In this document: one piece after another, positions 1-64,000 of the stretch
Position numbering within the stretch: the stretch's first letter is position 1
How the letters are laid out: every line of letters starts with the position of its first letter
Assembly: GCA_025362295.1 (NCBI GenBank)
Contig: JANYGX010000009.1
Location: 62,001-126,000, forward strand
Direction: 5' to 3'
Source: Sphingomonadales bacterium
GTDB lineage: Bacteria > Pseudomonadota > Alphaproteobacteria > Sphingomonadales > Sphingomonadaceae
DNA length: 64,000 nt
The notes under the pieces: model-generated
Told to the model about the DNA's origin: nothing
Seen by the model: only the letters and a program-made list of their open reading frames with translations
Databases searched by the model: none
Translations under genes and position numbers: made by a program

Positions 1-2
1 TT

Positions 3-2252
3 TTATTTTTGGCCAGCATGGTCGCGCTCATCAGCTTTTCCGCAAATGATCCATCGTGGAACACGGCCTCAGCGGGGCCGACATCAAATTGGCTGGGCGC
101 CGTGGGGGCATACACCTCAGATGCTTTGTTGCAATGGCTTGGACTTGCGGCTGTGGCGCTGGTGTTGCCGATTGGTGTCTGGGGGTTGCGGTTGATGCGC
201 AACAATGCGCATGAAGAGCAGCCTCTTTTGCCCAGAAATCGTGCGCGACTTGGTTGGCTGGTGCTGGCGATTGTGTTGCTGGCAACCGGGCTTGGCCTGC
301 TGCCGCAAACAGCCCCTTTTGTTGCACCCGTGCTCAGCGGCTGGGGTGGCAGCCTTGGCGGCATCATGCGCAGCATGTTTGCTGGCATATTTGCGCGCGC
401 TGAATGGATGCAATGGCTCTGGACACCAGCGCTGGTGCTATTGCCGGCAGGCTTGGTTGCCTTGCTTTGGGCACTGGCGTTTGAACGACAAAGCTTTGAC
501 GGTGTCGCGCATCTGTTTAAAGCCATGGGACGTGCCGTGCGCCGACGGGTTCAACCGGAGCTGGCTGATGGTGATGATGTTGATGATGACGATGTGCCGG
601 AGCCATTGAAGGGCAGCAACGGCCCCAGACCAAAAGTGCGGCGCGAACCCGGCATGGCAGAACCAAACCCCCGCGTTGTCACAAAAACCGAGAGCACCAA
701 GCGAGGCCAGCGCGAAAGCAAGGAGCGCCAGGGTGCGCTTGCCCTTGGCGATGATTATGTGCTCCCGTCGCTTGATCTCCTCACCATACCACCCAAAGAG
801 CGTGCCAAATCGCTCGACAGTGCCGCGCTTGAAAAAAATGCCCGTTTTCTGGAAACCGTGTTGCAGGATTTTGGTGTCGATGGCCGTATAGTCGAGGTGC
901 GCCCCGGCCCAGTGGTAACCCTCTATGAACTGGAACCCGCTCCTGGCATCAAGGCCTCGCGCATTATTGGCCTTGCTGATGATATTGCGCGCTCGATGAG
1001 TGCAATCTCGGCGCGCGTTGCTGTTATCCCTGGTCGCAATGTGATTGGCATTGAGCTTCCCAACAAAAACCGCGACACGGTGTATCTGCGCGACCTGATG
1101 GCGAGCGACGCGTTTGAGGCGGTGAAGGGCCCGCTGCCGCTGGTGCTTGGAAAAAATATTTCTGGCGAACCCGTCATTGCTGATCTTGCCCCGATGCCGC
1201 ATTTGCTGATTGCCGGTGCCACTGGTGCTGGTAAATCTGTTGGCCTCAATGCTATGATTTTATCGCTGCTCTACCGGCTCACCCCGCGCCAATGCCGTTT
1301 TATCATGATCGATCCAAAAATGCTGGAACTGTCGATTTATGACGGGATCCCGCATCTTTTGGCACCCGTTGTCACAGAGCCAAAAAAAGCCATCGTGGCA
1401 TTGAAGTGGGCCGTGCGGGAAATGGATGAACGCTACGGCCGCATGTCAAAACTCGCTGTGCGCAACATTGCCCAGTTCAACGACCGCGTGCGGGAAGCCA
1501 AAAACCGTGGCCAGTCACTCTCTCGCAAAGTCCACACCGGCTATGATGATGGCGGCAAGCCGATTTATGAAGAGCAGCTGTTTGACTTTGAAGAATTGCC
1601 ACTGCTGGTGGTGATTGTCGATGAGCTTGCGGATCTGATGATGGTGGCCGGCAAGGAGATTGAATTCCTGATTCAGCGGCTGGCGCAAAAAGCCCGCGCG
1701 GCGGGTATTCACCTGATCCTTGCCACACAGCGCCCATCGGTGGATGTGATCACTGGCGTGATCAAGGCCAATCTGCCAACGCGGGTATCTTTTGCAGTGA
1801 CATCAAAAATCGACAGCCGCACCATTCTCAATGAACAGGGTGCCGAGCAACTGCTGGGGCGAGGCGACATGCTCTACATGCAGGGTGGACGTTTGTTGCA
1901 GCGTGTACACGGGCCACTGGTATCCGAAAGCGAAGTTGAAAAAGTGGCAGACCACTGGCGCGGACAGGGCATGCCGGATTATCTTGATCAGGTGACTGAA
2001 GACCCTGAAGAAGACGGCGCTCGGCTGGGTGATGAGGCTGCTGAAAAGGGGGATGATCTGCTGTCGCGCGCCGTCGAGGTGGTGGCATCTGAACAGAAAG
2101 CCTCAACCAGTTTCATTCAACGGCATTTGCGCATTGGCTATAACAACGCCGCGCGGTTAATGGATCAGATGGAAAAGCTTGGCTATATTTCATCGCCGGA
2201 TCATGTGGGGCGGCGTGAGGTGCTGATTGATGAAGATGGTGGGCGGCGGTGA
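3..2252 (+). CDS. ftsK: DNA translocase FtsK, 5' end cut by window
   Basis: Septum-located DNA pump that clears and aligns chromosome termini at division. The frame is open to the left window edge, so the true start is outside. Numbering from the TTG at 9, hydrophobic segments lie near residues 38-56, 80-100 and 138-155, followed by a charged linker. The motor domain has Walker A GATGAGKS at 403-410 and Walker B VIVDEL around 538. The C-terminal winged helix (about 685-745, with FIQRHLRIGYNNAARLMD) is the KOPS-reading gamma domain. The stop overlaps a possible GTG of the following lolA frame. FtsK-lolA adjacency is common in Alphaproteobacteria. Confidence 0.97.
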   Translation, partial: LFLASMVALISFSANDPSWNTASAGPTSNWLGAVGAYTSDALLQWLGLAAVALVLPIGVWGLRLMRNNAHEEQPLLPRNRARLGWLVLAIVLLATGLGLLPQTAPFVAPVLSGWGGSLGGIMRSMFAGIFARAEWMQWLWTPALVLLPAGLVALLWALAFERQSFDGVAHLFKAMGRAVRRRVQPELADGDDVDDDDVPEPLKGSNGPRPKVRREPGMAEPNPRVVTKTESTKRGQRESKERQGALALGDDYVLPSLDLLTIPPKERAKSLDSAALEKNARFLETVLQDFGVDGRIVEVRPGPVVTLYELEPAPGIKASRIIGLADDIARSMSAISARVAVIPGRNVIGIELPNKNRDTVYLRDLMASDAFEAVKGPLPLVLGKNISGEPVIADLAPMPHLLIAGATGAGKSVGLNAMILSLLYRLTPRQCRFIMIDPKMLELSIYDGIPHLLAPVVTEPKKAIVALKWAVREMDERYGRMSKLAVRNIAQFNDRVREAKNRGQSLSRKVHTGYDDGGKPIYEEQLFDFEELPLLVVIVDELADLMMVAGKEIEFLIQRLAQKARAAGIHLILATQRPSVDVITGVIKANLPTRVSFAVTSKIDSRTILNEQGAEQLLGRGDMLYMQGGRLLQRVHGPLVSESEVEKVADHWRGQGMPDYLDQVTEDPEEDGARLGDEAAEKGDDLLSRAVEVVASEQKASTSFIQRHLRIGYNNAARLMDQMEKLGYISSPDHVGRREVLIDEDGGRR

Positions 2253-2275
2253 GGGACTTTTTATTGGCATCGAGT

Positions 2276-2391
2276 CCTCACCCCTTGCAGGGGCGGATAT
2301 GCAGACTTAGTGAGCGCTTGATTGGTGCGCTTGGTCGAAGTTGGAGAGTGGTTTGCCGCGTGAAGTGCCCCCCTCTCGCAAGGGGAGAGAG
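2276..2391. repeat. palindromic repeat family A, copy 1 (overlaps lolA 5' end)
   Basis: This copy shares blocks with the elements at 37927-38108 and 41250-41358: a CCTTGC(A/G)GGG start, GCAGACTTAG, a variable hairpin middle, TCGAAGTTGGAGAG, GTGAAG and a CCCTCTC...GAGAG end. It lies between the ftsK stop and the hydrophobic core of the LolA signal peptide. Confidence 0.75.
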
Positions 2392-3055
2392 AACGTTTTT
2401 TATCTTATTATTTTTGTTTCCGACCTTTACCCCTACGCACGCCGCCCCTCTTCCTTCCGTAACCCTCACCCCGTCTCAGCAAGCCACCGACTCCCGCTCG
2501 CTGGACGATGTTATCACTTGGCTTAAAAGTGTGACCACCATGGTGGCGGATTTCAAGCAAACCACCAGCGCTGGCAAAATCAGCCACGGTAAAATGACAC
2601 TGGCGCGGCCCGGCAAGGTGCGGTTTGAATATGAACCAAGCGTGCCAGTACTGGTGGTGGCGGATGGTGGCTCGCTGTATGTGGTTGATTACGGCAATGC
2701 CAGTGTGCAGCGCTGGCCGATCAAGAACTCGCCGCTTTCAGTGCTGCTCGATCCCAAAGCTGACATCAAGCGGGTTGCCAGAGTGGTGGAAACTGGCCCG
2801 GCAGCCATGCCAGGCTACACCACGGTTGAGGCCACCGACCCGAAGCGACCGCAATATGGCACCATCACGCTATATTTTGCCAACACACCGGGCACAGCCG
2901 GCAATGTGACACTGTCCGCTTGGCGGGTGCTGGATGCGCAGGGCAACACAACGACGATACAGCTGGAGAATTCCAGGCTGAATGGCCCGGTTGCCGAGGG
3001 GGCTTTTGCCTATAAAGATCCCCGACACACTCAGCCGGGTGGCAGAACACACTAA
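2360..3055 (+). CDS. lolA: outer-membrane lipoprotein carrier LolA
   Basis: Periplasmic chaperone that carries lipoproteins from LolCDE to the outer membrane. The body matches the LolA fold: VADFKQTTSAGKISHGKMTLARP-type N-terminal strands, the RFEYE segment and KNSPLSVLLDP. The frame is open from a GTG at 2249 overlapping ftsK, but that would place about 45 odd residues before the signal peptide. I chose the GTG at 2360 because it gives a normal signal peptide (basic RGER, then a FFILLFLF core, cut near THA-AP). A GGAGAG lies about 12 nt upstream. Both the ribosome site and the n-region fall inside a family A repeat. The start is the uncertain part; the identity is firm. Confidence 0.88.
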   Translation: MKCPPLARGERTFFILLFLFPTFTPTHAAPLPSVTLTPSQQATDSRSLDDVITWLKSVTTMVADFKQTTSAGKISHGKMTLARPGKVRFEYEPSVPVLVVADGGSLYVVDYGNASVQRWPIKNSPLSVLLDPKADIKRVARVVETGPAAMPGYTTVEATDPKRPQYGTITLYFANTPGTAGNVTLSAWRVLDAQGNTTTIQLENSRLNGPVAEGAFAYKDPRHTQPGGRTH

Positions 3056-3075
3056 AACAGTCTATAAAATAGAAC

Positions 3076-3110
3076 GAATCGTTTCACTAACGTTTTATTA
3101 ACCACGAATC
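3076..3110 (+). promoter_or_regulatory. CtrA-like box flanked by two GANTC sites
   Basis: CTAA-N7-TTAACC at 3087-3103 is one base off the TTAA-N7-TTAAC CtrA consensus. GAATC sites, targets of the CcrM methylase and the GcrA regulator, sit at 3076-3080 and 3106-3110. The next gene starts at 3125. Regulation by this system is inferred from the motifs only. Confidence 0.5.
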
Positions 3111-3124
3111 TGTCATAGCAGGGT

Positions 3125-3931
3125 ATGACTGGGACAACGCACATCACAATAGCAGAATTGCCACGTTGCCCCATGGCCTGGACGCCGCTTGGTATCATTG
3201 CATTGTGCGCAACCATGCTCCCCACAGTGGCGCGCGCGGCAGGTTTGGGGACGATTGTAGCCCTGCTGGTGGGCGCTCAACCACAGCCATTGGCTCAACG
3301 GCCAGAGATTGCCATGCTTACGCCTGAGCCCGGGCCGGTTGCAACGCTGGAAACGCCTTCTCCCATGTTAGCGCATCCGCTTTACGATGAAAGCGTTGAT
3401 GCCGCTGGCACAGCGACAGCCATGACCGGCATCAGCATTATCAATGCACTGCCAAAAACCCCGCCCAGTGACACGGCAAAACTTGTGGCGCTGGTTATAG
3501 AGACCTTGCCACATGTTATGGCGGAACCATCCGGTGAGGCGCTCTGCCTCACCAACGCTGTCTACTTTGAAGCGCGTTCGGAACCACTCGATGGACAGCT
3601 GGCTGTGGCGCAAGTGGTGCTCGACCGGCTGACGGATCCGCGCTTCCCGAAAACCATTTGTGGTGTGGTCTATGAGCATCACCCCGGCACCTCGGCCTGG
3701 GCTTGCCAGTTCTCGTTCAGCTGCGATAACATCCCTGATGTGGTCAATGACCAGAAAAGCTGGCTGATCGCCAAGGCCATCGCCTGGATTGCCAATGAGC
3801 GCCGTGTGTCAGATGTCACCGGCGGCAAGGCCACCCACTACCACTCCATCGTTGTCGCCCCTGAATGGTCGTACAACATGCCGCGTACGCGCGGCATTGG
3901 GCGGCATTTGTTTTATCACGAGCCGATGTAG
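3125..3931 (+). CDS. cell wall hydrolase, SleB/CwlJ family
   Basis: Predicted exported peptidoglycan hydrolase of the Hydrolase_2 (SleB C-terminal) family. An N-terminal hydrophobic stretch (about 16-40, ending VARAAG) is a likely signal peptide or anchor. A proline-rich linker follows to about residue 135. The catalytic domain then begins with LCLTNAVYFEARSEP, including the conserved Glu, and has CQFSFSCD and a THYHS...PEWS ending typical of the family. Proteins of this family in non-sporulating Alphaproteobacteria are thought to remodel the wall. A second Met at 3173 is a possible alternative start. The upstream CtrA-like box suggests cell-cycle control. Confidence 0.88.
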   Translation: MTGTTHITIAELPRCPMAWTPLGIIALCATMLPTVARAAGLGTIVALLVGAQPQPLAQRPEIAMLTPEPGPVATLETPSPMLAHPLYDESVDAAGTATAMTGISIINALPKTPPSDTAKLVALVIETLPHVMAEPSGEALCLTNAVYFEARSEPLDGQLAVAQVVLDRLTDPRFPKTICGVVYEHHPGTSAWACQFSFSCDNIPDVVNDQKSWLIAKAIAWIANERRVSDVTGGKATHYHSIVVAPEWSYNMPRTRGIGRHLFYHEPM

Positions 3932-4043
3932 GGCCGCTGTTTGCCTTCAAGCCCGATAGCCTGTGCGGCCAATTTACTCATTGTGTTACTGTGTGCGGAT
4001 GGGCTAGAAGCGCACTAAATAACGAATATTAATATGAGAATTT

Positions 4044-4592
4044 ATGGCCGAACCTCTGCATCCCGAGCTCGAAAATCCGCGCAGGCGGGATTTTATTCAT
4101 GTCGCCACAGGGGCCTTTGTGGCCACAGGCGCTGCCATGGTTGTTTATCCTTTCATTCAGCAAATGAATCCATCGGCTGATGTCCTGGCTATGGCAACGG
4201 TCGAGGTTGATTTGTCAAAGTTGCAGCCCGGGCAGGGTATGAAGGTTAAATGGCAGGGCAAACCGGTGCTGATTCGCTACCGTACACCGGCTGAAATATC
4301 AGATGCAATTAAGGCTGATACTGCCGATCTGCGCGATCCTGAAAAAGATGCAGCGCGCGTGAAAGCCGAGCACCCGAATTTCCTTATCGCCGTCGGCGTG
4401 TGCACCCATCTTGGTTGTGTACCACTTGGCGCTGCATCCGGCGAAACACGCGGCGAATACGGCGGTTTTTACTGCCCGTGTCACGGCTCTGTTTATGATA
4501 CATCGGGCCGTATCCGCAAGGGTCCAGCACCCAAAAATCTTGAAGTGCCCAAATATGCCTTCAAGTCCCCGACAGTCGTCGAAATCGGTTAA
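4044..4592 (+). CDS. petA: ubiquinol-cytochrome c reductase Rieske iron-sulfur subunit
   Basis: First gene of the bc1 complex (complex III) operon. It carries the 2Fe-2S cluster that takes an electron from ubiquinol and passes it to cytochrome c1. A twin-arginine-like RRRDF motif precedes the single membrane anchor (about 20-40). The cluster-binding boxes CTHLGC (about 120-125) and CPCHG (about 144-148) are intact with the usual spacing. At 182 residues it has normal bacterial length. petB follows 11 nt downstream. Confidence 0.97.
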
Positions 4593-4603
4593 GGAACGTT
4601 ATC

Positions 4604-5872
4604 ATGGCAATGGACTGGATGGTTGACTATCAACCCAAAAGCGGCATTTCAAAGTGGATTGACCAGCGCCTGCCGCTGCCACGACTCGTCTACAACACAT
4701 TGGGTGGTTACCCGACACCAAAAAACCTGAACTATTTCTGGAACTTCGGATCACTGGCCGGTATGTTCTTGGTGATCCAGATTGTCACCGGCATTGTGCT
4801 CGCCATGCATTACAGCGCCAACACGCTGGTGGCGTTCAACAGCGTCGAGCACATCATGCGCGATGTGAATTATGGCTGGCTGATCCGTTATTTGCACATG
4901 AACGGTGCCAGCTTCTTTTTCGTCGTCGTCTACATTCATATTTTCCGCGGATTATATTATGGTTCTTACAAGGAACCGCGTGAAATGTTGTGGATACTGG
5001 GTGTGGTCATCATGCTGTTGATGATGGCAACGGCTTTCATGGGTTATGTGCTGAAATGGGGCCAGATGAGCTTTTGGGGCGCCAAGGTCATCACCGGTTT
5101 GTTTTCGGCCATTCCGCTGATCGGCACATCTATTCAGACCCTGCTGGTTGGTGGGCCAGTGCCGGATAATTATACCCTGAACCGGTTTTTCTCGCTGCAT
5201 TATCTGTTGCCATTTGTGATTGTGGGTGTGGTTATCCTGCACATCTGGGCGCTCCACATTCCGGGTTCGAACAATCCGCTTGGTATTGATGTGAAAGGGC
5301 CACAGGATACGGTGTCGTTTCATCCGTATTATACCATCAAGGATTTGTTTGGTGTCTGTGTGGCCTTGTTCATTTTCTGCATCTTTGTCTTCTTCACACC
5401 AGATTTGCTGGGTGATCCGGACAACTCGATTATGGCAAACCCGATGGCAACGCCGGCCCATATCAAACCCGAATGGTATTTTTGGCCTTTCTACGGCATC
5501 CTGCGCGCCTTCACGTTTGATTTTTTTGGCATTCCAGCGAAACTATGGGGGGTGCTTGCCATGTTCAGCTCCATTCTCTTGCTGTTCGTGTTGCCTTGGC
5601 TGGACAATTCGCCAGTCCGGTCCGCTAACTTCCGGCCTATCTATCGTCAGATGTTCATCGTTTTTGTGATCGATATATTGGTGCTCGGCTGGTGTGGCGG
5701 CTCTCCGGCCGCTGAGCCTTATGTGATTATCAGCCGCTTTGCGACAGCTTACTATTTCATCCACTTTTTGGTGCTGGTGCCAATCGTTGCCCGTCTTGAA
5801 ACACCTGTTTCCCTGCCCAAGAGCATCGGCACACCAGTGCTCAATTACGGCAATTTGCAACCTGCTGAATAA
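4604..5872 (+). CDS. petB: cytochrome b of the bc1 complex
   Basis: Membrane subunit that binds two b hemes and both quinone sites. At 422 residues it is a full-length (unsplit) proteobacterial cytochrome b. It has eight predicted helices, heme-ligand histidines in helices B and D (HYSANT and [12 protein letters not shown] regions; LHIWALH and LPF regions), and the PEWYFWPFY Qo-site motif around residue 290. It lies in the petABC operon, with petC 12 nt downstream. Confidence 0.97.
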
Positions 5873-5884
5873 TGAGGGTCTGTC

Positions 5885-6748
5885 ATGTTTAAATTAGGGG
5901 CGTTTTTTGCCGGTCTGGGCTTTGCAGCCGCTGTGCTTTGGGGCATCTGGAATTACGAAGGCCTCGCTTATCCTGATGCCGTAAAGCAATTGCATGCCAA
6001 ACCAAAAGAGGTTGTGTTTGCCAACGACGGCGCCTTCGGCAGCTATGATCTCGCCCAATTACAGCGTGGGTTTGCAGTTTACAAAGGCGTGTGTTCATCA
6101 TGTCATTCGATGAAGCTTGTCTCCTTTAATGCCATGCGCGATCTGGGTTATTCTGAAGCACAGGTAAAGGCTTTGGCCAAAACTTATGACGTTGCCAGCA
6201 TTGATGATAAGGGCGAACCAACCACGCGCAAAGGCTTGCCATCGGACAATTTTCCGGGACCATATGCGAATGATGAGGCAGCGCGTGCTGCCAACAACGG
6301 GGCTTTGCCGCCTGATATGTCTTTGCTTGCCAGCGCGCGCGAAGAGGGCCCACGCTACATTTACTCACTGATCACGGGGTACGCTGCTAACAACACAGCG
6401 CATTACAAGCAGCTGGATGAAACCACAGACAGCTCTGGGCACAAAACCAAACTTGAAAAACTGGTGAAGTACGAAACACCGGACGGTAAATATTACAACC
6501 CGTATTTTTCGAACCTCAACATCTCCATGCCGCCGCCACTGGCTGCGGATGGTCTGGTAGACTACACAGACGGCACGAAAGCCACGCGCGAACAGATGGC
6601 CAAAGATGTGTCTGCGTTCCTCACCTGGACATCCGAGCCAAAACTGGAGGCGCGCAAGCGTATGGGAACCAATGTTCTGGCATTTCTGGCTGTGTTGATT
6701 GTGCTCACATATCTGAGCAAACGCAAAATATGGGCTAACATAAAATAG
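5885..6748 (+). CDS. petC: cytochrome c1 of the bc1 complex
   Basis: Covalent-heme subunit that passes electrons from the Rieske protein to soluble cytochrome c. An N-terminal hydrophobic segment (about 4-22) is the signal or anchor. The heme site is CSSCH at about 70-74. A Met ligand is expected in the NISMPPPLAADGLVDY region, and a C-terminal anchor (FLAVLIVLTYLS) is followed by basic residues. Its 287 residues match the family. It ends the petABC operon; no obvious terminator is visible in the 160 nt before ligA. Confidence 0.96.
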   Translation: MFKLGAFFAGLGFAAAVLWGIWNYEGLAYPDAVKQLHAKPKEVVFANDGAFGSYDLAQLQRGFAVYKGVCSSCHSMKLVSFNAMRDLGYSEAQVKALAKTYDVASIDDKGEPTTRKGLPSDNFPGPYANDEAARAANNGALPPDMSLLASAREEGPRYIYSLITGYAANNTAHYKQLDETTDSSGHKTKLEKLVKYETPDGKYYNPYFSNLNISMPPPLAADGLVDYTDGTKATREQMAKDVSAFLTWTSEPKLEARKRMGTNVLAFLAVLIVLTYLSKRKIWANIK

Positions 6749-6905
6749 TGAGCCAGAAGCGGGTAAAGCTTGTTTTGGCAATAACTGGCTTCAGGTTACC
6801 CAGTGTGAATTGATCGTGGGAGGCAATGCGCGGCAGCAATGCTCTCTGGCACCATCGGCATTAAATAATCTATATAAGGCTGATATGAGACAGTCTGACC
6901 GATAA

Positions 6906-8975
<2,070 letters not shown>

Positions 8976-9142
8976 GCGGTCAAGCCATTGCACTGCATTG
9001 ATTGCATTTATTAAGAGTTTATTACATGCATTTATTGCATACCAGAGATGTATAATAACAGACTACTCAAAATGCTGCAGTGCACCTAGATTGTGGCTAT
9101 CTGATCTTAATACAATTGATCAGACATTTTAGGAGAACGATC

Positions 9143-9340
9143 ATGTCATCTGCAGCCGCCCGCACAGCCTTTGTAACGTCTTACCAGACATACCCAAAGC
9201 CAGTGCAACACACTGATCTTGCAGCCGCAAACGATGCGGCACGGTCAGAGGTGCGTAAGCCAAAACCAAGCCGTCTGTTTCGCGCTATGCAAAACAGCGC
9301 GCCAGAAATGATGAAAATCATGCCTTTTTGGCGTCCATAA
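9143..9340 (+). CDS. 65-residue hypothetical protein
   Basis: The ATG at 9143 has a good ribosome site (AGGAGA, 6 nt upstream), and the frame ends just before a strong hairpin. Translation begins MSSAAARTAFVTSYQ and ends MKIMPFWRP. It is basic, with no membrane segment or signal peptide and an SRLFRAMQ amphipathic stretch near residue 48. A TATAAT-like -10 lies near 9050 in an AT-rich 167-nt upstream region. I do not recognise the family. The ribosome site plus terminator make it a credible gene. Confidence 0.6.
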   Translation: MSSAAARTAFVTSYQTYPKPVQHTDLAAANDAARSEVRKPKPSRLFRAMQNSAPEMMKIMPFWRP

Positions 9341-9368
9341 TATAAACAAACGTTTTGTTTATATTTTT
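9341..9368. terminator. hairpin terminator between convergent genes
   Basis: TATAAACAAA at 9341-9350 pairs exactly with TTTGTTTATA at 9354-9363 over a 3-nt loop, followed by a T run. The prmA stop codon on the minus strand lies inside it. It probably ends the small gene at 9143 and may act in both directions. Confidence 0.65.
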
Positions 9369-10249
9369 CGCAGGCACACTGTCGGCCAGTCACCCTTGCG
9401 GTGACTGCTGACACGGCGAAAACCCCTCGACTCATACGCTTTTGATACAGCTGTCGCCTGATGCACCAGCAGACCGGCCAAAACCAGAATGCCGCCCGTT
9501 GAGACGCCTGCAGCAATGCCACCCGCCATGTGGATAAGCGGCCCGGCCAGAATGTTGGCAATCAGCAAATCATAGGGTCCGCGCTGTTTGAGCGACCGAT
9601 GCGCCATGCCGGGCGCTGCTACAAGGTGCAGTTCGCCGCGACGCTGGCCGACAGCCATGCGATTGACCCGCGCGTTATCAAGCGCCACATCCACGGCCAC
9701 CACATCAATATCGGATGCACTCACCCAAGCGGTCGGCCATAATTTTTTTGCGGCAAACGCCAGAATGCCAGACCCTGTGCCAAGATCGAGAATGTTGGTA
9801 AAGTGTCTGCGCTTGGCGAGCTGATCAAGCGTCCACAAACACCCGTGTGTGGTGTAATGACTACCGGTGCCGAAGGCCTGTCCAGCTTCAATATGAAGTG
9901 CATGACTTCCCGCTGGCACGGTGTGCGCAAAACTTTCCGTGTGTACATAAAACCGGCCAACATGAATGGGCGGCAGGCTTTGCTGGCTTAGCGTCACCCA
10001 GTCCTGTGGCACGATGCGATCCAACCTTGCATCGCTGCGCTTTGAATTTTGCACACAGGTGAGCACGGCGGCAATAGTGTTTGCGTCTGGTTTGTGTTCA
10101 AAATAGCCCTCCAGTTGCCAGCGCTCATCATCGCGGTCATCAATCTGGCTGACCGTGAGCGTGGCCGCTTCAAACATCGCCTCTGACGCTTCAAACGCAA
10201 CAGCATCAGCGTGGGTGCACGCTATGGTGAGCTTCCAGGAGTCTGCCAT
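9359..10249 (-). CDS. prmA: ribosomal protein L11 methyltransferase PrmA
   Basis: SAM-dependent enzyme that trimethylates ribosomal protein L11. The Rossmann motif I ILDLGTGSGILAFAA (about residue 160) and the LLIANILAGPL post-motif are diagnostic. I start it at the ATG at 10249, which shares one base with the stop of the upstream helicase gene; a GTG one codon earlier is also possible. The N-terminal L11-recognition domain is present. The helicase-prmA pair is likely one transcript. Confidence 0.93.
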   Translation of the reverse strand: MADSWKLTIACTHADAVAFEASEAMFEAATLTVSQIDDRDDERWQLEGYFEHKPDANTIAAVLTCVQNSKRSDARLDRIVPQDWVTLSQQSLPPIHVGRFYVHTESFAHTVPAGSHALHIEAGQAFGTGSHYTTHGCLWTLDQLAKRRHFTNILDLGTGSGILAFAAKKLWPTAWVSASDIDVVAVDVALDNARVNRMAVGQRRGELHLVAAPGMAHRSLKQRGPYDLLIANILAGPLIHMAGGIAAGVSTGGILVLAGLLVHQATAVSKAYESRGFRRVSSHRKGDWPTVCLRKI

Positions 10250-12552
10250 CACGCTGCCTTCACGTAGCTGTCAACCACGTGTTTCAGGCCTGCGGATTCA
10301 AAACTGATATCGAGTTTATTACCGTCGATGCGTTGCACAACGCCATAACCAAATTTGTCGTGAAACACCCGCGCACCAATTTTAAAATGGCTAGCTGGTG
10401 CCCCAATCACAACAGAAGAAACCGCACGGCCTTCGATCAAAACCGAGCGCGTTTTTGGAATGCCGCCTTGCTGGCTGGCACGCTCCCAGCCTGGCCCGCG
10501 ACCCGTGCCGCGCGCGATATCACCAAACGGATTGACATCGTTCATGCCGCTACGCCACAGCCCCCGATCGCTGCTCGAAAGTGTGGACTGTACGTCAATA
10601 TGTTCTGGCGGCAACTCATCGATGAAGCGCGACGGGATCGACGATTGCCACTGGCCGTAGACAACCCGGTTGGCGGCATGAAAAATAACACTGCGGTGGC
10701 GTGCGCGTGTCAATCCCACATACGCTAGCCGGCGCTCTTCTTCCAAAGCCGCCAATCCGTTTTCATCAAGTGAGCGCTGGTTGGGGAACAGCCCGTCCTC
10801 CCACCCAGCCAGAAACACCGTATCAAACTCCAGGCCTTTGGCAGCGTGAAGGGTCATCACCGTGACCTTATCGTCCTGCGCGTTTGCTTCATTGTCCATC
10901 ACCAGCGAGACATGCTCCAAAAAACCACCGAGATTTTCAAACTCATCCATCGCGCGTACAAGTTCACCGAGATTGTCCAGCCGTCCGGCTGCCTCAGGCG
11001 ATTTATCCGCCTGCAACATCGCCGTATAACCGCTTTCATCCAGCACTGTTCGCGCCAGCTCAACATGTGTTGTTGTTTCAAGCAGCCCGCGCCAGCGCTT
11101 GATATCCTTTATGAGCACAGCAAGCGGCCTGCGTGCTGCAGCACCCAGTTCATCTGTGCTGGCAATCAATTCCGCTGCCATCAGCAACGGCATCTTTTTC
11201 ATGCGGGCAAGGCCGTGGACTTTTTGCAGCGATTTATCACCAAGGCCGCGCTTGGGCGTATTGATAATGCGCTCCAGTGCCAGATCATCATCCGGTTGGT
11301 TGATAATGCGCAGGTAGGCTATCGCATCACGCACCTCGGCACGTTCGTAGAAGCGAAAACCCCCGACAATTCTGTATGGAATGCCTAGGGTAATAAACCG
11401 GTCTTCAAAAGCCCGCGTCTGATGTGAGGCCCGCACCAGCACAGCAACCTCTGTCAAGCGGTTTTGATCCGCCGACAGCTGCGTGATACGGTCCCCCACC
11501 TGTCGTGCTTCCTCGTTGCCATCCCACACGCTGATCACGTGAACTTTTTCGCCCATGTCGCTCTCAGTCCACAGTGTTTTGCCAAGCCGCTCGGTGTTGG
11601 CTGCAATCAGGCCAGATGCCGCCCCCAGAATATGCCCTGATGAGCGGTAATTCTGTTCCAGCCGAATGATTTTGGCCCCCGGATAGTCTTTTTCGAAACC
11701 CAGAATATTGCTGATCTCAGCACCGCGCCAGCCATAAACGGATTGATCTTCATCGCCGACGCAACAGATGTTCTTGCGGTGCTGCGCCAGCAAACGCAGC
11801 CACAGATATTGTGCGGTGTTGGTGTCTTGATACTCATCGACCAGAATATATTTAAACCGTCTGTGCCAGTCTGCCAGCACATCCAGGTGCTTTTGCCAGA
11901 TGACAATCAAGTGCAGCAGCAGATCGCCAAAGTCGCAGGCATTGAGTGTCACCAGCCGTGCCTGATAGGCCATGTAGAGTTCGCGCGCCTTGCCATCGGC
12001 AAACACGCCGTCTTCAGCCGCTGGCAAAGCCTCAGGTGTCCAGCCACGATTTTTCCAGCGATCTATATGGCTGGCCAGCACGCGCGGTGGCCAGCGCTTG
12101 TCATCGATGCCGTCGGCAATCACCAGCTGTTTGATCAGGCGGATTTGATCGTCAGTGTCAAGAATTGTAAAGTTCGATTTAAGGCCAACAAGCTCCGCAT
12201 GACGCCGAAGCATCCGCGCCGCCACAGCGTGAAATGTGCCGAGCCACGGCATTCCTTCCACCGCTTCACCAATGAGCCGGCCCACGCGCAGTTGCATCTC
12301 GCGTGCGGCCTTATTGGTAAAAGTAACCGCCAGAATTTCACTCGGCCAGGCTTTGCGTGTGGCCAAAAGATGCGCCAGCCGCGCTGTCAGTGCGCGGGTT
12401 TTGCCGGTGCCGGCACCCGCCAGCACCAGTACCGGTCCCTCTGTGGTTTGCACAGCGTCGCGCTGCGGGCCATTGAGGCCAGCCAAAAACGTCTCAGCCA
12501 GGGTGGAAGCTGCCGATGCTATCGGCTTCGCATAATCATCAAAATCATCCAT
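10249..12552 (-). CDS. uvrD: UvrD/PcrA-type DNA helicase
   Basis: Superfamily 1A 3'-5' helicase for nucleotide excision and mismatch repair. Walker A is GAGTGKT (about 46-52). Motif Ia FTNKAAREM, motif II DEYQDTN, motif III GDEDQSVYGWRGA, motif IV RLEQNYRS, motif V TLHAAKGLEFD and motif VI VGLTRARH all appear in order. A C-terminal Tudor-like tail (ARVFHDKFGYGVV) matches RNA-polymerase-binding UvrD/PcrA proteins. Its 767 residues are typical. The stop overlaps the prmA start. Confidence 0.95.
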   Translation of the reverse strand: MDDFDDYAKPIASAASTLAETFLAGLNGPQRDAVQTTEGPVLVLAGAGTGKTRALTARLAHLLATRKAWPSEILAVTFTNKAAREMQLRVGRLIGEAVEGMPWLGTFHAVAARMLRRHAELVGLKSNFTILDTDDQIRLIKQLVIADGIDDKRWPPRVLASHIDRWKNRGWTPEALPAAEDGVFADGKARELYMAYQARLVTLNACDFGDLLLHLIVIWQKHLDVLADWHRRFKYILVDEYQDTNTAQYLWLRLLAQHRKNICCVGDEDQSVYGWRGAEISNILGFEKDYPGAKIIRLEQNYRSSGHILGAASGLIAANTERLGKTLWTESDMGEKVHVISVWDGNEEARQVGDRITQLSADQNRLTEVAVLVRASHQTRAFEDRFITLGIPYRIVGGFRFYERAEVRDAIAYLRIINQPDDDLALERIINTPKRGLGDKSLQKVHGLARMKKMPLLMAAELIASTDELGAAARRPLAVLIKDIKRWRGLLETTTHVELARTVLDESGYTAMLQADKSPEAAGRLDNLGELVRAMDEFENLGGFLEHVSLVMDNEANAQDDKVTVMTLHAAKGLEFDTVFLAGWEDGLFPNQRSLDENGLAALEEERRLAYVGLTRARHRSVIFHAANRVVYGQWQSSIPSRFIDELPPEHIDVQSTLSSSDRGLWRSGMNDVNPFGDIARGTGRGPGWERASQQGGIPKTRSVLIEGRAVSSVVIGAPASHFKIGARVFHDKFGYGVVQRIDGNKLDISFESAGLKHVVDSYVKAA

Positions 12553-12619
12553 GAATTATTATAACGCATGGCGTCCGGAAGCGCCACAGCCGCATGCACA
12601 TTATAGCGCGTTAGCGGGA

Positions 12620-13114
12620 TTACTCCTCGCGCGTCACTTTCTCGCTACGCTCATGGCTTTCCTGGGCATCGATGGTCATCGTTGCTGTCGGGCGAGCTTC
12701 CAGGCGCTGCAGGGAGATCGGCTCACCTGTCACTTCGCAATAGCCGTATTCACCTGACTCGATGCGGCGCAGGGCCTCATCAATTTTGGTAATGAGTTTG
12801 CGTTGACGGTCTCGGGTGCGGAATTCAATAGACCAGTCAGCTTCTGCTGAAGCACGGTCAGCAAGGTCTGGCTCCCGCAACGATTCGGATTGGAGGGTTT
12901 CAATGGTCTCCTTGGCTTCGCGCAGAATATCTTCTTTCCAGGCCAGCAACTTGATCCTGAAATATTCAAGATGCTGTGCATTCATGAACTCTTCGTTGGC
13001 AGACGGCTTATAGCCATGGGGCAAATGTGACAGTGGCTTGTCTGCACCTGCAAAGCTCGCAATATCTTCCTGCCGGGGTTCGATTGAGGCTTTATTTTTT
13101 TTGGTTGCGGTCAT
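12620..13114 (-). CDS. dksA: RNA polymerase-binding factor DksA (single-Cys type)
   Basis: Binds the RNA polymerase secondary channel and works with ppGpp on rRNA and other promoters. The coiled-coil region includes EADWSIEFRTRDRQRKLI, with the acidic tip residues expected of DksA. The zinc-finger region reads YGYCEVTGEPISLQRL, so only one of four zinc cysteines remains, as in other alphaproteobacterial DksA proteins. I use the ATG at 13114 (GGAG about 11 nt upstream). An in-frame TTG three codons earlier is unlikely. Confidence 0.9.
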   Translation of the reverse strand: MTATKKNKASIEPRQEDIASFAGADKPLSHLPHGYKPSANEEFMNAQHLEYFRIKLLAWKEDILREAKETIETLQSESLREPDLADRASAEADWSIEFRTRDRQRKLITKIDEALRRIESGEYGYCEVTGEPISLQRLEARPTATMTIDAQESHERSEKVTREE

Positions 13115-13204
13115 TGTGATCAAGCTCCGGCGTTTGAATACTAGGCTCTTCAGGGCGGCTTATAACGGTTATGATTAACTCTGCAAGCTGAAGCACATGC
13201 GACA

Positions 13205-13645
13205 TCAGTGGGCTGCGGCTGACAAGGACACAGATACGCCGCGTTTGGCCAGTTCCACAGCCAAGCGCAATTCAATATTATCGAGCACCGCGAGAAGTGC
13301 CGGATCGTCAACGCCTTCTGTGCGTTGTTTCATCTGGCCAGCCATGGCCTGCAATCTGGCTGTTGGCAATCCGCCCAGCATGAGCGCTCGGTGCATTTCA
13401 TCCAATTCTGACAGCATGGATTCAGCCCGCTTCAAACCGCGTGAGCGTCTGGCCATGGCGTCTTCAACCTGCTGCAATGCAACCAAAGCACCGAGCGCAT
13501 TGACCGGCATTGCACCGTGCACCACCGGCGCAGGCTGGTTTTCTTCTGTATTTATAAAACTGCCAAAACCACTCACCATGCCACCCTGTGATGGTGCACG
13601 CTTTGCAACACTGGTCGTGATGGGTTTTAGGTCGCCAATTCTCAT
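13205..13645 (-). CDS. fliX: flagellar assembly regulator FliX
   Basis: In Caulobacter, FliX couples assembly of the early flagellum to FlbD, the sigma-54 activator of late flagellar genes. The protein has a variable N-terminus followed by ALGALVALQQVEDA and SELDEMHRALMLGGL, features of the FliX family, and sits divergent from flgI as in Caulobacter. The frame extends to 13738, but that overlaps the flgI promoter. The ATG at 13645 (MRIGDLKP) gives the usual length of about 146 residues, though its ribosome site is weak. Confidence 0.85.
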   Translation of the reverse strand: MRIGDLKPITTSVAKRAPSQGGMVSGFGSFINTEENQPAPVVHGAMPVNALGALVALQQVEDAMARRSRGLKRAESMLSELDEMHRALMLGGLPTARLQAMAGQMKQRTEGVDDPALLAVLDNIELRLAVELAKRGVSVSLSAAAH

Positions 13646-13702
13646 AGACCCAATAACCACATCATGGTGAACAAACTCTAAACGCCCCGACATATTCAAA
13701 AT

Positions 13703-13718
13703 TGGCACGAGCCTCGCA
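13703..13718 (+). promoter_or_regulatory. sigma-54 promoter of flgI
   Basis: TGGCACG-N4-TCGCA matches the -24/-12 consensus (TGGCACG-N4-TTGCW) with the required GG-N10-GC spacing. Transcription would start near 13729, about 34 nt before the flgI ATG. Confidence 0.7.
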
Positions 13719-13762
13719 TTGACATGGCTGAAGCCCATAAAAACGGGCGAAAAAGGAAAATT

Positions 13763-14890
13763 ATGCCAAGAACAGGTATCAAAGCCGTACTCAAACTGCT
13801 CACACTCACGGCACTATTTGCCGGGTGGAGCCAATCAGGCCAAGCGGCATCTCGGATCAAGGATATTGTTTCGATCGAAAACGTCCGGGATAACCAGCTG
13901 ATTGGCTACGGCCTGGTGGTCGGCCTCAAAGGCACGGGCGATTCCTTACGCAATGCGCCCTTCACCCAGCAATCGCTTGCGGCTATGCTTGAGCGTTTGG
14001 GGGTCAACATCCGCAATGTTAACCTCAACACCAAGAATGTAGCCGCGGTTTCCGTAACCGCTACGCTGCCCGCTTTTGCGCGCAAGGGCAGCCGCTTTGA
14101 TATTCAGGTGTCAGCCCTTGGCGATGCCGACAGTTTGCAGGGTGGCACATTGCTGGTGACCCCAATGCTTGGGCTGGACGGCGACATCTACGGCGTTGCT
14201 CAAGGCCAAGTGGCCGTGGGCGGATTCTCGGCGCGCGGGCAAGCTGAAAGCATCGAGCGCGGCGTATCGAGCTCAGGCCGGGTTGCCAACGGGGCCATTG
14301 TTGAGCGCGAGGTGGCATTCGATTTTGCCGGTCAGCCCAGCATCAATCTCGCACTCAAAAACCCTGACTTCACCACGGCCCAGCGCATTGCCAGCGCCAT
14401 CAACGGCGCCAAGGGGGCAGGCACCGCCAATGTGCTTGACCCGACCACTGTCAAATTAAACCTGCCACAAGGCTATAGCGGCAATATTATATCGATGATG
14501 ACTGAAGTGGAGCAATTACCCATAGCGGTCGATCAGGCCGCCAAGGTCATTATCAACGAAAGCTCGGGCGTGATCGTCATGGGAGCGGACGTAAAAGTCA
14601 GTCGCGTTGCCATTGCGCAGGGCAACCTCACCATTCGCATTTCGGAAGCGCCGCAGGTCTCGCAGCCCAATGCTTTCTCCAGCACCGGCACAACCCAGGT
14701 GGTGCCGCGCACCAATGTGCAGGTTGATAACAGTGACAGCAAACGTCTGGCCGTTCTGCAGAGCGGGGTCTCGTTGCAGGATCTGGTCAATGGCCTCAAT
14801 GCCCTGGGGGTTGGACCCCGCGACATGATCTCGATTTTGCAGGCTCTTAAATCCGCCGGTGCCCTGCAAGCTGATTTGCAGGTGATGTGA
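13763..14890 (+). CDS. flgI: flagellar P-ring protein FlgI
   Basis: Builds the periplasmic P-ring around the flagellar rod. The ATG at 13763 follows an AAGGA ribosome site and gives a clean signal peptide ending near QAA, then the conserved SRIKDIVSIENVRDNQLIGYGLVVGL start of mature FlgI. The C-terminal LVNGLNALGVGPRDMISILQ block is present. The length of 375 residues is normal. A sigma-54 promoter lies upstream and an ftr site inside the coding region. The stop overlaps the next gene. Confidence 0.97.
   Translation: MPRTGIKAVLKLLTLTALFAGWSQSGQAASRIKDIVSIENVRDNQLIGYGLVVGLKGTGDSLRNAPFTQQSLAAMLERLGVNIRNVNLNTKNVAAVSVTATLPAFARKGSRFDIQVSALGDADSLQGGTLLVTPMLGLDGDIYGVAQGQVAVGGFSARGQAESIERGVSSSGRVANGAIVEREVAFDFAGQPSINLALKNPDFTTAQRIASAINGAKGAGTANVLDPTTVKLNLPQGYSGNIISMMTEVEQLPIAVDQAAKVIINESSGVIVMGADVKVSRVAIAQGNLTIRISEAPQVSQPNAFSSTGTTQVVPRTNVQVDNSDSKRLAVLQSGVSLQDLVNGLNALGVGPRDMISILQALKSAGALQADLQVM
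13809..13823 (+). promoter_or_regulatory. ftr-type FlbD site inside flgI
   Basis: CGGCA-CTATT-TGCCG is a perfect inverted repeat with the same half-sites and 5-nt spacer as the sites upstream of flagellin. It lies about 87 nt downstream of the predicted flgI transcription start. Downstream enhancers of this kind are known for Caulobacter sigma-54 flagellar promoters. Confidence 0.6.
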
Positions 14891-15183
14891 TGGACGTTGC
14901 AGCCCCTGCCCTTTCAACATCATCAGCCTCAAAAAACCCGCACCCGGATGTCAAGGCTTGGTCTGCCGCACAGGATTTTGAGGCCGTGCTGATCGGTGAA
15001 CTCACTGGCCACATGTTCAAAACCTCGGGCACTGGCGGATCGTTTTCCGGTGGCGAGGCCGAGGATACCTGGCGCGGTATTCTCGCCGAGCAGGTTGGCA
15101 AGGAAATATCCCGTGCCGGCGGTGTCGGCATTGCCTCAAGTGTGTATGGTGAAATTATCAGACTGCAAGGCGGTGCAAAATGA
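14890..15183 (+). CDS. flgJ: rod-binding protein (FlgJ N-terminal/CheL-like)
   Basis: A 97-residue protein made only of the rod-binding domain of FlgJ: AAQDFEAVLIGELTGHMF, then GGEAEDTWRGILAEQVGKEI. There is no muramidase domain, as usual in Alphaproteobacteria, where the short form is called CheL in Caulobacter. It is expected to cap or nucleate rod assembly in the periplasm. The ATG overlaps the flgI stop by one base and its stop overlaps the next start, so the three genes are translationally coupled. Confidence 0.87.
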   Translation: MDVAAPALSTSSASKNPHPDVKAWSAAQDFEAVLIGELTGHMFKTSGTGGSFSGGEAEDTWRGILAEQVGKEISRAGGVGIASSVYGEIIRLQGGAK

Positions 15184-15593
15184 TCGAAGGCCTTATCAAA
15201 GCAACACTTGCATTGACCGCCCTTGTTGAAACCGAAAATGATCGGCTGTCCACTGAGCGACCGTCCGAGATCGCACCACTGATCAAGGAAAAATCCCGTC
15301 ATGCGCTGGAATATGAACAGCTGGTGCGACCGTTTCGGCAAAACCCGCTTCTCCTGCGCTCCGCCACGGAAGATCAGTTGCACGCCTTGCGCGCGGCCAT
15401 GCAGACTTTCGATACAACGGTTATGCGCAACGGAAAATTGCTGCTGAAACTTAAATCAGCGCGCGAGGCGATGCTGAAAGCCATCGCTGGCGAACTCAAC
15501 CCGCACAACAAGCGGCCAACGGTTTACGGGCCGGGCACGTCGGTTGCAGACCGGCACAGCGCCTCGGCACTGACAGTCAATGCGGTTGTATAG
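15180..15593 (+). CDS. FlgN/FlbY-like flagellar protein
   Basis: A 137-residue, mostly helical protein (ETENDRLSTERPSEIAPLIKEKSR, then a long charged helix to about 105) with the layout of FlgN-type export chaperones. Its place as third gene after flgI and the rod-binding protein is that of Caulobacter flbY. It overlaps the previous gene by 4 nt. Assignment rests on context plus helix pattern, so the exact role is inferred. Its TAG stop abuts a family B repeat. Confidence 0.65.
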   Translation: MIEGLIKATLALTALVETENDRLSTERPSEIAPLIKEKSRHALEYEQLVRPFRQNPLLLRSATEDQLHALRAAMQTFDTTVMRNGKLLLKLKSAREAMLKAIAGELNPHNKRPTVYGPGTSVADRHSASALTVNAVV

Positions 15594-15657
15594 CGAGCCC
15601 CCAATAAAATGAGCATCATTTTATTGTGATAAGGCGAACGATAACAAAGAGCTATAG
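15594..15657 (-). repeat. 64-bp repeat family B, inverted copy
   Basis: Read on the minus strand, this matches the tandem units at 45005-45132: CTATAG, CTTTGTTATCGTTCGCC, a hairpin AATAAAATGA-TGC-TCATTTTATT, and GGGGGCTCG. It occupies the gap between flbY and flgB. A second inverted pair (TATAGTGAAAA at 15653-15663, TTTTCACTATA at about 15683-15693) follows. Confidence 0.8.
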
Positions 15658-15729
15658 TGAAAAAATATGATCATTATGTATGATTTTCACTATATAGACA
15701 ATCTTAAGACTATTCTGGGATATTGATGT

Positions 15730-16149
15730 ATGGACTTTACTTCATCGCCACTGATCAACGGTCTGGAAGCGCGCATGCGTTATGCCCAGTCGCGCCAGAA
15801 AGTCGTGTCTGACAACATTGCCAATGCCGATACGCCGGGCTACGAGGCACGCACCCTGGCCGAGCCTGATTTCTCATCGGTGCTGTCCGCTGTCAGCGCT
15901 GGTCCCGGCCGTGTTGCCAAACCGCATATTGTCATGCCAGCCGCGTTTGCAGCGCTTGGCAGCCATATGGCTGCGCATGACAACAGCATCAAAGATCCAC
16001 ATGTTTCGGAAACCAAACCCAATGGCAACACGGTAAACCTTGAAGACCAGTTGATGGAAATGTCGAAAACCCAGATGGAATACGGTGAACTCACCAACAT
16101 TTACAAAAAACAGATGGGGCTGTTCCGTTTGGCTTTGGGCAATAGATAG
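15730..16149 (+). CDS. flgB: flagellar proximal rod protein FlgB
   Basis: Forms part of the proximal rod. The N-terminus has the axial-protein motif SDNIANADTPGYEAR (about residues 27-42). The C-terminus reads MEMSKTQMEYGELTNIYKKQ, characteristic of FlgB. Its 139 residues are normal. It heads flgB-flgC-fliE with gaps of 8 and 17 nt. The upstream 136 nt hold the family B repeat. I see no sigma-54 motif there, so early-class control is likely. Confidence 0.95.
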   Translation: MDFTSSPLINGLEARMRYAQSRQKVVSDNIANADTPGYEARTLAEPDFSSVLSAVSAGPGRVAKPHIVMPAAFAALGSHMAAHDNSIKDPHVSETKPNGNTVNLEDQLMEMSKTQMEYGELTNIYKKQMGLFRLALGNR

Positions 16150-16157
16150 GATTAGAT

Positions 16158-16568
16158 ATGACAGACCTTTCAAGCAGCCTGGCACTCTCGGCTTCCGGCC
16201 TTCATGCACAATCGCTGCGGATGCGGGTGATTGCTGAAAACCTTGCCAATGCGGATTCTGTTGCCCCAGCGGCAGGCGTTGACCCCTATCGCCGCAAGAT
16301 CGCCTCGTTCCGCAATGTGCTCGATCATCAACTCGGCACAACCGTGGTGAAAGTGGACCGCGTGGTGCAGGATACAAGCCAGTTTGGCCGCAAGTATATG
16401 CCCGGTCACCCTGCCGCTGATGCCAACGGCTATGTAACGACACCCAATGTCAACGGCATAATCGAGGCCACCGACATGCGCGAAGCACAGCGCTCTTATG
16501 AGGCTAACCTCAGCGCCATGGAGGCCGCAAAATCTATGGCCACGCGCACACTCGACCTGCTTCGTTGA
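16158..16568 (+). CDS. flgC: flagellar proximal rod protein FlgC
   Basis: Proximal rod subunit that stacks on FlgB. The motif IAENLANADSV near residue 28 and the C-terminal YEANLSAMEAAKSMATRTLDLL are diagnostic. It has the normal length of 136 residues and lies between flgB and fliE in the same operon. Confidence 0.96.
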   Translation: MTDLSSSLALSASGLHAQSLRMRVIAENLANADSVAPAAGVDPYRRKIASFRNVLDHQLGTTVVKVDRVVQDTSQFGRKYMPGHPAADANGYVTTPNVNGIIEATDMREAQRSYEANLSAMEAAKSMATRTLDLLR

Positions 16569-16585
16569 TAACAAAAGGATAGCAC

Positions 16586-16918
16586 ATGTCAATCAAGTCC
16601 CTCGATGCTTTTTCGGCCTATGGCAATGCTCTGAAGCGTGCGCCGGAACTCGGCAACGATACTGGCGGTGATGCCATTAAAATTGGCGGCCACGGCAAGG
16701 CACCTTCTTTTGGTTCTATGATCGAGGATATGGTGGGCTCGGTCGGCCAGACCACCAAGGCGGCTGAGATTCAGTCTGCCAAAGCCGTCAACCGCACCGG
16801 CGATCTGGTGGACATCGCGTCCGCTGTCAACAATGCCGAGTTGACGCTCCAGACCGTGGTGGCGGTGCGTGACAAAATGATTGGCGCGTATCAGGAAATC
16901 ATGCGGATGCCAATTTAG
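16586..16918 (+). CDS. fliE: flagellar hook-basal body protein FliE
   Basis: Joins the MS-ring to the rod. At 110 residues it ends with the conserved DIASAVNNAELTLQTVVAVRD and YQEIMRMPI. AAAGGA lies about 9 nt before the ATG. It is the last gene of the flgBC-fliE operon in this window; fliQ, flhB and fliR, which often follow, are absent, and the next gene is convergent. Confidence 0.95.
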   Translation: MSIKSLDAFSAYGNALKRAPELGNDTGGDAIKIGGHGKAPSFGSMIEDMVGSVGQTTKAAEIQSAKAVNRTGDLVDIASAVNNAELTLQTVVAVRDKMIGAYQEIMRMPI

Positions 16919-16939
16919 GGCGTCCGGGTGATACAACCC

Positions 16940-18151
16940 TCATGCCGCTTTTAACGCTTTTGCCAGTTCGTTGGCATAGCGCTCGATGTAAAGCTCTGTG
17001 CCGGATTCCATTAGGGAATAAGGCCCGGGTTCGTAAGCTGATGAGTTCACCCCAGCCTGATTCATTTCGATGATTTTTTTGTCCGCAAGGCTTGTCACAT
17101 GCCAGAGCCAGATGAGTTTTTCGAGGTCATAATCCTTGCCCTCGACAGCGTCGTTGCTCACCAGCCAGATCACCTCGATTTCTGTGCGCTGGACGCCGCG
17201 CGGGATGAAGCGGTAGATCAGCCCGTGGTCGGCATAGGCGAGAAATGAACTGAGGTAGCCAAGTTCAGCAAAGCTACAACCGCCATCATAAGCTTTTATA
17301 TCACCCATCAACGGCGCTACGGGTTGGCCATCCGCGCTACCAGTGACGGTGCCATCGTAAAGCGATGAGCGGATGACCCGCACCAGCTCCTCAGTGTCTG
17401 GCTCCACTGGCCAGGCTTCAAACTCGGCAACCTCTATGCCGCAATCTGGTGCGCTGGCTAACAGAATGTGCTCGGACTCGCTGCGCTGTGCTTTTGGTTT
17501 GGCCAGCGTGTGCAGTCTGGAAAATTCCTGATGCGACGGTGTGCAGTGGTAGCACTCATGATAATTTTCCATCGCCAGTTTCCAATTGGCATCGACGGCA
17601 TACAAAGCACGGTGGGCAACTTTTGCATCGGCCCATCCATAAGCCCCAAACATGTTTTTGAGTGCTGGTGCGGCCAGCGTAAAATCCACAGGCTGGTTTG
17701 CAAAGCTCAAGAATATAACACCCTCAATTATTTTGAGTGCGACTGGTTTCAGGCTATAGTCACTGGCATCAAAAGTCTCCGGCATTTGCCGCGCCGCTTT
17801 CAGCTTGCCTTCGAGATCGTAGGACCATGCATGATAGGGACACACCAGCAGCGCTGCGTGACCTTGCGCCTCAAGGCAAATGCGCGAACCACGGTGGCGG
17901 CAGACGTTGTGAAAGGCACGCACCTCGCCGTTTGGCCCACGCACCACAATGGCAGAATCCGGGCCAAGCTGCGTTGTGATGTAGTCACCGCGTTGTGGTA
18001 GATCGCTCACATGACCAGCGCAAAACCAGCGCTGGCGCAAAATGTCGAGATCGTGCGCATAAACAGCGGGGTCAGCATAAAATATTTGCTCCAGTGAAAA
18101 GCCGGGACGGCGGCCTTGCAGTTGCTGGTTGAGGTGTTCTGTTATGTTCAT
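16940..18151 (-). CDS. Rieske non-heme iron oxygenase, alpha subunit
   Basis: Ring-hydroxylating or demethylating type oxygenase. The Rieske cluster motif reads CRHRGSRIC (about 83-91) and CPYHAWSYDLEG (about 104-115). The mononuclear iron site is ENYHECYHCTPSH (about 198-210), with a later Asp expected as third ligand. Similar proteins act on quaternary amines or aromatic acids; the substrate here cannot be told. No reductase partner is adjacent. It is followed on the same strand by a FAD oxidoreductase gene starting 22 nt past its 5' end, so the two could share a transcript. Confidence 0.85.
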   Translation of the reverse strand: MNITEHLNQQLQGRRPGFSLEQIFYADPAVYAHDLDILRQRWFCAGHVSDLPQRGDYITTQLGPDSAIVVRGPNGEVRAFHNVCRHRGSRICLEAQGHAALLVCPYHAWSYDLEGKLKAARQMPETFDASDYSLKPVALKIIEGVIFLSFANQPVDFTLAAPALKNMFGAYGWADAKVAHRALYAVDANWKLAMENYHECYHCTPSHQEFSRLHTLAKPKAQRSESEHILLASAPDCGIEVAEFEAWPVEPDTEELVRVIRSSLYDGTVTGSADGQPVAPLMGDIKAYDGGCSFAELGYLSSFLAYADHGLIYRFIPRGVQRTEIEVIWLVSNDAVEGKDYDLEKLIWLWHVTSLADKKIIEMNQAGVNSSAYEPGPYSLMESGTELYIERYANELAKALKAA

Positions 18152-18172
18152 AGGGTCATCTCCTGTAGTGCA

Positions 18173-19786
18173 TCACGCTGCGCGAAAGCGCCGTGCCGTA
18201 TTTGCCTTTAGATCACGCATTATTTCCCGCGCCGCATTATGCCCCGGTGCGCCGGTCACACCGCCACCGGGGTGTGTGCCAGAACCGCACATGTAGAGCC
18301 ACTTGAGCGGCCCCCGGTAGGCACCGTAGCCGGGCACTGGCCGGGCACTGAACAGTTGATCGAGCGACAGTGCACCGTGAAAAATATCACCGCCCACCAA
18401 GGCCAGTTTGCGCTCCAGATCGAACGGTGACAAAATCGAGCGGGCAATTATGGATGCTTTGAAGTTCGGCGCATGGCGGGTCATGGTGTCAATCACTGTA
18501 TCAGCAGCGGCCTCGCGGTTGTCATCCCAGCTTGCCCCGTTTGGCAGCACCGGTGCGAAGTGATGGCAAAACAGGCTTGCCACGTGCTGGCCCTTGGGGG
18601 CAAGGCTATCATCAATCGTGCTTGGAATGTGCATTTCAATACCCGGTGTGCGCGACCAGCCATGAATTTTGGCATCAAGATAGCCTTGATCGAGATAAGA
18701 CAGCGACGGCGCAATGATAATTGCCGCACTGTGGTGTTCAGCCGCCGTTGTACCAGGCTTACAGGTGAAGTTTGGCAGTTCACTCAGTGCCACATTCATG
18801 CGGAATGTGCCTGAGCCAGACTTCCAGCCTTTGATGCGCGTATTGAACTCTTCGCCCAGGTAGCGTTCATCAATCAGCTTGCCATAAAGCAATTTTGGAT
18901 GAATGTTGGACGCAACCGACTTCCCCATAACCCTCTCGCCGGTTTCGAGCACCACACCATGCACGGCGCCGTGCTCAACAATGATTTCGCGCACGGGGGC
19001 ATCAACCGATATTTCGACACCTTTTTCCGTGCAGGCTCTTGCCATTGCCTGCGTGATTGACCCCATACCGCCAATGGCATGGCCCCATGCGCCCTTGATG
19101 CCGTTGGTGATGCCAAACACATGGTGCAGCAACACGTAGGCGGACCCGGGCGTGTAGGGGCTGGCATAGTTGCCAACCACAGCATCCCACCCCAGCAGGC
19201 CTTTCAACACATCGGTTTCAAACCACTGATCAAGCATGTCACCAGCACTTTTGCCAAACAAGTCGATAAGATCGTTTTGCGATGACAGGCCAAGCTTGCG
19301 GGCGCGGTTGCCGACTTTGGCCGCCGCCAGAATATCGCTGAAGCCACCCCCCATATTTGGCGGGGTTTCCAGTAGTGTGGTGCGGATAAAATCCACCAGC
19401 CGGTCCATTTTGGCGTGCCAGGCGGGCAGACGCTCGGCATCGCGCTTCGACCATTGGCTGAGTTCGTCATGGTTGCGCTGTGCATCGCGGTCCATGATCA
19501 GGTAGCGGCCATCTTCTGACGGCGAGAAATAGGACAGCGGGCGTAAGACAATCTTAAGGCCGTGGCGCGCCAGTTCCATATCGGCGATTACCTCTGGGCT
19601 GAGCAGGCCAACCGAATAACTGGCCACGGAATTGCGAAAGCCCGGATGGAACTCCTCGGTGATCGCTGCTCCACCAACCATTTCGCGCCGCTCAAGCACG
19701 CGCACCTTGTAGCCAGCACGCGCCAGATACCATGCGCAGGTGAGGCCGTTATGGCCGCCGCCGACAATGACTGTATCATAGCTCAT
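18173..19786 (-). CDS. FAD-dependent oxidoreductase, phytoene-dehydrogenase/PYROXD2-like
   Basis: A 537-residue flavoprotein. The dinucleotide-binding motif VIVGGGHNGLTCAWYLA is at the N-terminus, then VLERREMVGGAA. The C-terminal FAD motif YMCGSGTHPGGGVTGAPGHN matches the carotenoid-desaturase-related NAD(P)/FAD oxidoreductases of the PYROXD2 type. It is not near any carotenoid gene, so a carotenoid role is not supported. It lies upstream of, and on the same strand as, the Rieske oxygenase. Confidence 0.8.
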   Translation of the reverse strand: MSYDTVIVGGGHNGLTCAWYLARAGYKVRVLERREMVGGAAITEEFHPGFRNSVASYSVGLLSPEVIADMELARHGLKIVLRPLSYFSPSEDGRYLIMDRDAQRNHDELSQWSKRDAERLPAWHAKMDRLVDFIRTTLLETPPNMGGGFSDILAAAKVGNRARKLGLSSQNDLIDLFGKSAGDMLDQWFETDVLKGLLGWDAVVGNYASPYTPGSAYVLLHHVFGITNGIKGAWGHAIGGMGSITQAMARACTEKGVEISVDAPVREIIVEHGAVHGVVLETGERVMGKSVASNIHPKLLYGKLIDERYLGEEFNTRIKGWKSGSGTFRMNVALSELPNFTCKPGTTAAEHHSAAIIIAPSLSYLDQGYLDAKIHGWSRTPGIEMHIPSTIDDSLAPKGQHVASLFCHHFAPVLPNGASWDDNREAAADTVIDTMTRHAPNFKASIIARSILSPFDLERKLALVGGDIFHGALSLDQLFSARPVPGYGAYRGPLKWLYMCGSGTHPGGGVTGAPGHNAAREIMRDLKANTARRFRAA

Positions 19787-19959
19787 AAAGAAGTTCTCCG
19801 CTTGGTCGCGATCAACATATCAAGCTTGAAAATGGCACAATCTTCACATGCAAATCTACCAAAGCTTTCGGTTTTCGTCCAGACTTCAGACAGTTTCGCT
19901 TCTTTGTATTGGATAATTGGTATTTATAACATCGTGGCTTTGATCTGACAGAGAAATCT

Positions 19960-20095
19960 GGTTCAGCTGTCGCAGCCCTTGGCGCCCTTGCCCGCAGTAT
20001 GCGCACCAGCTTTGCCGTCATAGCCCCTTGATGTGCTGGCCTTCATCATTGCGCAGCTTGTCGGTGGTGCGCTGCTGGCGCAGCGATTGTTTTGA
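19960..20095 (+). pseudogene. decayed C-terminus of an aquaporin/MIP channel
   Basis: One frame reads ARSMRTSFAVIAP and stops at 20029-20031. Shifting by one base gives LDVLAFIIAQLVGGALLAQ ending in TGA at 20093-20095. Together they resemble the end of bacterial MIP channels (ARxxxDTFAGIAP, then xDVxxFIxAQLxGA). No upstream part is recognisable. The rest of the 365-nt gap (19787-20151) holds nothing else I can support. Confidence 0.5.
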
Positions 20096-20151
20096 CACCT
20101 GCCGCCTGACACGGCATGAGCTATCCTGCATTGTAAAAGGAAAACTTACCC

Positions 20152-20994
20152 ATGCGTTTTGAAGGTACCAATAACTATATTGCCACGGACGATCTGAAAG
20201 TCGCTGTCAATGCAGCGGCCACTCTGCGCCGCCCCTTGCTGATCAAGGGCGAGCCTGGCACTGGCAAAACTGTGCTCGCGCATGAGGTGGCCAAAGCCTT
20301 CAACACCCCGCTTCTGGAATGGCATATCAAATCGACCACCAAGGCCCAGCAGGGCTTGTATGAATATGATGCTGTCAGCCGCCTCCGCGACAGCCAGCTG
20401 GGCGATGCGCGTGTGCATGATATCAAAAACTACATCAAAAAAGGCAAACTGTGGGAGGCGTTTACCGCTGCTGAAACGCCTGTGCTGCTGATTGACGAAA
20501 TTGACAAGGCCGATATCGAGTTCCCTAACGATCTCTTGCAGGAACTCGACCGCATGGAATTTCATGTTTATGAAACTGGCGAGACGGTCAAGGCAGCCGT
20601 GCGACCCATCGTCGTCATCACCTCGAATAACGAGAAAGAACTGCCAGATGCGTTTTTGCGCCGCTGTTTTTTTCACTACATCAAGTTTCCCGACCGTGAC
20701 ACAATGCAGGCGATAGTTGACGTGCATTTTCCCGGCATCCAGAAAATACTGGTAACCAAAGCCATGGAGATTTTCTACGAGGTGCGCGAGGTGCCCGGCC
20801 TCAAGAAAAAACCCTCAACGTCTGAATTGCTCGATTGGCTGAAGCTGCTGCTGCACGAAGATTTACCCCTCGACGTGCTGCAATCCCGTGACCCGAAAAA
20901 AGCCATTCCACCGCTATACGGTGCACTGCTGAAGAATGAGCAGGACGTGATGCTGTTTGAGCGGCTGGCTTTTATGAGCAGACGGGGCGGGTGA
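20152..20994 (+). CDS. MoxR-type AAA+ ATPase
   Basis: A 280-residue ATPase of the MoxR family, which works with von Willebrand A proteins in protein or metal-centre maturation. Walker A is GEPGTGKT (about 37-44), Walker B is LLIDEIDKAD (about 111-120), sensor 1 is VITSNNEKELPDAF, and the arginine finger is in LRRC. The natural partner VWA gene is at 21781, but two minus-strand toxin-antitoxin genes sit between them. A GGAAAA lies before the ATG. Confidence 0.9.
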   Translation: MRFEGTNNYIATDDLKVAVNAAATLRRPLLIKGEPGTGKTVLAHEVAKAFNTPLLEWHIKSTTKAQQGLYEYDAVSRLRDSQLGDARVHDIKNYIKKGKLWEAFTAAETPVLLIDEIDKADIEFPNDLLQELDRMEFHVYETGETVKAAVRPIVVITSNNEKELPDAFLRRCFFHYIKFPDRDTMQAIVDVHFPGIQKILVTKAMEIFYEVREVPGLKKKPSTSELLDWLKLLLHEDLPLDVLQSRDPKKAIPPLYGALLKNEQDVMLFERLAFMSRRGG

Positions 20995-21084
20995 GGTGAT
21001 ACTTTATGCCGTCAGCTCTAAGCGCACACAACAGATAGACTAGCTGGGCGATGAGATAGATTGTCTTTAATCAGCAGGTATATC

Positions 21085-21462
21085 CTAAATCACCCTTACC
21101 AATTCACTATACCCACCAAGCACTTTATCCGCTGTTATAAACTGCATTGGCTCACTCACAGCTTGCGCAACAAGCAGGCGATCAAACGGGTCTTTATGCT
21201 GGGAGGAGAGTTTGGCTAACATGACAATATGTGCGCCTAGAACAGGCAATTCAACAAAGCCGCTGTCTTTTATAGCCTGTCTGACGGTTTCCACATCGGC
21301 ATCTAGCTTGCCGAGCTTGGCCTTGATGGCAATTTCCCACAGCGACACAACGCTGATAAAAACATCCGTGTCAGGTGAGAGAATGTCTGTTTCGATAGCA
21401 GCAACCCGACGTGAACCACTGAGCGTCCAAAGCAGCACATGCGTATCGAGCAGCACTCTCAA
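21085..21462 (-). CDS. PIN-domain toxin (VapC-like)
   Basis: Putative ribonuclease toxin of a type II system. MRVLLDTHVLLW supplies the first acidic residue; SVVSLWEIAIKAKLGKL and the FDRLLVAQA block with a nearby Asp supply the rest of the PIN active site. At 125 residues it is typical of the DTHxLLW subgroup usually paired with Phd-like antitoxins. The start is TTG at 21462, 3 nt after the antitoxin stop, with AGGA about 12 nt upstream. A weak start may keep toxin below antitoxin. Confidence 0.87.
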   Translation of the reverse strand: MRVLLDTHVLLWTLSGSRRVAAIETDILSPDTDVFISVVSLWEIAIKAKLGKLDADVETVRQAIKDSGFVELPVLGAHIVMLAKLSSQHKDPFDRLLVAQAVSEPMQFITADKVLGGYSELVRVI

Positions 21463-21465
21463 ATT

Positions 21466-21705
21466 CTACAATTCCTCGAACAGCGCCAGCACATCATCGG
21501 GCAGCGGTGCATCAAAATTATCCGGTACCACCAGTTTTCCGGCAAGCACACCCATGCGTTTTGCGCCTACACCAGCATCGGCGGACACAAGCTTAACACT
21601 GGGCTTCCCGTAGGCTCCAATCATAATTGTCTCACCGTTTGCCGCGCGTTTAACCAGTTGAGACAGCGTGGATTTTGCCGTGTGCATTGATATAACACTA
21701 TTCAT
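21466..21705 (-). CDS. Phd/YefM-family antitoxin
   Basis: A 79-residue protein. The N-terminal Phd fold (ISMHTAKSTLSQLVKRAANGETIMI) binds DNA and autoregulates. The acidic, hydrophobic C-terminal tail (PLPDDVLALFEEL) is the toxin-binding part. It comes first in the operon, as expected. Together with the PIN gene it forms a complete module inserted, in opposite orientation, between the MoxR and VWA genes. Confidence 0.87.
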   Translation of the reverse strand: MNSVISMHTAKSTLSQLVKRAANGETIMIGAYGKPSVKLVSADAGVGAKRMGVLAGKLVVPDNFDAPLPDDVLALFEEL

Positions 21706-21780
21706 AACTTGTATTAGCTAGATCTTAGCCCGAATGCAAGATAAATTGACAAATTACGACATTTCAGGCCTGCTATCTCT

Positions 21781-22953
21781 ATGTTCCTCAACTTTCTCAC
21801 AGCACTCCGTGCCGCTGGAATCCCAGCCTCTATGAAGGAACATCTTATCCTGCTTGAGGCGCTTGACGCCGACGTTATAGAGCGCACAACGGACGCGTTC
21901 TATTATCTATCCCGCTCTGTCTATGTAAAAGATGAAAGCCTGCTTGATCGGTTTGATCAGGTGTTTGGCAACGTCTTCAAGGGCATTGTGTCAAACGATG
22001 GCGATGCCAGCGCTGACATTCCAGAGAACTGGCTGAAGGCGATCGCTGAAAAGTTTCTGAGCTTGGAGGAAATGGACAAGATCAAAGGGCTGGGCAGCTG
22101 GGACGAGATTATGGAGACGCTAAAAAAACGTTTGGAAGAGCAGCATGAGCGCCATCAGGGTGGCAACAAATGGATTGGCACTGGTGGCACCTCGCCGTTT
22201 GGCAATGGCGGCTACAACCCTGAAGGTGTGCGCATTGGCGGCAAGAGCACCCACGGCAAAGCCATCAAGGTGTGGGAAAAACGCGCGTTCAAAAATCTTG
22301 ATACGGATGTCGAGCTCGGCACCCGCAACATCAAGATCGCGCTCCGACGTTTGCGCAAGTTTGCCCGAGAGGGGGCGCTTGATGAGCTTGATCTTGGCGG
22401 CACCATCGAATCGACTGCCCGCAAGGCGTATCTTGATATCCAGATGCGGCCAGAGCGGCGCAACGCTGTAAAGTTGCTGATTTTTTTTGACATTGGCGGC
22501 TCGATGGATTCTCATATCAAGCTGTGTGAGACATTGTTTTCAGCAGCGTCCGCTGAATTCAAGCACATGGAATATTTCTACTTCCACAATTGCCCCTACG
22601 AATCCGTCTGGAAAGACAATCACAGGCGCTTTGCCGAACGCACAGCCATGATGGATGTGCTGCACAAATATCCGCATGACTACAAGGTGATTTTTGTCGG
22701 CGATGCGTCGATGTCGCCTTACGAAATCAGTTACGCCTGTGGCTCGGTTGAACACTGGAATGAGGAGCCTGGTGCGGTGTGGATGCAGCGCATCACCAAC
22801 GTTTACAGCCGCGCTGTATGGCTGAACCCGATCCCTGAAAAACACTGGGGTTACAGCCAGTCCATCACCATGATGCAGCAGTTGATGGAAGGCCGGATGT
22901 ATCCATTAAGCCTTGCAGGGCTTGATGAGGCGATGAAGCGACTGGTGCGGTAA
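21781..22953 (+). CDS. VWA-domain protein, CoxE-like MoxR partner
   Basis: A 390-residue protein with a helical N-terminal half and a C-terminal von Willebrand A domain. The metal-ion site reads FFDIGGSMDSH (about 237-247), the DxGGS variant usual in this MoxR-linked family. Later VGDASMSPYEI matches the family's second motif. MoxR and CoxE-type proteins are thought to act as chaperones for metalloenzyme assembly; the client here is unknown. It was probably co-transcribed with the MoxR gene before the toxin-antitoxin pair arrived. Confidence 0.85.
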   Translation: MFLNFLTALRAAGIPASMKEHLILLEALDADVIERTTDAFYYLSRSVYVKDESLLDRFDQVFGNVFKGIVSNDGDASADIPENWLKAIAEKFLSLEEMDKIKGLGSWDEIMETLKKRLEEQHERHQGGNKWIGTGGTSPFGNGGYNPEGVRIGGKSTHGKAIKVWEKRAFKNLDTDVELGTRNIKIALRRLRKFAREGALDELDLGGTIESTARKAYLDIQMRPERRNAVKLLIFFDIGGSMDSHIKLCETLFSAASAEFKHMEYFYFHNCPYESVWKDNHRRFAERTAMMDVLHKYPHDYKVIFVGDASMSPYEISYACGSVEHWNEEPGAVWMQRITNVYSRAVWLNPIPEKHWGYSQSITMMQQLMEGRMYPLSLAGLDEAMKRLVR

Positions 22954-23028
22954 AACAAGGTTTGTTCGCTTTCTATCAGACCTCAATAGGATTATAGGCT
23001 GGTACTCCAAGACAAACGGAGAGACCTT

Positions 23029-24021
23029 ATGGCAGACCAAGACACCCAGAGCCCACCCGGCAAATCCAGTCGTTTCCCTTGGGTGGTTACCGCCCTTTTG
23101 GGCGGCTTTTCGGCTGGTATGCTGGGTTCGCCATGGCTGGAGGCCAATGTGCGTGGGCTGTTACCATCCAGCCTGCACTCTTCGGTGGGGAATACCGAGG
23201 CGGACCGTGCGGCCTTAAAGGCACGGGTAACTGCGCTTGAGGAGCACCCCACCACAGGTGTGCCGGTTGATATATCCGCGCGTCTGGCCACACTCGAAGC
23301 CTCTCGACAGGTGGGCGCGGCCGGTGCGGCAGCTGTCGCCAGCGATTTGGAGCCGCTCAGTCAGCGCGTTGACCGCATCGACACCCGCCTCACCAGTGCC
23401 GAGCAGGCGGCGCACGCGGCGACTACGGCAGCCGCACTCATTCCCGGTTTGCAGGCACAAGTGCAAACCACCACGACGGTTGCAGCAGAGCAAACCAAAC
23501 ACACGCGCATGCTGGCAAGCCTTGGGCCGCTGCGACGGTTGATTGAAGGCGGTCAGCCACTGGGTATTTATTATGGCATTATTTCTGATGCTCTGGGTGC
23601 CAGCACAACCGATGTTGCCATATTGAGGCAGGTTCAAGCGGGTGGACCAACGCTCGCTGGGTTGCAGCAGCAATATGCAGCGTTGCTGCCCCAGCTTGCC
23701 ACTGCATCCACAGATCCAACGTCATGGATCGATCATACACTGGCAGGGCTTACAAATCTTGTGCAGGTCAAACGCACAGCCGATGCGTCTCAGCTTGCCA
23801 CAGCATCAGCACTTGCAATAGCTGCTTCACAGAGGGTGCGTGGCGGCGATGTTGCCGGTGCTCTGGTTGTGCTGCGCCGATTGCCCGCGGTCAGCCAAAG
23901 CCGTGTGGCAGCGTGGCAGGCGTCTGCCAACATCTACGTAGCAAGCCGGACGGCCATAACACGCATTGAAAACAATATTTTCGAACTGACAGCCGGATTG
24001 GTGCCGCCCCGCAACCCGTGA
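23029..24021 (+). CDS. membrane-anchored coiled-coil protein, mitofilin-like layout
   Basis: A 330-residue protein with one N-terminal membrane segment (about 17-35, FPWVVTALLGGFSAGML). It has Ala-rich coiled-coil stretches (about 60-150) with LEPLSQRVDRIDTRLTSAE, and an Ala-rich helical C-terminal part. This is the layout of alphaproteobacterial mitofilin (COG4223) proteins that shape inner membranes. Those usually sit beside hemC-hemD, which are absent here, so the call is tentative. Its stop abuts the convergent stop of the dehydrogenase with no gap. Confidence 0.5.
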   Translation: MADQDTQSPPGKSSRFPWVVTALLGGFSAGMLGSPWLEANVRGLLPSSLHSSVGNTEADRAALKARVTALEEHPTTGVPVDISARLATLEASRQVGAAGAAAVASDLEPLSQRVDRIDTRLTSAEQAAHAATTAAALIPGLQAQVQTTTTVAAEQTKHTRMLASLGPLRRLIEGGQPLGIYYGIISDALGASTTDVAILRQVQAGGPTLAGLQQQYAALLPQLATASTDPTSWIDHTLAGLTNLVQVKRTADASQLATASALAIAASQRVRGGDVAGALVVLRRLPAVSQSRVAAWQASANIYVASRTAITRIENNIFELTAGLVPPRNP

Positions 24022-25260
24022 TTATCCGAACGCTTGCAACCCGGTTTGGGCACGACCAAGTATAAGCGCATGTATGTCATGGGTGCCTTCATAGGTGTTG
24101 ACAGCCTCAAGGTTCATCACATGGCGGATAATATGATATTCGTCTGAAATGCCGTTGCCGCCGTGCATGTCGCGGGCTTCGCGCGCAATGGCCAGAGATT
24201 TGCCACAGCTGTTGCGTTTCAGCAGCGATATCGTTTCCGGTGCAAGCTTGTGCTCATCCATCAAGCGGCCAGCGTGCAAACAGGCAGACAGGCCAAGGGT
24301 GATCTCCGTTTGCATATCGGCCAGTTTTTTCTGGAACAATTGCGTTGCGGCCAGTGGTTTGCCAAATTGCTTGCGGTCAAGACCATATTGACGGGCTTTA
24401 TGCCAGCAATATTCAGCGGCACCAAGAGCACCCCAGGCAATGCCGTAACGCGCATTGTTGAGGCAGCCAAACGGGCCTTTCAACCCTTCAACGCCTGGCA
24501 ACAGGCGGTCCGCTGGAATAAAAACCTCATCCATTACAATTTCACCGGTAACCCATGCCCGCAAAGAAAATTTACCGGTTATTTTTGGTGTGGACAAACC
24601 CTTGTCGCCACGCTCCAGAATAAAACCACGTATGGCATCCTTGCCGTTTTCGCCAGCAAGTTTGGCCCAGACGATGAATACGCTGGCAAACGGCGAGTTG
24701 GTAATCCACATTTTGGCACCATTGATAACATAGCCGCCGTCTACCGGTTTGGCACGGGTTTTCATACCGCTTGGGTCAGAACCAGCATCCGGTTCGGTCA
24801 AGCCGAAAGCCCCAACCCATTCGCCAGTGGCAAGCTTAGGCAGATAGTGTTGCCTGTGCGCTTCCGTGCCATAGGCATAAATTGGGTACATAACCAGGGA
24901 TGATTGTACCGACAGGGCTGACCGATAAGCGGAATCAACCCGCTCTATTTCTCGTGCTATCAAACCGTAGGAAACATACGATACACCGGGGCAGCCATAG
25001 CCGTTGATTGTCGAACCCAGCAGGCCAAGCTCACCGCACTCCTGCATGATTTCAGGATGATACATTTCGTGACGATTGGCTTCAAGTACCCGGGGCATCA
25101 GCTTTTCCTGCGCGTAGGCGCGGGTTGCATCGCGCACCATGCGCTCTTCATCTGTCAGCAAATCCTCCAGCAGCAATGGATCTTCCCAGTTAAAGCTGGC
25201 CCATTTTGTGCCGGGTTGATGGATATTTTCAACTGAATCAACAGAATGCAGGGCTGGCAT
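24022..25260 (-). CDS. gcdH: glutaryl-CoA dehydrogenase
   Basis: Acyl-CoA dehydrogenase that oxidises and decarboxylates glutaryl-CoA to crotonyl-CoA in lysine and tryptophan breakdown. [32 protein letters not shown] and the C-terminal [16 protein letters not shown], holding the catalytic Glu, are specific to the glutaryl-CoA branch. Its 412 residues are normal. GGAGATG lies a few bases before the ATG at 25260. A structured element with a terminator ends about 110 nt upstream and could be part of its leader. Confidence 0.94.
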
Positions 25261-25372
25261 GAAACATCTCCATTTACATTTAAAAGTATTTTAAAGTTAG
25301 ATACGATAGTTAGAGGCGAAAATCCAGCCACTATCGTGGATAATATGAGCGCAGGCCAACAGTTTGGCCGTC

Positions 25373-25403
25373 AAAAAAAAACGACAGTGCCAGAGCACTG
25401 TCG
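25373..25403 (-). terminator. intrinsic terminator on minus strand
   Basis: CGACAGTGC (25382-25390) and GCACTGTCG (25395-25403) form a perfect 9-bp stem with a CAGA loop. A run of nine A at 25373-25381 gives a U tract when read on the minus strand. No annotated minus-strand gene lies upstream, so it must end the candidate RNA or act as an attenuator before the dehydrogenase gene. Confidence 0.7.
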
Positions 25404-25499
25404 CAAGTTTAATTCTAAAGTGACCAGCTCAGGAAAAAACGGTCATCTCAGACGTTCCAGTCGATTTCCAAAGCTGGAAACTGAGGGAAACTGTTTTAT
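25373..25499 (-). ncRNA. candidate small RNA or regulated leader
   Basis: On the minus strand a promoter-like pair (TTCACA at 25529-25534, 17-nt spacer, TATTTT at 25506-25511) is followed by three hairpin-forming segments and a terminator. The segments are CTCAG/TTCCAG with CTGGAA/CTGAG (25447-25485), TGACC with GGTCA (25421-25445), and the terminator stem. The CTGGAAA strand could instead pair with TTTCCA at 25465-25470, so two folds compete. The product would be about 125 nt, either free-standing or the leader of the dehydrogenase gene. I do not recognise a known family. Confidence 0.4.
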
Positions 25500-25580
25500 C
25501 TGAGCAAAATACATGCCGCCGTGACCTTTGTGAAGAAATATGCATTCATATCAATATTTAAACCCATAAAAAACGATTAG

Positions 25581-25599
25581 ACTGGTACTGTTTACCAGT
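25581..25599 (+). promoter_or_regulatory. operator-like inverted repeat
   Basis: ACTGGTA-CTGTT-TACCAGT is a perfect 7-bp inverted repeat about 110 nt before the FAD oxidase gene at 25709 and just upstream of its possible -35 box. It looks like a dimeric repressor or activator site; the regulator is unknown. Confidence 0.4.
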
Positions 25600-25624
25600 T
25601 TGTTTGTATAGGCTTAATGCTTAA

Positions 25625-25697
25625 TTGATAAATTCTGTTTCAGAATGATACACTCTTAGCTGCTAAAGCCTCACCCTTCATCGAGGCTTATAGGGAG
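25625..25697 (+). promoter_or_regulatory. promoter and leader hairpin of the FAD oxidase gene
   Basis: TTGATA (25625-25630), an 18-nt gap and TACACT (25649-25654) form a plausible promoter. AAGCCTC (25666-25672) pairs with GAGGCTT (25683-25689) just before the AGGGAG ribosome site at 25692-25697. The hairpin could affect translation. Confidence 0.35.
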
Positions 25698-25708
25698 AAT
25701 TCGCCACA

Positions 25709-27052
25709 ATGCCTGCAACTGTTCATCACAGTGCCTATGATTATGGCAGCACCATTGGTTCAGTCTGGGATAGCCCGGAAAACCAGCCAATGCGCACCTA
25801 TGGGCGGTTGGAGGGTAGCGAAACCTGTGACGTGGTCGTTATTGGTGCAGGGCTCACCGGACTTGCCGCGGCCTATCGCCTTGCCAGTGAATACAAAGCC
25901 CAAGTGATCGTGATTGACGCCGGCGGCCCGGGCTGGGGTTCCAGTGGTCGTAGCCTGGGGCTTTGCGGGCCAGCACCACTGGCTGTTTATAACCGCTTAA
26001 ACCCTCAATCCGGCACACTGTCCAAAGCGGCTTTTTTGCAAGCTGATCTGGCAGCCATGTCCGCAGTTGAAACGCTTGCCGGGGTGTGCAACACCCCTAT
26101 GCAGAAATCCAGCGATGGCATTTTGGCTACCAGCCTGCACGACGGGACGGCAGATCTGCGTAGCGGTTGGCAGGCGCTGCTGCACAGTGGTTCGCCACCG
26201 CCATTTCAGTTTGCTGATATCAATAAAACTGATTTGCACGCGCATTGGCTGAACAGTGCGCGGCTTGGCGGGGCGCTGCATATCAAACCGGCATTTGGCA
26301 TCAATCCGTTGCATCTTTGCTACGGCCTTGCCGCAGCGTGTGAGGCCATTGGTGTTCGCGTTTACGGTGGCACACGGGTGCGCGAGGTGCTCGAGAAGCG
26401 CAACTGGATAGGCGTGCGCTATCGCGGCGGTACGCTCTCGGCCTCACATGCCATCATTGCAACCAACGCATTTTCGCGTGGTCATGCCATGCCGGAACTG
26501 GCGAACCGGATGTTTCACATACTTTTCCAGAGCATTGCCACACGGCCGCTCACGGATGATGAACTGGCAAGCCATAACATCAGCCAGCCATTGATCATGC
26601 GTATCGAGAACGAGATCACCGGCCCCTTGCATATGCGCGTTCTGCCGGACCGGCGCGTGATGCTGTCAACCAGCGTGACACTCGATGCAGACCCAGCGCG
26701 CTCAGCCGATGTGAGGCTGCGCATGCGGCGCAAATTTCTCGAACTGCTGCCGGGGCTGCGCGATGTGCAAATCACCCACAGCTGGCGCGGTCTTGGCGGC
26801 CGCACCATTGCTGGTTTGCCCTGTGTTGTGCCAATGAGTGAACAAAGCCGTTTGGTCTTCGCTGGTGCGCTTGATTTTGATTCTGTCGGCTTAGCCACAC
26901 TGCTTGGCAGCACTGCTGCCAGTGTGGTGGCAGCGCAAGACGGCTCGGCACAACTGCCGTTTGTCAGCAGCGAACCTATGCCAAAAATCCGCTTTGCTGG
27001 CTGGAAAATGGCCCGCCTGGCAAAGAAAGTATCGCGCGCCTCGCTGGCATAA
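25709..27052 (+). CDS. FAD-dependent oxidoreductase, DAO/PuuB-OrdL type
   Basis: A 447-residue D-amino-acid-oxidase-fold flavoenzyme. The FAD motif VVVIGAGLTGLAAAYRLA starts near residue 41, then VIDAGGPGWGSSGRS. The C-terminal half has RGLGGRTIAGLPCV. The layout, including about 35 residues before the Rossmann motif, resembles gamma-glutamylputrescine oxidase and related amine oxidases, but the GWGSSGRS segment alone does not fix the substrate. It stands alone between the dehydrogenase and the iron-sulfur genes. Confidence 0.82.
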   Translation: MPATVHHSAYDYGSTIGSVWDSPENQPMRTYGRLEGSETCDVVVIGAGLTGLAAAYRLASEYKAQVIVIDAGGPGWGSSGRSLGLCGPAPLAVYNRLNPQSGTLSKAAFLQADLAAMSAVETLAGVCNTPMQKSSDGILATSLHDGTADLRSGWQALLHSGSPPPFQFADINKTDLHAHWLNSARLGGALHIKPAFGINPLHLCYGLAAACEAIGVRVYGGTRVREVLEKRNWIGVRYRGGTLSASHAIIATNAFSRGHAMPELANRMFHILFQSIATRPLTDDELASHNISQPLIMRIENEITGPLHMRVLPDRRVMLSTSVTLDADPARSADVRLRMRRKFLELLPGLRDVQITHSWRGLGGRTIAGLPCVVPMSEQSRLVFAGALDFDSVGLATLLGSTAASVVAAQDGSAQLPFVSSEPMPKIRFAGWKMARLAKKVSRASLA

Positions 27053-27073
27053 TTTTTATACTGACTTCAAAAA

Positions 27074-27379
27074 CTACCCCGGCAACCGCACAGCCAATCC
27101 ATCCAGCGCTTCGGTCAGCCATATCTGGCACGCCAGCCGCGATGTGCCGCTTAGGCCTGGTGCGAAATCCAGCATATCAAGTTCATCATTGCCGGGTTTG
27201 GGCAATGTGTCGTACCAGGCTTTGGCTACGATCACGTGGCAGGTGGCGCAGGCCATGTGACCTTCGCACGTACCCTCCATGGGTAAGCCGTGGTGCTGGG
27301 CCACATCCAGCAATCGCTCGCCTACTTTGGCAGCGACCGATTGCACGGTGCCATCAGCGTGTGTGAAGCTGATGTTCAT
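27074..27379 (-). CDS. 2Fe-2S ferredoxin, adrenodoxin/Isc type
   Basis: A 101-residue ferredoxin. The cluster ligands are CEGHMACATC (Cys spacing 5 and 2) around residues 38-47 and a final Cys in SRLACQIW near 84, the vertebrate-type (adrenodoxin, Fdx) pattern. Such ferredoxins donate electrons to iron-sulfur cluster assembly. The ATG overlaps the stop of the desulfurase gene by 4 nt, tying it to sulfur transfer. Confidence 0.92.
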   Translation of the reverse strand: MNISFTHADGTVQSVAAKVGERLLDVAQHHGLPMEGTCEGHMACATCHVIVAKAWYDTLPKPGNDELDMLDFAPGLSGTSRLACQIWLTEALDGLAVRLPG

Positions 27380-28509
27380 GGCTGTGTTTGACGCTGCACA
27401 GCTGCAATCAGACGCCCAGTGGCCAGTTCGATATCAGCATAAGTTGTCGGCCTGCCAAAACCGATGCGGAGCGAAGCGCCGTCTGGTGCACCAATGGCTG
27501 CCAACACATACGATGCTTTGCCTTCAGCCGATGCACACGCTGCAGCCGATGACACAGCAACCCCGCGCAGGTCTGCCAGCAAACGGTTGCCATCGAGGCC
27601 CGGAAAACTGATATTGAGATTGCCGAAATACCGATTGGTGACCGAACCGTTGATGCGGTGCTTTATGCAAGCGACCCCAAGAGCCTCGACAATGTGCTGC
27701 CAGAACATTCTGTAGCGGTGATGCTCGTTTTCAAACGAGCCCGCGGCAAGCTCTGCGGCTTTGCCAAAACCGGCACAGAGCATTGGGGCAAGGGTGCCAG
27801 AGCGCACCCCGTGTTCCTGCCCGCCACCGGTTATTTGCGGCTTGAGCCGGACACCGTCGCGCACATAGAGCGCACCAATGCCTTTGGGGCCATAAAGCTT
27901 GTGCGCCGAGATGCTCATCAGGTCCACACCAAGCGTCTGCACATCAACGCTGATTTTACCCAGCCCTTGCGCTGCATCGCAGTGAAACAAGGCCCCACTG
28001 GCACGGGCCAGCGCTGCCAGCGCTGCAACCGGCTGGATGATACCAATCTCGTTGTTGACCAGCATGACGGAGACCAGCGCGACATCTTCAGCAAGCGCTG
28101 CCTGAAACACATCCACGCTTAGCAGGCCATCGGGTTGCACCGGCAGCACGGTCAGAGCATAGCCTTCCGCTTGCAAATCACGAGCCGTTTCCAGCACACA
28201 ACTGTGTTCGGTTGCGACAGTGACAATCCGCCGGCGTGTTTGCGCTGCCAAAGCCATGGTGCCGCGCAGTGCGAGGTTATTGGCCTCTGTTGCCCCGCTG
28301 GTGAATGTGATGGTGTCCGCCGGTGCAGCCATCAGACCAGCCACCTTGCGGCGGGCAACATCAACAGCGGCTTTTGCCTCCCAACCGTAGCGATGTTCGG
28401 TAGAATGCGGATTGCCAAATTGCGTCGAGAGATAGGGCATCATTGCCGCCATAACATCCGGATCGAGCGGCGTTGTCGCCTGATAATCCAGATACAGGGG
28501 TGGCGGCAT
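27376..28509 (-). CDS. cysteine desulfurase, NifS/IscS family (gene 2 of pair)
   Basis: PLP enzyme that takes sulfur from cysteine for cluster assembly or tRNA thiolation. Family motifs are LYLDYQATTPLDP at the start, TEHSCVLET, HCDAAQGLGK and SISAHKLYGPKG with the PLP lysine near residue 200, then GGGQEHGVRSGT. The active loop reads SSAAACASAEGKASY. I start it at the ATG at 28509, which overlaps the previous stop by one base (TGATG), giving 377 residues. Which of the two desulfurases is the main supplier cannot be told. Confidence 0.92.
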   Translation of the reverse strand: MPPPLYLDYQATTPLDPDVMAAMMPYLSTQFGNPHSTEHRYGWEAKAAVDVARRKVAGLMAAPADTITFTSGATEANNLALRGTMALAAQTRRRIVTVATEHSCVLETARDLQAEGYALTVLPVQPDGLLSVDVFQAALAEDVALVSVMLVNNEIGIIQPVAALAALARASGALFHCDAAQGLGKISVDVQTLGVDLMSISAHKLYGPKGIGALYVRDGVRLKPQITGGGQEHGVRSGTLAPMLCAGFGKAAELAAGSFENEHHRYRMFWQHIVEALGVACIKHRINGSVTNRYFGNLNISFPGLDGNRLLADLRGVAVSSAAACASAEGKASYVLAAIGAPDGASLRIGFGRPTTYADIELATGRLIAAVQRQTQP

Positions 28510-29609
28510 CAGGCGACTTTTCGGGTGGCAAGCCTGTGGCTGAGTTTCAGCCATGCTGCTGCAAACGCATCAATGTCGTCAGTTGTCGTCTCCCAGCCAA
28601 GGCTCACACGAATTGTTTGCGAGGCAACGCCAGCGTCATAACCCATGGCTTCAAGCACATGGCTGGCGCGCACCTTGCCAGAGGAACATGCCGAGCCAGC
28701 ACTCACGGCAAAACCCAGAAGGTCAAAATTCATCACCTGGGTGCTGGCCGCAACGTCTGCCATATGCAGCACAGCGGTGTTGGGGAGCCGGGGCACCACT
28801 TTGCTAATCAGTATCGCAGACGCTGGCAAGGCGGCTTCCAGTTGGTGCAGTTGTGCCTGACAGCCCTTCTGCCAAGCCGACTCCAGCGCTGTTTGAACGG
28901 CCGCTGCGAAACCACAAATTCCAGCAATATTTTCGGTGCCGGCCCGCCAGCCACGCTCCTGGCCGCCCCCACGGAGCAATGGTTGCGGCGCATCATCGGT
29001 GCGAATGATCAAGGCACCAACACCTTGCGGCCCACCGCACTTATGAGCCGACAGACTGATGAAATCAGCCGGACATCCCATCATATCGATTTTCCCCAAG
29101 GCTTGGGCAGCATCCACATGCAAATAGCCACCACGCGCGCGCACCAGCAGGGCCGCCTGTTCGACAGGCTGCACAACCCCGGTTTCGTTATTGGCTGCCA
29201 TGATCGACACAAAGGGTGCCGGCCCACATGTGGCAAGCAACTGTTCAAGCGCTGCAAGATCAACCACACCGTCCCTGGTTACAGGAATGTGGCTGGTGCC
29301 GGGCGGGGCTTGTGCCAGCACACAGTCGTGCTCGATGGCCGACACCAACACGGGCCGCTGGCCCGCCAGGCGAAACGCCAGTGCGTTTGCCTCCGTACCA
29401 CCACTGGTAAACACCACCTGACGTGTGCCGCAACCAACAGCCGCTGCGAGTGTTGCCCGCGACGCCTCAATCTGCTGGCGTCCCCATTGACCGGGGCCAT
29501 GCACCGAGGATGCATTGCTTACCCTAGACAGGGCCTGCACCATGGCCGCGCGAGCCTGCGGCCACATAGGCGCGGTTGCGTTATAATCAAGATAAATCAA
29601 TGTATTCAT
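28509..29609 (-). CDS. cysteine desulfurase-like protein (gene 1 of pair)
   Basis: A second NifS-family PLP enzyme, clearly diverged from its neighbour. It has IYLDYNATAPMWPQAR, AIEHDCVLA, HVDAAQALGK, SLSAHKCGGPQGVGAL with the PLP lysine, GGGQERGWRAGTEN and an active-site loop GSACSSGKVRAS that keeps the cysteine. The ATG at 29609 is preferred over an in-frame start at 29687 because homologues begin right at the LDYNAT strand. It is translationally coupled to the next desulfurase and then to the ferredoxin. Confidence 0.9.
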   Translation of the reverse strand: MNTLIYLDYNATAPMWPQARAAMVQALSRVSNASSVHGPGQWGRQQIEASRATLAAAVGCGTRQVVFTSGGTEANALAFRLAGQRPVLVSAIEHDCVLAQAPPGTSHIPVTRDGVVDLAALEQLLATCGPAPFVSIMAANNETGVVQPVEQAALLVRARGGYLHVDAAQALGKIDMMGCPADFISLSAHKCGGPQGVGALIIRTDDAPQPLLRGGGQERGWRAGTENIAGICGFAAAVQTALESAWQKGCQAQLHQLEAALPASAILISKVVPRLPNTAVLHMADVAASTQVMNFDLLGFAVSAGSACSSGKVRASHVLEAMGYDAGVASQTIRVSLGWETTTDDIDAFAAAWLKLSHRLATRKVA

Positions 29610-29728
29610 CCAGCATGGTTGATGAGTGTTGCATTTTTGCGCAGCGCTCTTGTATAGATTTGATATGTAGCGCGAATATAAATTCACGCAAACAAGCTAT
29701 TATACCCTCAAATAAAGATGATTGAAAT

Positions 29729-30376
29729 ATGCCTGACGTGATTTTTCAAGGGCCGGAAGGTCGATTAGAAGGCCGTTACCAGCCCGGTGTTGGTGTGCGT
29801 GCACCGGTTGCCATGGTGCTGCACCCGCACCCGCAAGGCGGCGGGACCATGAACAACCGCATGGTGCAGATGCTCTATCAAACCTTTGTCAAGCGGGGCT
29901 TTTCAACTTTACGCTTCAATTTTCGCGGCGTTGGTCGCAGCCAGGGCATCTTCGACAATGGCGTTGGTGAGCTCTCCGATTGTGCGTCTGCGCTGGATTG
30001 GTTGCAGCAGTTCAATATCGAGGCGCAAACCACCTGGGTTGCCGGTTACAGCTTTGGAGCCTGGGTAGGCATGCAGCTGCTGATGCGCCGCCCGGAAGTG
30101 AAAGGCTTTATTTCCATAGCGCCTCCAGCCAACCTGTTTGATTTTTCATTTCTAGCACCTTGTCCGTCTTCGGGGTTGATCGTCCAGGGCTTGGCCGATG
30201 AAATTGTAACCCCCGTCGCTGTTCAGAAACTTGTCGATAAACTCAAAACCCAGCGCCACATCACCATCGATTACGATATGATACCGGGGGCCAACCACAA
30301 TTTTGAAAATGAAATGGATCAGGTTCAGGGCAGCGTTGACAGATATCTCGATAAGCGCTTGGGCAGCAGCCGTTAA
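29729..30376 (+). CDS. alpha/beta hydrolase
   Basis: A 215-residue hydrolase-fold protein. The conserved HPHPQGGGTMNN (about 33-44) and NFRGVGRSQG mark the small alpha/beta hydrolases widespread in Proteobacteria. GYSFGAW (about 109-115) holds the nucleophilic Ser, and GANHNFE near the C-terminus supplies the His. It is divergent from the desulfurase operon, an arrangement seen in other Alphaproteobacteria. The substrate is unknown. Confidence 0.85.
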   Translation: MPDVIFQGPEGRLEGRYQPGVGVRAPVAMVLHPHPQGGGTMNNRMVQMLYQTFVKRGFSTLRFNFRGVGRSQGIFDNGVGELSDCASALDWLQQFNIEAQTTWVAGYSFGAWVGMQLLMRRPEVKGFISIAPPANLFDFSFLAPCPSSGLIVQGLADEIVTPVAVQKLVDKLKTQRHITIDYDMIPGANHNFENEMDQVQGSVDRYLDKRLGSSR

Positions 30377-30419
30377 ACAGCTTGCACACAAAGTTGTAGA
30401 CCCGGATATTATATGAAAA

Positions 30420-30496
30420 TGGCGCGAGCGACGGGACTTGAACCCGCGACCCCCGGCGTGACAGGCCGGTACTCTAACCAACTGAGCTACGCCCGC
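30420..30496 (-). tRNA. tRNA-Asp (GTC)
   Basis: On the minus strand the 5' arm GCGGGCG (30490-30496) pairs with CGCTCGC (30424-30430). The anticodon loop CTGTCAC holds GTC (30460-30462), and the T loop is GTTCAAGTC. CCA is encoded (30420-30422). The total length is 77 nt. Confidence 0.97.
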
Positions 30497-30557
30497 GCAT
30501 TGGAGAAACAGTTGACTAGGCGCTGAGCCAACGTGAGTCAAGAACCCATCTGGCTTT

Positions 30558-31442
30558 TCAAACAGAAGCGCATGAAAACCCAACCAAAGCCGCACTATCA
30601 GACCATAATTTGGCGCAGAGCGTATCATCCAGCGCCAGTTCGGAAGGGTTCGGCCACGTTGGCTTGCCTCGGCGAAGCGCCATATACACACGGTCGTTGT
30701 CGATTGAGCCGTCTGCAAGACCAGCAAGTGCCGCGCCCGCATCGGCAAGGCTGTTCATGCCAGCTGCGAAAGGCCGGATGAGCGGCAAAACCCGTTTGAA
30801 TATCCACTGAACAATTGCCGGGTGCCCGCGTGCCAACCCTGTCGCTGGTGTCAACCCCGGATCGAACGCATGAATTGTAATGCGCCTTTCCAGAACTTCC
30901 GGCAGTTGCGCCAGACTACGGGCCGTCATCAGGTTTGCCAGCTTCGAGGTTGAATAGGCGCGCAGGCCATTGGTGCGGGCTTTCTTGCTCTGCTTGAGAT
31001 TTTTGCGAGGATCAGCCAGCAGATAGGCATTACAGTGGCGCGGCGCGGGTACCCCCGTCTTTTCTGTCGGGTCATGTGTGCCACTGCTGGTTATGATCAC
31101 ACGGCCGTTATCGGCAATTTTTGGCAGCAATAACCGTGCGAGCGCATAATGGGCGAGGTGGTTGACACCAAATGTTACCTCAAAGCCGTCTTCCGTGCGG
31201 CCTTCCACATCAAGCCGCTGCATCCCAGCATTGAGCACCAGCACATCAAACGGCGCTTGTATCATATCAGCAAAAGTCCGCACACTGGCAAGGCTGGTGA
31301 GATTAAGCGGCATGGTCTGTGCACCTTTGGGCACGCCAGCACTACAAGCACCAACAACCAGATGATTGTCGCGCGATAACAAAACCTCCGCAGCGACTTT
31401 CCCAATACCGGAACTTGCGCCGGTCATAACGATTTTAGTCAT
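30558..31442 (-). CDS. short-chain dehydrogenase/reductase
   Basis: A 294-residue NAD(P)-binding reductase. TGASSGIG (about 7-14), LVLNAG (about 69-74), GVNHLAHYAL and the catalytic YSTSK (about 164-168) with an upstream Ser (IITSSG) are in order. The layout resembles the protochlorophyllide reductase/retinol dehydrogenase branch. Its ATG overlaps the stop of the RND pump gene by 4 nt, so it is the last gene of the efflux operon. Its link to efflux is unclear. Confidence 0.88.
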   Translation of the reverse strand: MTKIVMTGASSGIGKVAAEVLLSRDNHLVVGACSAGVPKGAQTMPLNLTSLASVRTFADMIQAPFDVLVLNAGMQRLDVEGRTEDGFEVTFGVNHLAHYALARLLLPKIADNGRVIITSSGTHDPTEKTGVPAPRHCNAYLLADPRKNLKQSKKARTNGLRAYSTSKLANLMTARSLAQLPEVLERRITIHAFDPGLTPATGLARGHPAIVQWIFKRVLPLIRPFAAGMNSLADAGAALAGLADGSIDNDRVYMALRRGKPTWPNPSELALDDTLCAKLWSDSAALVGFSCASV

Positions 31443-34400
31443 ACGGCGTCATCCTTTCTGGCCAGCGCCATATACATAACCGGGGTTACAACCCGCGATA
31501 GAATGGTTGAAGAGATCAGCCCGCCAATAATCACCCAGGCGAGTGGCGAATAGAGCCCTGACCCGGCAAGCGCCAGAGGCAAAAGCCCGCCAATCGCGGT
31601 GATTGAAGTGAGCAGCACCGGCAAAAAGCGTACCTCGCCCGCCTGTTCGATCGCCTCCTTCAGCGCCACGCCGTCGCGGCGCAGCTGGGCTGTGAAATCC
31701 ACCAGCAGGATCGAGTTTTTGATCTCGATGCCAATCAGCGCGATAAACCCGATGATCGCTGTGAATGACAAGGAATTGCCGCTGATGAACAGCGCCACCA
31801 GCCCGCCGACGATACCTAGCGGGATAACGCCTGCAACCACAGCCGTTTCGCGAAAATTACCAAACTCCAGCACCAGCACAGCAAAAATACCGAACACCAC
31901 AACTGGAAAAATGCTGAACAAGCCGCCAAGGCTTTTCGATTGCTGCTCAGCTTCACCGGCGGTTGTCAGCGTGTAACCAGGCGGCAGGGGCACGGATTTT
32001 ATGGCATCAAGCACTGCCGTTGTGACAGCTGACGTTAGATAGCCCGGTTCGGTTTGCGCTGTCACAGTGACCGAGCGCTGGTGCTTGTAGCGCGAGATCA
32101 GCGCTGGTGCCGTTTGCAGTTTGGGATGTGCCACCGCGTTCAGTGGTACGCTGCTGCCGTTCTCCAGCGGGATGTAGATTTTCTCAAGCACCGAAATGGG
32201 CTGGCGCTCAACCATTGGCAAACGCACCATCACTGGATAGGCATCCCCGTCTGTATCGCGGTAGCTGCCGTTGGGTTCACCAGAAATGGCCAGCCGCGCC
32301 ATGCGCCTGATGCTGCCGGCCGGTACACCAAGCACAGCGGCCTTGGCTTCATCAACGCCAAGATTAAGGTCGGTGCGGTCGAGCCGGAGCGGGTTATAGA
32401 CATCGCGCGTGCCGGGTGTTGCTGCAATCTTAGCCTCCAGCTGTTTCGCGACTTTTGTGAGTGTTGCAAGGTCGGGTCCAGCCAGCCGGATGGCAATGGG
32501 GGCCTCAACACCGGGGCCATTTTCAAACGCATGTAAAATAATTGTGGCCCCCGGATAACCACTGACACGCTTGCGGATCGATTCGATCGTGGCCTCGATC
32601 TCGCTTGGCTTTTCGCTTTTAAGCGTTACGAACAACTCTGCAAGGCTTGTGTTGTTTTCAGCCGGAAACCAGTTGTAGAATATCTGCGGATTACCGTGCC
32701 CTAGGTTTGCGTGAACGGCTTTCACCAGCCGCTCTTTGTTCACTTCGACTTCAATAAAATCCAACACTTTTTTGGTGTCAGAAAGCGCTGAGCCGTTTGG
32801 TGTATAGGCATCGATAATGAAGTAGGGCACATCAGCCGGTGGAAACAGGCTAAGCCCTAATCGCGGCACTAGGGAAAATGACAAGGCACACAAAAGCCCT
32901 GCCAGCAGCAGCGTGAGCGTTGGCCGAGCCAGGGCAGCATGCAGCACCGGACGGTACACACCGTGAATGGCTTTCATGACATTTTGCAACAGCGCATTGC
33001 CGTGCGCATCGCTGGTTTTGGGCAAAATGCGGCTGGCCAGAAACGGCATGATGGTGAGGGACACCAGCAGCGACGCGCCAACCGTCAGCAACACTGTGAC
33101 TGGCAGTGAAAGAATGAACCGGCCGGAGCCTTCTGGCAGGAACATCAGCGGCAGAAACGCCAGCATGAGTGTGGCTGTGCAGCCAAGCACGGCAACGGCA
33201 ATTTGCCTGGTGGCACTGAGCGCTGCCTGCTCGCGTGGCTCGCCGCTTCGCATGTGGCGGGCAATATTTTCCGTCACCACAATGGAATCATCGACCAGAA
33301 TACCCAATGACAAAATAAACCCGGCAATGGACAACTGGTTGAGCGTGAACCCCAGGGCATTGAGCGCCGACAGTGCAATCGCCAGCGACAGCGGAATGGA
33401 GATCATCACCACAGTTGCAGCGCGCCAGCCCAATGGCAACAGCGTGATCATCACCAGGCCAAGAGCGATCAGAAAATCCACACCAAGGTGATTGAGGCGC
33501 GACGTGACAACTTCTGACTGGTCAAAACCGCGTTCAAGCTTGATATCCGGTGGCAACTGTTTTTCGAACTGATCGAGATCGGCATAAATGGCGTTGCGGA
33601 TAGCGACAAGATTGGCCCCGTTCTTTTGTGTGGCTGTCACAAAAACCGCGCGTTTGCCATTGTAGGTTGTGACATGCAGCGGCTCAGCCTGTGCCCAGCT
33701 CACCGTCGCCACATCACGCACCCGCACCACTGTGCTCGCCGCCGAGAGCACAGGCGTGGCGTTGATGGCCTCCAGGTCATGAAACGCGCCGCCCGCTTTT
33801 ACATTAAACCGTCGGTCTCCCACATGCACCGCGCCGACTGGCAGATCCGCCCCTTGTGTGCGCAGCGCATCGGCAATGCGCGTCACCGGCAGTTTGAGCG
33901 CAGCCAGCCTCCCCATGTCCACCGCCACGCGCACTTCCAGTGGCGGTACACCAAACACAAAGGCATTGCGCACACCCTCGATCTTGTTCAACCGGTCACG
34001 CAGGTCGCGGGCTATCTTGTCAAACCGGCGTGGCGATGCCGTCTCGCTCACCAGCGACAGTTGCACGATGGCAGCGTTGGTGGTGCGCGCCTTGGTGAAT
34101 TCGAGTTTTTGCAAGGCGGCTGGCAGGGTGCTGCGTATCGCGCTGATCTCGCGCACCACCTCATCATACTTGCGATCAGCATCGGTATCCCAAGTGAATT
34201 CGGCCTTGATGAAAGAGGAACCATCACCATTGGAAGAGGTGATCTCCTTCACATCATCAAGCCCCTGCAACACATCCTCAATCGGCTTGGCCACCAGCTG
34301 CTCCATGTCCGTTGGGTCAGCGCCGGGCAGATTGGCTTTGATGATCACAATGGGAATCGGAAAGTGCGGATCCATAGAGCGCGGAATGGTGAGCAGGGTG

Positions 34401-34480
34401 AACAGGCCGCTCGCCACCATCATGGCAAAAATCAGCAGGGTGAACTGCCAGCGGCGAATGGCAAAGGCGATGATGTTCAC
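31439..34480 (-). CDS. RND efflux transporter, inner-membrane pump
   Basis: A 1013-residue proton-driven exporter of the hydrophobe/amphiphile RND family. It has an N-terminal membrane helix (about 10-28), a large periplasmic domain, then a helix bundle with GILVDDSIVVTENI (about 400-413), whose paired Asp residues carry protons. A repeat of this layout fills the second half (FIALIGIEIKNSILLVDF). The start is GTG at 34480. It works with the adaptor encoded upstream; no outer-membrane channel gene is nearby. Confidence 0.94.
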   Translation of the reverse strand: MNIIAFAIRRWQFTLLIFAMMVASGLFTLLTIPRSMDPHFPIPIVIIKANLPGADPTDMEQLVAKPIEDVLQGLDDVKEITSSNGDGSSFIKAEFTWDTDADRKYDEVVREISAIRSTLPAALQKLEFTKARTTNAAIVQLSLVSETASPRRFDKIARDLRDRLNKIEGVRNAFVFGVPPLEVRVAVDMGRLAALKLPVTRIADALRTQGADLPVGAVHVGDRRFNVKAGGAFHDLEAINATPVLSAASTVVRVRDVATVSWAQAEPLHVTTYNGKRAVFVTATQKNGANLVAIRNAIYADLDQFEKQLPPDIKLERGFDQSEVVTSRLNHLGVDFLIALGLVMITLLPLGWRAATVVMISIPLSLAIALSALNALGFTLNQLSIAGFILSLGILVDDSIVVTENIARHMRSGEPREQAALSATRQIAVAVLGCTATLMLAFLPLMFLPEGSGRFILSLPVTVLLTVGASLLVSLTIMPFLASRILPKTSDAHGNALLQNVMKAIHGVYRPVLHAALARPTLTLLLAGLLCALSFSLVPRLGLSLFPPADVPYFIIDAYTPNGSALSDTKKVLDFIEVEVNKERLVKAVHANLGHGNPQIFYNWFPAENNTSLAELFVTLKSEKPSEIEATIESIRKRVSGYPGATIILHAFENGPGVEAPIAIRLAGPDLATLTKVAKQLEAKIAATPGTRDVYNPLRLDRTDLNLGVDEAKAAVLGVPAGSIRRMARLAISGEPNGSYRDTDGDAYPVMVRLPMVERQPISVLEKIYIPLENGSSVPLNAVAHPKLQTAPALISRYKHQRSVTVTAQTEPGYLTSAVTTAVLDAIKSVPLPPGYTLTTAGEAEQQSKSLGGLFSIFPVVVFGIFAVLVLEFGNFRETAVVAGVIPLGIVGGLVALFISGNSLSFTAIIGFIALIGIEIKNSILLVDFTAQLRRDGVALKEAIEQAGEVRFLPVLLTSITAIGGLLPLALAGSGLYSPLAWVIIGGLISSTILSRVVTPVMYMALARKDDAV

Positions 34481-34495
34481 GACTGGCTATCCCAC

Positions 34496-34582
34496 GTCTT
34501 TATCTCTCCCCTTGCGGGAGAGATAGCGTCGCTCGGCAGCGCTTTCTTGCTGCCTCGCAACGCTAAAGTGGAAAGGGGAAAG
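34496..34582. repeat. palindromic repeat family A, partial or variant copy
   Basis: CTCTCCCCTTGCGGGAGAGATAGCG, a TTGCTGCCTCGCAACGC-like middle and AAGGGGAAA fill most of the gap between the pump and adaptor genes. The same GAGAGATA and TTGC(T)TGCC blocks occur in the left half of the 37927-38108 copy. Confidence 0.55.
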
Positions 34583-34607
34583 CTTGCGGTTTTACCCTGA
34601 ACCACCC

Positions 34608-35654
34608 CTATTTGCCTTGAATGGGAAAACGCACGGGCTTGCCGTTCTGCACCCGGTCGGCACCGTCCACAACAATTAACTCGTCACCGTTTAATCCCGA
34701 TGAAATTTTCACTGCTGTGTCACTGTAACCGGCAATGCCGACCAGCCTTGCGGTTGCCACGTGCGATGCCGGTCCCACCACGTACACGAATGCCTCATCC
34801 GCCCGGCCATTGATGAGCGCCGTGGCTGGCACACTCATCATGCCGGTGCGGCGTGTCGTTGCCGGTGCATCCATCACCGCCTCGCCGATCAAGCCGCTAC
34901 GCAAGCCCGGCACCTGCGGCAGGCTGAGCTCGACCTCGAACGTGCCGGTTTGTTCGTTACTGCGCGCGGCGATCTGGCGCACGGTTGCTGGCAGTGCACG
35001 CGGCGCGATACCCGCCAGCGTCACGCTGGCCCGCGCGCCAACATGCACATGGGCAAGCTCGGTATCAGATAGCGACACACGCAGCACATAGCCGCTGGTA
35101 AGATCCGCAACGGTGATAACCGGCGCACCGGCAGCCATTGTCTGGTTGGGTTCGGCAAAACGCCGCAGCACGATGCCAGAGGCTGGCGCATGGAGGACAG
35201 ACCGCTCGACATCAAAGCGTGCAGCATCCAGCTCGGCTTTGGCCGATTGCAATTGCTGGTTAATCGATTCAAGCCGCTGCTGAGTGGCCCAGCCCTGCCT
35301 GATCAGCGCCTCGGTGCGGCTATGCTCGGTTTGTGCCTGATGGTAGAGCGCCGCCGCCGTGCGCTCCCGCGCCACAAGCTCCGTGGTGATCAGCCGTGCC
35401 AGCGGCTGGCCGCGCTGCACCCGCGCACCCTCGTTGACGGCAATGCTCTCGATAATGCCGGGAGTTTTGAACCCTAGCGCGATTTCCCGCTTGACCCGCA
35501 CTGTGCCGGTATAGCGCGCCACCATGCCACCCGGCGCTGTCGCCACCCGTGCGACCTCCACCAGTACTGGTGCGGCGCTGTGTTCTGCGACAGGCGCCAC
35601 CTTGCCACACCCGGCCAGCGCGACACACAGACATATCAATGGATACATGTTCAT
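34608..35654 (-). CDS. RND periplasmic adaptor (membrane fusion lipoprotein)
   Basis: Adaptor of the tripartite pump. The ATG at 35654 gives a short lipoprotein signal with LAGC lipobox around residue 16, so it should be lipid-anchored in the inner membrane. Then come a barrel-sandwich half (RYTGTVRVKREIALGF), a coiled-coil hairpin (about 80-150), the second lipoyl half (LHAPASGIVLRRF) and the beta-barrel domain. An in-frame TTG at 35690 is less likely. It is upstream of the pump gene on the same strand. Confidence 0.9.
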   Translation of the reverse strand: MNMYPLICLCVALAGCGKVAPVAEHSAAPVLVEVARVATAPGGMVARYTGTVRVKREIALGFKTPGIIESIAVNEGARVQRGQPLARLITTELVARERTAAALYHQAQTEHSRTEALIRQGWATQQRLESINQQLQSAKAELDAARFDVERSVLHAPASGIVLRRFAEPNQTMAAGAPVITVADLTSGYVLRVSLSDTELAHVHVGARASVTLAGIAPRALPATVRQIAARSNEQTGTFEVELSLPQVPGLRSGLIGEAVMDAPATTRRTGMMSVPATALINGRADEAFVYVVGPASHVATARLVGIAGYSDTAVKISSGLNGDELIVVDGADRVQNGKPVRFPIQGK

Positions 35655-35710
35655 ATAGAAGGCATTAGTATGTATGAAGGTGCAGTGCAAGACATTTTGA
35701 GTGTTGCTCA

Positions 35711-35762
35711 GATAGCTTGAGTTTTAAGCTTGCCCAAGCTTTTTAAAAAACTTGGATAGCTT
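35711..35762. promoter_or_regulatory. palindrome with flanking direct repeats upstream of efflux operon
   Basis: CCAAGCTTTTT (35734-35744) faces AAAAAACTTGG (35745-35755), with one mismatch. GATAGCTT occurs on both sides (35711-35718 and 35755-35762). It is placed as an operator for the efflux operon, whose first gene starts at 35654; the binding protein is unknown. Confidence 0.35.
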
Positions 35763-35784
35763 ATCAAGGTTTTTGGCGCCACCC

Positions 35785-35891
35785 AGGCAAAATTTGCCGA
35801 CCCAAGCACATCTTGCCGGGGCATTTTTTCCCATTCATGGTTTCGCAAACCTTACCCGGCAGGTCTTGCCGCTGATCGGCAGAATGTGCCG
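35785..35891 (+). promoter_or_regulatory. array of four ftr-type FlbD sites upstream of flagellin
   Basis: Sites share the form CGGCA-N5-TGCCG: 35785-35799 (AGGCA/TGCCG), 35804-35818 (AAGCA/TGCCG, weakest), 35857-35871 (perfect) and 35877-35891 (perfect). Starts within each pair are 19-20 nt apart, about two helical turns. All lie upstream of the sigma-54 promoter at 35940, where an enhancer-binding activator would act. Confidence 0.65.
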
Positions 35892-35939
35892 TGTGCATTC
35901 ATGCGCCTGACGATGATGAATTGCTGTTAACCCTGTTGC

Positions 35940-35955
35940 TGGCACGTCGGTTGCA
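35940..35955 (+). promoter_or_regulatory. sigma-54 promoter of flagellin gene
   Basis: TGGCACG-TCGG-TTGCA is a full match to the -24/-12 consensus with GG-N10-GC spacing. Transcription would start near 35966, leaving a leader of about 60 nt. The rest of the gap from 35655 holds the ftr array and the efflux palindrome. Confidence 0.85.
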
Positions 35956-36026
35956 ATGCCCCGTACGAAGCAAAAGCTTCAGCAGATAAAATATCTGTAT
36001 CAATCTGAATTAATCAGGAGCCTAAA

Positions 36027-37325
36027 ATGCCTTATACATCCGTCAATACGAACACCAATGCCTTCGTTGCATTGCAAAATCTTACACAAACACAATATCA
36101 GCTGGGCATCACCCAGAACCGCGTTTCAACCGGTTTGGCTGTATCATCGACCAAAGATGATTCCGCTGTCTATCAGATCGCCCAGAACTTGCGTTCGGAT
36201 ACAGCTGGTTTGGCATCGATCAACCAAAGCCTTAACCGTGCCAAAAGCACACTCGATACCGCCATCAACGGTGCGCAGTCGATTTCTGATCTGCTCATTC
36301 AAGCTCGCACTGTTGCAGCGTCTGCACAGGATTCAGGTTTGGATGCCGGTAGCCGTGCAGCGTTGACCAACGACTTCAAGGCGATCATCACACAGATCAA
36401 CTCAGTTGTACAGCAATCGGTTTTTAACGGCACGAACTTACTCAAAGCCAATCCAGATCAGATTTCAGCCATCACAGGTGTTACTAACAATGCTCTGGGT
36501 TCAACGGCCGCTTCGGGTGCGTCGGCTGTTTCAAAAATTAACGTGCAAGGTTTTGATGCTGGTGCCGGCTCAGATATTGCAAATCTGAAACAAACCAACC
36601 TCACATTGGCAGCAACAGTTGGTCAAAGTTTGTCATCGTTTTTGACAGGTACAAATGGTGGTCAAGTTGCAGCGTCTCTGGCAAGCGGCACACAAACCGC
36701 AACGACTGCAGGCGTAACAGTATTGGGTGCTGTGGCCAGTGGTGCGACCAACACGATTAACGCAGCGAGTGGTATTGATACTGTGACTGGCAAACTTAAC
36801 GTACAGCTTGCCACCACGTTTACGGCTAGCACAATCAGCTTTACGTCGGGTGGTCTCACGTTTACATCTAAAACAAAACAGCCCGATAATACGACTGGTG
36901 CAGCTCAAAACTTGCAGCTCAGCCTAGATGATTTTACCATTACGGCTGGTGCGAGCTATACAACGACAGCATTCAGTGCTGGCAGCGCAAACGCTCAGGT
37001 TGCAAGTGCAGCTCAGTTTGGTAAATTAGACTTTACAAACTTCATAGATCGTTCTGCTGGGTTAGCTGTTGTTGACGCCTACACGACAACACTCAACAAT
37101 CAGTTGTCTTCGTTCGGTTCAGCCTCACGTCAAATTGATGCACAATCACAGTTTGCGCAAAAACTGACAGATACGTTCAATTCTGGTATTGGCAGCCTGG
37201 TTGATGCCAACCTACCAGCTGAGTCTGCGAAGTTGCAGGGCCTTAACGTTCGCCAGCAGCTGGGCATTCAAGCCCTGTCGCTGGCCAACCAGGGGCCGCA
37301 ATCGCTGCTGTCTCTGTTCCGCTAA
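36027..37325 (+). CDS. fliC: flagellin
   Basis: Filament subunit of 432 residues. The conserved N-terminal coiled-coil domain begins with SVNTNTNAFVALQNL and continues through NRVSTGLAVSSTKDDSAVYQIAQ. The C-terminal domain ends with RQQLGIQALSLANQGPQSLLSLFR, and the long Thr/Ala/Ser-rich middle is the exposed, variable part. It lacks cysteine, as usual. Base composition in the middle is more AT-rich than neighbouring genes. Expression is predicted to need sigma-54 and FlbD. Confidence 0.96.
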   Translation: MPYTSVNTNTNAFVALQNLTQTQYQLGITQNRVSTGLAVSSTKDDSAVYQIAQNLRSDTAGLASINQSLNRAKSTLDTAINGAQSISDLLIQARTVAASAQDSGLDAGSRAALTNDFKAIITQINSVVQQSVFNGTNLLKANPDQISAITGVTNNALGSTAASGASAVSKINVQGFDAGAGSDIANLKQTNLTLAATVGQSLSSFLTGTNGGQVAASLASGTQTATTAGVTVLGAVASGATNTINAASGIDTVTGKLNVQLATTFTASTISFTSGGLTFTSKTKQPDNTTGAAQNLQLSLDDFTITAGASYTTTAFSAGSANAQVASAAQFGKLDFTNFIDRSAGLAVVDAYTTTLNNQLSSFGSASRQIDAQSQFAQKLTDTFNSGIGSLVDANLPAESAKLQGLNVRQQLGIQALSLANQGPQSLLSLFR

Positions 37326-37346
37326 ACTGAACTAAACTAAAAGAAA

Positions 37347-37396
37347 CCGGGTGGGGGATGAGGGCTTTCGAGCCAAACACCTCAAACCCCACCCGG
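37347..37396 (+). terminator. long hairpin after flagellin
   Basis: CCGGGTGGGG (37347-37356) pairs exactly with CCCCACCCGG (37387-37396). An inner GAGG/CCTC and GCT/AGC stem extends it. ATCTTTCT follows. It is a likely terminator or 3' stabiliser for the flagellin mRNA. Confidence 0.65.
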
Positions 37397-37533
37397 ATCT
37401 TTCTACTGCAAACCAAACTGGCCAACCGTGACTGGTCTTCCTCCGCATAACAACAACACTGAACGGATAAAGGAATTTCAATCGCGACATGGCCATCCCG
37501 ACAACGAGCGGGTGATGCACAAGGGTGATTGAT

Positions 37534-37920
37534 ATGACCGATCTGACATTGCAAGGCCCGACAGGGCTGCCACAGGTTCCGCCGCCGCTGCAGGTGCAGC
37601 CGCCGGTCAAGGCCGACAATGGCACACTGACGCCGCAAGCTGTTCCGGCAGCGGCCCCCATACAGAATGATACGAGCGACCGGCAAAAGCGCGCCATAGC
37701 AGCGGTCCACGATGCGCTGGCAAAATCAAGCGGTATCAGCCTGCCGCCGGAAACCAAACTGGTCGTCATTGCCGACAAAGACAGCGGCCGTTATGTCTAC
37801 GAGTTCCAGAACCCGATCACCGGCGAGATCATCGTGCAGTATCCTTACAAAGAGGTGCTAACCGCACTCGCCGCTGCAAATGTGTCGGCACGCGGGGCGG
37901 TGATCAGCAAAAGGGTTTGA
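37534..37920 (+). CDS. flaG: FlaG-family flagellar protein
   Basis: A 128-residue protein. A Pro-rich N-terminal part (about 1-50) leads to the FlaG domain: KLVVIADKDSGRYVYEFQNPITGEIIVQYPYKEVL. FlaG affects filament length in other bacteria. I use the ATG at 37534 with AGGGTG about 8 nt upstream rather than the GTG three codons earlier. It sits directly downstream of flagellin, which supports the call. Confidence 0.82.
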   Translation: MTDLTLQGPTGLPQVPPPLQVQPPVKADNGTLTPQAVPAAAPIQNDTSDRQKRAIAAVHDALAKSSGISLPPETKLVVIADKDSGRYVYEFQNPITGEIIVQYPYKEVLTALAAANVSARGAVISKRV

Positions 37921-37926
37921 CGGGTT

Positions 37927-38108
37927 ATCTTCTCTCTTCCCCATTCTTGTAGGTTGGGCGGGAGAGATAACAAAGCTTGGTGGCCCTTGCTTGCCGCCTA
38001 GCGCAGCTGAGAGAGGGACGCTTTTCAGCCGAAAAACCCCTCTCCAACTTCGACTAAGCCATTAAGAATGGCTAAGTCTTCGTATCCTCTCCCGCAAGTG
38101 GAAAGAAT
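37927..38108. repeat. palindromic repeat family A, longest copy
   Basis: Reading the minus strand from the right end, it has CTTGCGGGAGAGGATACGAAG, then GACTTAGCCATT-CTT-AATGGCTTAGTC as a perfect 12-bp hairpin, CGAAGTTGGAGAGGGG, TGAAAAGCG and CCCTCTCTC, followed by a second block ending in ATCTCTCCCGCC. It fills most of the 289-nt gap before the next gene. Confidence 0.75.
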
Positions 38109-38148
38109 GATGTGTGGAATCACAATCATCAAAGATTTTTGTTTTTGC

Positions 38149-38156
38149 TTAACCAT
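38149..38156 (+). promoter_or_regulatory. CtrA-type half site
   Basis: TTAACCAT lies 54 nt before the membrane-protein gene at 38210. Only one half of the CtrA motif is present, so this is weak evidence. Confidence 0.25.
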
Positions 38157-38209
38157 ATCCTTGTAAGTAGACATTAAGACCACACATCTTCTTCAGCTTT
38201 GGACTATGA

Positions 38210-38995
38210 ATGACGACGATCAAAGGCAGGCGCACCATTCTCACAGCTTCGCTGCTGGCCATGCTGGCATGCCTTGCCATTATGGGTGCGTTCACGTGGA
38301 AATTTGCCGGTGCGCTGCGGCCGATTAGCCTTGTGGCCTGCCTCGCCTGGCTGTTTTTTCTGGTGGTGATGGTGTGGTTTGTGGCGCTGGGGCGGATCAG
38401 CAGCCAGTATATCCCAAAATATACCGGGCGGCGGGTGCTTGGTTTTCAGCCGCTGGCGCCTGTTGTTACCTTTGGCTTTGCCGCCCTCAGTGTTGTGTGG
38501 ATGTTTTATGCCAAGGCTAGCCCGCCGCAAAGCCTCGCTGAAAAACTGCACTGGTATATCGAATTTATTCTGGCCGTCACAGCCATTGCCCTGCTGGTGT
38601 TTCGCTACAGCGACTACCGTGATAAAGCCAGCCACGAGACCGATGGTGCAGTGAAGGACAACACATACAAACGTGAAAAGCTTTATGCTGATATCGCCGC
38701 CCTGCAGACATCTGACTGGCTGGCAGGCTTTGCCCCCGGCAGTGTCGGGCAACGGCTGAAAGCGGCTCTCAACTGGTGGCTGGAAGAGCTGGCGGTCGCC
38801 ATTCCCGAACGGGGCTATGCCTTGGCCGAGCGCTATGTCGGCTACTATCTCGACGATTCGCGTCGGCTGCTCAATGTTATTCAAAACCTGCACGAACGAC
38901 GTGAACACACCGACACCCCGCTGGTGGACGCTGAATGCCGTGTGCTGGAATCGATCAACCGGGCAGCGCGCATCAGTCGCCGAATGAATCTTTAA
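38210..38995 (+). CDS. four-helix membrane protein of unknown function
   Basis: A 261-residue protein with hydrophobic segments at about 10-30, 38-60, 80-100 and 117-133, followed by a soluble, charged C-terminal half (about 140-261) rich in Arg, Glu and Leu, ending in ESINRAARISRRMNL. I do not recognise a family. The gene lies between the flagellin region and an M48 peptidase gene. Its codon use looks like its neighbours. Confidence 0.65.
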   Translation: MTTIKGRRTILTASLLAMLACLAIMGAFTWKFAGALRPISLVACLAWLFFLVVMVWFVALGRISSQYIPKYTGRRVLGFQPLAPVVTFGFAALSVVWMFYAKASPPQSLAEKLHWYIEFILAVTAIALLVFRYSDYRDKASHETDGAVKDNTYKREKLYADIAALQTSDWLAGFAPGSVGQRLKAALNWWLEELAVAIPERGYALAERYVGYYLDDSRRLLNVIQNLHERREHTDTPLVDAECRVLESINRAARISRRMNL

Positions 38996-39011
38996 TGTGC
39001 GCTCCGGCGTT

Positions 39012-39030
39012 ATGGTTAACACTTTAGTAA
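39012..39030 (-). promoter_or_regulatory. CtrA-like box
   Basis: Read on the minus strand it is TTAC-N7-TTAACCAT, one base off the full CtrA consensus and with the extended CCAT. It lies 44 nt upstream of the M48 peptidase frame. GAATC sites occur at 38986-38990 and 39111-39115. Confidence 0.4.
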
Positions 39031-39073
39031 TAATTTATAGCCAAAACATACAGGAGACAGGCTGATTGAGGCT

Positions 39074-40252
39074 ATGATGGCCTTGAAGTTGCTCACGGGA
39101 TTTTGTATGTTCGAATCAATGATAAAAAAATCACGTGCGCTGACCGTTGTGTTGTTTGGAGTCACGCTGCTGGCGGGATGCGCCAGCACGCACACATCAC
39201 CGCCTGTGGTCGCTGCGGCTGATGTCGATAAAGAGCGTGTGGTGCTGCAAGCACAAGCGCTTGAAACCACTTTGGTGCGCCTGCAACGGGTGCAATCGCT
39301 GGCCTGGCCCATACTGAAAACCAATGCTGATCTTTGCGGTAAAACCGTGCGCCCAAGCCTTGGTCTCAGTCTTGTGGATGTGAAAGCGCTTGCTGCCATG
39401 GCGGGGGGCTTGCGCGCTGAAGATGTGGCATCCACCGGCTTTGCTGACCGGATTTATGTGGCGGCTGTAGCGGCAGGCGGCCCGGCGGATAAAGCGGGCA
39501 TCAAGGCGCAGGAGCAAGTGATCGAGGTTGGTGCTGTGCCGACTGCCGGCAAATCTCTGGCGACAGTGGCAGCGGACCTCGCCACAATCATGAAAGCCGC
39601 AAAAACCATTTCGCTGAAAATTGCAGCGCCCCACGCGGAGCCGCGCGATATCTTGGTCGCTCCTGAAACCATTTGCAATTATCCCGTGCGGCTGCTCAAC
39701 AGCGAGACCATCAACGCTTTTGCCGATGGCAGTAAGATCACCATGCTAAAGGGCATGACAAAAGTGGCTGGCGACCCGCAGCTGCGGCTGGTGATCGCGC
39801 ATGAATTGGCACACAATATCATGCGCCATCCGCAAAAAATTGTCCGCAACGCTGCCATCAGTGGTGGCTGGCTGCTGGGCCCAGTGGCTGCCGAGCTTGG
39901 CTGGATTCTCGATGAAGGCGCCGATGTGATCGGCCAGAAACCACCTGTGAGTTTTGAATCGCGCGGCATTCAGTTAACAACATGGCCATATGGCAAGTCG
40001 TTTGAGCGTGAAGCGGATTATGTTGGCATGTACCTGCTGGCACGGTCCGGTGCTGATCTTTCCGAAGTGGAAACGCTGTTTTCAACCTTTGCCTCCGAAC
40101 ACCCTGGCAACACTTGGGTCGGGCTATCGCACCCGACAACACCAGAGCGGCTGTTGACGGTGAAAGCAACGCGCGTTGAAATTGAAGACAAGCGCAAGGA
40201 GGGCAAGCCGTTATTGCCCCAAGGCTGGCAGGCACAAACAGCCACGAAGTGA
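39074..40252 (+). CDS. PDZ-containing M48-type metallopeptidase lipoprotein
   Basis: Predicted zinc protease anchored by lipid. A lipobox LLAGC follows a basic start (MIKKSR); the ATGs at 39107 and 39119 would give a more normal signal length than 39074. A PDZ-like segment (VAAGGPADKAGIKAQEQVIEV, about 135-160) precedes the active site HELAHN (about 243-248) and the third ligand in EREADYVGMYL. The PDZ-before-peptidase order differs from simple BepA/LoiP proteins. It may serve envelope quality control. Confidence 0.83.
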   Translation: MMALKLLTGFCMFESMIKKSRALTVVLFGVTLLAGCASTHTSPPVVAAADVDKERVVLQAQALETTLVRLQRVQSLAWPILKTNADLCGKTVRPSLGLSLVDVKALAAMAGGLRAEDVASTGFADRIYVAAVAAGGPADKAGIKAQEQVIEVGAVPTAGKSLATVAADLATIMKAAKTISLKIAAPHAEPRDILVAPETICNYPVRLLNSETINAFADGSKITMLKGMTKVAGDPQLRLVIAHELAHNIMRHPQKIVRNAAISGGWLLGPVAAELGWILDEGADVIGQKPPVSFESRGIQLTTWPYGKSFEREADYVGMYLLARSGADLSEVETLFSTFASEHPGNTWVGLSHPTTPERLLTVKATRVEIEDKRKEGKPLLPQGWQAQTATK

Positions 40253-40256
40253 TATA

Positions 40257-41120
40257 TTATTTGAGATGGCTGGTCTGAAACTGTTGATTCCATCGACGTT
40301 GCAGCACTGCCAAAATACCATGCACGACACTGAGCACACACACTTCCCAGACAAAATAAAGCATCGGCTTGCCGACAAGACAGGCTATGAAAATGCCGTA
40401 AGTGCGGTAATTCGCGCACATGATGCTCCAGTAATGCACACTTGAAACAAACGTGGTGCGGTAGGCTTCGCGCATATGTGGCACAGTCTCAGATTTTCGC
40501 ACGGTAAAATCATACAGGCTGCAAAAATACGTTGGTGTTAAGCCTGAAAACCTGAACTGCATATTGTCGTAGGTGTGCGCCAGCATAGCTATAAAACCTT
40601 GCCCCGATTTTGCATTCGGGTTTTGCACTTCGGCAGACGCTTTGCCCAGACCCCAAAAATCAAACATCTGTCGCTGAGTTTCATAGGCACCGGCCTGCAC
40701 TGCGTGACACACTCCTGCCGCCAGCATGAGTGGCCAGACCCAGACACCGTGATGGTGGGATGCCGCGTAGGTTATTGCCAAATAGACTGCAATAAAAACC
40801 ACGTAATCGCAGATACCATCGATAATTTTACCAAATGCCGATTGTGTGTTGGTGAGCCTTGCCAATTGGCCGTCAGCGCCGTCCAGCACATGCCAGACCA
40901 GCATCAATGCGAAACCGATATACGTCCACGCTGGGCGAACCGCGTAATGGGCATAGAAAAAAGCGGCCGCAACGCCAAACGCCATGCCGGCAACAGAAAC
41001 CATGTTGGGCGTAACGCCCATGCGTGCGAGCCACGGCACCAAAGCGGTGCTCAAGGGCTGAAAGACAAAAGCATTTGTGGGCTCTTCGATTTCGCTGGCG
41101 CGTTTAACAGGTTCAGTCAT
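40257..41120 (-). CDS. CDP-alcohol phosphatidyltransferase family protein
   Basis: Integral membrane enzyme that transfers a phosphatidyl or related group from a CDP-alcohol. The signature D-G-A-D-G-x2-A-R-x8-G-x3-D-x3-D is complete around residue 95. About six hydrophobic segments are present in 287 residues. The ATG at 41120 has AAGG 5 nt upstream and is preferred over an in-frame GTG at 41153. The acceptor alcohol cannot be told. Its stop lies 4 nt from the convergent peptidase stop. Confidence 0.85.
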   Translation of the reverse strand: MTEPVKRASEIEEPTNAFVFQPLSTALVPWLARMGVTPNMVSVAGMAFGVAAAFFYAHYAVRPAWTYIGFALMLVWHVLDGADGQLARLTNTQSAFGKIIDGICDYVVFIAVYLAITYAASHHHGVWVWPLMLAAGVCHAVQAGAYETQRQMFDFWGLGKASAEVQNPNAKSGQGFIAMLAHTYDNMQFRFSGLTPTYFCSLYDFTVRKSETVPHMREAYRTTFVSSVHYWSIMCANYRTYGIFIACLVGKPMLYFVWEVCVLSVVHGILAVLQRRWNQQFQTSHLK

Positions 41121-41249
41121 GGAGCCTTGTACATGTGAAAAAATTTCAAGCACTTTCTATTGCCTATAATAAACTGCCAGCACAATAATAATATGCGCGT
41201 GTGTTCTTGAAAGCGAATGTTATGAAGGCTTTAGTGCTGGCGGCTTAAC

Positions 41250-41358
41250 TATCCTCCCCTCTTGTGGGGTAAGATACGCAGACTTAGCTGTTCTTCACGG
41301 CTTAGCCGAAGTTGGAGAAGGGCCTGCGGGTGAAGAATACCCCTCTCCCAAGTTGTGA
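41250..41358. repeat. palindromic repeat family A, copy before sdhC
   Basis: The blocks CCCCTCTTGTGGGG, GATACGCAGACTTAGC, GGCTTAGCCGAAGTTGGAGA, GGGTGAAGAATA and CCCCTCTCCCAAG match the 2276 and 37927 copies in the same order. It occupies most of the 312-nt gap before sdhC. Confidence 0.75.
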
Positions 41359-41432
41359 CATAAAGCAATTTCCCTTTCCGCGCACTATGTTCTAAAAGCT
41401 GTTCAGAACAACAGAAACGGAACATATAACAT

Positions 41433-41843
41433 ATGCCAGACATTCCCCCGCAGCGTCCGGTCAGCCGGCCCTTATCGCCGCATTTACAAATTTACCGCTG
41501 GGGCTGGCATATGGCGGCCTCTATTATGCACCGGGCCACGGGCATCGCACTGGCGACCGGGGGATCTCTGTTGATGCTCTATTGGCTGGGGGCGATTGCC
41601 TCCGGGCCCTCGCGGTATGAAGTGTTTCACCGGCTTGCCAGCAGCTGGTTTGGCCAGCTGGTGTTGCTCGGCTTCACTTTTGTGATTTTTCAGCACATGC
41701 TGCTTGGTCTCCACCACCTTTATCTCGATACCGGGCGCGGCTACGAGATCAGGGAGAATCGTTTGCTTTCGATCGCCTGCTTTGCCGGGGCTGGCGTGCT
41801 TACCATGGCTGTATGGGGCCTCTCTTACAGTGGGTTGGTGTAA
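41433..41843 (+). CDS. sdhC: succinate dehydrogenase cytochrome b556 subunit
   Basis: Membrane anchor of complex II. The start PVSRPLSPHLQIYRWG, then MAASIMHRATGIAL and a heme-ligand region MLLGLHHLYLDTG near residue 90 are diagnostic. Three helices are predicted in 136 residues. It is followed at 2 nt by sdhD. Confidence 0.96.
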   Translation: MPDIPPQRPVSRPLSPHLQIYRWGWHMAASIMHRATGIALATGGSLLMLYWLGAIASGPSRYEVFHRLASSWFGQLVLLGFTFVIFQHMLLGLHHLYLDTGRGYEIRENRLLSIACFAGAGVLTMAVWGLSYSGLV

Positions 41844-41845
41844 TT

Positions 41846-42226
41846 ATGGCGCTTCGGTCTGATCTCGGGAAAGTGCGCGGGCTTGGCTCTGCTAAGTCTG
41901 GCACGCACCATTTTGTCCTGCAACGGTTAACGGCGATTGCGCTGGTGCTGTTCATAACCTTCATGATGGCAAGCCTGCTCAGCCACGTGGCCAGCGATTA
42001 CGGCACGGTCGCTGCTTGGTTGCACCAGCCGCTGGTGGCGTTGGTGGTGGGGCTTTTTGTCCTCACGGCGTTCTTTCACCTGAAACTGGGTTTGCAGGTG
42101 GTGATTGAGGACTATGTACATACAACGGCCACAAAAATAATGAGCCTTGTGGCGCTCAATTTTTTTGCTGTGCTTGGCGGCGGCTTCGGCCTGCTGTGTG
42201 TTTTAAAAATCGCGTTGGGAAGCTGA
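41846..42226 (+). CDS. sdhD: succinate dehydrogenase hydrophobic anchor subunit
   Basis: Second membrane anchor of complex II, 126 residues. It has RGLGSAKSGTHHFVLQRLTA, three helices and HLKLGLQVVIEDYVH with the heme-side His. The ATG at 41846 lies just after the sdhC stop. sdhA follows 3 nt downstream. Confidence 0.95.
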   Translation: MALRSDLGKVRGLGSAKSGTHHFVLQRLTAIALVLFITFMMASLLSHVASDYGTVAAWLHQPLVALVVGLFVLTAFFHLKLGLQVVIEDYVHTTATKIMSLVALNFFAVLGGGFGLLCVLKIALGS

Positions 42227-42229
42227 ATA

Positions 42230-44020
42230 ATGACAACGGACAGTTACAAGATTATCGATCACACCTATGATGCTGTGGTGATTGGTGCAGGCGGCTCGGG
42301 CCTTCGCGCCACCATGGGCATTGCCGAATCCGGCCTCAAGACCGCCTGCATCACCAAGGTGTTCCCCACCCGCTCGCATACAGTCGCAGCGCAGGGCGGC
42401 ATTGCCGCCTCTCTCGGCAACATGGGGGCCGACCACTGGACATGGCACATGTATGATACGGTGAAGGGCTCGGACTGGCTCGGCGACCAGGACGCGATTG
42501 AATATCTGTGCCGCGAGGCGCCAGCCGCTGTGTATGAACTCGAACATTTCGGCGTGCCGTTCAGCCGCACGGAAGAGGGCAAGATTTATCAGCGGCCATT
42601 TGGCGGCATGATGCAGAACATGGGCGCTGGCCCGCCCGCCCAGCGCACGTGCGCCGCTGCCGACCGCACCGGCCACGCCATGCTGCACGCGCTCTACCAG
42701 CAGAGCCTGAAATACGCTGCGGATTTTTACATCGAATATTTCGCCATCGACCTCATTATGGAAAACGGCGAATGCCGCGGGGTGATCGCCATGTGCATGG
42801 AAGACGGCACCATCCACCGCTTCCGCTCGCATCAGGTGGTGCTGGCCACCGGCGGCTATGGTCGCGCCTATTTTTCCGCCACATCCGCCCACACCTGCAC
42901 TGGCGATGGTGGCGGCATGGCGGTGCGCGCTGGCATTCCGCTGCAGGACATGGAGTTTGTGCAGTTTCACCCGACCGGCATCTACGGCGCTGGCGTGCTT
43001 ATCACCGAAGGCTCGCGTGGCGAAGGCGGCTACCTCACCAACTCAACCGGTGAGCGCTTCATGGAGCGCTACGCGCCATCAGCGAAAGATCTGGCATCGC
43101 GGGACGTTGTGAGCCGCTCGATGGCCAAGGAAATCCGCGAGGGGCGCGGTGTCGGTGAGCACGGCGACCACATTCACCTGCACCTAAACCATATCGATCC
43201 CGCCATTCTGGCTGAGCGCTTGCCCGGCATATCGGAAACTGCGAAAATTTTTGCTGGCGTTGATGTGCGCAAGGAGCCCATCCCCGTCGTGCCGACCGTG
43301 CACTATAACATGGGCGGCATCCCGACCAACTATCACGGCGAGGTGGTGACGCTAAAAGATGGCAACCCAGACTCCGTGGTGCCCGGCCTGTTTGCTGTCG
43401 GCGAAGCCGCATGTGTGTCGGTGCACGGGGCCAACCGGTTGGGTTCGAATTCGTTGATTGACCTTGTGGTGTTTGGCCGTGCGACCGGCCACCGCATTGC
43501 CGAAATCAACAAACCGGGTGAAGCGCAAAAGCCCCTGCCAACAGATTCAGCCGATATGACGCTCGGCAGGCTCGATGGTTTCCGCAACTCAAAAGGCGGC
43601 ACGCCGACAGCACAAATTCGCGCTGCCATGCAGCGCACCATGCAATCGAACGCTGGGGTGTTCCGCACCACTGAAATTCTCGACGAGGGCATTCGCAAAA
43701 TTGATGCGGTCTATCAAAATATGGCTGACATCGGCATCACCGATCGGTCGCTAGTCTGGAACACCGATCTTATCGAGACGCTGGAACTCGACAATATGAT
43801 CAGCCAGTCCGTGCTCACCATACACCAAGCGCACAACCGCCACGAAAGCCGCGGCGCGCACATGCATGAGGATTTCGAGAACCGCAACGATGACGAGTGG
43901 ATGAAGCATTCCATCGGCTGGTTCCGCGACGGTGCGGTAGAGCTCGCATACCGTCCTGTGCACACACACACGCTGACCAGCGAGATTGAGTATATCAAGC
44001 CCAAGGTGCGGAGTTATTGA
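42230..44020 (+). CDS. sdhA: succinate dehydrogenase flavoprotein subunit
   Basis: Catalytic subunit linking the TCA cycle to quinone reduction. The FAD motif [18 protein letters not shown] (about 16-33), the FAD-attachment [16 protein letters not shown] (about 49-64) and the active-site HPTGIYGAG and [12 protein letters not shown] segments are all present. Its 596 residues are full length. The usual downstream sdhB is missing: the next genes are a coiled-coil protein and an AHSA1-like protein. Confidence 0.97.
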
Positions 44021-44080
44021 TTGAGCTTGACAATGTACGCTCTTTGTTCTAACGGGAAATTGTTTTGTTGGAGGTAAGTT

Positions 44081-44461
44081 TTGTTAGCTGTCGCGATTGA
44101 CACACTGCGTTATTCAAAAAAGCTACAAGCCGCCGGTGTGTCGCCACAACAGGCGGATGCGCAGGCCGAGGCTTTGTCCGAAGCTGTGCGCGATGCTATT
44201 GCGACAAAATCCGATGTGAGTGATCTTCGTAACGAATTGAAGCATGATATAGCTGAACTTAGAGCAGAAATGAAGCATGAGATTGCTGAACTAAGAGCAG
44301 AAGTGAAGCATGACATTGCTGAACTAAGAGCAGAAATGAAGCAGGAGATTGCTTTACTGCGAACCGAAATCAAGGATATTCAGGTCACCATGCTCAAATG
44401 GATTATCCCGCTCATGCTGGCACAAGCCGCGGCCGTTGTCTCACTGGTGCACATGCACTGA
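44081..44461 (+). CDS. small coiled-coil membrane protein (DUF1640/CCDC90-like)
   Basis: A 126-residue protein starting at TTG with a strong GGAGG 6 nt upstream. The N-terminal part LRYSKKLQAAGVSPQQADAQ resembles DUF1640 (CCDC90-type) proteins. A long coiled coil (about 48-100) is made of 11-residue repeats of the form IAELRAEMKHE. A C-terminal membrane segment (about 106-124) ends the protein. The function of the bacterial members is not established. It takes the place where sdhB would be expected. Confidence 0.7.
   Translation: MLAVAIDTLRYSKKLQAAGVSPQQADAQAEALSEAVRDAIATKSDVSDLRNELKHDIAELRAEMKHEIAELRAEVKHDIAELRAEMKQEIALLRTEIKDIQVTMLKWIIPLMLAQAAAVVSLVHMH
44252..44350 (+). repeat. 33-nt tandem repeat inside coiled-coil gene
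   Basis: Three near-identical 33-nt units begin at 44252, 44285 and 44318 (GCTGAACT-AGAGCAGAA...), and a diverged fourth begins at 44351. Each encodes an 11-residue coiled-coil turn. Near-identity at DNA level suggests recent expansion. Confidence 0.85.
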
Positions 44462-44502
44462 GGGTAGAGAGTGACGTCGCGAATCAAGTTTACGGAGTCA
44501 TA

Positions 44503-44985
44503 ATGAAAAACCACATAACGACAGAGCGAAAGTCCGATCGTGAAATGATTGTGACGCGAGGCTTCGACGCGCCAGTGCATATTGTGTTTGAACCGTGGAC
44601 CAAGCCTGAACTGTTCAGGCAGTGGTGGGTGCCGAAGTCATATGGCTTGTCCCTTTTAAGCTGCGAGATGGATGTGCGTGTCGGTGGCAGATACCGGCTT
44701 GAATTTCGCCACCCTGCAGCAGAACAGCCGATGGCGTTCTTTGGCACATACACCGACGTGATCACAAACGCTTGCATAGCGTGGACCAATGAGGAAAGTG
44801 AAAGCGGCGCAGTCACCACGGTGACCTTTGAGGAACGGGGTGGCAAGACACACCTCATCATCCACGACCTCTATCCCTCGAAGGACGCTCTTGACAGCGA
44901 GATCAGCTCCGGGGCATCGGCAGGGATGGGCGAGACACTAGACCAGCTGGAAACGTTCATCGTCACTATAATGAAATTCATATAA
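44503..44985 (+). CDS. SRPBCC/AHSA1-like protein
   Basis: A 160-residue member of the START/Bet v1-like fold. VTRGFDAPVHIVFEPWTKPELFRQWW at the N-terminus, DVRVGGRYRLEF in the middle and MGETLDQLETFI at the end are typical of AHSA1-domain (activator of Hsp90 ATPase homologue) proteins of bacteria. I use the ATG at 44503, preceded by GGAG; the frame opens further upstream but overlaps the previous gene. The ligand is unknown. Confidence 0.85.
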   Translation: MKNHITTERKSDREMIVTRGFDAPVHIVFEPWTKPELFRQWWVPKSYGLSLLSCEMDVRVGGRYRLEFRHPAAEQPMAFFGTYTDVITNACIAWTNEESESGAVTTVTFEERGGKTHLIIHDLYPSKDALDSEISSGASAGMGETLDQLETFIVTIMKFI

Positions 44986-45004
44986 ATTGATTATATGATT
45001 TTCA

Positions 45005-45132
45005 CTATAGGTCTTTGTTATCGTTCGCCTTGTCCCGATAAAATGATGCTCATTTTATTGGGGGCTCGCTATAGGTCTTTGTTATCGTTCGCCTTATCCC
45101 GATAAAATGATGCTCATTTTATCGGGGGCTCG
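45005..45132 (+). repeat. 64-bp repeat family B, two tandem units
   Basis: Units 45005-45068 and 45069-45132 differ at two positions. Each has CTATAGGTCTTTGTTATCG, TTCGCCTT, then a hairpin CCCGATAAAATGA-TGC-TCATTTTAT(T/C)GGG and GGCTCG. They fill most of the gap between convergent AHSA1-like and nusB genes. A third, inverted unit is at 15594-15657. Confidence 0.9.
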
Positions 45133-45192
45133 CTATATGATAACAGCCGAGAAATTCCACTTTCTGTTTACGTGAAGAATAATTATGTGCGT

Positions 45193-45669
45193 TTACTGCA
45201 CGCTTTCTTTAATTCGCCCCAAAGTGCGGGCCTCGGCATCCAACACACCGTTGACGAATGAGGCTTCGGCACGGTCGAAGAAGGATTTTGCCACTTCGAC
45301 ATATTCACTGATGATAACGCCTGTCGGCACATCAACACGGGCCAGCAACTCGTAGCTTGCGGCGCGCAATATTTGCAAAAGCGATTTATCAAGCCGTGCG
45401 AGTGTCCAGCCTTGTGACAGGTGCGCGCTTACCAGTGCATCAATCTCAGCACTGCGGGCGCAGGTGCCATCGACCACATCAGCGAACCAGTCATTGTCCA
45501 CTTTGGTATCGTCCCCACCTTCAATCGCCTTGCCAAGCCGGTGGTGGCGAAATTCGGTGATGATACGTGCCGGTGTGCTCTCCGACATTGACAGTTGATA
45601 CAGTGCCTGCACAGCGGCCAAGCGCGCGGCACTGCGTGGATTGATGGCATCTGTTTTGATATCGGTCAT
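45193..45669 (-). CDS. nusB: transcription antitermination factor NusB
   Basis: Joins NusA, NusE and NusG on boxA RNA for rRNA antitermination. The all-helical protein has [18 protein letters not shown] at the start and [34 protein letters not shown] and SFVNGVLDA in the second half, all conserved. Its 158 residues are normal. Its ATG overlaps the ribH stop by 4 nt, the usual ribH-nusB pairing. Confidence 0.96.
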
Positions 45670-46103
45670 CGGGCGAGCAAAAACTGTTTGCGCAACGCCA
45701 GCATCGCCAGTGCTGCACGAGCCGCCCCGCCGCCTTTATCCTCGCCGCCGCGTTTGGCACGCGCCCAGGCTTGCTGCTCGTTTTCTGTGGTGAGAATGCC
45801 ATTGCCTATGGCAAGCTTGCTGGTGATTGTAAGGTCCATAAGAGCGCGAGCACTTTCGTTCGAGACAATGTCATAATGCGTGGTCTCACCGCGCATCACC
45901 ACACCAAGCGCCACATAGGCATGGTATCTGCCGGTGGTCGCCGCCATGGCAATGGCACCAGGAATTTCGAGGGCGCCAGGCACGGTAAGTGTTTCGTGCG
46001 TTGCACCGGCAGCATCAAGCGCTGCCACTGCACCTGCCGCAAGCGCATCGAGAAGCCCGTCGTAAAACCGCGCTTCAACAATCAGCACATGCGGGGTTAC
46101 CAT
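45666..46103 (-). CDS. ribH: 6,7-dimethyl-8-ribityllumazine synthase
   Basis: Condenses the ribityl-aminouracil with dihydroxybutanone phosphate in riboflavin synthesis. It has [28 protein letters not shown] and the active-site [17 protein letters not shown]. Its 145 residues are normal. It overlaps the upstream ribB-type gene by 7 nt and nusB by 4 nt. Confidence 0.96.
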
Positions 46104-47230
46104 GGCTTGACGGTCCGCTCTTCAACCACGTTGAGGCCATAGCCATCGAGGCCAATGATATGGCGATGCGCGTTGGTCAGCAAGATCATGTCACGGACGC
46201 CAAGATCGACCAGAATTTGCGCGCCAATACCGTAATCGCGGAGCAACCCGTCCACGTCAGCGGGAGCATCACTCTCACGCGCCAGCATGGTTTCACTCAG
46301 CCGGTTGGGCCGCACATCGCGGATGATGACAACGATGCCGCTGCCATGCGTGTTGATGTCGCGCATGGCCCGCTGCAACAGCCCATCGCGGCCGCGCGCC
46401 TCGCCCAGAATATCGTCGAACATCGAAAGCGCGTGCATCCGCACCATCACCGGCCGAGCGGGGTCGATGGTGCCTTTCACCAGCACCAGATGCTCGGCAT
46501 ATTCCGCTTTGTTGGCATAGACTTTGGCCGTCCAATCGCCACTGAAGGTTGACGTGAAATCATTTTCAGCCAGGCACTCCACCAGATGATCCTTGCGGCG
46601 GCGATAGGCAATAAGATCGGCAATGGTCGCAACTTTCATGTTGTGCAGCTGGGCAAAACTGATGAGGTCCGGCAGCCGTGCCATGGTGCCATCATCGTTC
46701 ATGATCTCACAAATCACGCCAGCCGGAATAAGACCAGCGAGGCGCGCGATATCAACAGCGGCTTCCGTGTGGCCAGCCCGCACCAGGGTGCCGCCATCGC
46801 GCGCCATCAACGGAAACACGTGGCCTGGTGTGACGATATCGCCTTTGCCTTTTGTCGGGTCGATCGCCACAGCCACCGTGCGGGCGCGGTCAGCGGCTGA
46901 GATGCCGGTGGTCACCCCTTCGCGCGCTTCGATCGACACTGTAAACGCTGTCTGGTGGCGCGTGCCATTGGCAGCAGCCATCATGGGAATATCCAACTCA
47001 CGGATACGCTCGGATGTCAGCGACAAACAAATCAATCCGCGTGCGTGCTTGGCCATGAAATTGATCACATCGGGCGTTGCCATTTGTGCCGGGATAACTA
47101 TATCACCCTCGTTCTCACGGTCTTCATCATCGACCAGAATGAACATGCGGCCGTTTCGTGCTTCTTCGATGATTTCATCAATCGACGATAATGCCAGCGA
47201 ATAGCTCTGCATGATTTCCTGCGGTTTCAT
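46097..47230 (-). CDS. ribB: 3,4-dihydroxy-2-butanone 4-phosphate synthase with degenerate RibA domain
   Basis: The N-terminal domain (about 10-210) makes the four-carbon riboflavin precursor: [34 protein letters not shown] and [14 protein letters not shown] are all intact. The C-terminal domain aligns in layout with GTP cyclohydrolase II but has lost the three zinc cysteines (the region reads [19 protein letters not shown]). A true RibA must be encoded elsewhere. The gene overlaps ribE by 4 nt and ribH by 7 nt. Confidence 0.93.
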
Positions 47231-47844
47231 AACGGCATCTCCCTCAGTCGCGCCACGTAACGTGCCAGCGTATCAATTTCGAGATTGACACTGTCACCCG
47301 CTTCCGCTGCACTAAAGGTTGTCCACGCCAGTGTGTGCGGAATAATATTAACACCGAATGAGCAGGCATCCGCGCTGTCCGCCACGGTGTTGACCGTCAA
47401 CGATGTGCCGTTGATGCAAATCGATCCTTTGGGGGCAATAAACCCGGCGATAAATTTGGGCGCGCGAATGACAAAGCGTTGCGATCCGCCGTCCTGTGTG
47501 ACGCTGGTGATCTCGCCGATGCAATCAACATGACCTGAGACAATGTGACCGCCAAGCTCATCGCTGACCTTGAGCGCACGTTCAAGATTGATGCGGGTGC
47601 CGGTTTTGCAGTGGCCCAAAGCAGATTTTGAAAGCGTTTCGGCGGAAACATCAACAGCAAACCAGTCTGTGCCTTTGTCAACCACGGTCAGGCAAACACC
47701 CGAGCAGCAGATCGATGCACCGATATCGACATCGGTCATATCATACGCGCTTGTAATGCTGAGGCGCATGTCGCCCTGCGCTTCAACGCTGTGCGCTTTC
47801 ATAAAGCGCACTGTGCCAATGTCCGTAATAATACCCGTAAACAT
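47227..47844 (-). CDS. ribE: riboflavin synthase alpha chain
   Basis: Dismutates two ribityllumazine molecules to riboflavin. The two repeated barrels are clear: MFTGIITDIGTVR with GASICCSGVCLTVV, then HIVSGHVDCIGEI with GSICINGTSLTVN. Its 205 residues are normal. The gene is third in order within ribD-ribE-ribB-ribH-nusB counted from the promoter side after ribD. Confidence 0.96.
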   Translation of the reverse strand: MFTGIITDIGTVRFMKAHSVEAQGDMRLSITSAYDMTDVDIGASICCSGVCLTVVDKGTDWFAVDVSAETLSKSALGHCKTGTRINLERALKVSDELGGHIVSGHVDCIGEITSVTQDGGSQRFVIRAPKFIAGFIAPKGSICINGTSLTVNTVADSADACSFGVNIIPHTLAWTTFSAAEAGDSVNLEIDTLARYVARLREMPL

Positions 47845-47847
47845 TTA

Positions 47848-48864
47848 CTAGCTTTCTCTCACTCTGGTGAAAATGTCCAGCCTGTCTGTGCCCAGCGGCA
47901 CACTGTCTATCGGTTGCCAGCGCTGGTGCGCGGCTGCGAGGTTGGCCAGTGCCAGATCGTGCACCGCCCGTTTGCCAGCCCCAAGCACTATGGGCGCACG
48001 GTAAAGCATGAGCCTGTCAATCAGATCGGCCTGCAAAAACGCCGCAGCGAGGCCAGCACCGCCCTCGACCTGCACATGCATCATGCCTCGTTCGTTGAGG
48101 GCCGCCAGAATTGTCGCAGGTTCACGGGTGTTGATGAGCAGGGTGCGCGGGTTGCTGGCAAGCTTAAGGTGCGCCGGAATTGACGGCAAGTCCTGCGAGA
48201 CAACCACTGGCACAGGCGAGCGGTACTCTAATCCCGGCAGCCGCACGTCCAACGCTGGATCGTCGGCTTCAAGAGTACCGCGACCAATGATGATCGCATC
48301 AATGCGGCTGCGCTCAAGATGCGCATGCGCCCGCGCCTGTGCGCCGGTGATCCACTGGCTTTCGCTGTTCGTTGTGGCGATATAACCATCAAGCGACATC
48401 GCAAGTTTAAGCGTCACCATTGGCCGATTGTGCAGGAGCCGGATGAGGTACGGCTGCAACTGCTGCGCGGCTTCCTTGGCACAAACACCTGTGGTGACAG
48501 CAATGCCCGCATCCTTCAACATGGCAACGCCTTTGCCGGCGGTGCGCGGGTCGGGGTCGGCAAGCGCAATCACCACGCGTTCAACACCGGCACGGATCAA
48601 ACTTTCGGCACAAGCAGGGCCGCGGCGGCTGTGGTGAGCACAGGGTTCGAGTGTGACATAGGCGGTGGCGCTTTTGGCTTGCTCACCTGCGTGTGTCAGC
48701 GCCATGGCCTCAGCGTGCGGCCTGCCACCACCCTGCGTGTGACCGCGACCGACGATGCATTCTTTATTGACGATTATGCAGCCGACGGACGGGTTGGGAT
48801 TGGTACGCGCACACCCGCGCCCAGCAAGCGCTAGGGCAGCGTGCATGAGGCGATAGTCGATCAT
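47848..48864 (-). CDS. ribD: bifunctional riboflavin deaminase/reductase RibD
   Basis: The N-terminal deaminase has the zinc motif HAEAMAL and PCAHHSRRGPAC. The C-terminal reductase has PMVTLKLAMSLDGYIAT, DAIIIGRGTLEADDP and VEGGAGLAAAFL. I start it at the ATG at 48864 (MIDYRLMHAAL); a longer frame to 48912 would translate a small hairpin repeat. GGAGAGG within that repeat lies about 13 nt upstream. No FMN riboswitch motif is visible in the 64 nt between uvrA and this gene. Confidence 0.93.
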   Translation of the reverse strand: MIDYRLMHAALALAGRGCARTNPNPSVGCIIVNKECIVGRGHTQGGGRPHAEAMALTHAGEQAKSATAYVTLEPCAHHSRRGPACAESLIRAGVERVVIALADPDPRTAGKGVAMLKDAGIAVTTGVCAKEAAQQLQPYLIRLLHNRPMVTLKLAMSLDGYIATTNSESQWITGAQARAHAHLERSRIDAIIIGRGTLEADDPALDVRLPGLEYRSPVPVVVSQDLPSIPAHLKLASNPRTLLINTREPATILAALNERGMMHVQVEGGAGLAAAFLQADLIDRLMLYRAPIVLGAGKRAVHDLALANLAAAHQRWQPIDSVPLGTDRLDIFTRVRES

Positions 48865-48876
48865 TCGCTTCAAATT

Positions 48877-48899
48877 CCTCTCCGCCTCAAGGAGAGAGG
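48877..48899. repeat. short hairpin fragment in the ribD leader
   Basis: CCTCTCC-GCCTCAA-GGAGAGAGG resembles the terminal stems of family A repeats. It sits in the 64-nt gap between uvrA and ribD and contributes the purine-rich stretch nearest the ribD start. Confidence 0.4.
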
Positions 48900-48928
48900 G
48901 CAGTGTTTGCATGCCTTAAAAAAAGGCA

Positions 48929-51823
48929 TCACTTTTTCTTGCCTTTCCGGGCATCAAGCGCCTTGCCTGTCTCTACCTTTCCCAAGAGCGCCTGCAAATA
49001 CCCCCCAGTGTAGCTCTTCGCATTCGCAGCCACACTTTCCGGCGTGCCGATCGCTACGATTTCGCCGCCACGTGTGCCGCCACCCGGCCCCAGATCGATC
49101 ACCCAGTCAGCGGTTTTGATCACTTCGAGATTGTGCTCGATCACCACCACGGTGTTGCCGGTGTTGACGAGAGCATGGAGCACCTCCAGCAATTTGCGCA
49201 CATCCTCAAAATGCAAACCGGTGGTGGGTTCATCGAGAATGTAAAGCGTCTGGCCCGTCGCCCGGCGCGAAAGTTCTTTCGCGAGTTTCACCCGTTGGGC
49301 TTCACCGCCGGAGAGTGTTGTTGCTTGCTGGCCGACCTGAATATACCCAAGGCCCACTTCGTGCAGCATGGCAAGCTTGTCTCTAATCGGCGGCACCGCC
49401 TTGAAAAACTCCACACCGTCTTCAACGGTCATGGCCAGCACATCCGCAATGGATTTGCCCTTGAATTTCACATCGAGGGTTTCGCGGTTATAGCGGGCAC
49501 CTTTGCAGATGTCGCACGTTACATACACATCGGGCAGAAAGTGCATTTCGATTTTCAGCACACCGTCGCCTTCGCAGGCCTCGCAGCGCCCGCCTTTGAC
49601 GTTAAAAGAGAAGCGCCCCGGCTTGTAGCCACGCGCCAGACTCTCCGGCATGCCAGCAAACCAGTCGCGGATGGGCGTGAAGGCACCGGTGTAGGTCGCT
49701 GGGTTGGAGCGCGGCGTGCGGCCAATCGGCGATTGGTCAATATCGATAATTTTATCGAGATGCTCAAGCCCGTCGATACTGTCGTGCTCACCGGCATGGA
49801 CCCGGGTGCCGTTCAGTTTTCGTGCAGCGGCATTGAACAATGTGTCAATCGTCAGGGTTGATTTGCCAGAGCCCGACACACCGGTGATGCAGGTGAGCGT
49901 GCCCAATGGAATTTTTGCTGTCACATTTTTGAGGTTGTTGGCCCTGGCGCCTTTGATGGTGATGGATTTACCAGACCCCTTGCGGCGCGCGGCTGGCACA
50001 GGCACCGAGCGCCGGCCTGACAGATACATGCCAGTGACTGAGCGCTCACTTTTCAAAATATCTTTGAGCGAGCCTTCAGCAATCACCTCGCCGCCGTGCA
50101 CACCCGCACCCGGCCCCATATCGATGATGTAATCAGCGCTGCGGATGGCATCTTCATCATGTTCAACCACCAGCACGGAGTTGCCGAGATCGCGCAAGCG
50201 CTTCAGCGTGATGAGCAGCCGGTCGTTGTCCCGCTGATGCAATCCGATTGAGGGCTCATCGAGCACATAAAGCACACCAGTAAGGCCTGCACCAATTTGC
50301 GAGGCCAGCCGGATGCGCTGGCTCTCACCGCCAGATAGTGTGCCGGACGCCCGGTTGAGATTGAGATAATCGAGGCCGACATTGTTGAGAAAGCCGAGCC
50401 GCTCGATAATTTCTTTCAGGATCTTATCAGCAATCTGGGCTTTCTGGCCATCAAGTTTGGTTTGCAACTGCTGGAACCAAAGCAGCGCATCGCTCACCGA
50501 TTTTTCGACCACAAACGCGATGTGCTGGGTATCAATTTTAATGGCCAAAGCTTCCGGTTTTAGCCGTGCACCCTTACAGGTGTCGCAGTGCGTGCTCGAT
50601 TGATAGCGCGACAGCTCATCACGCATCCAGTTGCTTTCTGTATCGCGCCAGCGCCGGTCAAGATTGTTGATAACCCCTTCAAAGGGTTTTTTCACTTCAT
50701 ATTTCTTGCGGCCATCCTCAAACATCAGGGTAATCTCCCGCTCACCACTGCCGTAAAGAATGACCTCCTGAATTTTTTCAGATAAATCCTGCCACGGTGT
50801 ACGCATGGAAAAACGGTAGCTGCGCGCAATACTTTCAAGTGTCTGCAAATAATAGGCTGAAGGCTGTGTCGAACGTGACCACGGCGCAACAGCCCCTTCG
50901 TTCAGTGAAAGGCTTGTATCGGGCACAACCATATCAGGGTCAAAAAACAATTCCTCACCCAGCCCGTCACACTGCGGACACGCCCCGTGTGGGCTGTTGA
51001 ACGAAAACAGGCGCGGCTCGATTTCGGCAATGGTGAAACCACTCACAGGGCAAGCAAATTTCTCCGAGAACAGGATGCGCTCAGCGTCGCCTTTTTTGGT
51101 TTTGGCATCAGCCAGTTCAGCGACCGCTAAACCCTCTGCCAGTTTCAGTGCCGATTCAAAACTGTCGGCCAGCCTTTGTTCGAGGCCTGGCTTCACCACA
51201 ATCCGGTCTACCACCACATCGATGTCGTGCTTGAACTTTTTATCAAGCGTTGGCACATCAGCAATGTCGTAAAACGCGCCGTCCACCTTGACCCGCTGAA
51301 AACCCTGGCGTTGATAATCCGCAAACTCCTTGCGGTATTCACCTTTGCGGCCGCGCACCACCGGTGCGAGCAAAAACAACCGCGTATCGACCGGCAGGGC
51401 CATCACCCGGTCTACCATCTGGCTAACGGTTTGCGCCTCAATCGGCAGGCCCGTGGTTGGCGAGTAGGGCACACCAACACGCGCCCATAGCAGCCGCATA
51501 TAATCGTAAATTTCAGTGACCGTTGCCACTGTCGAGCGCGGGTTTTTCGACGTGGTTTTTTGCTCGATTGAAATTGCCGGTGACAGCCCGTCGATATGGT
51601 CAACATCCGGCTTCGATTGCATTTCAAGAAACTGCCGTGCGTAGGCCGACAGGCTTTCCACATAGCGCCTTTGGCCTTCGGCATAAATGGTATCGAACGC
51701 CAGCGAGCTTTTGCCAGAACCCGACAACCCCGTGATGACCACCAGTTGATCACGTGGGATATCAATGTTGATATTTTTAAGGTTGTGCTCGCGGGCCCCG
51801 CGAATGGCAATATGGGTGAGCAT
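48929..51823 (-). CDS. uvrA: excinuclease ABC subunit A
   Basis: Damage-sensing ATPase of nucleotide excision repair. Two ABC modules are present: Walker [10 protein letters not shown] (about 33-41) and GVSGSGKST (about 650), with signatures [15 protein letters not shown] and [15 protein letters not shown]. Zinc modules include [24 protein letters not shown] and CDICKGAR. Its 964 residues are full length. It lies upstream of the rib operon on the same strand. Confidence 0.97.
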
Positions 51824-51952
51824 TATCGTGTACTTTATAGAGTCTGGTCAGAACTGGGTGATAATTGTTATCATTGGAATAGTATAGATAGTGGCAGATA
51901 GCGCGTTTGACCAGAGACCGGCGTGACCCCTTGCGCAAAACACACGCTGCAT

Positions 51953-52783
51953 TCACCGCGAGATAATATTGCCGATATTTGTAAATTTCGAGTCACTGTC
52001 CGTATCCAGACTCTTGCCGAACGCGGAGCCACGAATGACCTGGGTTTGACCGGTTGGAATAATTTGGCCGTTATCACGTCTTTTATATTTTGTTACAAAT
52101 TGCATACTGCTAATGCTGGCGACGAGTTTGGCTCTGAACGGTTTTGACGCTGTAAATGTCACGCTATCGACATAACCGTGATCACCGCGCAACACCGACA
52201 ATTCACCAAACATTTTATCTGAAAAATTACCTTGGTTGGATTGTATAGCATCGGCTGGAAGTTTATCAATCCGGTACATAATATGATCTGCATTTTCAGA
52301 CACCTTGACCAGATTGCCCTTGGTGAGCAAGCCCGCAACAATGCCATAACCGCTTGGTGCCTTGAAATTTTCCATATCTTTGGCAAACTCTTTGAGTTGA
52401 TCAGGCGTTGGCGCTTTATCATTCAAGCGCAGAAGCTCGACGCGCTTGCCCGCAGGTTTTGCCGGGTCAAAATGCATAAGCCTGGTTTCACGTTTGTTGT
52501 CGGCGGTTGCCGCATTGAAAATCGTCACCTCAAATGTGGTTTTCGCATAGGTCGCGGCTTCCTTGGTGAGTTGTGCAAGAACCGGATCTGCCGCCGGTGC
52601 AGCCTGCACAGATGAGCCAATGGCAAAAATGCTGCACAGGGCGAACACTAAGAACCCTAAAGACTGACCTGTGTTCGGATGATAGTCCACGGTATCATCA
52701 TGAGACAATACATAGGGCTCTTGGGCATAGGGCTTCTGGTATAATATGCTCTTTGCCGCTGCAAATTTGATCGTGAATACCAT
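51953..52783 (-). CDS. exported protein of unknown function
   Basis: A 276-residue protein. The ATG at 52783 has AAGGAA 6 nt upstream. About 40 polar residues precede a hydrophobic segment (GFLVFALCSIFAIGSS) and a good signal-peptidase site near VQA-AP, so this is an unusually long signal peptide or a single-pass anchor. The mature part has beta-rich character (ELSVLRGDHGYVDSVTFTAS) without a recognised motif. The length before the signal core is the odd feature. It precedes uvrA but is 129 nt away. Confidence 0.65.
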   Translation of the reverse strand: MVFTIKFAAAKSILYQKPYAQEPYVLSHDDTVDYHPNTGQSLGFLVFALCSIFAIGSSVQAAPAADPVLAQLTKEAATYAKTTFEVTIFNAATADNKRETRLMHFDPAKPAGKRVELLRLNDKAPTPDQLKEFAKDMENFKAPSGYGIVAGLLTKGNLVKVSENADHIMYRIDKLPADAIQSNQGNFSDKMFGELSVLRGDHGYVDSVTFTASKPFRAKLVASISSMQFVTKYKRRDNGQIIPTGQTQVIRGSAFGKSLDTDSDSKFTNIGNIISR

Positions 52784-52836
52784 GAACAATTCCTTGATTT
52801 CAATGATGGGTGAGGTTTCGCTGGTCGCTGTGAACG

Positions 52837-53742
52837 TTATTCCATACCAACAGCCGCGCGAACATTATGCGCGTCGCCCGTTTTCCAGCCTTTGATGAAT
52901 TTCTCCAGTGCTGCATCGTCTTTTGGCACATGCACCATCAAGGTGACAAGCTGGTCGCCGCGGCTGCCGTCGCCTTTGGCAAACCCCTTGCCGCGCAGGC
53001 GCATAACTTTGCCCGATGATGAACCTGCAGGGACCGTGAGCATCACAGCGCCCTCGGCCGTTGGCACCTTGACTTTGGCACCTTGCACAGCCTCGATCAG
53101 CGAAATCGGCAGATCAAGCCGGATATCGTCACCCTCTTTCACCAGAAAAGGATGCCTGCCAAGCAACAGTGTCACCATGGCATCGCCTGCGCCGCCCGGG
53201 CCCGGCATACCTTGTCCGCCTAGTCTGATCTGCTGGCCATCAACAAAACCCGGCGGCAGTTTTATATCGATAACCTTGCCGGATTTTAGAGTCAGGCGTT
53301 GTGGCTCGCCGCGCGCGGCGGCGTCAAACGCGACCAGCAACTTGTAGCCGATATCGGCACCCTTGGCGCGTGGTGTCTGTCGCTGCTGGTTACTGCCGGC
53401 AGAGGCCCGGCCAAAAAGGTTGGAAAAAATATCCTCTGCGTTAAATTCGTGGGTTTGCTGCTGGCTGCGAGAGCCAGAAAACCCGCCACCCGAACCATTT
53501 TGCGGTCCATAGCCTTGCGGCTGACCGTCGCTGTTGATTTCACCGCGATCATACTGGCCGCGTTTGTCAGCATCGCTCAGCATATCGTAGGCGGCAGTCA
53601 CGTTTTTAAAACGTTCCGCCGCCTTTGGATTATCCCGGTTCTGGTCCGGGTGCAGTTGCTTGGCAAGCTTACGGTATGCTTTTTTGATGTCAGCGGGTGT
53701 CGCCCCGCGTGGCACACCAAGTGTCGAATACAGGTCAGCCAT
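52837..53742 (-). CDS. DnaJ/CbpA-like J-domain co-chaperone
   Basis: Type II Hsp40 of 301 residues. The N-terminal J domain has [25 protein letters not shown] and the HPD motif in LHPDQNRD. A Gly/Ser-rich linker (about 70-110) is followed by the C-terminal peptide-binding domains ([18 protein letters not shown]). There is no zinc finger, so it is CbpA-like rather than DnaJ proper. The lipoprotein gene upstream is 11 nt away on the same strand. Confidence 0.9.
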
Positions 53743-53753
53743 GTATGCTTGTT

Positions 53754-54257
53754 TTAACCTGCCTTCACAATCGTCCAGGTGCCGTCCGCATTTTTGCAGG
53801 CAGTGCCTGTGCCCTGCGCCTGCTCACCAGCAGCAGAACTGACATTCGAGTTGAAATCACGACATACGGACCCTGTCTGGTTTTTGTAAACCTGCTGGGC
53901 GGTCACTTGTCCCTTGTTGCCACTGTCCGGATTGGCCCAGCTGTACACCTGGCCTGGTGTACCTGTTGAAAGTGCGGAATTCGTTGTTTGCGAGAGCTGC
54001 TGCTTGTCCTTCGGGGTCAACCACTTGGCGACCTGGCCACCCAGATAACCCCCGGCGACAGCACCCAGAACCAGACCGATTGTGCCGTTCGAGCCATTGC
54101 CACCAATGGCCTTACCGGCAGCAGCACCGGCAGCAGCACCGGCCACAGTACCAATTTCCTGGTTGGTGCAGGCTGCAAGATTTGCCAGCATAAATGCCGC
54201 AGCTCCCAAACCGAGCGCCGTATGGCGGCCTGTGGTCAATGTGTGTGGTTTAAGCAT
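53754..54257 (-). CDS. glycine-zipper lipoprotein, 17 kDa surface-antigen family
   Basis: A 167-residue predicted outer-membrane lipoprotein. A lipobox LAAC lies near residue 30, then a glycine zipper [15 protein letters not shown] and [17 protein letters not shown], as in the Rickettsia 17 kDa antigen family. The C-terminal part has two Cys (SVCRDF and [10 protein letters not shown]) that could form a disulfide. Such proteins affect outer-membrane stability; the specific role is unknown. Confidence 0.82.
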
Positions 54258-54314
54258 TTGCGTCTCTCCCGTTTTTAAGATTACAGTTCTTTTATAAAAT
54301 CAAAGGAAAGTCTA

Positions 54315-54920
54315 ATGCCAGACACGGCACAACACAATCATATTCCGCTGTCACCGTTTGTGCTGTTTGGCGAATGGTTTGCCCTGGCTTCTGAAACCGA
54401 GCTGAACGATCCCAATGCCATGACGGTGGCCACAGTTGGCGCTGATCACCAGCCGTCCCAGCGTGTGGTGCTTTTAAAAGCCTGGAATGAGCAGGGTTTT
54501 GTCTTTTACACCAATCTGGAAAGCCATAAAGCTACAGAGATCAAGGCCAACCCGAAAGTGGCCCTGAATTTTCATTGGAAAAGCCAGCGGCGACAGGTGC
54601 GGATCAGCGGCAAGGCGGAACAGGTGCACGATACAGAAGCCGATGCCTATTTTGCCACCCGTGCGCGAGACAGCCAGATTGGCGCCTGGGCGTCAGACCA
54701 ATCGCGACCGCTTGAAAACCGAGCCACATTTGAGGCGCGTCTGGCAGCGGTTGCTGAGCGCTTCGAGGGCGATACGGTGCCGCGCCCGCCCCACTGGTCG
54801 GGCCTTCGCGTTGTGCCTGTGCGCATGGAATTCTGGCAGGACCGGGATTACCGCCTGCACGAGCGCTGGCTGTATCAGCGTGATGGCGACGCATGGACCA
54901 TGGGCCTATTATTTCCATGA
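54315..54920 (+). CDS. pdxH: pyridoxamine 5'-phosphate oxidase
   Basis: FMN enzyme for the last step of pyridoxal phosphate formation and salvage. It has ATVGADHQPSQRVVLLKAWNEQGFVFYTN, KVALNFHWKSQRRQVRISG and the C-terminal HERWLYQRDGDAWTMGLLFP, including the RLhxR-like FMN/substrate region. Its 201 residues are normal. The stop overlaps the start of the cation exporter gene. Confidence 0.95.
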   Translation: MPDTAQHNHIPLSPFVLFGEWFALASETELNDPNAMTVATVGADHQPSQRVVLLKAWNEQGFVFYTNLESHKATEIKANPKVALNFHWKSQRRQVRISGKAEQVHDTEADAYFATRARDSQIGAWASDQSRPLENRATFEARLAAVAERFEGDTVPRPPHWSGLRVVPVRMEFWQDRDYRLHERWLYQRDGDAWTMGLLFP

Positions 54921-55843
54921 GTTCAAACCACAATCATAACCGTCAGGATCACAAGATCGAGGCCACAGCAATTTCTGCCAAAGCCATGCGCATGGTGACG
55001 ACCGTGTCGGTCTCTTTTGCGATGCTTCTGTTAATCTTCAAAGCCATTGTGTGGTGGCGCAGCCACTCCATGGCGATGCTGGCAAGCCTTGCGGATACTG
55101 CCCTCGATCTGGTCACCTCATCCGTCATGTTCATGGCTGTGCGCTACGCGGTCACACCGGCCGATGATGATCACCGTTTTGGCCATGGCAAAGCCGAAGC
55201 ATTGGCCGCCCTTGTGCAGGCGGTGCTAACCTTTGGTTCCGGTATTGCGCTGATTATGTCCGGTGGTCAACACATGCTGCATCCACAACCGGTCAGTGTG
55301 CCTCTGGAGGGCATAACCGTTTCAGTATTTGCCATCGTCACCACTTTCGTTCTGGTTTTGCTCCAAAAAAAGGTGGTGCGCGATACAGGTTCCGTGGCTA
55401 TCGAGGCTGACCATGTCCACTATATCGGCGATCTCTGGCTTAATCTTTCTGTTATTGTGGCGCTCGCACTGGCAAGCTATACCCTGTGGCATTCGGCAGA
55501 CGGATTTTTTGCTGTCGCGATCGGTGTGTATTTTTTGTGGGGTGGCTGGCGCACCGGCGGCAGCGCACTCGATATGTTGATGGACCGCGAATGGTCAGCC
55601 GAGCAGAGTGCCGCCGTGATGACACTTGTAACAGCGCACAAAGATGTGCGGCACGTGCACGAACTCCGCACCCGCACGGCGGGTCTTCATAAGTTTGCCC
55701 AGTTTCACATCTGGGTCGATCCGCATCTTTCTGTCATGCAAGGCCACGATATAGCCCATGCTGTGGAAACAGAGTTGCACAAGCGCTTTCCGCAGGCAGA
55801 ATTTCTGATTCATGTAGAACCGGATAATCCAGATGAGAGATAA
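54917..55843 (+). CDS. cation diffusion facilitator, FieF type
   Basis: Metal/proton antiporter of the CDF family, 308 residues. It has about six membrane helices. Metal-site motifs are SLADTALDLVTS in helix 2 and HYIGDLWLN in helix 5 (Asp/Asp and His/Asp, the FieF pattern). A C-terminal cytoplasmic domain has HELRTRTAG and the IHVEPD ending. The ATG at 54917 overlaps the pdxH stop. A His-rich N-terminus (NHNHNRQDHK) may bind metal. Fe or Zn is the likely cargo. Confidence 0.9.
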   Translation: MSSNHNHNRQDHKIEATAISAKAMRMVTTVSVSFAMLLLIFKAIVWWRSHSMAMLASLADTALDLVTSSVMFMAVRYAVTPADDDHRFGHGKAEALAALVQAVLTFGSGIALIMSGGQHMLHPQPVSVPLEGITVSVFAIVTTFVLVLLQKKVVRDTGSVAIEADHVHYIGDLWLNLSVIVALALASYTLWHSADGFFAVAIGVYFLWGGWRTGGSALDMLMDREWSAEQSAAVMTLVTAHKDVRHVHELRTRTAGLHKFAQFHIWVDPHLSVMQGHDIAHAVETELHKRFPQAEFLIHVEPDNPDER

Positions 55844-55845
55844 TC

Positions 55846-56652
55846 ATGCCATACCCGCTCTATCAAATTGATGCATTTGCCGACAAGGCTTTCACTGGTA
55901 ACCCGGCTGCCGTAATGCCGCTGACCCAATGGTTGCCGGATGCCTTGATGCAAAGCATTGCAGCAGAAAACAATCTGGCAGAAACTGCGTTTCTGGTGCC
56001 TGAAGCCGACAAGACAGCTGATTATGGCATTCGCTGGTTCACCCCGACTGTCGAGGTGCCTTTATGCGGACACGCAACCCTCGCCTCAGCTCACGTCATT
56101 TTTCATCACCTGGATTTCAAAGGTGATGTGGTGCGCTTGAATACACGGCACGCCGGACCGCTCAGCGTCAGGCGCATGGACGGGCGTTTGTCACTCAGCT
56201 TGCCAAGCTATCCACCACAACCACAAGCCGCACCCGTTGATATGCTGGATGCCGTCAAATCGCCGCCCGTTGCAACACTTTGTGGTGGCTCGCCGGGTGG
56301 TGAACCCTATTGGGTGCTGGTTTATACGTCAGAAGCCGATGTTCGCACGCTGTCGCCGGATTTTAAAATGCTTGGCGCAACCGGTTGTCAGGTGATTGCC
56401 ACGGCGCCTGGCAACACACATGATTTTGTGTCGCGGTTTTTTGCGCCGTCGCACGGTATTGATGAAGATCCTGTAACCGGCTCGTCCCACTGCCGTCTGG
56501 TGCCCTACTGGGCCGCGCGCCTTGGTAAAACCATTATGACGGCGCGGCAAATTTCAAAACGCGGGGGTGATGTGTGGTGTACACTGGACGGCGACCGTGT
56601 GCATCTGGCTGGCACATGCGTTGAAGTGATGCAGGGCATGATGCATATCTGA
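55846..56652 (+). CDS. PhzF-family isomerase-like protein
   Basis: A 268-residue member of the diaminopimelate-epimerase fold PhzF family. It has YQIDAFADKAFTGNPAAVM, the catalytic Glu in ENNLAETAF (about 45), FTPTVEVPLCGHATLASAH and GIDEDPVTGSSHC, all family hallmarks. Most members have no known substrate and nothing nearby suggests phenazine synthesis. It is 2 nt after the cation exporter gene and likely co-transcribed. Confidence 0.88.
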   Translation: MPYPLYQIDAFADKAFTGNPAAVMPLTQWLPDALMQSIAAENNLAETAFLVPEADKTADYGIRWFTPTVEVPLCGHATLASAHVIFHHLDFKGDVVRLNTRHAGPLSVRRMDGRLSLSLPSYPPQPQAAPVDMLDAVKSPPVATLCGGSPGGEPYWVLVYTSEADVRTLSPDFKMLGATGCQVIATAPGNTHDFVSRFFAPSHGIDEDPVTGSSHCRLVPYWAARLGKTIMTARQISKRGGDVWCTLDGDRVHLAGTCVEVMQGMMHI

Positions 56653-56684
56653 AACACCAGCGCTGCTGTCGTTCAGGCAAAATT

Positions 56685-57632
56685 CTAGAGTGCCAGTGTA
56701 TTCGGTTTTCGCAGGCCGTTAAGCACCATGAACACAGCACTGGTGGCAAGAGACAAGGCACCGGAGGCCAAAAACACACCACTGATGGCGGTTTTGGGCA
56801 CAGCGACCAGATCCGTCATGGCGAGTGCCAGCCCCATGAACATCAGATTGCGATTGGGCAGAAACGGGATCCGCCCAAGCACAGTGCCGCCGGTTAAAAA
56901 TACAAACCAGGTCACAGCCAATATAGCTGGCAGCGCCACTGCCCACTGAAGCGCAAGCAGTCCAAGGGCAGCAAGCGCGCGTCCAATGTGGATAGCCAGC
57001 ACCTGCAGGCTGCGCGCTGTGCCAAAACCCAACAACTGCCGACGCAGCACAATCATCACCAGCACCAGTCCTGCGCCAACACCAACCCCGATCATCAGCG
57101 ATTGCCGGACATGCGGATCGATTTTCAGCAAAAGCTTGATCTGCCCAGTGGCCAAAAAGGCGGCAACAACGCCAAGTGTTACAATATTACCGGCAAGGCC
57201 AGACAGCAAATTGACATCCTTGAGCATTGAGAGCGCAGCACGGGTATCCATTGTAAACTGATGCTTGATCCATAACACCAGATGCGCCTCGCCGGAATAA
57301 TCAACCACATCGTTGTAGATCATTTTCCGCACAAAAACTGTCAGCGACCCGATCAGGTTTTGCTTGAATATCACACTGTATATCAGCGTGTCAGAAAGCG
57401 GCACCAGCATGTAGTTGCACAAAAAAACTATATAAAACCATGGTGTTCGTGGCAATGACGTGTATATGGCGCGCCACCCTAGGGCGTTCAGTCTGTACAA
57501 AAGATAAGTGATCACAAGAGCAACAATGAGACCCTGCATGATTTTGAGTACGGTTTTCAGCCATGATTGCTGTCCCCAGCCTAATAAAAGCGTTATCCAT
57601 GCATTGAACCTGGAACTTCTCAAATTTGTCAC
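56685..57632 (-). CDS. integral membrane protein, flippase-like (LPG synthase TM/UPF0104-like)
   Basis: A 315-residue protein with about seven hydrophobic segments, beginning near residue 30 (IMQGLIVALVITYLLY). The layout and conserved polar positions in membrane segments resemble lysylphosphatidylglycerol-synthase membrane-region (flippase-like) proteins. The start is GTG at 57632. It diverges from the glycosyltransferase gene at 57684, which suggests a cell-surface glycan or glycolipid role. That role is inferred from context only. Confidence 0.55.
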   Translation of the reverse strand: MTNLRSSRFNAWITLLLGWGQQSWLKTVLKIMQGLIVALVITYLLYRLNALGWRAIYTSLPRTPWFYIVFLCNYMLVPLSDTLIYSVIFKQNLIGSLTVFVRKMIYNDVVDYSGEAHLVLWIKHQFTMDTRAALSMLKDVNLLSGLAGNIVTLGVVAAFLATGQIKLLLKIDPHVRQSLMIGVGVGAGLVLVMIVLRRQLLGFGTARSLQVLAIHIGRALAALGLLALQWAVALPAILAVTWFVFLTGGTVLGRIPFLPNRNLMFMGLALAMTDLVAVPKTAISGVFLASGALSLATSAVFMVLNGLRKPNTLAL

Positions 57633-57683
57633 AATGCAATTCTACCCACAAGTGTAATTAATACGTATGTCTGGAGGAAAATC

Positions 57684-58484
57684 GTGGCTTTAAGGTGGTC
57701 AGTCATTATTCCATATTATAACGAGGCCGACTTTTTACCAAAAACCGTGGCTTCGCTTGTTGCGCAAACGGTTCGGCCCTTGCAGCTTATTTTTGTTGAT
57801 AATGCCTCTACAGACAACTCAACGGCCATCATCCAATCGATGATGATTGATCACCATGATATCGAAGCGATTTATCTCCACGAACCCCAGCCCGGCCAGA
57901 TCAGCGCCATGCAAACGGGCCTTGCGCATGTAACCACCGAATTTGTAGCCACCTGCGATGCAGACACGTTTTATCCACCACATTATCTGAAACTCAGCAC
58001 CGCGATTTTTGATGCAACTGTCGAGACGACAGTGGCTGTGATGGCCTTTGGACTTAACCAGGGGCCAGAGAGAATGCGTGAAATTTTCCACCGTTATATC
58101 TACGCGTACGTCATTTGCCCTTTGCTTAAATATCAATGCCACACAGGCGGCTACGGCCAAACCTTTCGTACCAGTGTCTTGAAGACCGTGGGAGGCTATT
58201 CAACACAACACTGGCGCTACATTCTGTCCGATCATGAAATCATGAACCGGATGTTTCGCTTTGGCGAGTCTGCCTATCACCCCGATCTCTGGTGCATCAC
58301 CTCGAACCGCCGCACCGCCAGCGTGCAGACCCGTTGGTCACTGGTCGAGCGCATACTTTACCATGTTACACCGCATGCGCTGAAGGACTGGTTTTTTTAC
58401 AGCTATCTCGAAAAGCGCTTTGCCGCACGACAGCTTGATATCACAAACCTGCGGCTTGAACGGGCCTGGGAATCAGGGCACTGA
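57684..58484 (+). CDS. glycosyltransferase family 2
   Basis: A 266-residue GT-A enzyme. SVIIPYYNEADFLPKTVASL at the start, VDNASTDNST, and a D-x-D metal site in TCDADTFYPP (about 94-103) are typical. YGQTFRTSVLKTVGGY and the SDHEIMNR acidic motif follow. There is no membrane helix, so it is probably cytosolic or peripheral. The next gene starts immediately after its stop codon. The acceptor is unknown. Confidence 0.88.
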   Translation: MALRWSVIIPYYNEADFLPKTVASLVAQTVRPLQLIFVDNASTDNSTAIIQSMMIDHHDIEAIYLHEPQPGQISAMQTGLAHVTTEFVATCDADTFYPPHYLKLSTAIFDATVETTVAVMAFGLNQGPERMREIFHRYIYAYVICPLLKYQCHTGGYGQTFRTSVLKTVGGYSTQHWRYILSDHEIMNRMFRFGESAYHPDLWCITSNRRTASVQTRWSLVERILYHVTPHALKDWFFYSYLEKRFAARQLDITNLRLERAWESGH

Positions 58485-59303
58485 ATGGGCGCGCTGCCGG
58501 CCACCTGCATTGTCATCAGTTGGGATGGGCACAGTCGCCCGTTGGGCTCAATCACAATCGATGCCGTGCCGGAGTTTGACATTGTGCTGTTTGATTACAG
58601 TGGCAAGGGCCAAAAACCCGACAATAGCGCACTGCAATATACGTTGCTATCGCACAAAACGGAATGCAAGGGACAGATATTCGCACATGTTGCCGACTAT
58701 TTTAAAAACAGTTCAAAATCATACGACTATGTCAGCCTGCTTGACGATGACATTGAAATTTCCGTATCCGGACTGAACAGCTTGCTGCATATTGCAGCGA
58801 CAGAAAACTTCGATGTTTTTGCGCCAGCGCTTAGTCGCGACAGTTATTATTCGCACAAGCTGTTTCTCGTACAGCCCGGTCGCGTCTGGCACAGCGTGGC
58901 ATGGATTGAAGTGATGATGCCGTTTTACAGATATGCGCTGTTCAGGGCAGCCTCCGTACATTTTGCCAATTCAATTTCATCCTATGGTATCGATCAGTTC
59001 GCCTTTGCAATGGTGCAGCGTACGTCGGGCATGACTCATGTGGCGGTGATTGATGCCGTCGTTGCACGGCATGCGCGTGCCATTACCAGCCAACGGAAAA
59101 TTTATTCAAACGGCATGACAGCCGCTGAGGAGCGCCAGCACATACGGCGGGCAACCATGCGAACACTTGCCCGAGAGCATCCTGCATTGGTTGGCACCCC
59201 TTGGTATTACCGCACCTTCGCGCCCTTGAATGGCCCTTTACGGTTTTGGGGTATTTATTTGAGCTGGCCTTTTCATGCTTTGAAGAGCATGTTCAGGCAA
59301 TAA
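58485..59303 (+). CDS. putative GT-A glycosyltransferase (DUF707-like)
   Basis: A 272-residue protein. SKSYDYVSLLDDDIEIS (about 78-94) carries a DDD motif like the metal-binding site of GT-A enzymes, and GIDQFAFAMV follows later. The arrangement is reminiscent of DUF707 proteins, though I cannot confirm membership. The ATG directly follows the stop of the family 2 enzyme, so the two are one transcript and probably one pathway. Confidence 0.55.
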   Translation: MGALPATCIVISWDGHSRPLGSITIDAVPEFDIVLFDYSGKGQKPDNSALQYTLLSHKTECKGQIFAHVADYFKNSSKSYDYVSLLDDDIEISVSGLNSLLHIAATENFDVFAPALSRDSYYSHKLFLVQPGRVWHSVAWIEVMMPFYRYALFRAASVHFANSISSYGIDQFAFAMVQRTSGMTHVAVIDAVVARHARAITSQRKIYSNGMTAAEERQHIRRATMRTLAREHPALVGTPWYYRTFAPLNGPLRFWGIYLSWPFHALKSMFRQ

Positions 59304-59318
59304 TACAGGGAAATCATA

Positions 59319-60599
59319 ATGAAAAAATACCCATGCACTCTTGCGGTTTTGTTTTGTGCCTTGCTGTCGGTTTCTGCCCTCGCTGAAACCCGCTACGTGC
59401 GCGCTGGTCATTTGATTGATACAGCCTCTGGCACAGTGTTGACCGATCAGCTTGTCCAGCTTGAAAATGATCGTGTTGCCAGCGTGGTGCCGTTCCATGC
59501 GCTTGTTGCGGGTGAAACTTTAATTGATTGGTCAGCCTATTACGTGTTGCCGGGCCTTATTGACATGCACACACATCTTGCTGACAATGAATCATCAAAC
59601 ACCAATGCAGAACCCCTGTTGCATTCAGCCGCTGACATTGCCTTGCTGGGAGCCAAACATGCCCACGACACGCTTTATGCGGGTTTTACCAGTGTGCGGG
59701 ATGTCGGCACTTACCGGGCATTTACAGATGTTGCCCTGCGCAATGCGATTGATGCGGGTTATGTGCAAGGCCCGCGCATGGTCGTGGCGGGCGCCTATCT
59801 CACAGTTCCTGGTGGCGGTGGTGAGGTGACTGGCATGGCACCGGATGTCGGCATCCCAGCTGAAATGCGCGTGGGTGTGATCACCAGCCCTGAAGATATG
59901 ACCATCAAGGCCCGCACCCTGTTTCAGCACGGCGCAAATTTTCTCAAATTGATTGCGACTGGCGCAGTGCTTGCCGCCGGTACAGAGCCCGGTGCGCCAG
60001 AACTTACTGAGGCCGAGGTGCGCGCCGCTGTCTACGAGGCCGCCAAACACAACAGCTATGCCACAGCGCATGCCCACGGCGCGGAAGGTATAAAAATTGC
60101 GCTGCGCGGCGGTGTCCGCTCTATCGAGCACGCCTCTCTCATCGATGATGAAGGCATAGCGCTTGCCAAAGCGAAAGGGGCGTGGCTGGTCATGGATATC
60201 TATAACGGCGATTACATCAATGAGGTCGGCAAGCGCGATGGCTGGCTGGAAGAAATCATGCGCAAGAACCGCGACACCACAGACGCACAGCGTGCAGGCT
60301 TCCGCAAAGCCGTGAAGGCTGGCGTTAAGCTGGCGTTTGGTACGGATGCCGGCGTTTACCCGCATGGTCTCAACGCGCGGCAATTTCCCTATATGGTGCG
60401 CTTTGGCATGACCCCAATGCAGGCCATCCAGTCAGCCACCACCAGTGCTGCCGCCCTGATGCATAAATCAGCTGATGTGGGTGTGATAGCCGCCGGTCAC
60501 TTTGCGGATATGGTGGCTGTCATGACTGACCCATTGCAGGATATTTCTGTTCTAAGCCACATCAGCCACGTGATGAAAGGCGGACAGATTGTGCGTTGA
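59319..60599 (+). CDS. exported amidohydrolase family protein
   Basis: A 426-residue metal-dependent hydrolase with a clear signal peptide (MKKYPCTLAVLFCALLSVSA, cut near LA-E). Metal ligands are GLIDMHTHL (about 80-88), a Lys in NFLKLIATG, the AHAHGAEG and GVRSIEHASL histidines, and AFGTDAGVYPHG. This is the imidazolonepropionase/prolidase-like branch, whose exported members often cut dipeptides. It is 15 nt after the putative glycosyltransferase gene, which may be only chance proximity. Confidence 0.87.
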   Translation: MKKYPCTLAVLFCALLSVSALAETRYVRAGHLIDTASGTVLTDQLVQLENDRVASVVPFHALVAGETLIDWSAYYVLPGLIDMHTHLADNESSNTNAEPLLHSAADIALLGAKHAHDTLYAGFTSVRDVGTYRAFTDVALRNAIDAGYVQGPRMVVAGAYLTVPGGGGEVTGMAPDVGIPAEMRVGVITSPEDMTIKARTLFQHGANFLKLIATGAVLAAGTEPGAPELTEAEVRAAVYEAAKHNSYATAHAHGAEGIKIALRGGVRSIEHASLIDDEGIALAKAKGAWLVMDIYNGDYINEVGKRDGWLEEIMRKNRDTTDAQRAGFRKAVKAGVKLAFGTDAGVYPHGLNARQFPYMVRFGMTPMQAIQSATTSAAALMHKSADVGVIAAGHFADMVAVMTDPLQDISVLSHISHVMKGGQIVR

Positions 60600-60663
60600 T
60601 CAGGATAATCTAGGTTGACGAAAACAAATGTGTGAACGGTATTCACGCGCTCAGCTTGCTGAA

Positions 60664-61608
60664 CTATCGTGCCGCTTCTATTGGGTCACCTGAAATACCC
60701 GTCGTGACAGCGGGCTGATGATGAAATCGCACGCGGGTAATCCGGCGCGGATCGCCGTCTACAATTTCAAAATGAAGGCCAGCCGGATGCACGATGGTTT
60801 CGCCAATCACCGGCACATGGCCGGCAAGCACGAATATCAAACCACCAAGCGTATCGATATCATCATCGGAATCTTCAGCAACAAGCGACACGCCAAGCGC
60901 TGTCTCAAGTTCCGGAATTGGCAGACGCGCATCGGCATCGTAATGACCATTGCCGAGATCGCGCAACAGGCGTGTTTGGGCATCATCATGTTCGTCCTTG
61001 ATGTCGCCAACGATCTGCTCGACAAGATCTTCAATAGTGACAAGTCCGTCGGTACCACCATATTCATCCACCACAATGGCAATATGAATGTGCGATGCGC
61101 GCATCCGCGCCAGCAAATCCATCACCCGCATGGACGGCGGCACAAACAGCACCGATCGTAGCAACTGCTCCACTCTGGGCCGGGGCCGGGTGGTGTCGGC
61201 GAGATAGACAAACACATCCTTGATGTGAATCATGCCGATTATTCCATCCAGCGTATCGCGGTAAACCGGCATGCGCGAGTGCACCGCATCGGCAAACAGC
61301 TTGACCAGATCATCAAACCCTTCTTCTACATTAAAACCTGTGATGTCGGCGCGAGGGACAGCCACATCCTCGACTTTTAGCTCACCGTAATCGAGCACGT
61401 TGCGCAGCATGGTGCGCTCGGCATCGCCAAGATCATCCGCTATGGCAACACCGTTAGGGTCAGCATCATGGCCAGCCATCACATCGGTCAAGCTTTGACG
61501 TAGACTTGGATCAGCGGTTTTGCGGGACAACCGTATGCGCAGTTTGCCAATCACGCGGCCGATGCCGCGTGGTGGCAGGCTCAATGAATCGGGATCAACT
61601 GTCGCCAT
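60664..61608 (-). CDS. CBS-domain protein, HlyC/CorC (YbeX) type
   Basis: A 314-residue protein without membrane segments. It has a pair of CBS domains ([15 protein letters not shown], then [31 protein letters not shown]) and a C-terminal CorC/HlyC transporter-associated domain ([19 protein letters not shown]). The ATG at 61608 (MATVDPD) overlaps the ybeY end by 14 nt; a longer frame would lie inside ybeY. The ybeY-ybeX order is conserved in Proteobacteria. It is probably linked to ribosome or ion physiology. Confidence 0.9.
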
Positions 61609-62110
61609 AAGGATCGGGATAGTTGAGAGTGGCCATAGCGGATCGTTCAATATTTTCCATCTCAACGGCATCCTTATCACATTCATGATCATAGTCCAGC
61701 AGATGCAGGGTGCCATGGACAATCAGGTGGGTGATATGGGCAACAAAGGTTTTATTTTGCGCCAACGCCTCGGCAATACAGGTTTCATAGGCCAGTATGA
61801 TGCTGCCTAAAAGCAGCGGGGCTGCCAGGTTTGCAACAAAACCAGGGCTGCTGGCCTGAAACGACAGCACGTTGGTGGGCTTGAACGTGCCACGAAATTG
61901 GCCGTTGAGCCGAGCCATGGCCACATTATCCGTTAAGAAGAGTTCCATGATAACAGCGTGCGGGCTGGTGCTTGTATCAAACCCCGTGGCTGACAAAGCC
62001 GCTGTTATCGCTTGCTTGGCGACACTCGGCCACGGGATGTCGGTTGGCCATAAGGCGGCGCCGTCGTCCTCATCCGGCGCATGATGGCTTATGTCTATAT
62101 GGAGGGGCAT
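61595..62110 (-). CDS. ybeY: endoribonuclease YbeY
   Basis: Metal-dependent RNase for 16S rRNA 3' maturation and ribosome quality control. The zinc site reads HLIVHGTLHLLDYDHE (about 138-153), with Asp in place of the usual Gly before YDH. FRGTFKPTNVLSF matches the conserved RxKDxPTDVLSF block. Its 171 residues are normal. It overlaps the CBS-domain gene and starts 6 nt downstream of the gltA stop. Confidence 0.93.
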   Translation of the reverse strand: MPLHIDISHHAPDEDDGAALWPTDIPWPSVAKQAITAALSATGFDTSTSPHAVIMELFLTDNVAMARLNGQFRGTFKPTNVLSFQASSPGFVANLAAPLLLGSIILAYETCIAEALAQNKTFVAHITHLIVHGTLHLLDYDHECDKDAVEMENIERSAMATLNYPDPYGDS

Positions 62111-62116
62111 TGGCCG

Positions 62117-63403
62117 TTAGCCTCGCTTGGCGATCTCCACATAATCCCTCGCTGGTGCACCCGTATACAACTGGCGTGGGCGGCCAATTTTTTGTTCCGG
62201 ATCCTGAATCATCTCATTCCACTGGGCAATCCAGCCAACGGTGCGGGCAAGCGCAAATAATACGGTGAACATGGATGTGGGGAAACCAATGGCATTCAAA
62301 ATCACGCCAGAATAAAAATCCACATTGGGGTAAAGTTTTTTCGAAATAAAATAATCATCAGAAAGTGCAATGCGCTCCAGCTCGCGTGCCACATCAAACA
62401 CGGGGTCTTTAACATGAATTTTATCAAGCACCTGTTTGGCCATGGCCTGCAAAACCTTGGCCCTTGGATCGTAGTTTTTATACACCCGGTGACCAAAACC
62501 CATGAGGCGAAAATTATCATCCTTGTCTTTGGCACGGGCTATGTAATGCGGAATACGGTCCACGGTGCCGATCTCACGCAGCATATTCAGTGCTGCTTCG
62601 TTGGCACCGCCGTGCGCTGGCCCCCACAAGCAGGCAATGCCTGCTGCAATACAGGCAAACGGGTTGGCACCGGAGGAGCCAGCCAGCCGCACAGTGGACG
62701 TGGAAGCGTTCTGTTCATGGTCCGCATGGAGAATAAAAATCGTGTCCAGCGCCTTCTCAATAATGGGATCGACCACATAATCTTCTGCCGGCACACCAAA
62801 GGTCATGCGAAGGAAATTACCAGTATAGCTTAACGAATTATCAGGATAGAGAAATGGCTGACCGACAGAATATTTATAGGCCATGGCCGCAAGAGTAGGC
62901 ATTTTTGCAATCAAGCGGTGGCTGGCAATTGTGCGTTGCACTGGATCGTTGATATCGGTTGAATCATGGTAAAACGCCGATAACGCACCAACCACACCGC
63001 ACATAATCGCCATAGGGTGGGCATCACGCCGAAAGCCGCGAAAAAACATCGCCAGTTGTTCGTGAATCATGGTGTGACGGCTGATGGTATGGGTGAAATC
63101 GGCATTTTGTGTTGTGGTTGGCAGCTCACCGTTCATCAACAGATACGCGGTTTCCATAAAGCTTGAATGGTCTGCCAGCTGCTCGATGGGATAGCCACGG
63201 TGCAGCAAAATGCCCTTGTCACCATCGATATACGTGATGGCAGATTCGCACGCGGCTGTGGATGTGAACCCGGGATCGTAGGTGAACATGCCGGAATCAG
63301 CATAGAGTTTTCTGATATCAACCACCTGCGGTCCAACCGAACCGGAAAGCACAGGCAGATCAAGTGTTTTGTTTTCGGTCTGGAATTTAATGGGTTGGGT
63401 CAT
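62117..63403 (-). CDS. gltA: citrate synthase
   Basis: Entry enzyme of the TCA cycle, 428 residues, the larger NADH-sensitive bacterial type. Catalytic residues lie in [31 protein letters not shown] and [14 protein letters not shown]. The frame is open to 63616, but the first 71 codons overlap gltX and look unlike protein; the ATG at 63403 gives the standard MTQPIKF...[10 protein letters not shown] start. The gltX stop is 8 nt upstream. Confidence 0.97.
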
Positions 63404-63411
63404 GATAACTC

Positions 63412-64000
63412 CTATTGCAGCTTTGTGTGTTTGTGTGTGTCTGAAATGCGCGCAAGACTCTCGTCGCGGCCAAGCAATGTGAGCACATCGAATATGCCCG
63501 GCGATGTGGTTGTGCCAGTGAGGGCTGCTCTCAAGGGCTGAGCAATTTTCCCAAGCCCCAAACCCAGACGCTCCGCCATTGATTTCAGGCTGGCTTCCAA
63601 ATTTGGATTGTCCCATACGGCTTCGGTTGACAATGTTTGTGCCACATCGCCAAGCAAGGCAAGACCGGCAGCATCCAGTAATTTTTCCGCACTCGCATCA
63701 ATCGGCAGTGGTCGCTGCCGCACCAGAAACAAACACCCATCGGCAAGATCTAGCAGCGTTTTGGCACGTGATTTAAGTTCCGGCATGGCTTTTGTTATCA
63801 GGCTATGCTGGGATAACGACACCGGGCTACCGATTTTGGCTTCAACAAAAGGCAGCACCAACGCGGTCAAACGCGCATCATCAGCAGAGCGGATATAATG
63901 GCCGTTCAAGTTATCAAGTTTCTTGATATCAAAACGGGACGCCGCACGACCAATGTGGCCGGTATCAAACCACGCGATGGCCTGGTTGCGGGTAATCATC
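63412..64000 (-). CDS. gltX: glutamyl-tRNA synthetase, C-terminal part
   Basis: The frame runs off the right window edge, so only the last 195 or so residues are present. These are the end of the catalytic domain ([17 protein letters not shown]) and the anticodon-binding helical domain (LPFVEAKIG..., [17 protein letters not shown], ending with [36 protein letters not shown]). The KMSKS-like region lies outside. gltX-gltA adjacency is common in Alphaproteobacteria. No frameshift is seen in the visible part. Confidence 0.93.

Follow-up and report, generated by a model that had tools for sequence, protein, structure and literature searches.

A palindromic repeat between ftsK and lolA as the probable start region of lolA in a sphingomonad

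We found that in a Sphingomonadales genome a MITE-like palindromic repeat, lying behind ftsK and ahead of the native lolA sequence, now appears to carry the beginning of lolA. In the reading that we favor, with somewhat more confidence than doubt, lolA begins at a GTG codon within the repeat (GTG2360), and both the SD that it uses and the n-region of the signal peptide are repeat sequence. Specifically, translation would begin inside the repeat by way of its own SD-like GGAGAG, placing the charged segment MKCPPLARGER ahead of the native hydrophobic core; the native lolA start would have disappeared when the repeat inserted or later, and the precursor starting at GTG2360 would be exported. The DNA analyzed, termed the window, is a stretch of 64,000 nucleotides (C2:62001-126000) of a 37-contig draft genome of 2.59 Mb, and positions given without a contig are those of the window.

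A palindromic repeat family member follows ftsK

The features of the ftsK–lolA region and the remaining copies of the family in the window are as follows.

9..2252, + strand: ftsK, the upstream gene (Pfam FtsK_SpoIIIE, FtsK_alpha, FtsK_gamma, FtsK_4TM)
2249..2251, + strand: GTG that could serve as an alternative LolA start and overlaps the stop of ftsK (GTGA); from the sequence, SD −6.5 kcal/mol
2276..2393, + strand: palindromic repeat element, shortened toward its right end (BLAST to other copies, covariance model)
2277..2288, + strand: left terminal inverted-repeat arm, 12 nt, pairing with 2378-2389 (92% complementary)
2343..2351, + strand: SD-like GGAGAGTGG inside the repeat, the putative SD of GTG2360 (−10.0 kcal/mol duplex with the 16S tail)
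2360..2362, + strand: GTG within the repeat, the most probable start codon of LolA (in frame, strong SD, 28-residue signal peptide)
2360..2392, + strand: n-region MKCPPLARGER, repeat-encoded (translation)
2360..3055, + strand: lolA (Pfam LolA PF03548, E 1.6e-23, profile positions 2-164 of 165)
2378..2389, + strand: right terminal inverted-repeat arm, which is also an outward-facing SD-like GGGGAGAG (arm pairing)
2393..2443, + strand: native lolA sequence TFFILLFLFPTFTPTHA, comprising the hydrophobic core and the putative cleavage region (translation)
34500..34576, − strand: short family copy (40.2 bits, covariance model)
37930..38106, − strand: full-length intergenic copy of the same family as the lolA repeat (156.5 bits, covariance model)
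41253..41367, + strand: intergenic family copy (67.6 bits, covariance model)

After the ftsK stop (TGA, 2250-2252) come 23 nt of nonrepeat sequence, the repeat and then the LolA hydrophobic core. The lolA gene is intact, with a nearly full-length domain, and LolA has a single match in its own genome; its nearest relatives by LolA are Sphingomonadaceae and other Sphingomonadales. The initial annotation had described a repeat of a family at 2276-2391; BLAST and covariance-model searches bore this out and showed that it is shared genome-wide. The covariance model placed 2276-2393 in the family with 86 bits (E = 1.3e-29 in the window), a score that is partly by construction because the lolA copy is among the 10 copies from which the model was built. 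BLAST with the lolA copy, however, already matched a copy on contig C15 with E = 6e-17, and further copies also matched; the C15 copy, used as query, reached additional copies. Across the 2.59-Mb genome the covariance model identified about 27 nonredundant places, the weakest of which, at 16-18 bits, are uncertain. Four of the copies it detected lie in the window.

The family members are about 118-177 bp in size, multicopy and mostly intergenic. Ten aligned copies match well, with terminal inverted repeats CTCTCCCCTTGC... on the left and ...GCAAGGGGAGAG on the right and a common core, GATACGCAGACTTAG...TTAGTCGAAGTTGGAGAGGGG; in the lolA copy, the segment that leads from the inner CCCCTCTC to the right terminal repeat is missing. 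Related elements were detected in 26 of 60 relatives at E ≤ 0.01. At E ≤ 1e-6, 12 of 142 genomes sampled from the class had matches, the genome itself being one of those counted. Matches in distant genomes are weaker and may be similar palindromes rather than homologs. Rfam contains no family for the element, and no description of the sphingomonad repeat was found in the part of the literature covered, which is weak evidence. The fold of the lolA copy alone was no better than that of shuffled sequence (z −0.77), so none of our claims rests on RNA structure of the repeat; covariation across the copies by RNAalifold was negligible (0.06 kcal/mol). The heptamer TTTTTAT, present at 2258-2264 and 2397-2403, was considered as a target-site duplication and rejected. 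Removal of the element plus one heptamer takes out 139 nt, which shifts the LolA frame and restores no gene start, and the duplication was therefore taken as chance.

The window also holds repeats of other kinds. These include a 64-bp direct repeat in tandem (45002-45129, 95% identical), of which 15589-15663, 29 kb away, is a 95% complementary copy, and 33-bp tandem repeats (44201-44365) in a probable coiled-coil coding region.

Candidate starts and the signal peptide of LolA

A stop just before position 2249 marks the upstream limit of the open LolA frame. The usual in-frame starts in this interval are GTG2249 and TTG2264 before the repeat and TTG2285, TTG2318, GTG2348 and GTG2360 inside it; the next, TTG2414, is within the hydrophobic core. 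Between the end of the repeat (2391-2393) and the signal-peptide core, neither an ATG nor any other usual start occurs in the LolA frame. With all canonical starts thus placed, the LolA precursor includes repeat-encoded residues whichever of them is used. That the hydrophobic core begins just past the repeat, as originally noted, was confirmed: MKCPPLARGER ends at 2392 and the core starts at 2396.

Among the candidates, GTG2360 has the strongest SD. The duplex energies, calculated with the genome's own 16S tail as the anti-SD, were −10.0 kcal/mol for GTG2360, −9.3 kcal/mol for TTG2264, −6.5 kcal/mol for GTG2249 and −6.4 kcal/mol for GTG2348, and a value of −10.0 kcal/mol was reached by 0.6% of the 1257 GTG triplets in the window. 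A GTG some 15-18 nt after the inner GGAGA is present in at least four other copies; judged from these copies, the SD and GTG at that position are a feature of the repeat family. The predicted signal peptide from GTG2360, MKCPPLARGERTFFILLFLFPTFTPTHA, is 28 residues long, with an n-region of net charge +2 and a strong core. Its hydropathy and charge fit a Sec signal peptide, and cleavage would fall after THA. Against GTG2360 counts the location of its SD (2343-2351) inside the palindrome, where it is predicted to be mostly paired (probability unpaired 0.12-0.23). GTG2360 had been proposed as the only sensible start, with its SD and the n-region inside the repeat. It emerges as the best candidate and the placement of both elements stands, but "only" does not, as other in-frame starts exist.

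The arrangement in relatives bears on the origin of the start. Where lolA directly follows ftsK, its ATG start lies ~60-110 nt (in a few cases up to ~260 nt) past the ftsK stop, and in none of these relatives does the lolA start overlap ftsK. A contig scan for a sister genome without the repeat yielded only relatives up to ~54% identical in LolA, the genus being represented by this one genome. The spacing of these ATGs fits loss or displacement of a native lolA start.

Family copies in other genes and the weighing of alternative starts

Copies of the family also enter other genes of the genome.

C7:61386-61525: in-frame copy in pdhB (E1 beta with lipoyl domain; gene at L206:1239-2606), Pfam domains intact on both sides
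C7:62765-62907: in-frame copy in pdhC (E2; gene at L180:1236-2537), Pfam domains intact on both sides
C3:199578-199729: copy forming the last residues of CtaB and its stop (SSPLAGEDTKT followed by the stop codon)

The pdhB and pdhC copies are the main support for in-frame use of the repeat in lolA. Both lie in the linker that follows the lipoyl domain. Most relatives have an Ala/Pro-rich or acidic linker here, and by this comparison the repeat replaces the PdhB and PdhC linkers seen there. The lolA, pdhB and pdhC copies are all read in the frame AGA CTT AGN (RLS), and a profile of the three translated copies matched only those three places; the ctaB copy enters in another frame of the repeat. 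By manual count, among 10 other copies that lie in neither pdhB nor pdhC, 4 have an RLS frame free of stops from end to end. We considered an open frame as proof that the whole repeat is translated and rejected it, as several copies in intergenic DNA likewise lack stops in this frame; openness is a property of the family and does not by itself prove translation.

Two further observations concern these loci. The ctaB gene is flanked by two copies (C3:199578-200780; L172, L174), the upstream one ending ~8 nt before the ctaB ATG with GGGGAGAGAGGA. The pyruvate dehydrogenase linkers of other Sphingomonadales (L266, L263, L282, L303 and L305) contain peptides, such as RPEPVEG...RASTGSARTE in L266 and CCCTCACCCCAACCCTCTCCCGCGAGGGGAGAGGG in L282, that resemble translated palindromic repeats of other kinds. 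These linkers, to judge from such peptides, may be a common refuge for palindromic repeats.

In-frame use of the repeat could also take another form at lolA. Translation would then start at GTG2249, in coupling with the stop of ftsK, and the repeat, inserted in frame between MRDFLLAS and the rest of the signal peptide, would be wholly translated. This would give a signal peptide of ~65 residues with a long charged n-region, like translated Rickettsia elements. The frame is indeed stop-free from 2249 through the whole repeat, PdhB and PdhC translate the whole repeat in the same frame relative to AGACTT, the FLLAS on one side of the repeat and the TFFILLFLF on the other could be the two parts of a single hydrophobic segment, and overlap with an upstream stop is a common arrangement for coupled starts. 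However, the SD of GTG2249 is the weaker one, relatives with adjacent ftsK and lolA offer no parallel for the overlap, open RLS frames are frequent among the copies of the family and chance readily produces a GTGA where a gene ends in TGA. We consider this reading unlikely, although it is the most serious of the alternatives. The original interpretation is supported in part. An intergenic repeat may have replaced the original start: the ATG spacing in relatives fits this, but an ancestral GTG2249 with an in-frame insertion would also account for the locus. The broader claim, that the repeat supplies the start and/or the n-region, is better founded, as it is supported under every canonical start and by in-frame use elsewhere in the genome.

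A native start just past the repeat, now the noncanonical ACG2393, with the outward end of the repeat, GGGGAGAGAG, as ribosome site, is improbable. This end lies 1-2 nt upstream and has an SD energy of −7.2 kcal/mol, and repeat ends seem to play this part at several other genes, about eight other copies having an end 2-16 nt ahead of a predicted gene start; but ACG is very inefficient as a bacterial start, and the resulting signal peptide, MFFILLFLFPTFTPTHA, would be without positive charge. That a normal ATG in fact exists and is hidden by a mistake of assembly or sequencing at the palindrome seems very improbable indeed. Palindromes are error-prone and the assembly is a draft, but the reading frame is undamaged to the left and right of the copy, no contig end is located there and the sequence is that of a coherent family member. 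Initiation at GTG2360 within the repeat stays our preferred reading.

The proximity of repeat ends to gene starts was also seen as a plain count. In eight copies, an end with the SD-like GGGGAGAG or similar is 2-16 nt upstream of a predicted gene start (C28:106678, C3:200624, C21:3622, C28:20249, C3:195635, C19:62156, C1:63347 and C30:18758). These SD-like ends offer a possible, simple explanation for the tolerance of insertions beside start codons. A bolder proposal, doubtful and offered tentatively, is that the family acts as a portable translation start, with an internal SD and GTG and outward SD-like ends, that took over initiation of several conserved genes, including lolA. If that were true, the entire lolA start region would now be repeat sequence.

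Relation to known elements and implications

Rickettsia palindromic elements (RPE; Ogata et al. 2000) are up to ~150 bp long and are found both intergenically and in frame within conserved protein genes (PMC2229807, PMC10969869). The sphingomonad repeat is likewise a multicopy palindrome, in frame in the pdhB, pdhC and lolA frames, and both hosts are alphaproteobacteria. However, its host is not a member of the Rickettsiales, its copies are mostly intergenic, with only three in-frame copies and one C-terminal copy found, and the likeness is by description of kind, with no sequence homology claimed. In Yersinia, the RU-2/YPAL element, a MITE, partly makes the signal peptide of YPO1552 (Delihas 2007, PMC2759123). 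YPO1552 is an uncharacterized putative exported protein, whereas lolA is a conserved single-copy gene, for which the repeat probably also supplies the start codon and SD. With MITEs (reviewed in PMC10969869) the repeat shares small size, multiple copies, terminal inverted repeats and the absence of a transposase gene; the likeness rests on ends, size and copy number, making the repeat mobile-looking only, and inspection of the flanks of the copies by eye revealed no consistent target-site duplication.

In-frame repeats and a repeat-made signal peptide are therefore already known, from Rickettsia and YPO1552, respectively, and the lolA case belongs to that kind. It is set apart by the gene, which is conserved, single-copy and of the cell envelope, and by the probable origin of the start codon and the SD in the repeat. 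The locus provides a concrete case, outside the Rickettsiales, of a conserved cell-envelope gene whose coding start includes a repeat element, and the same family is also in frame in two central metabolic genes. It further means that the annotation of gene starts near such repeats in sphingomonads is unreliable.
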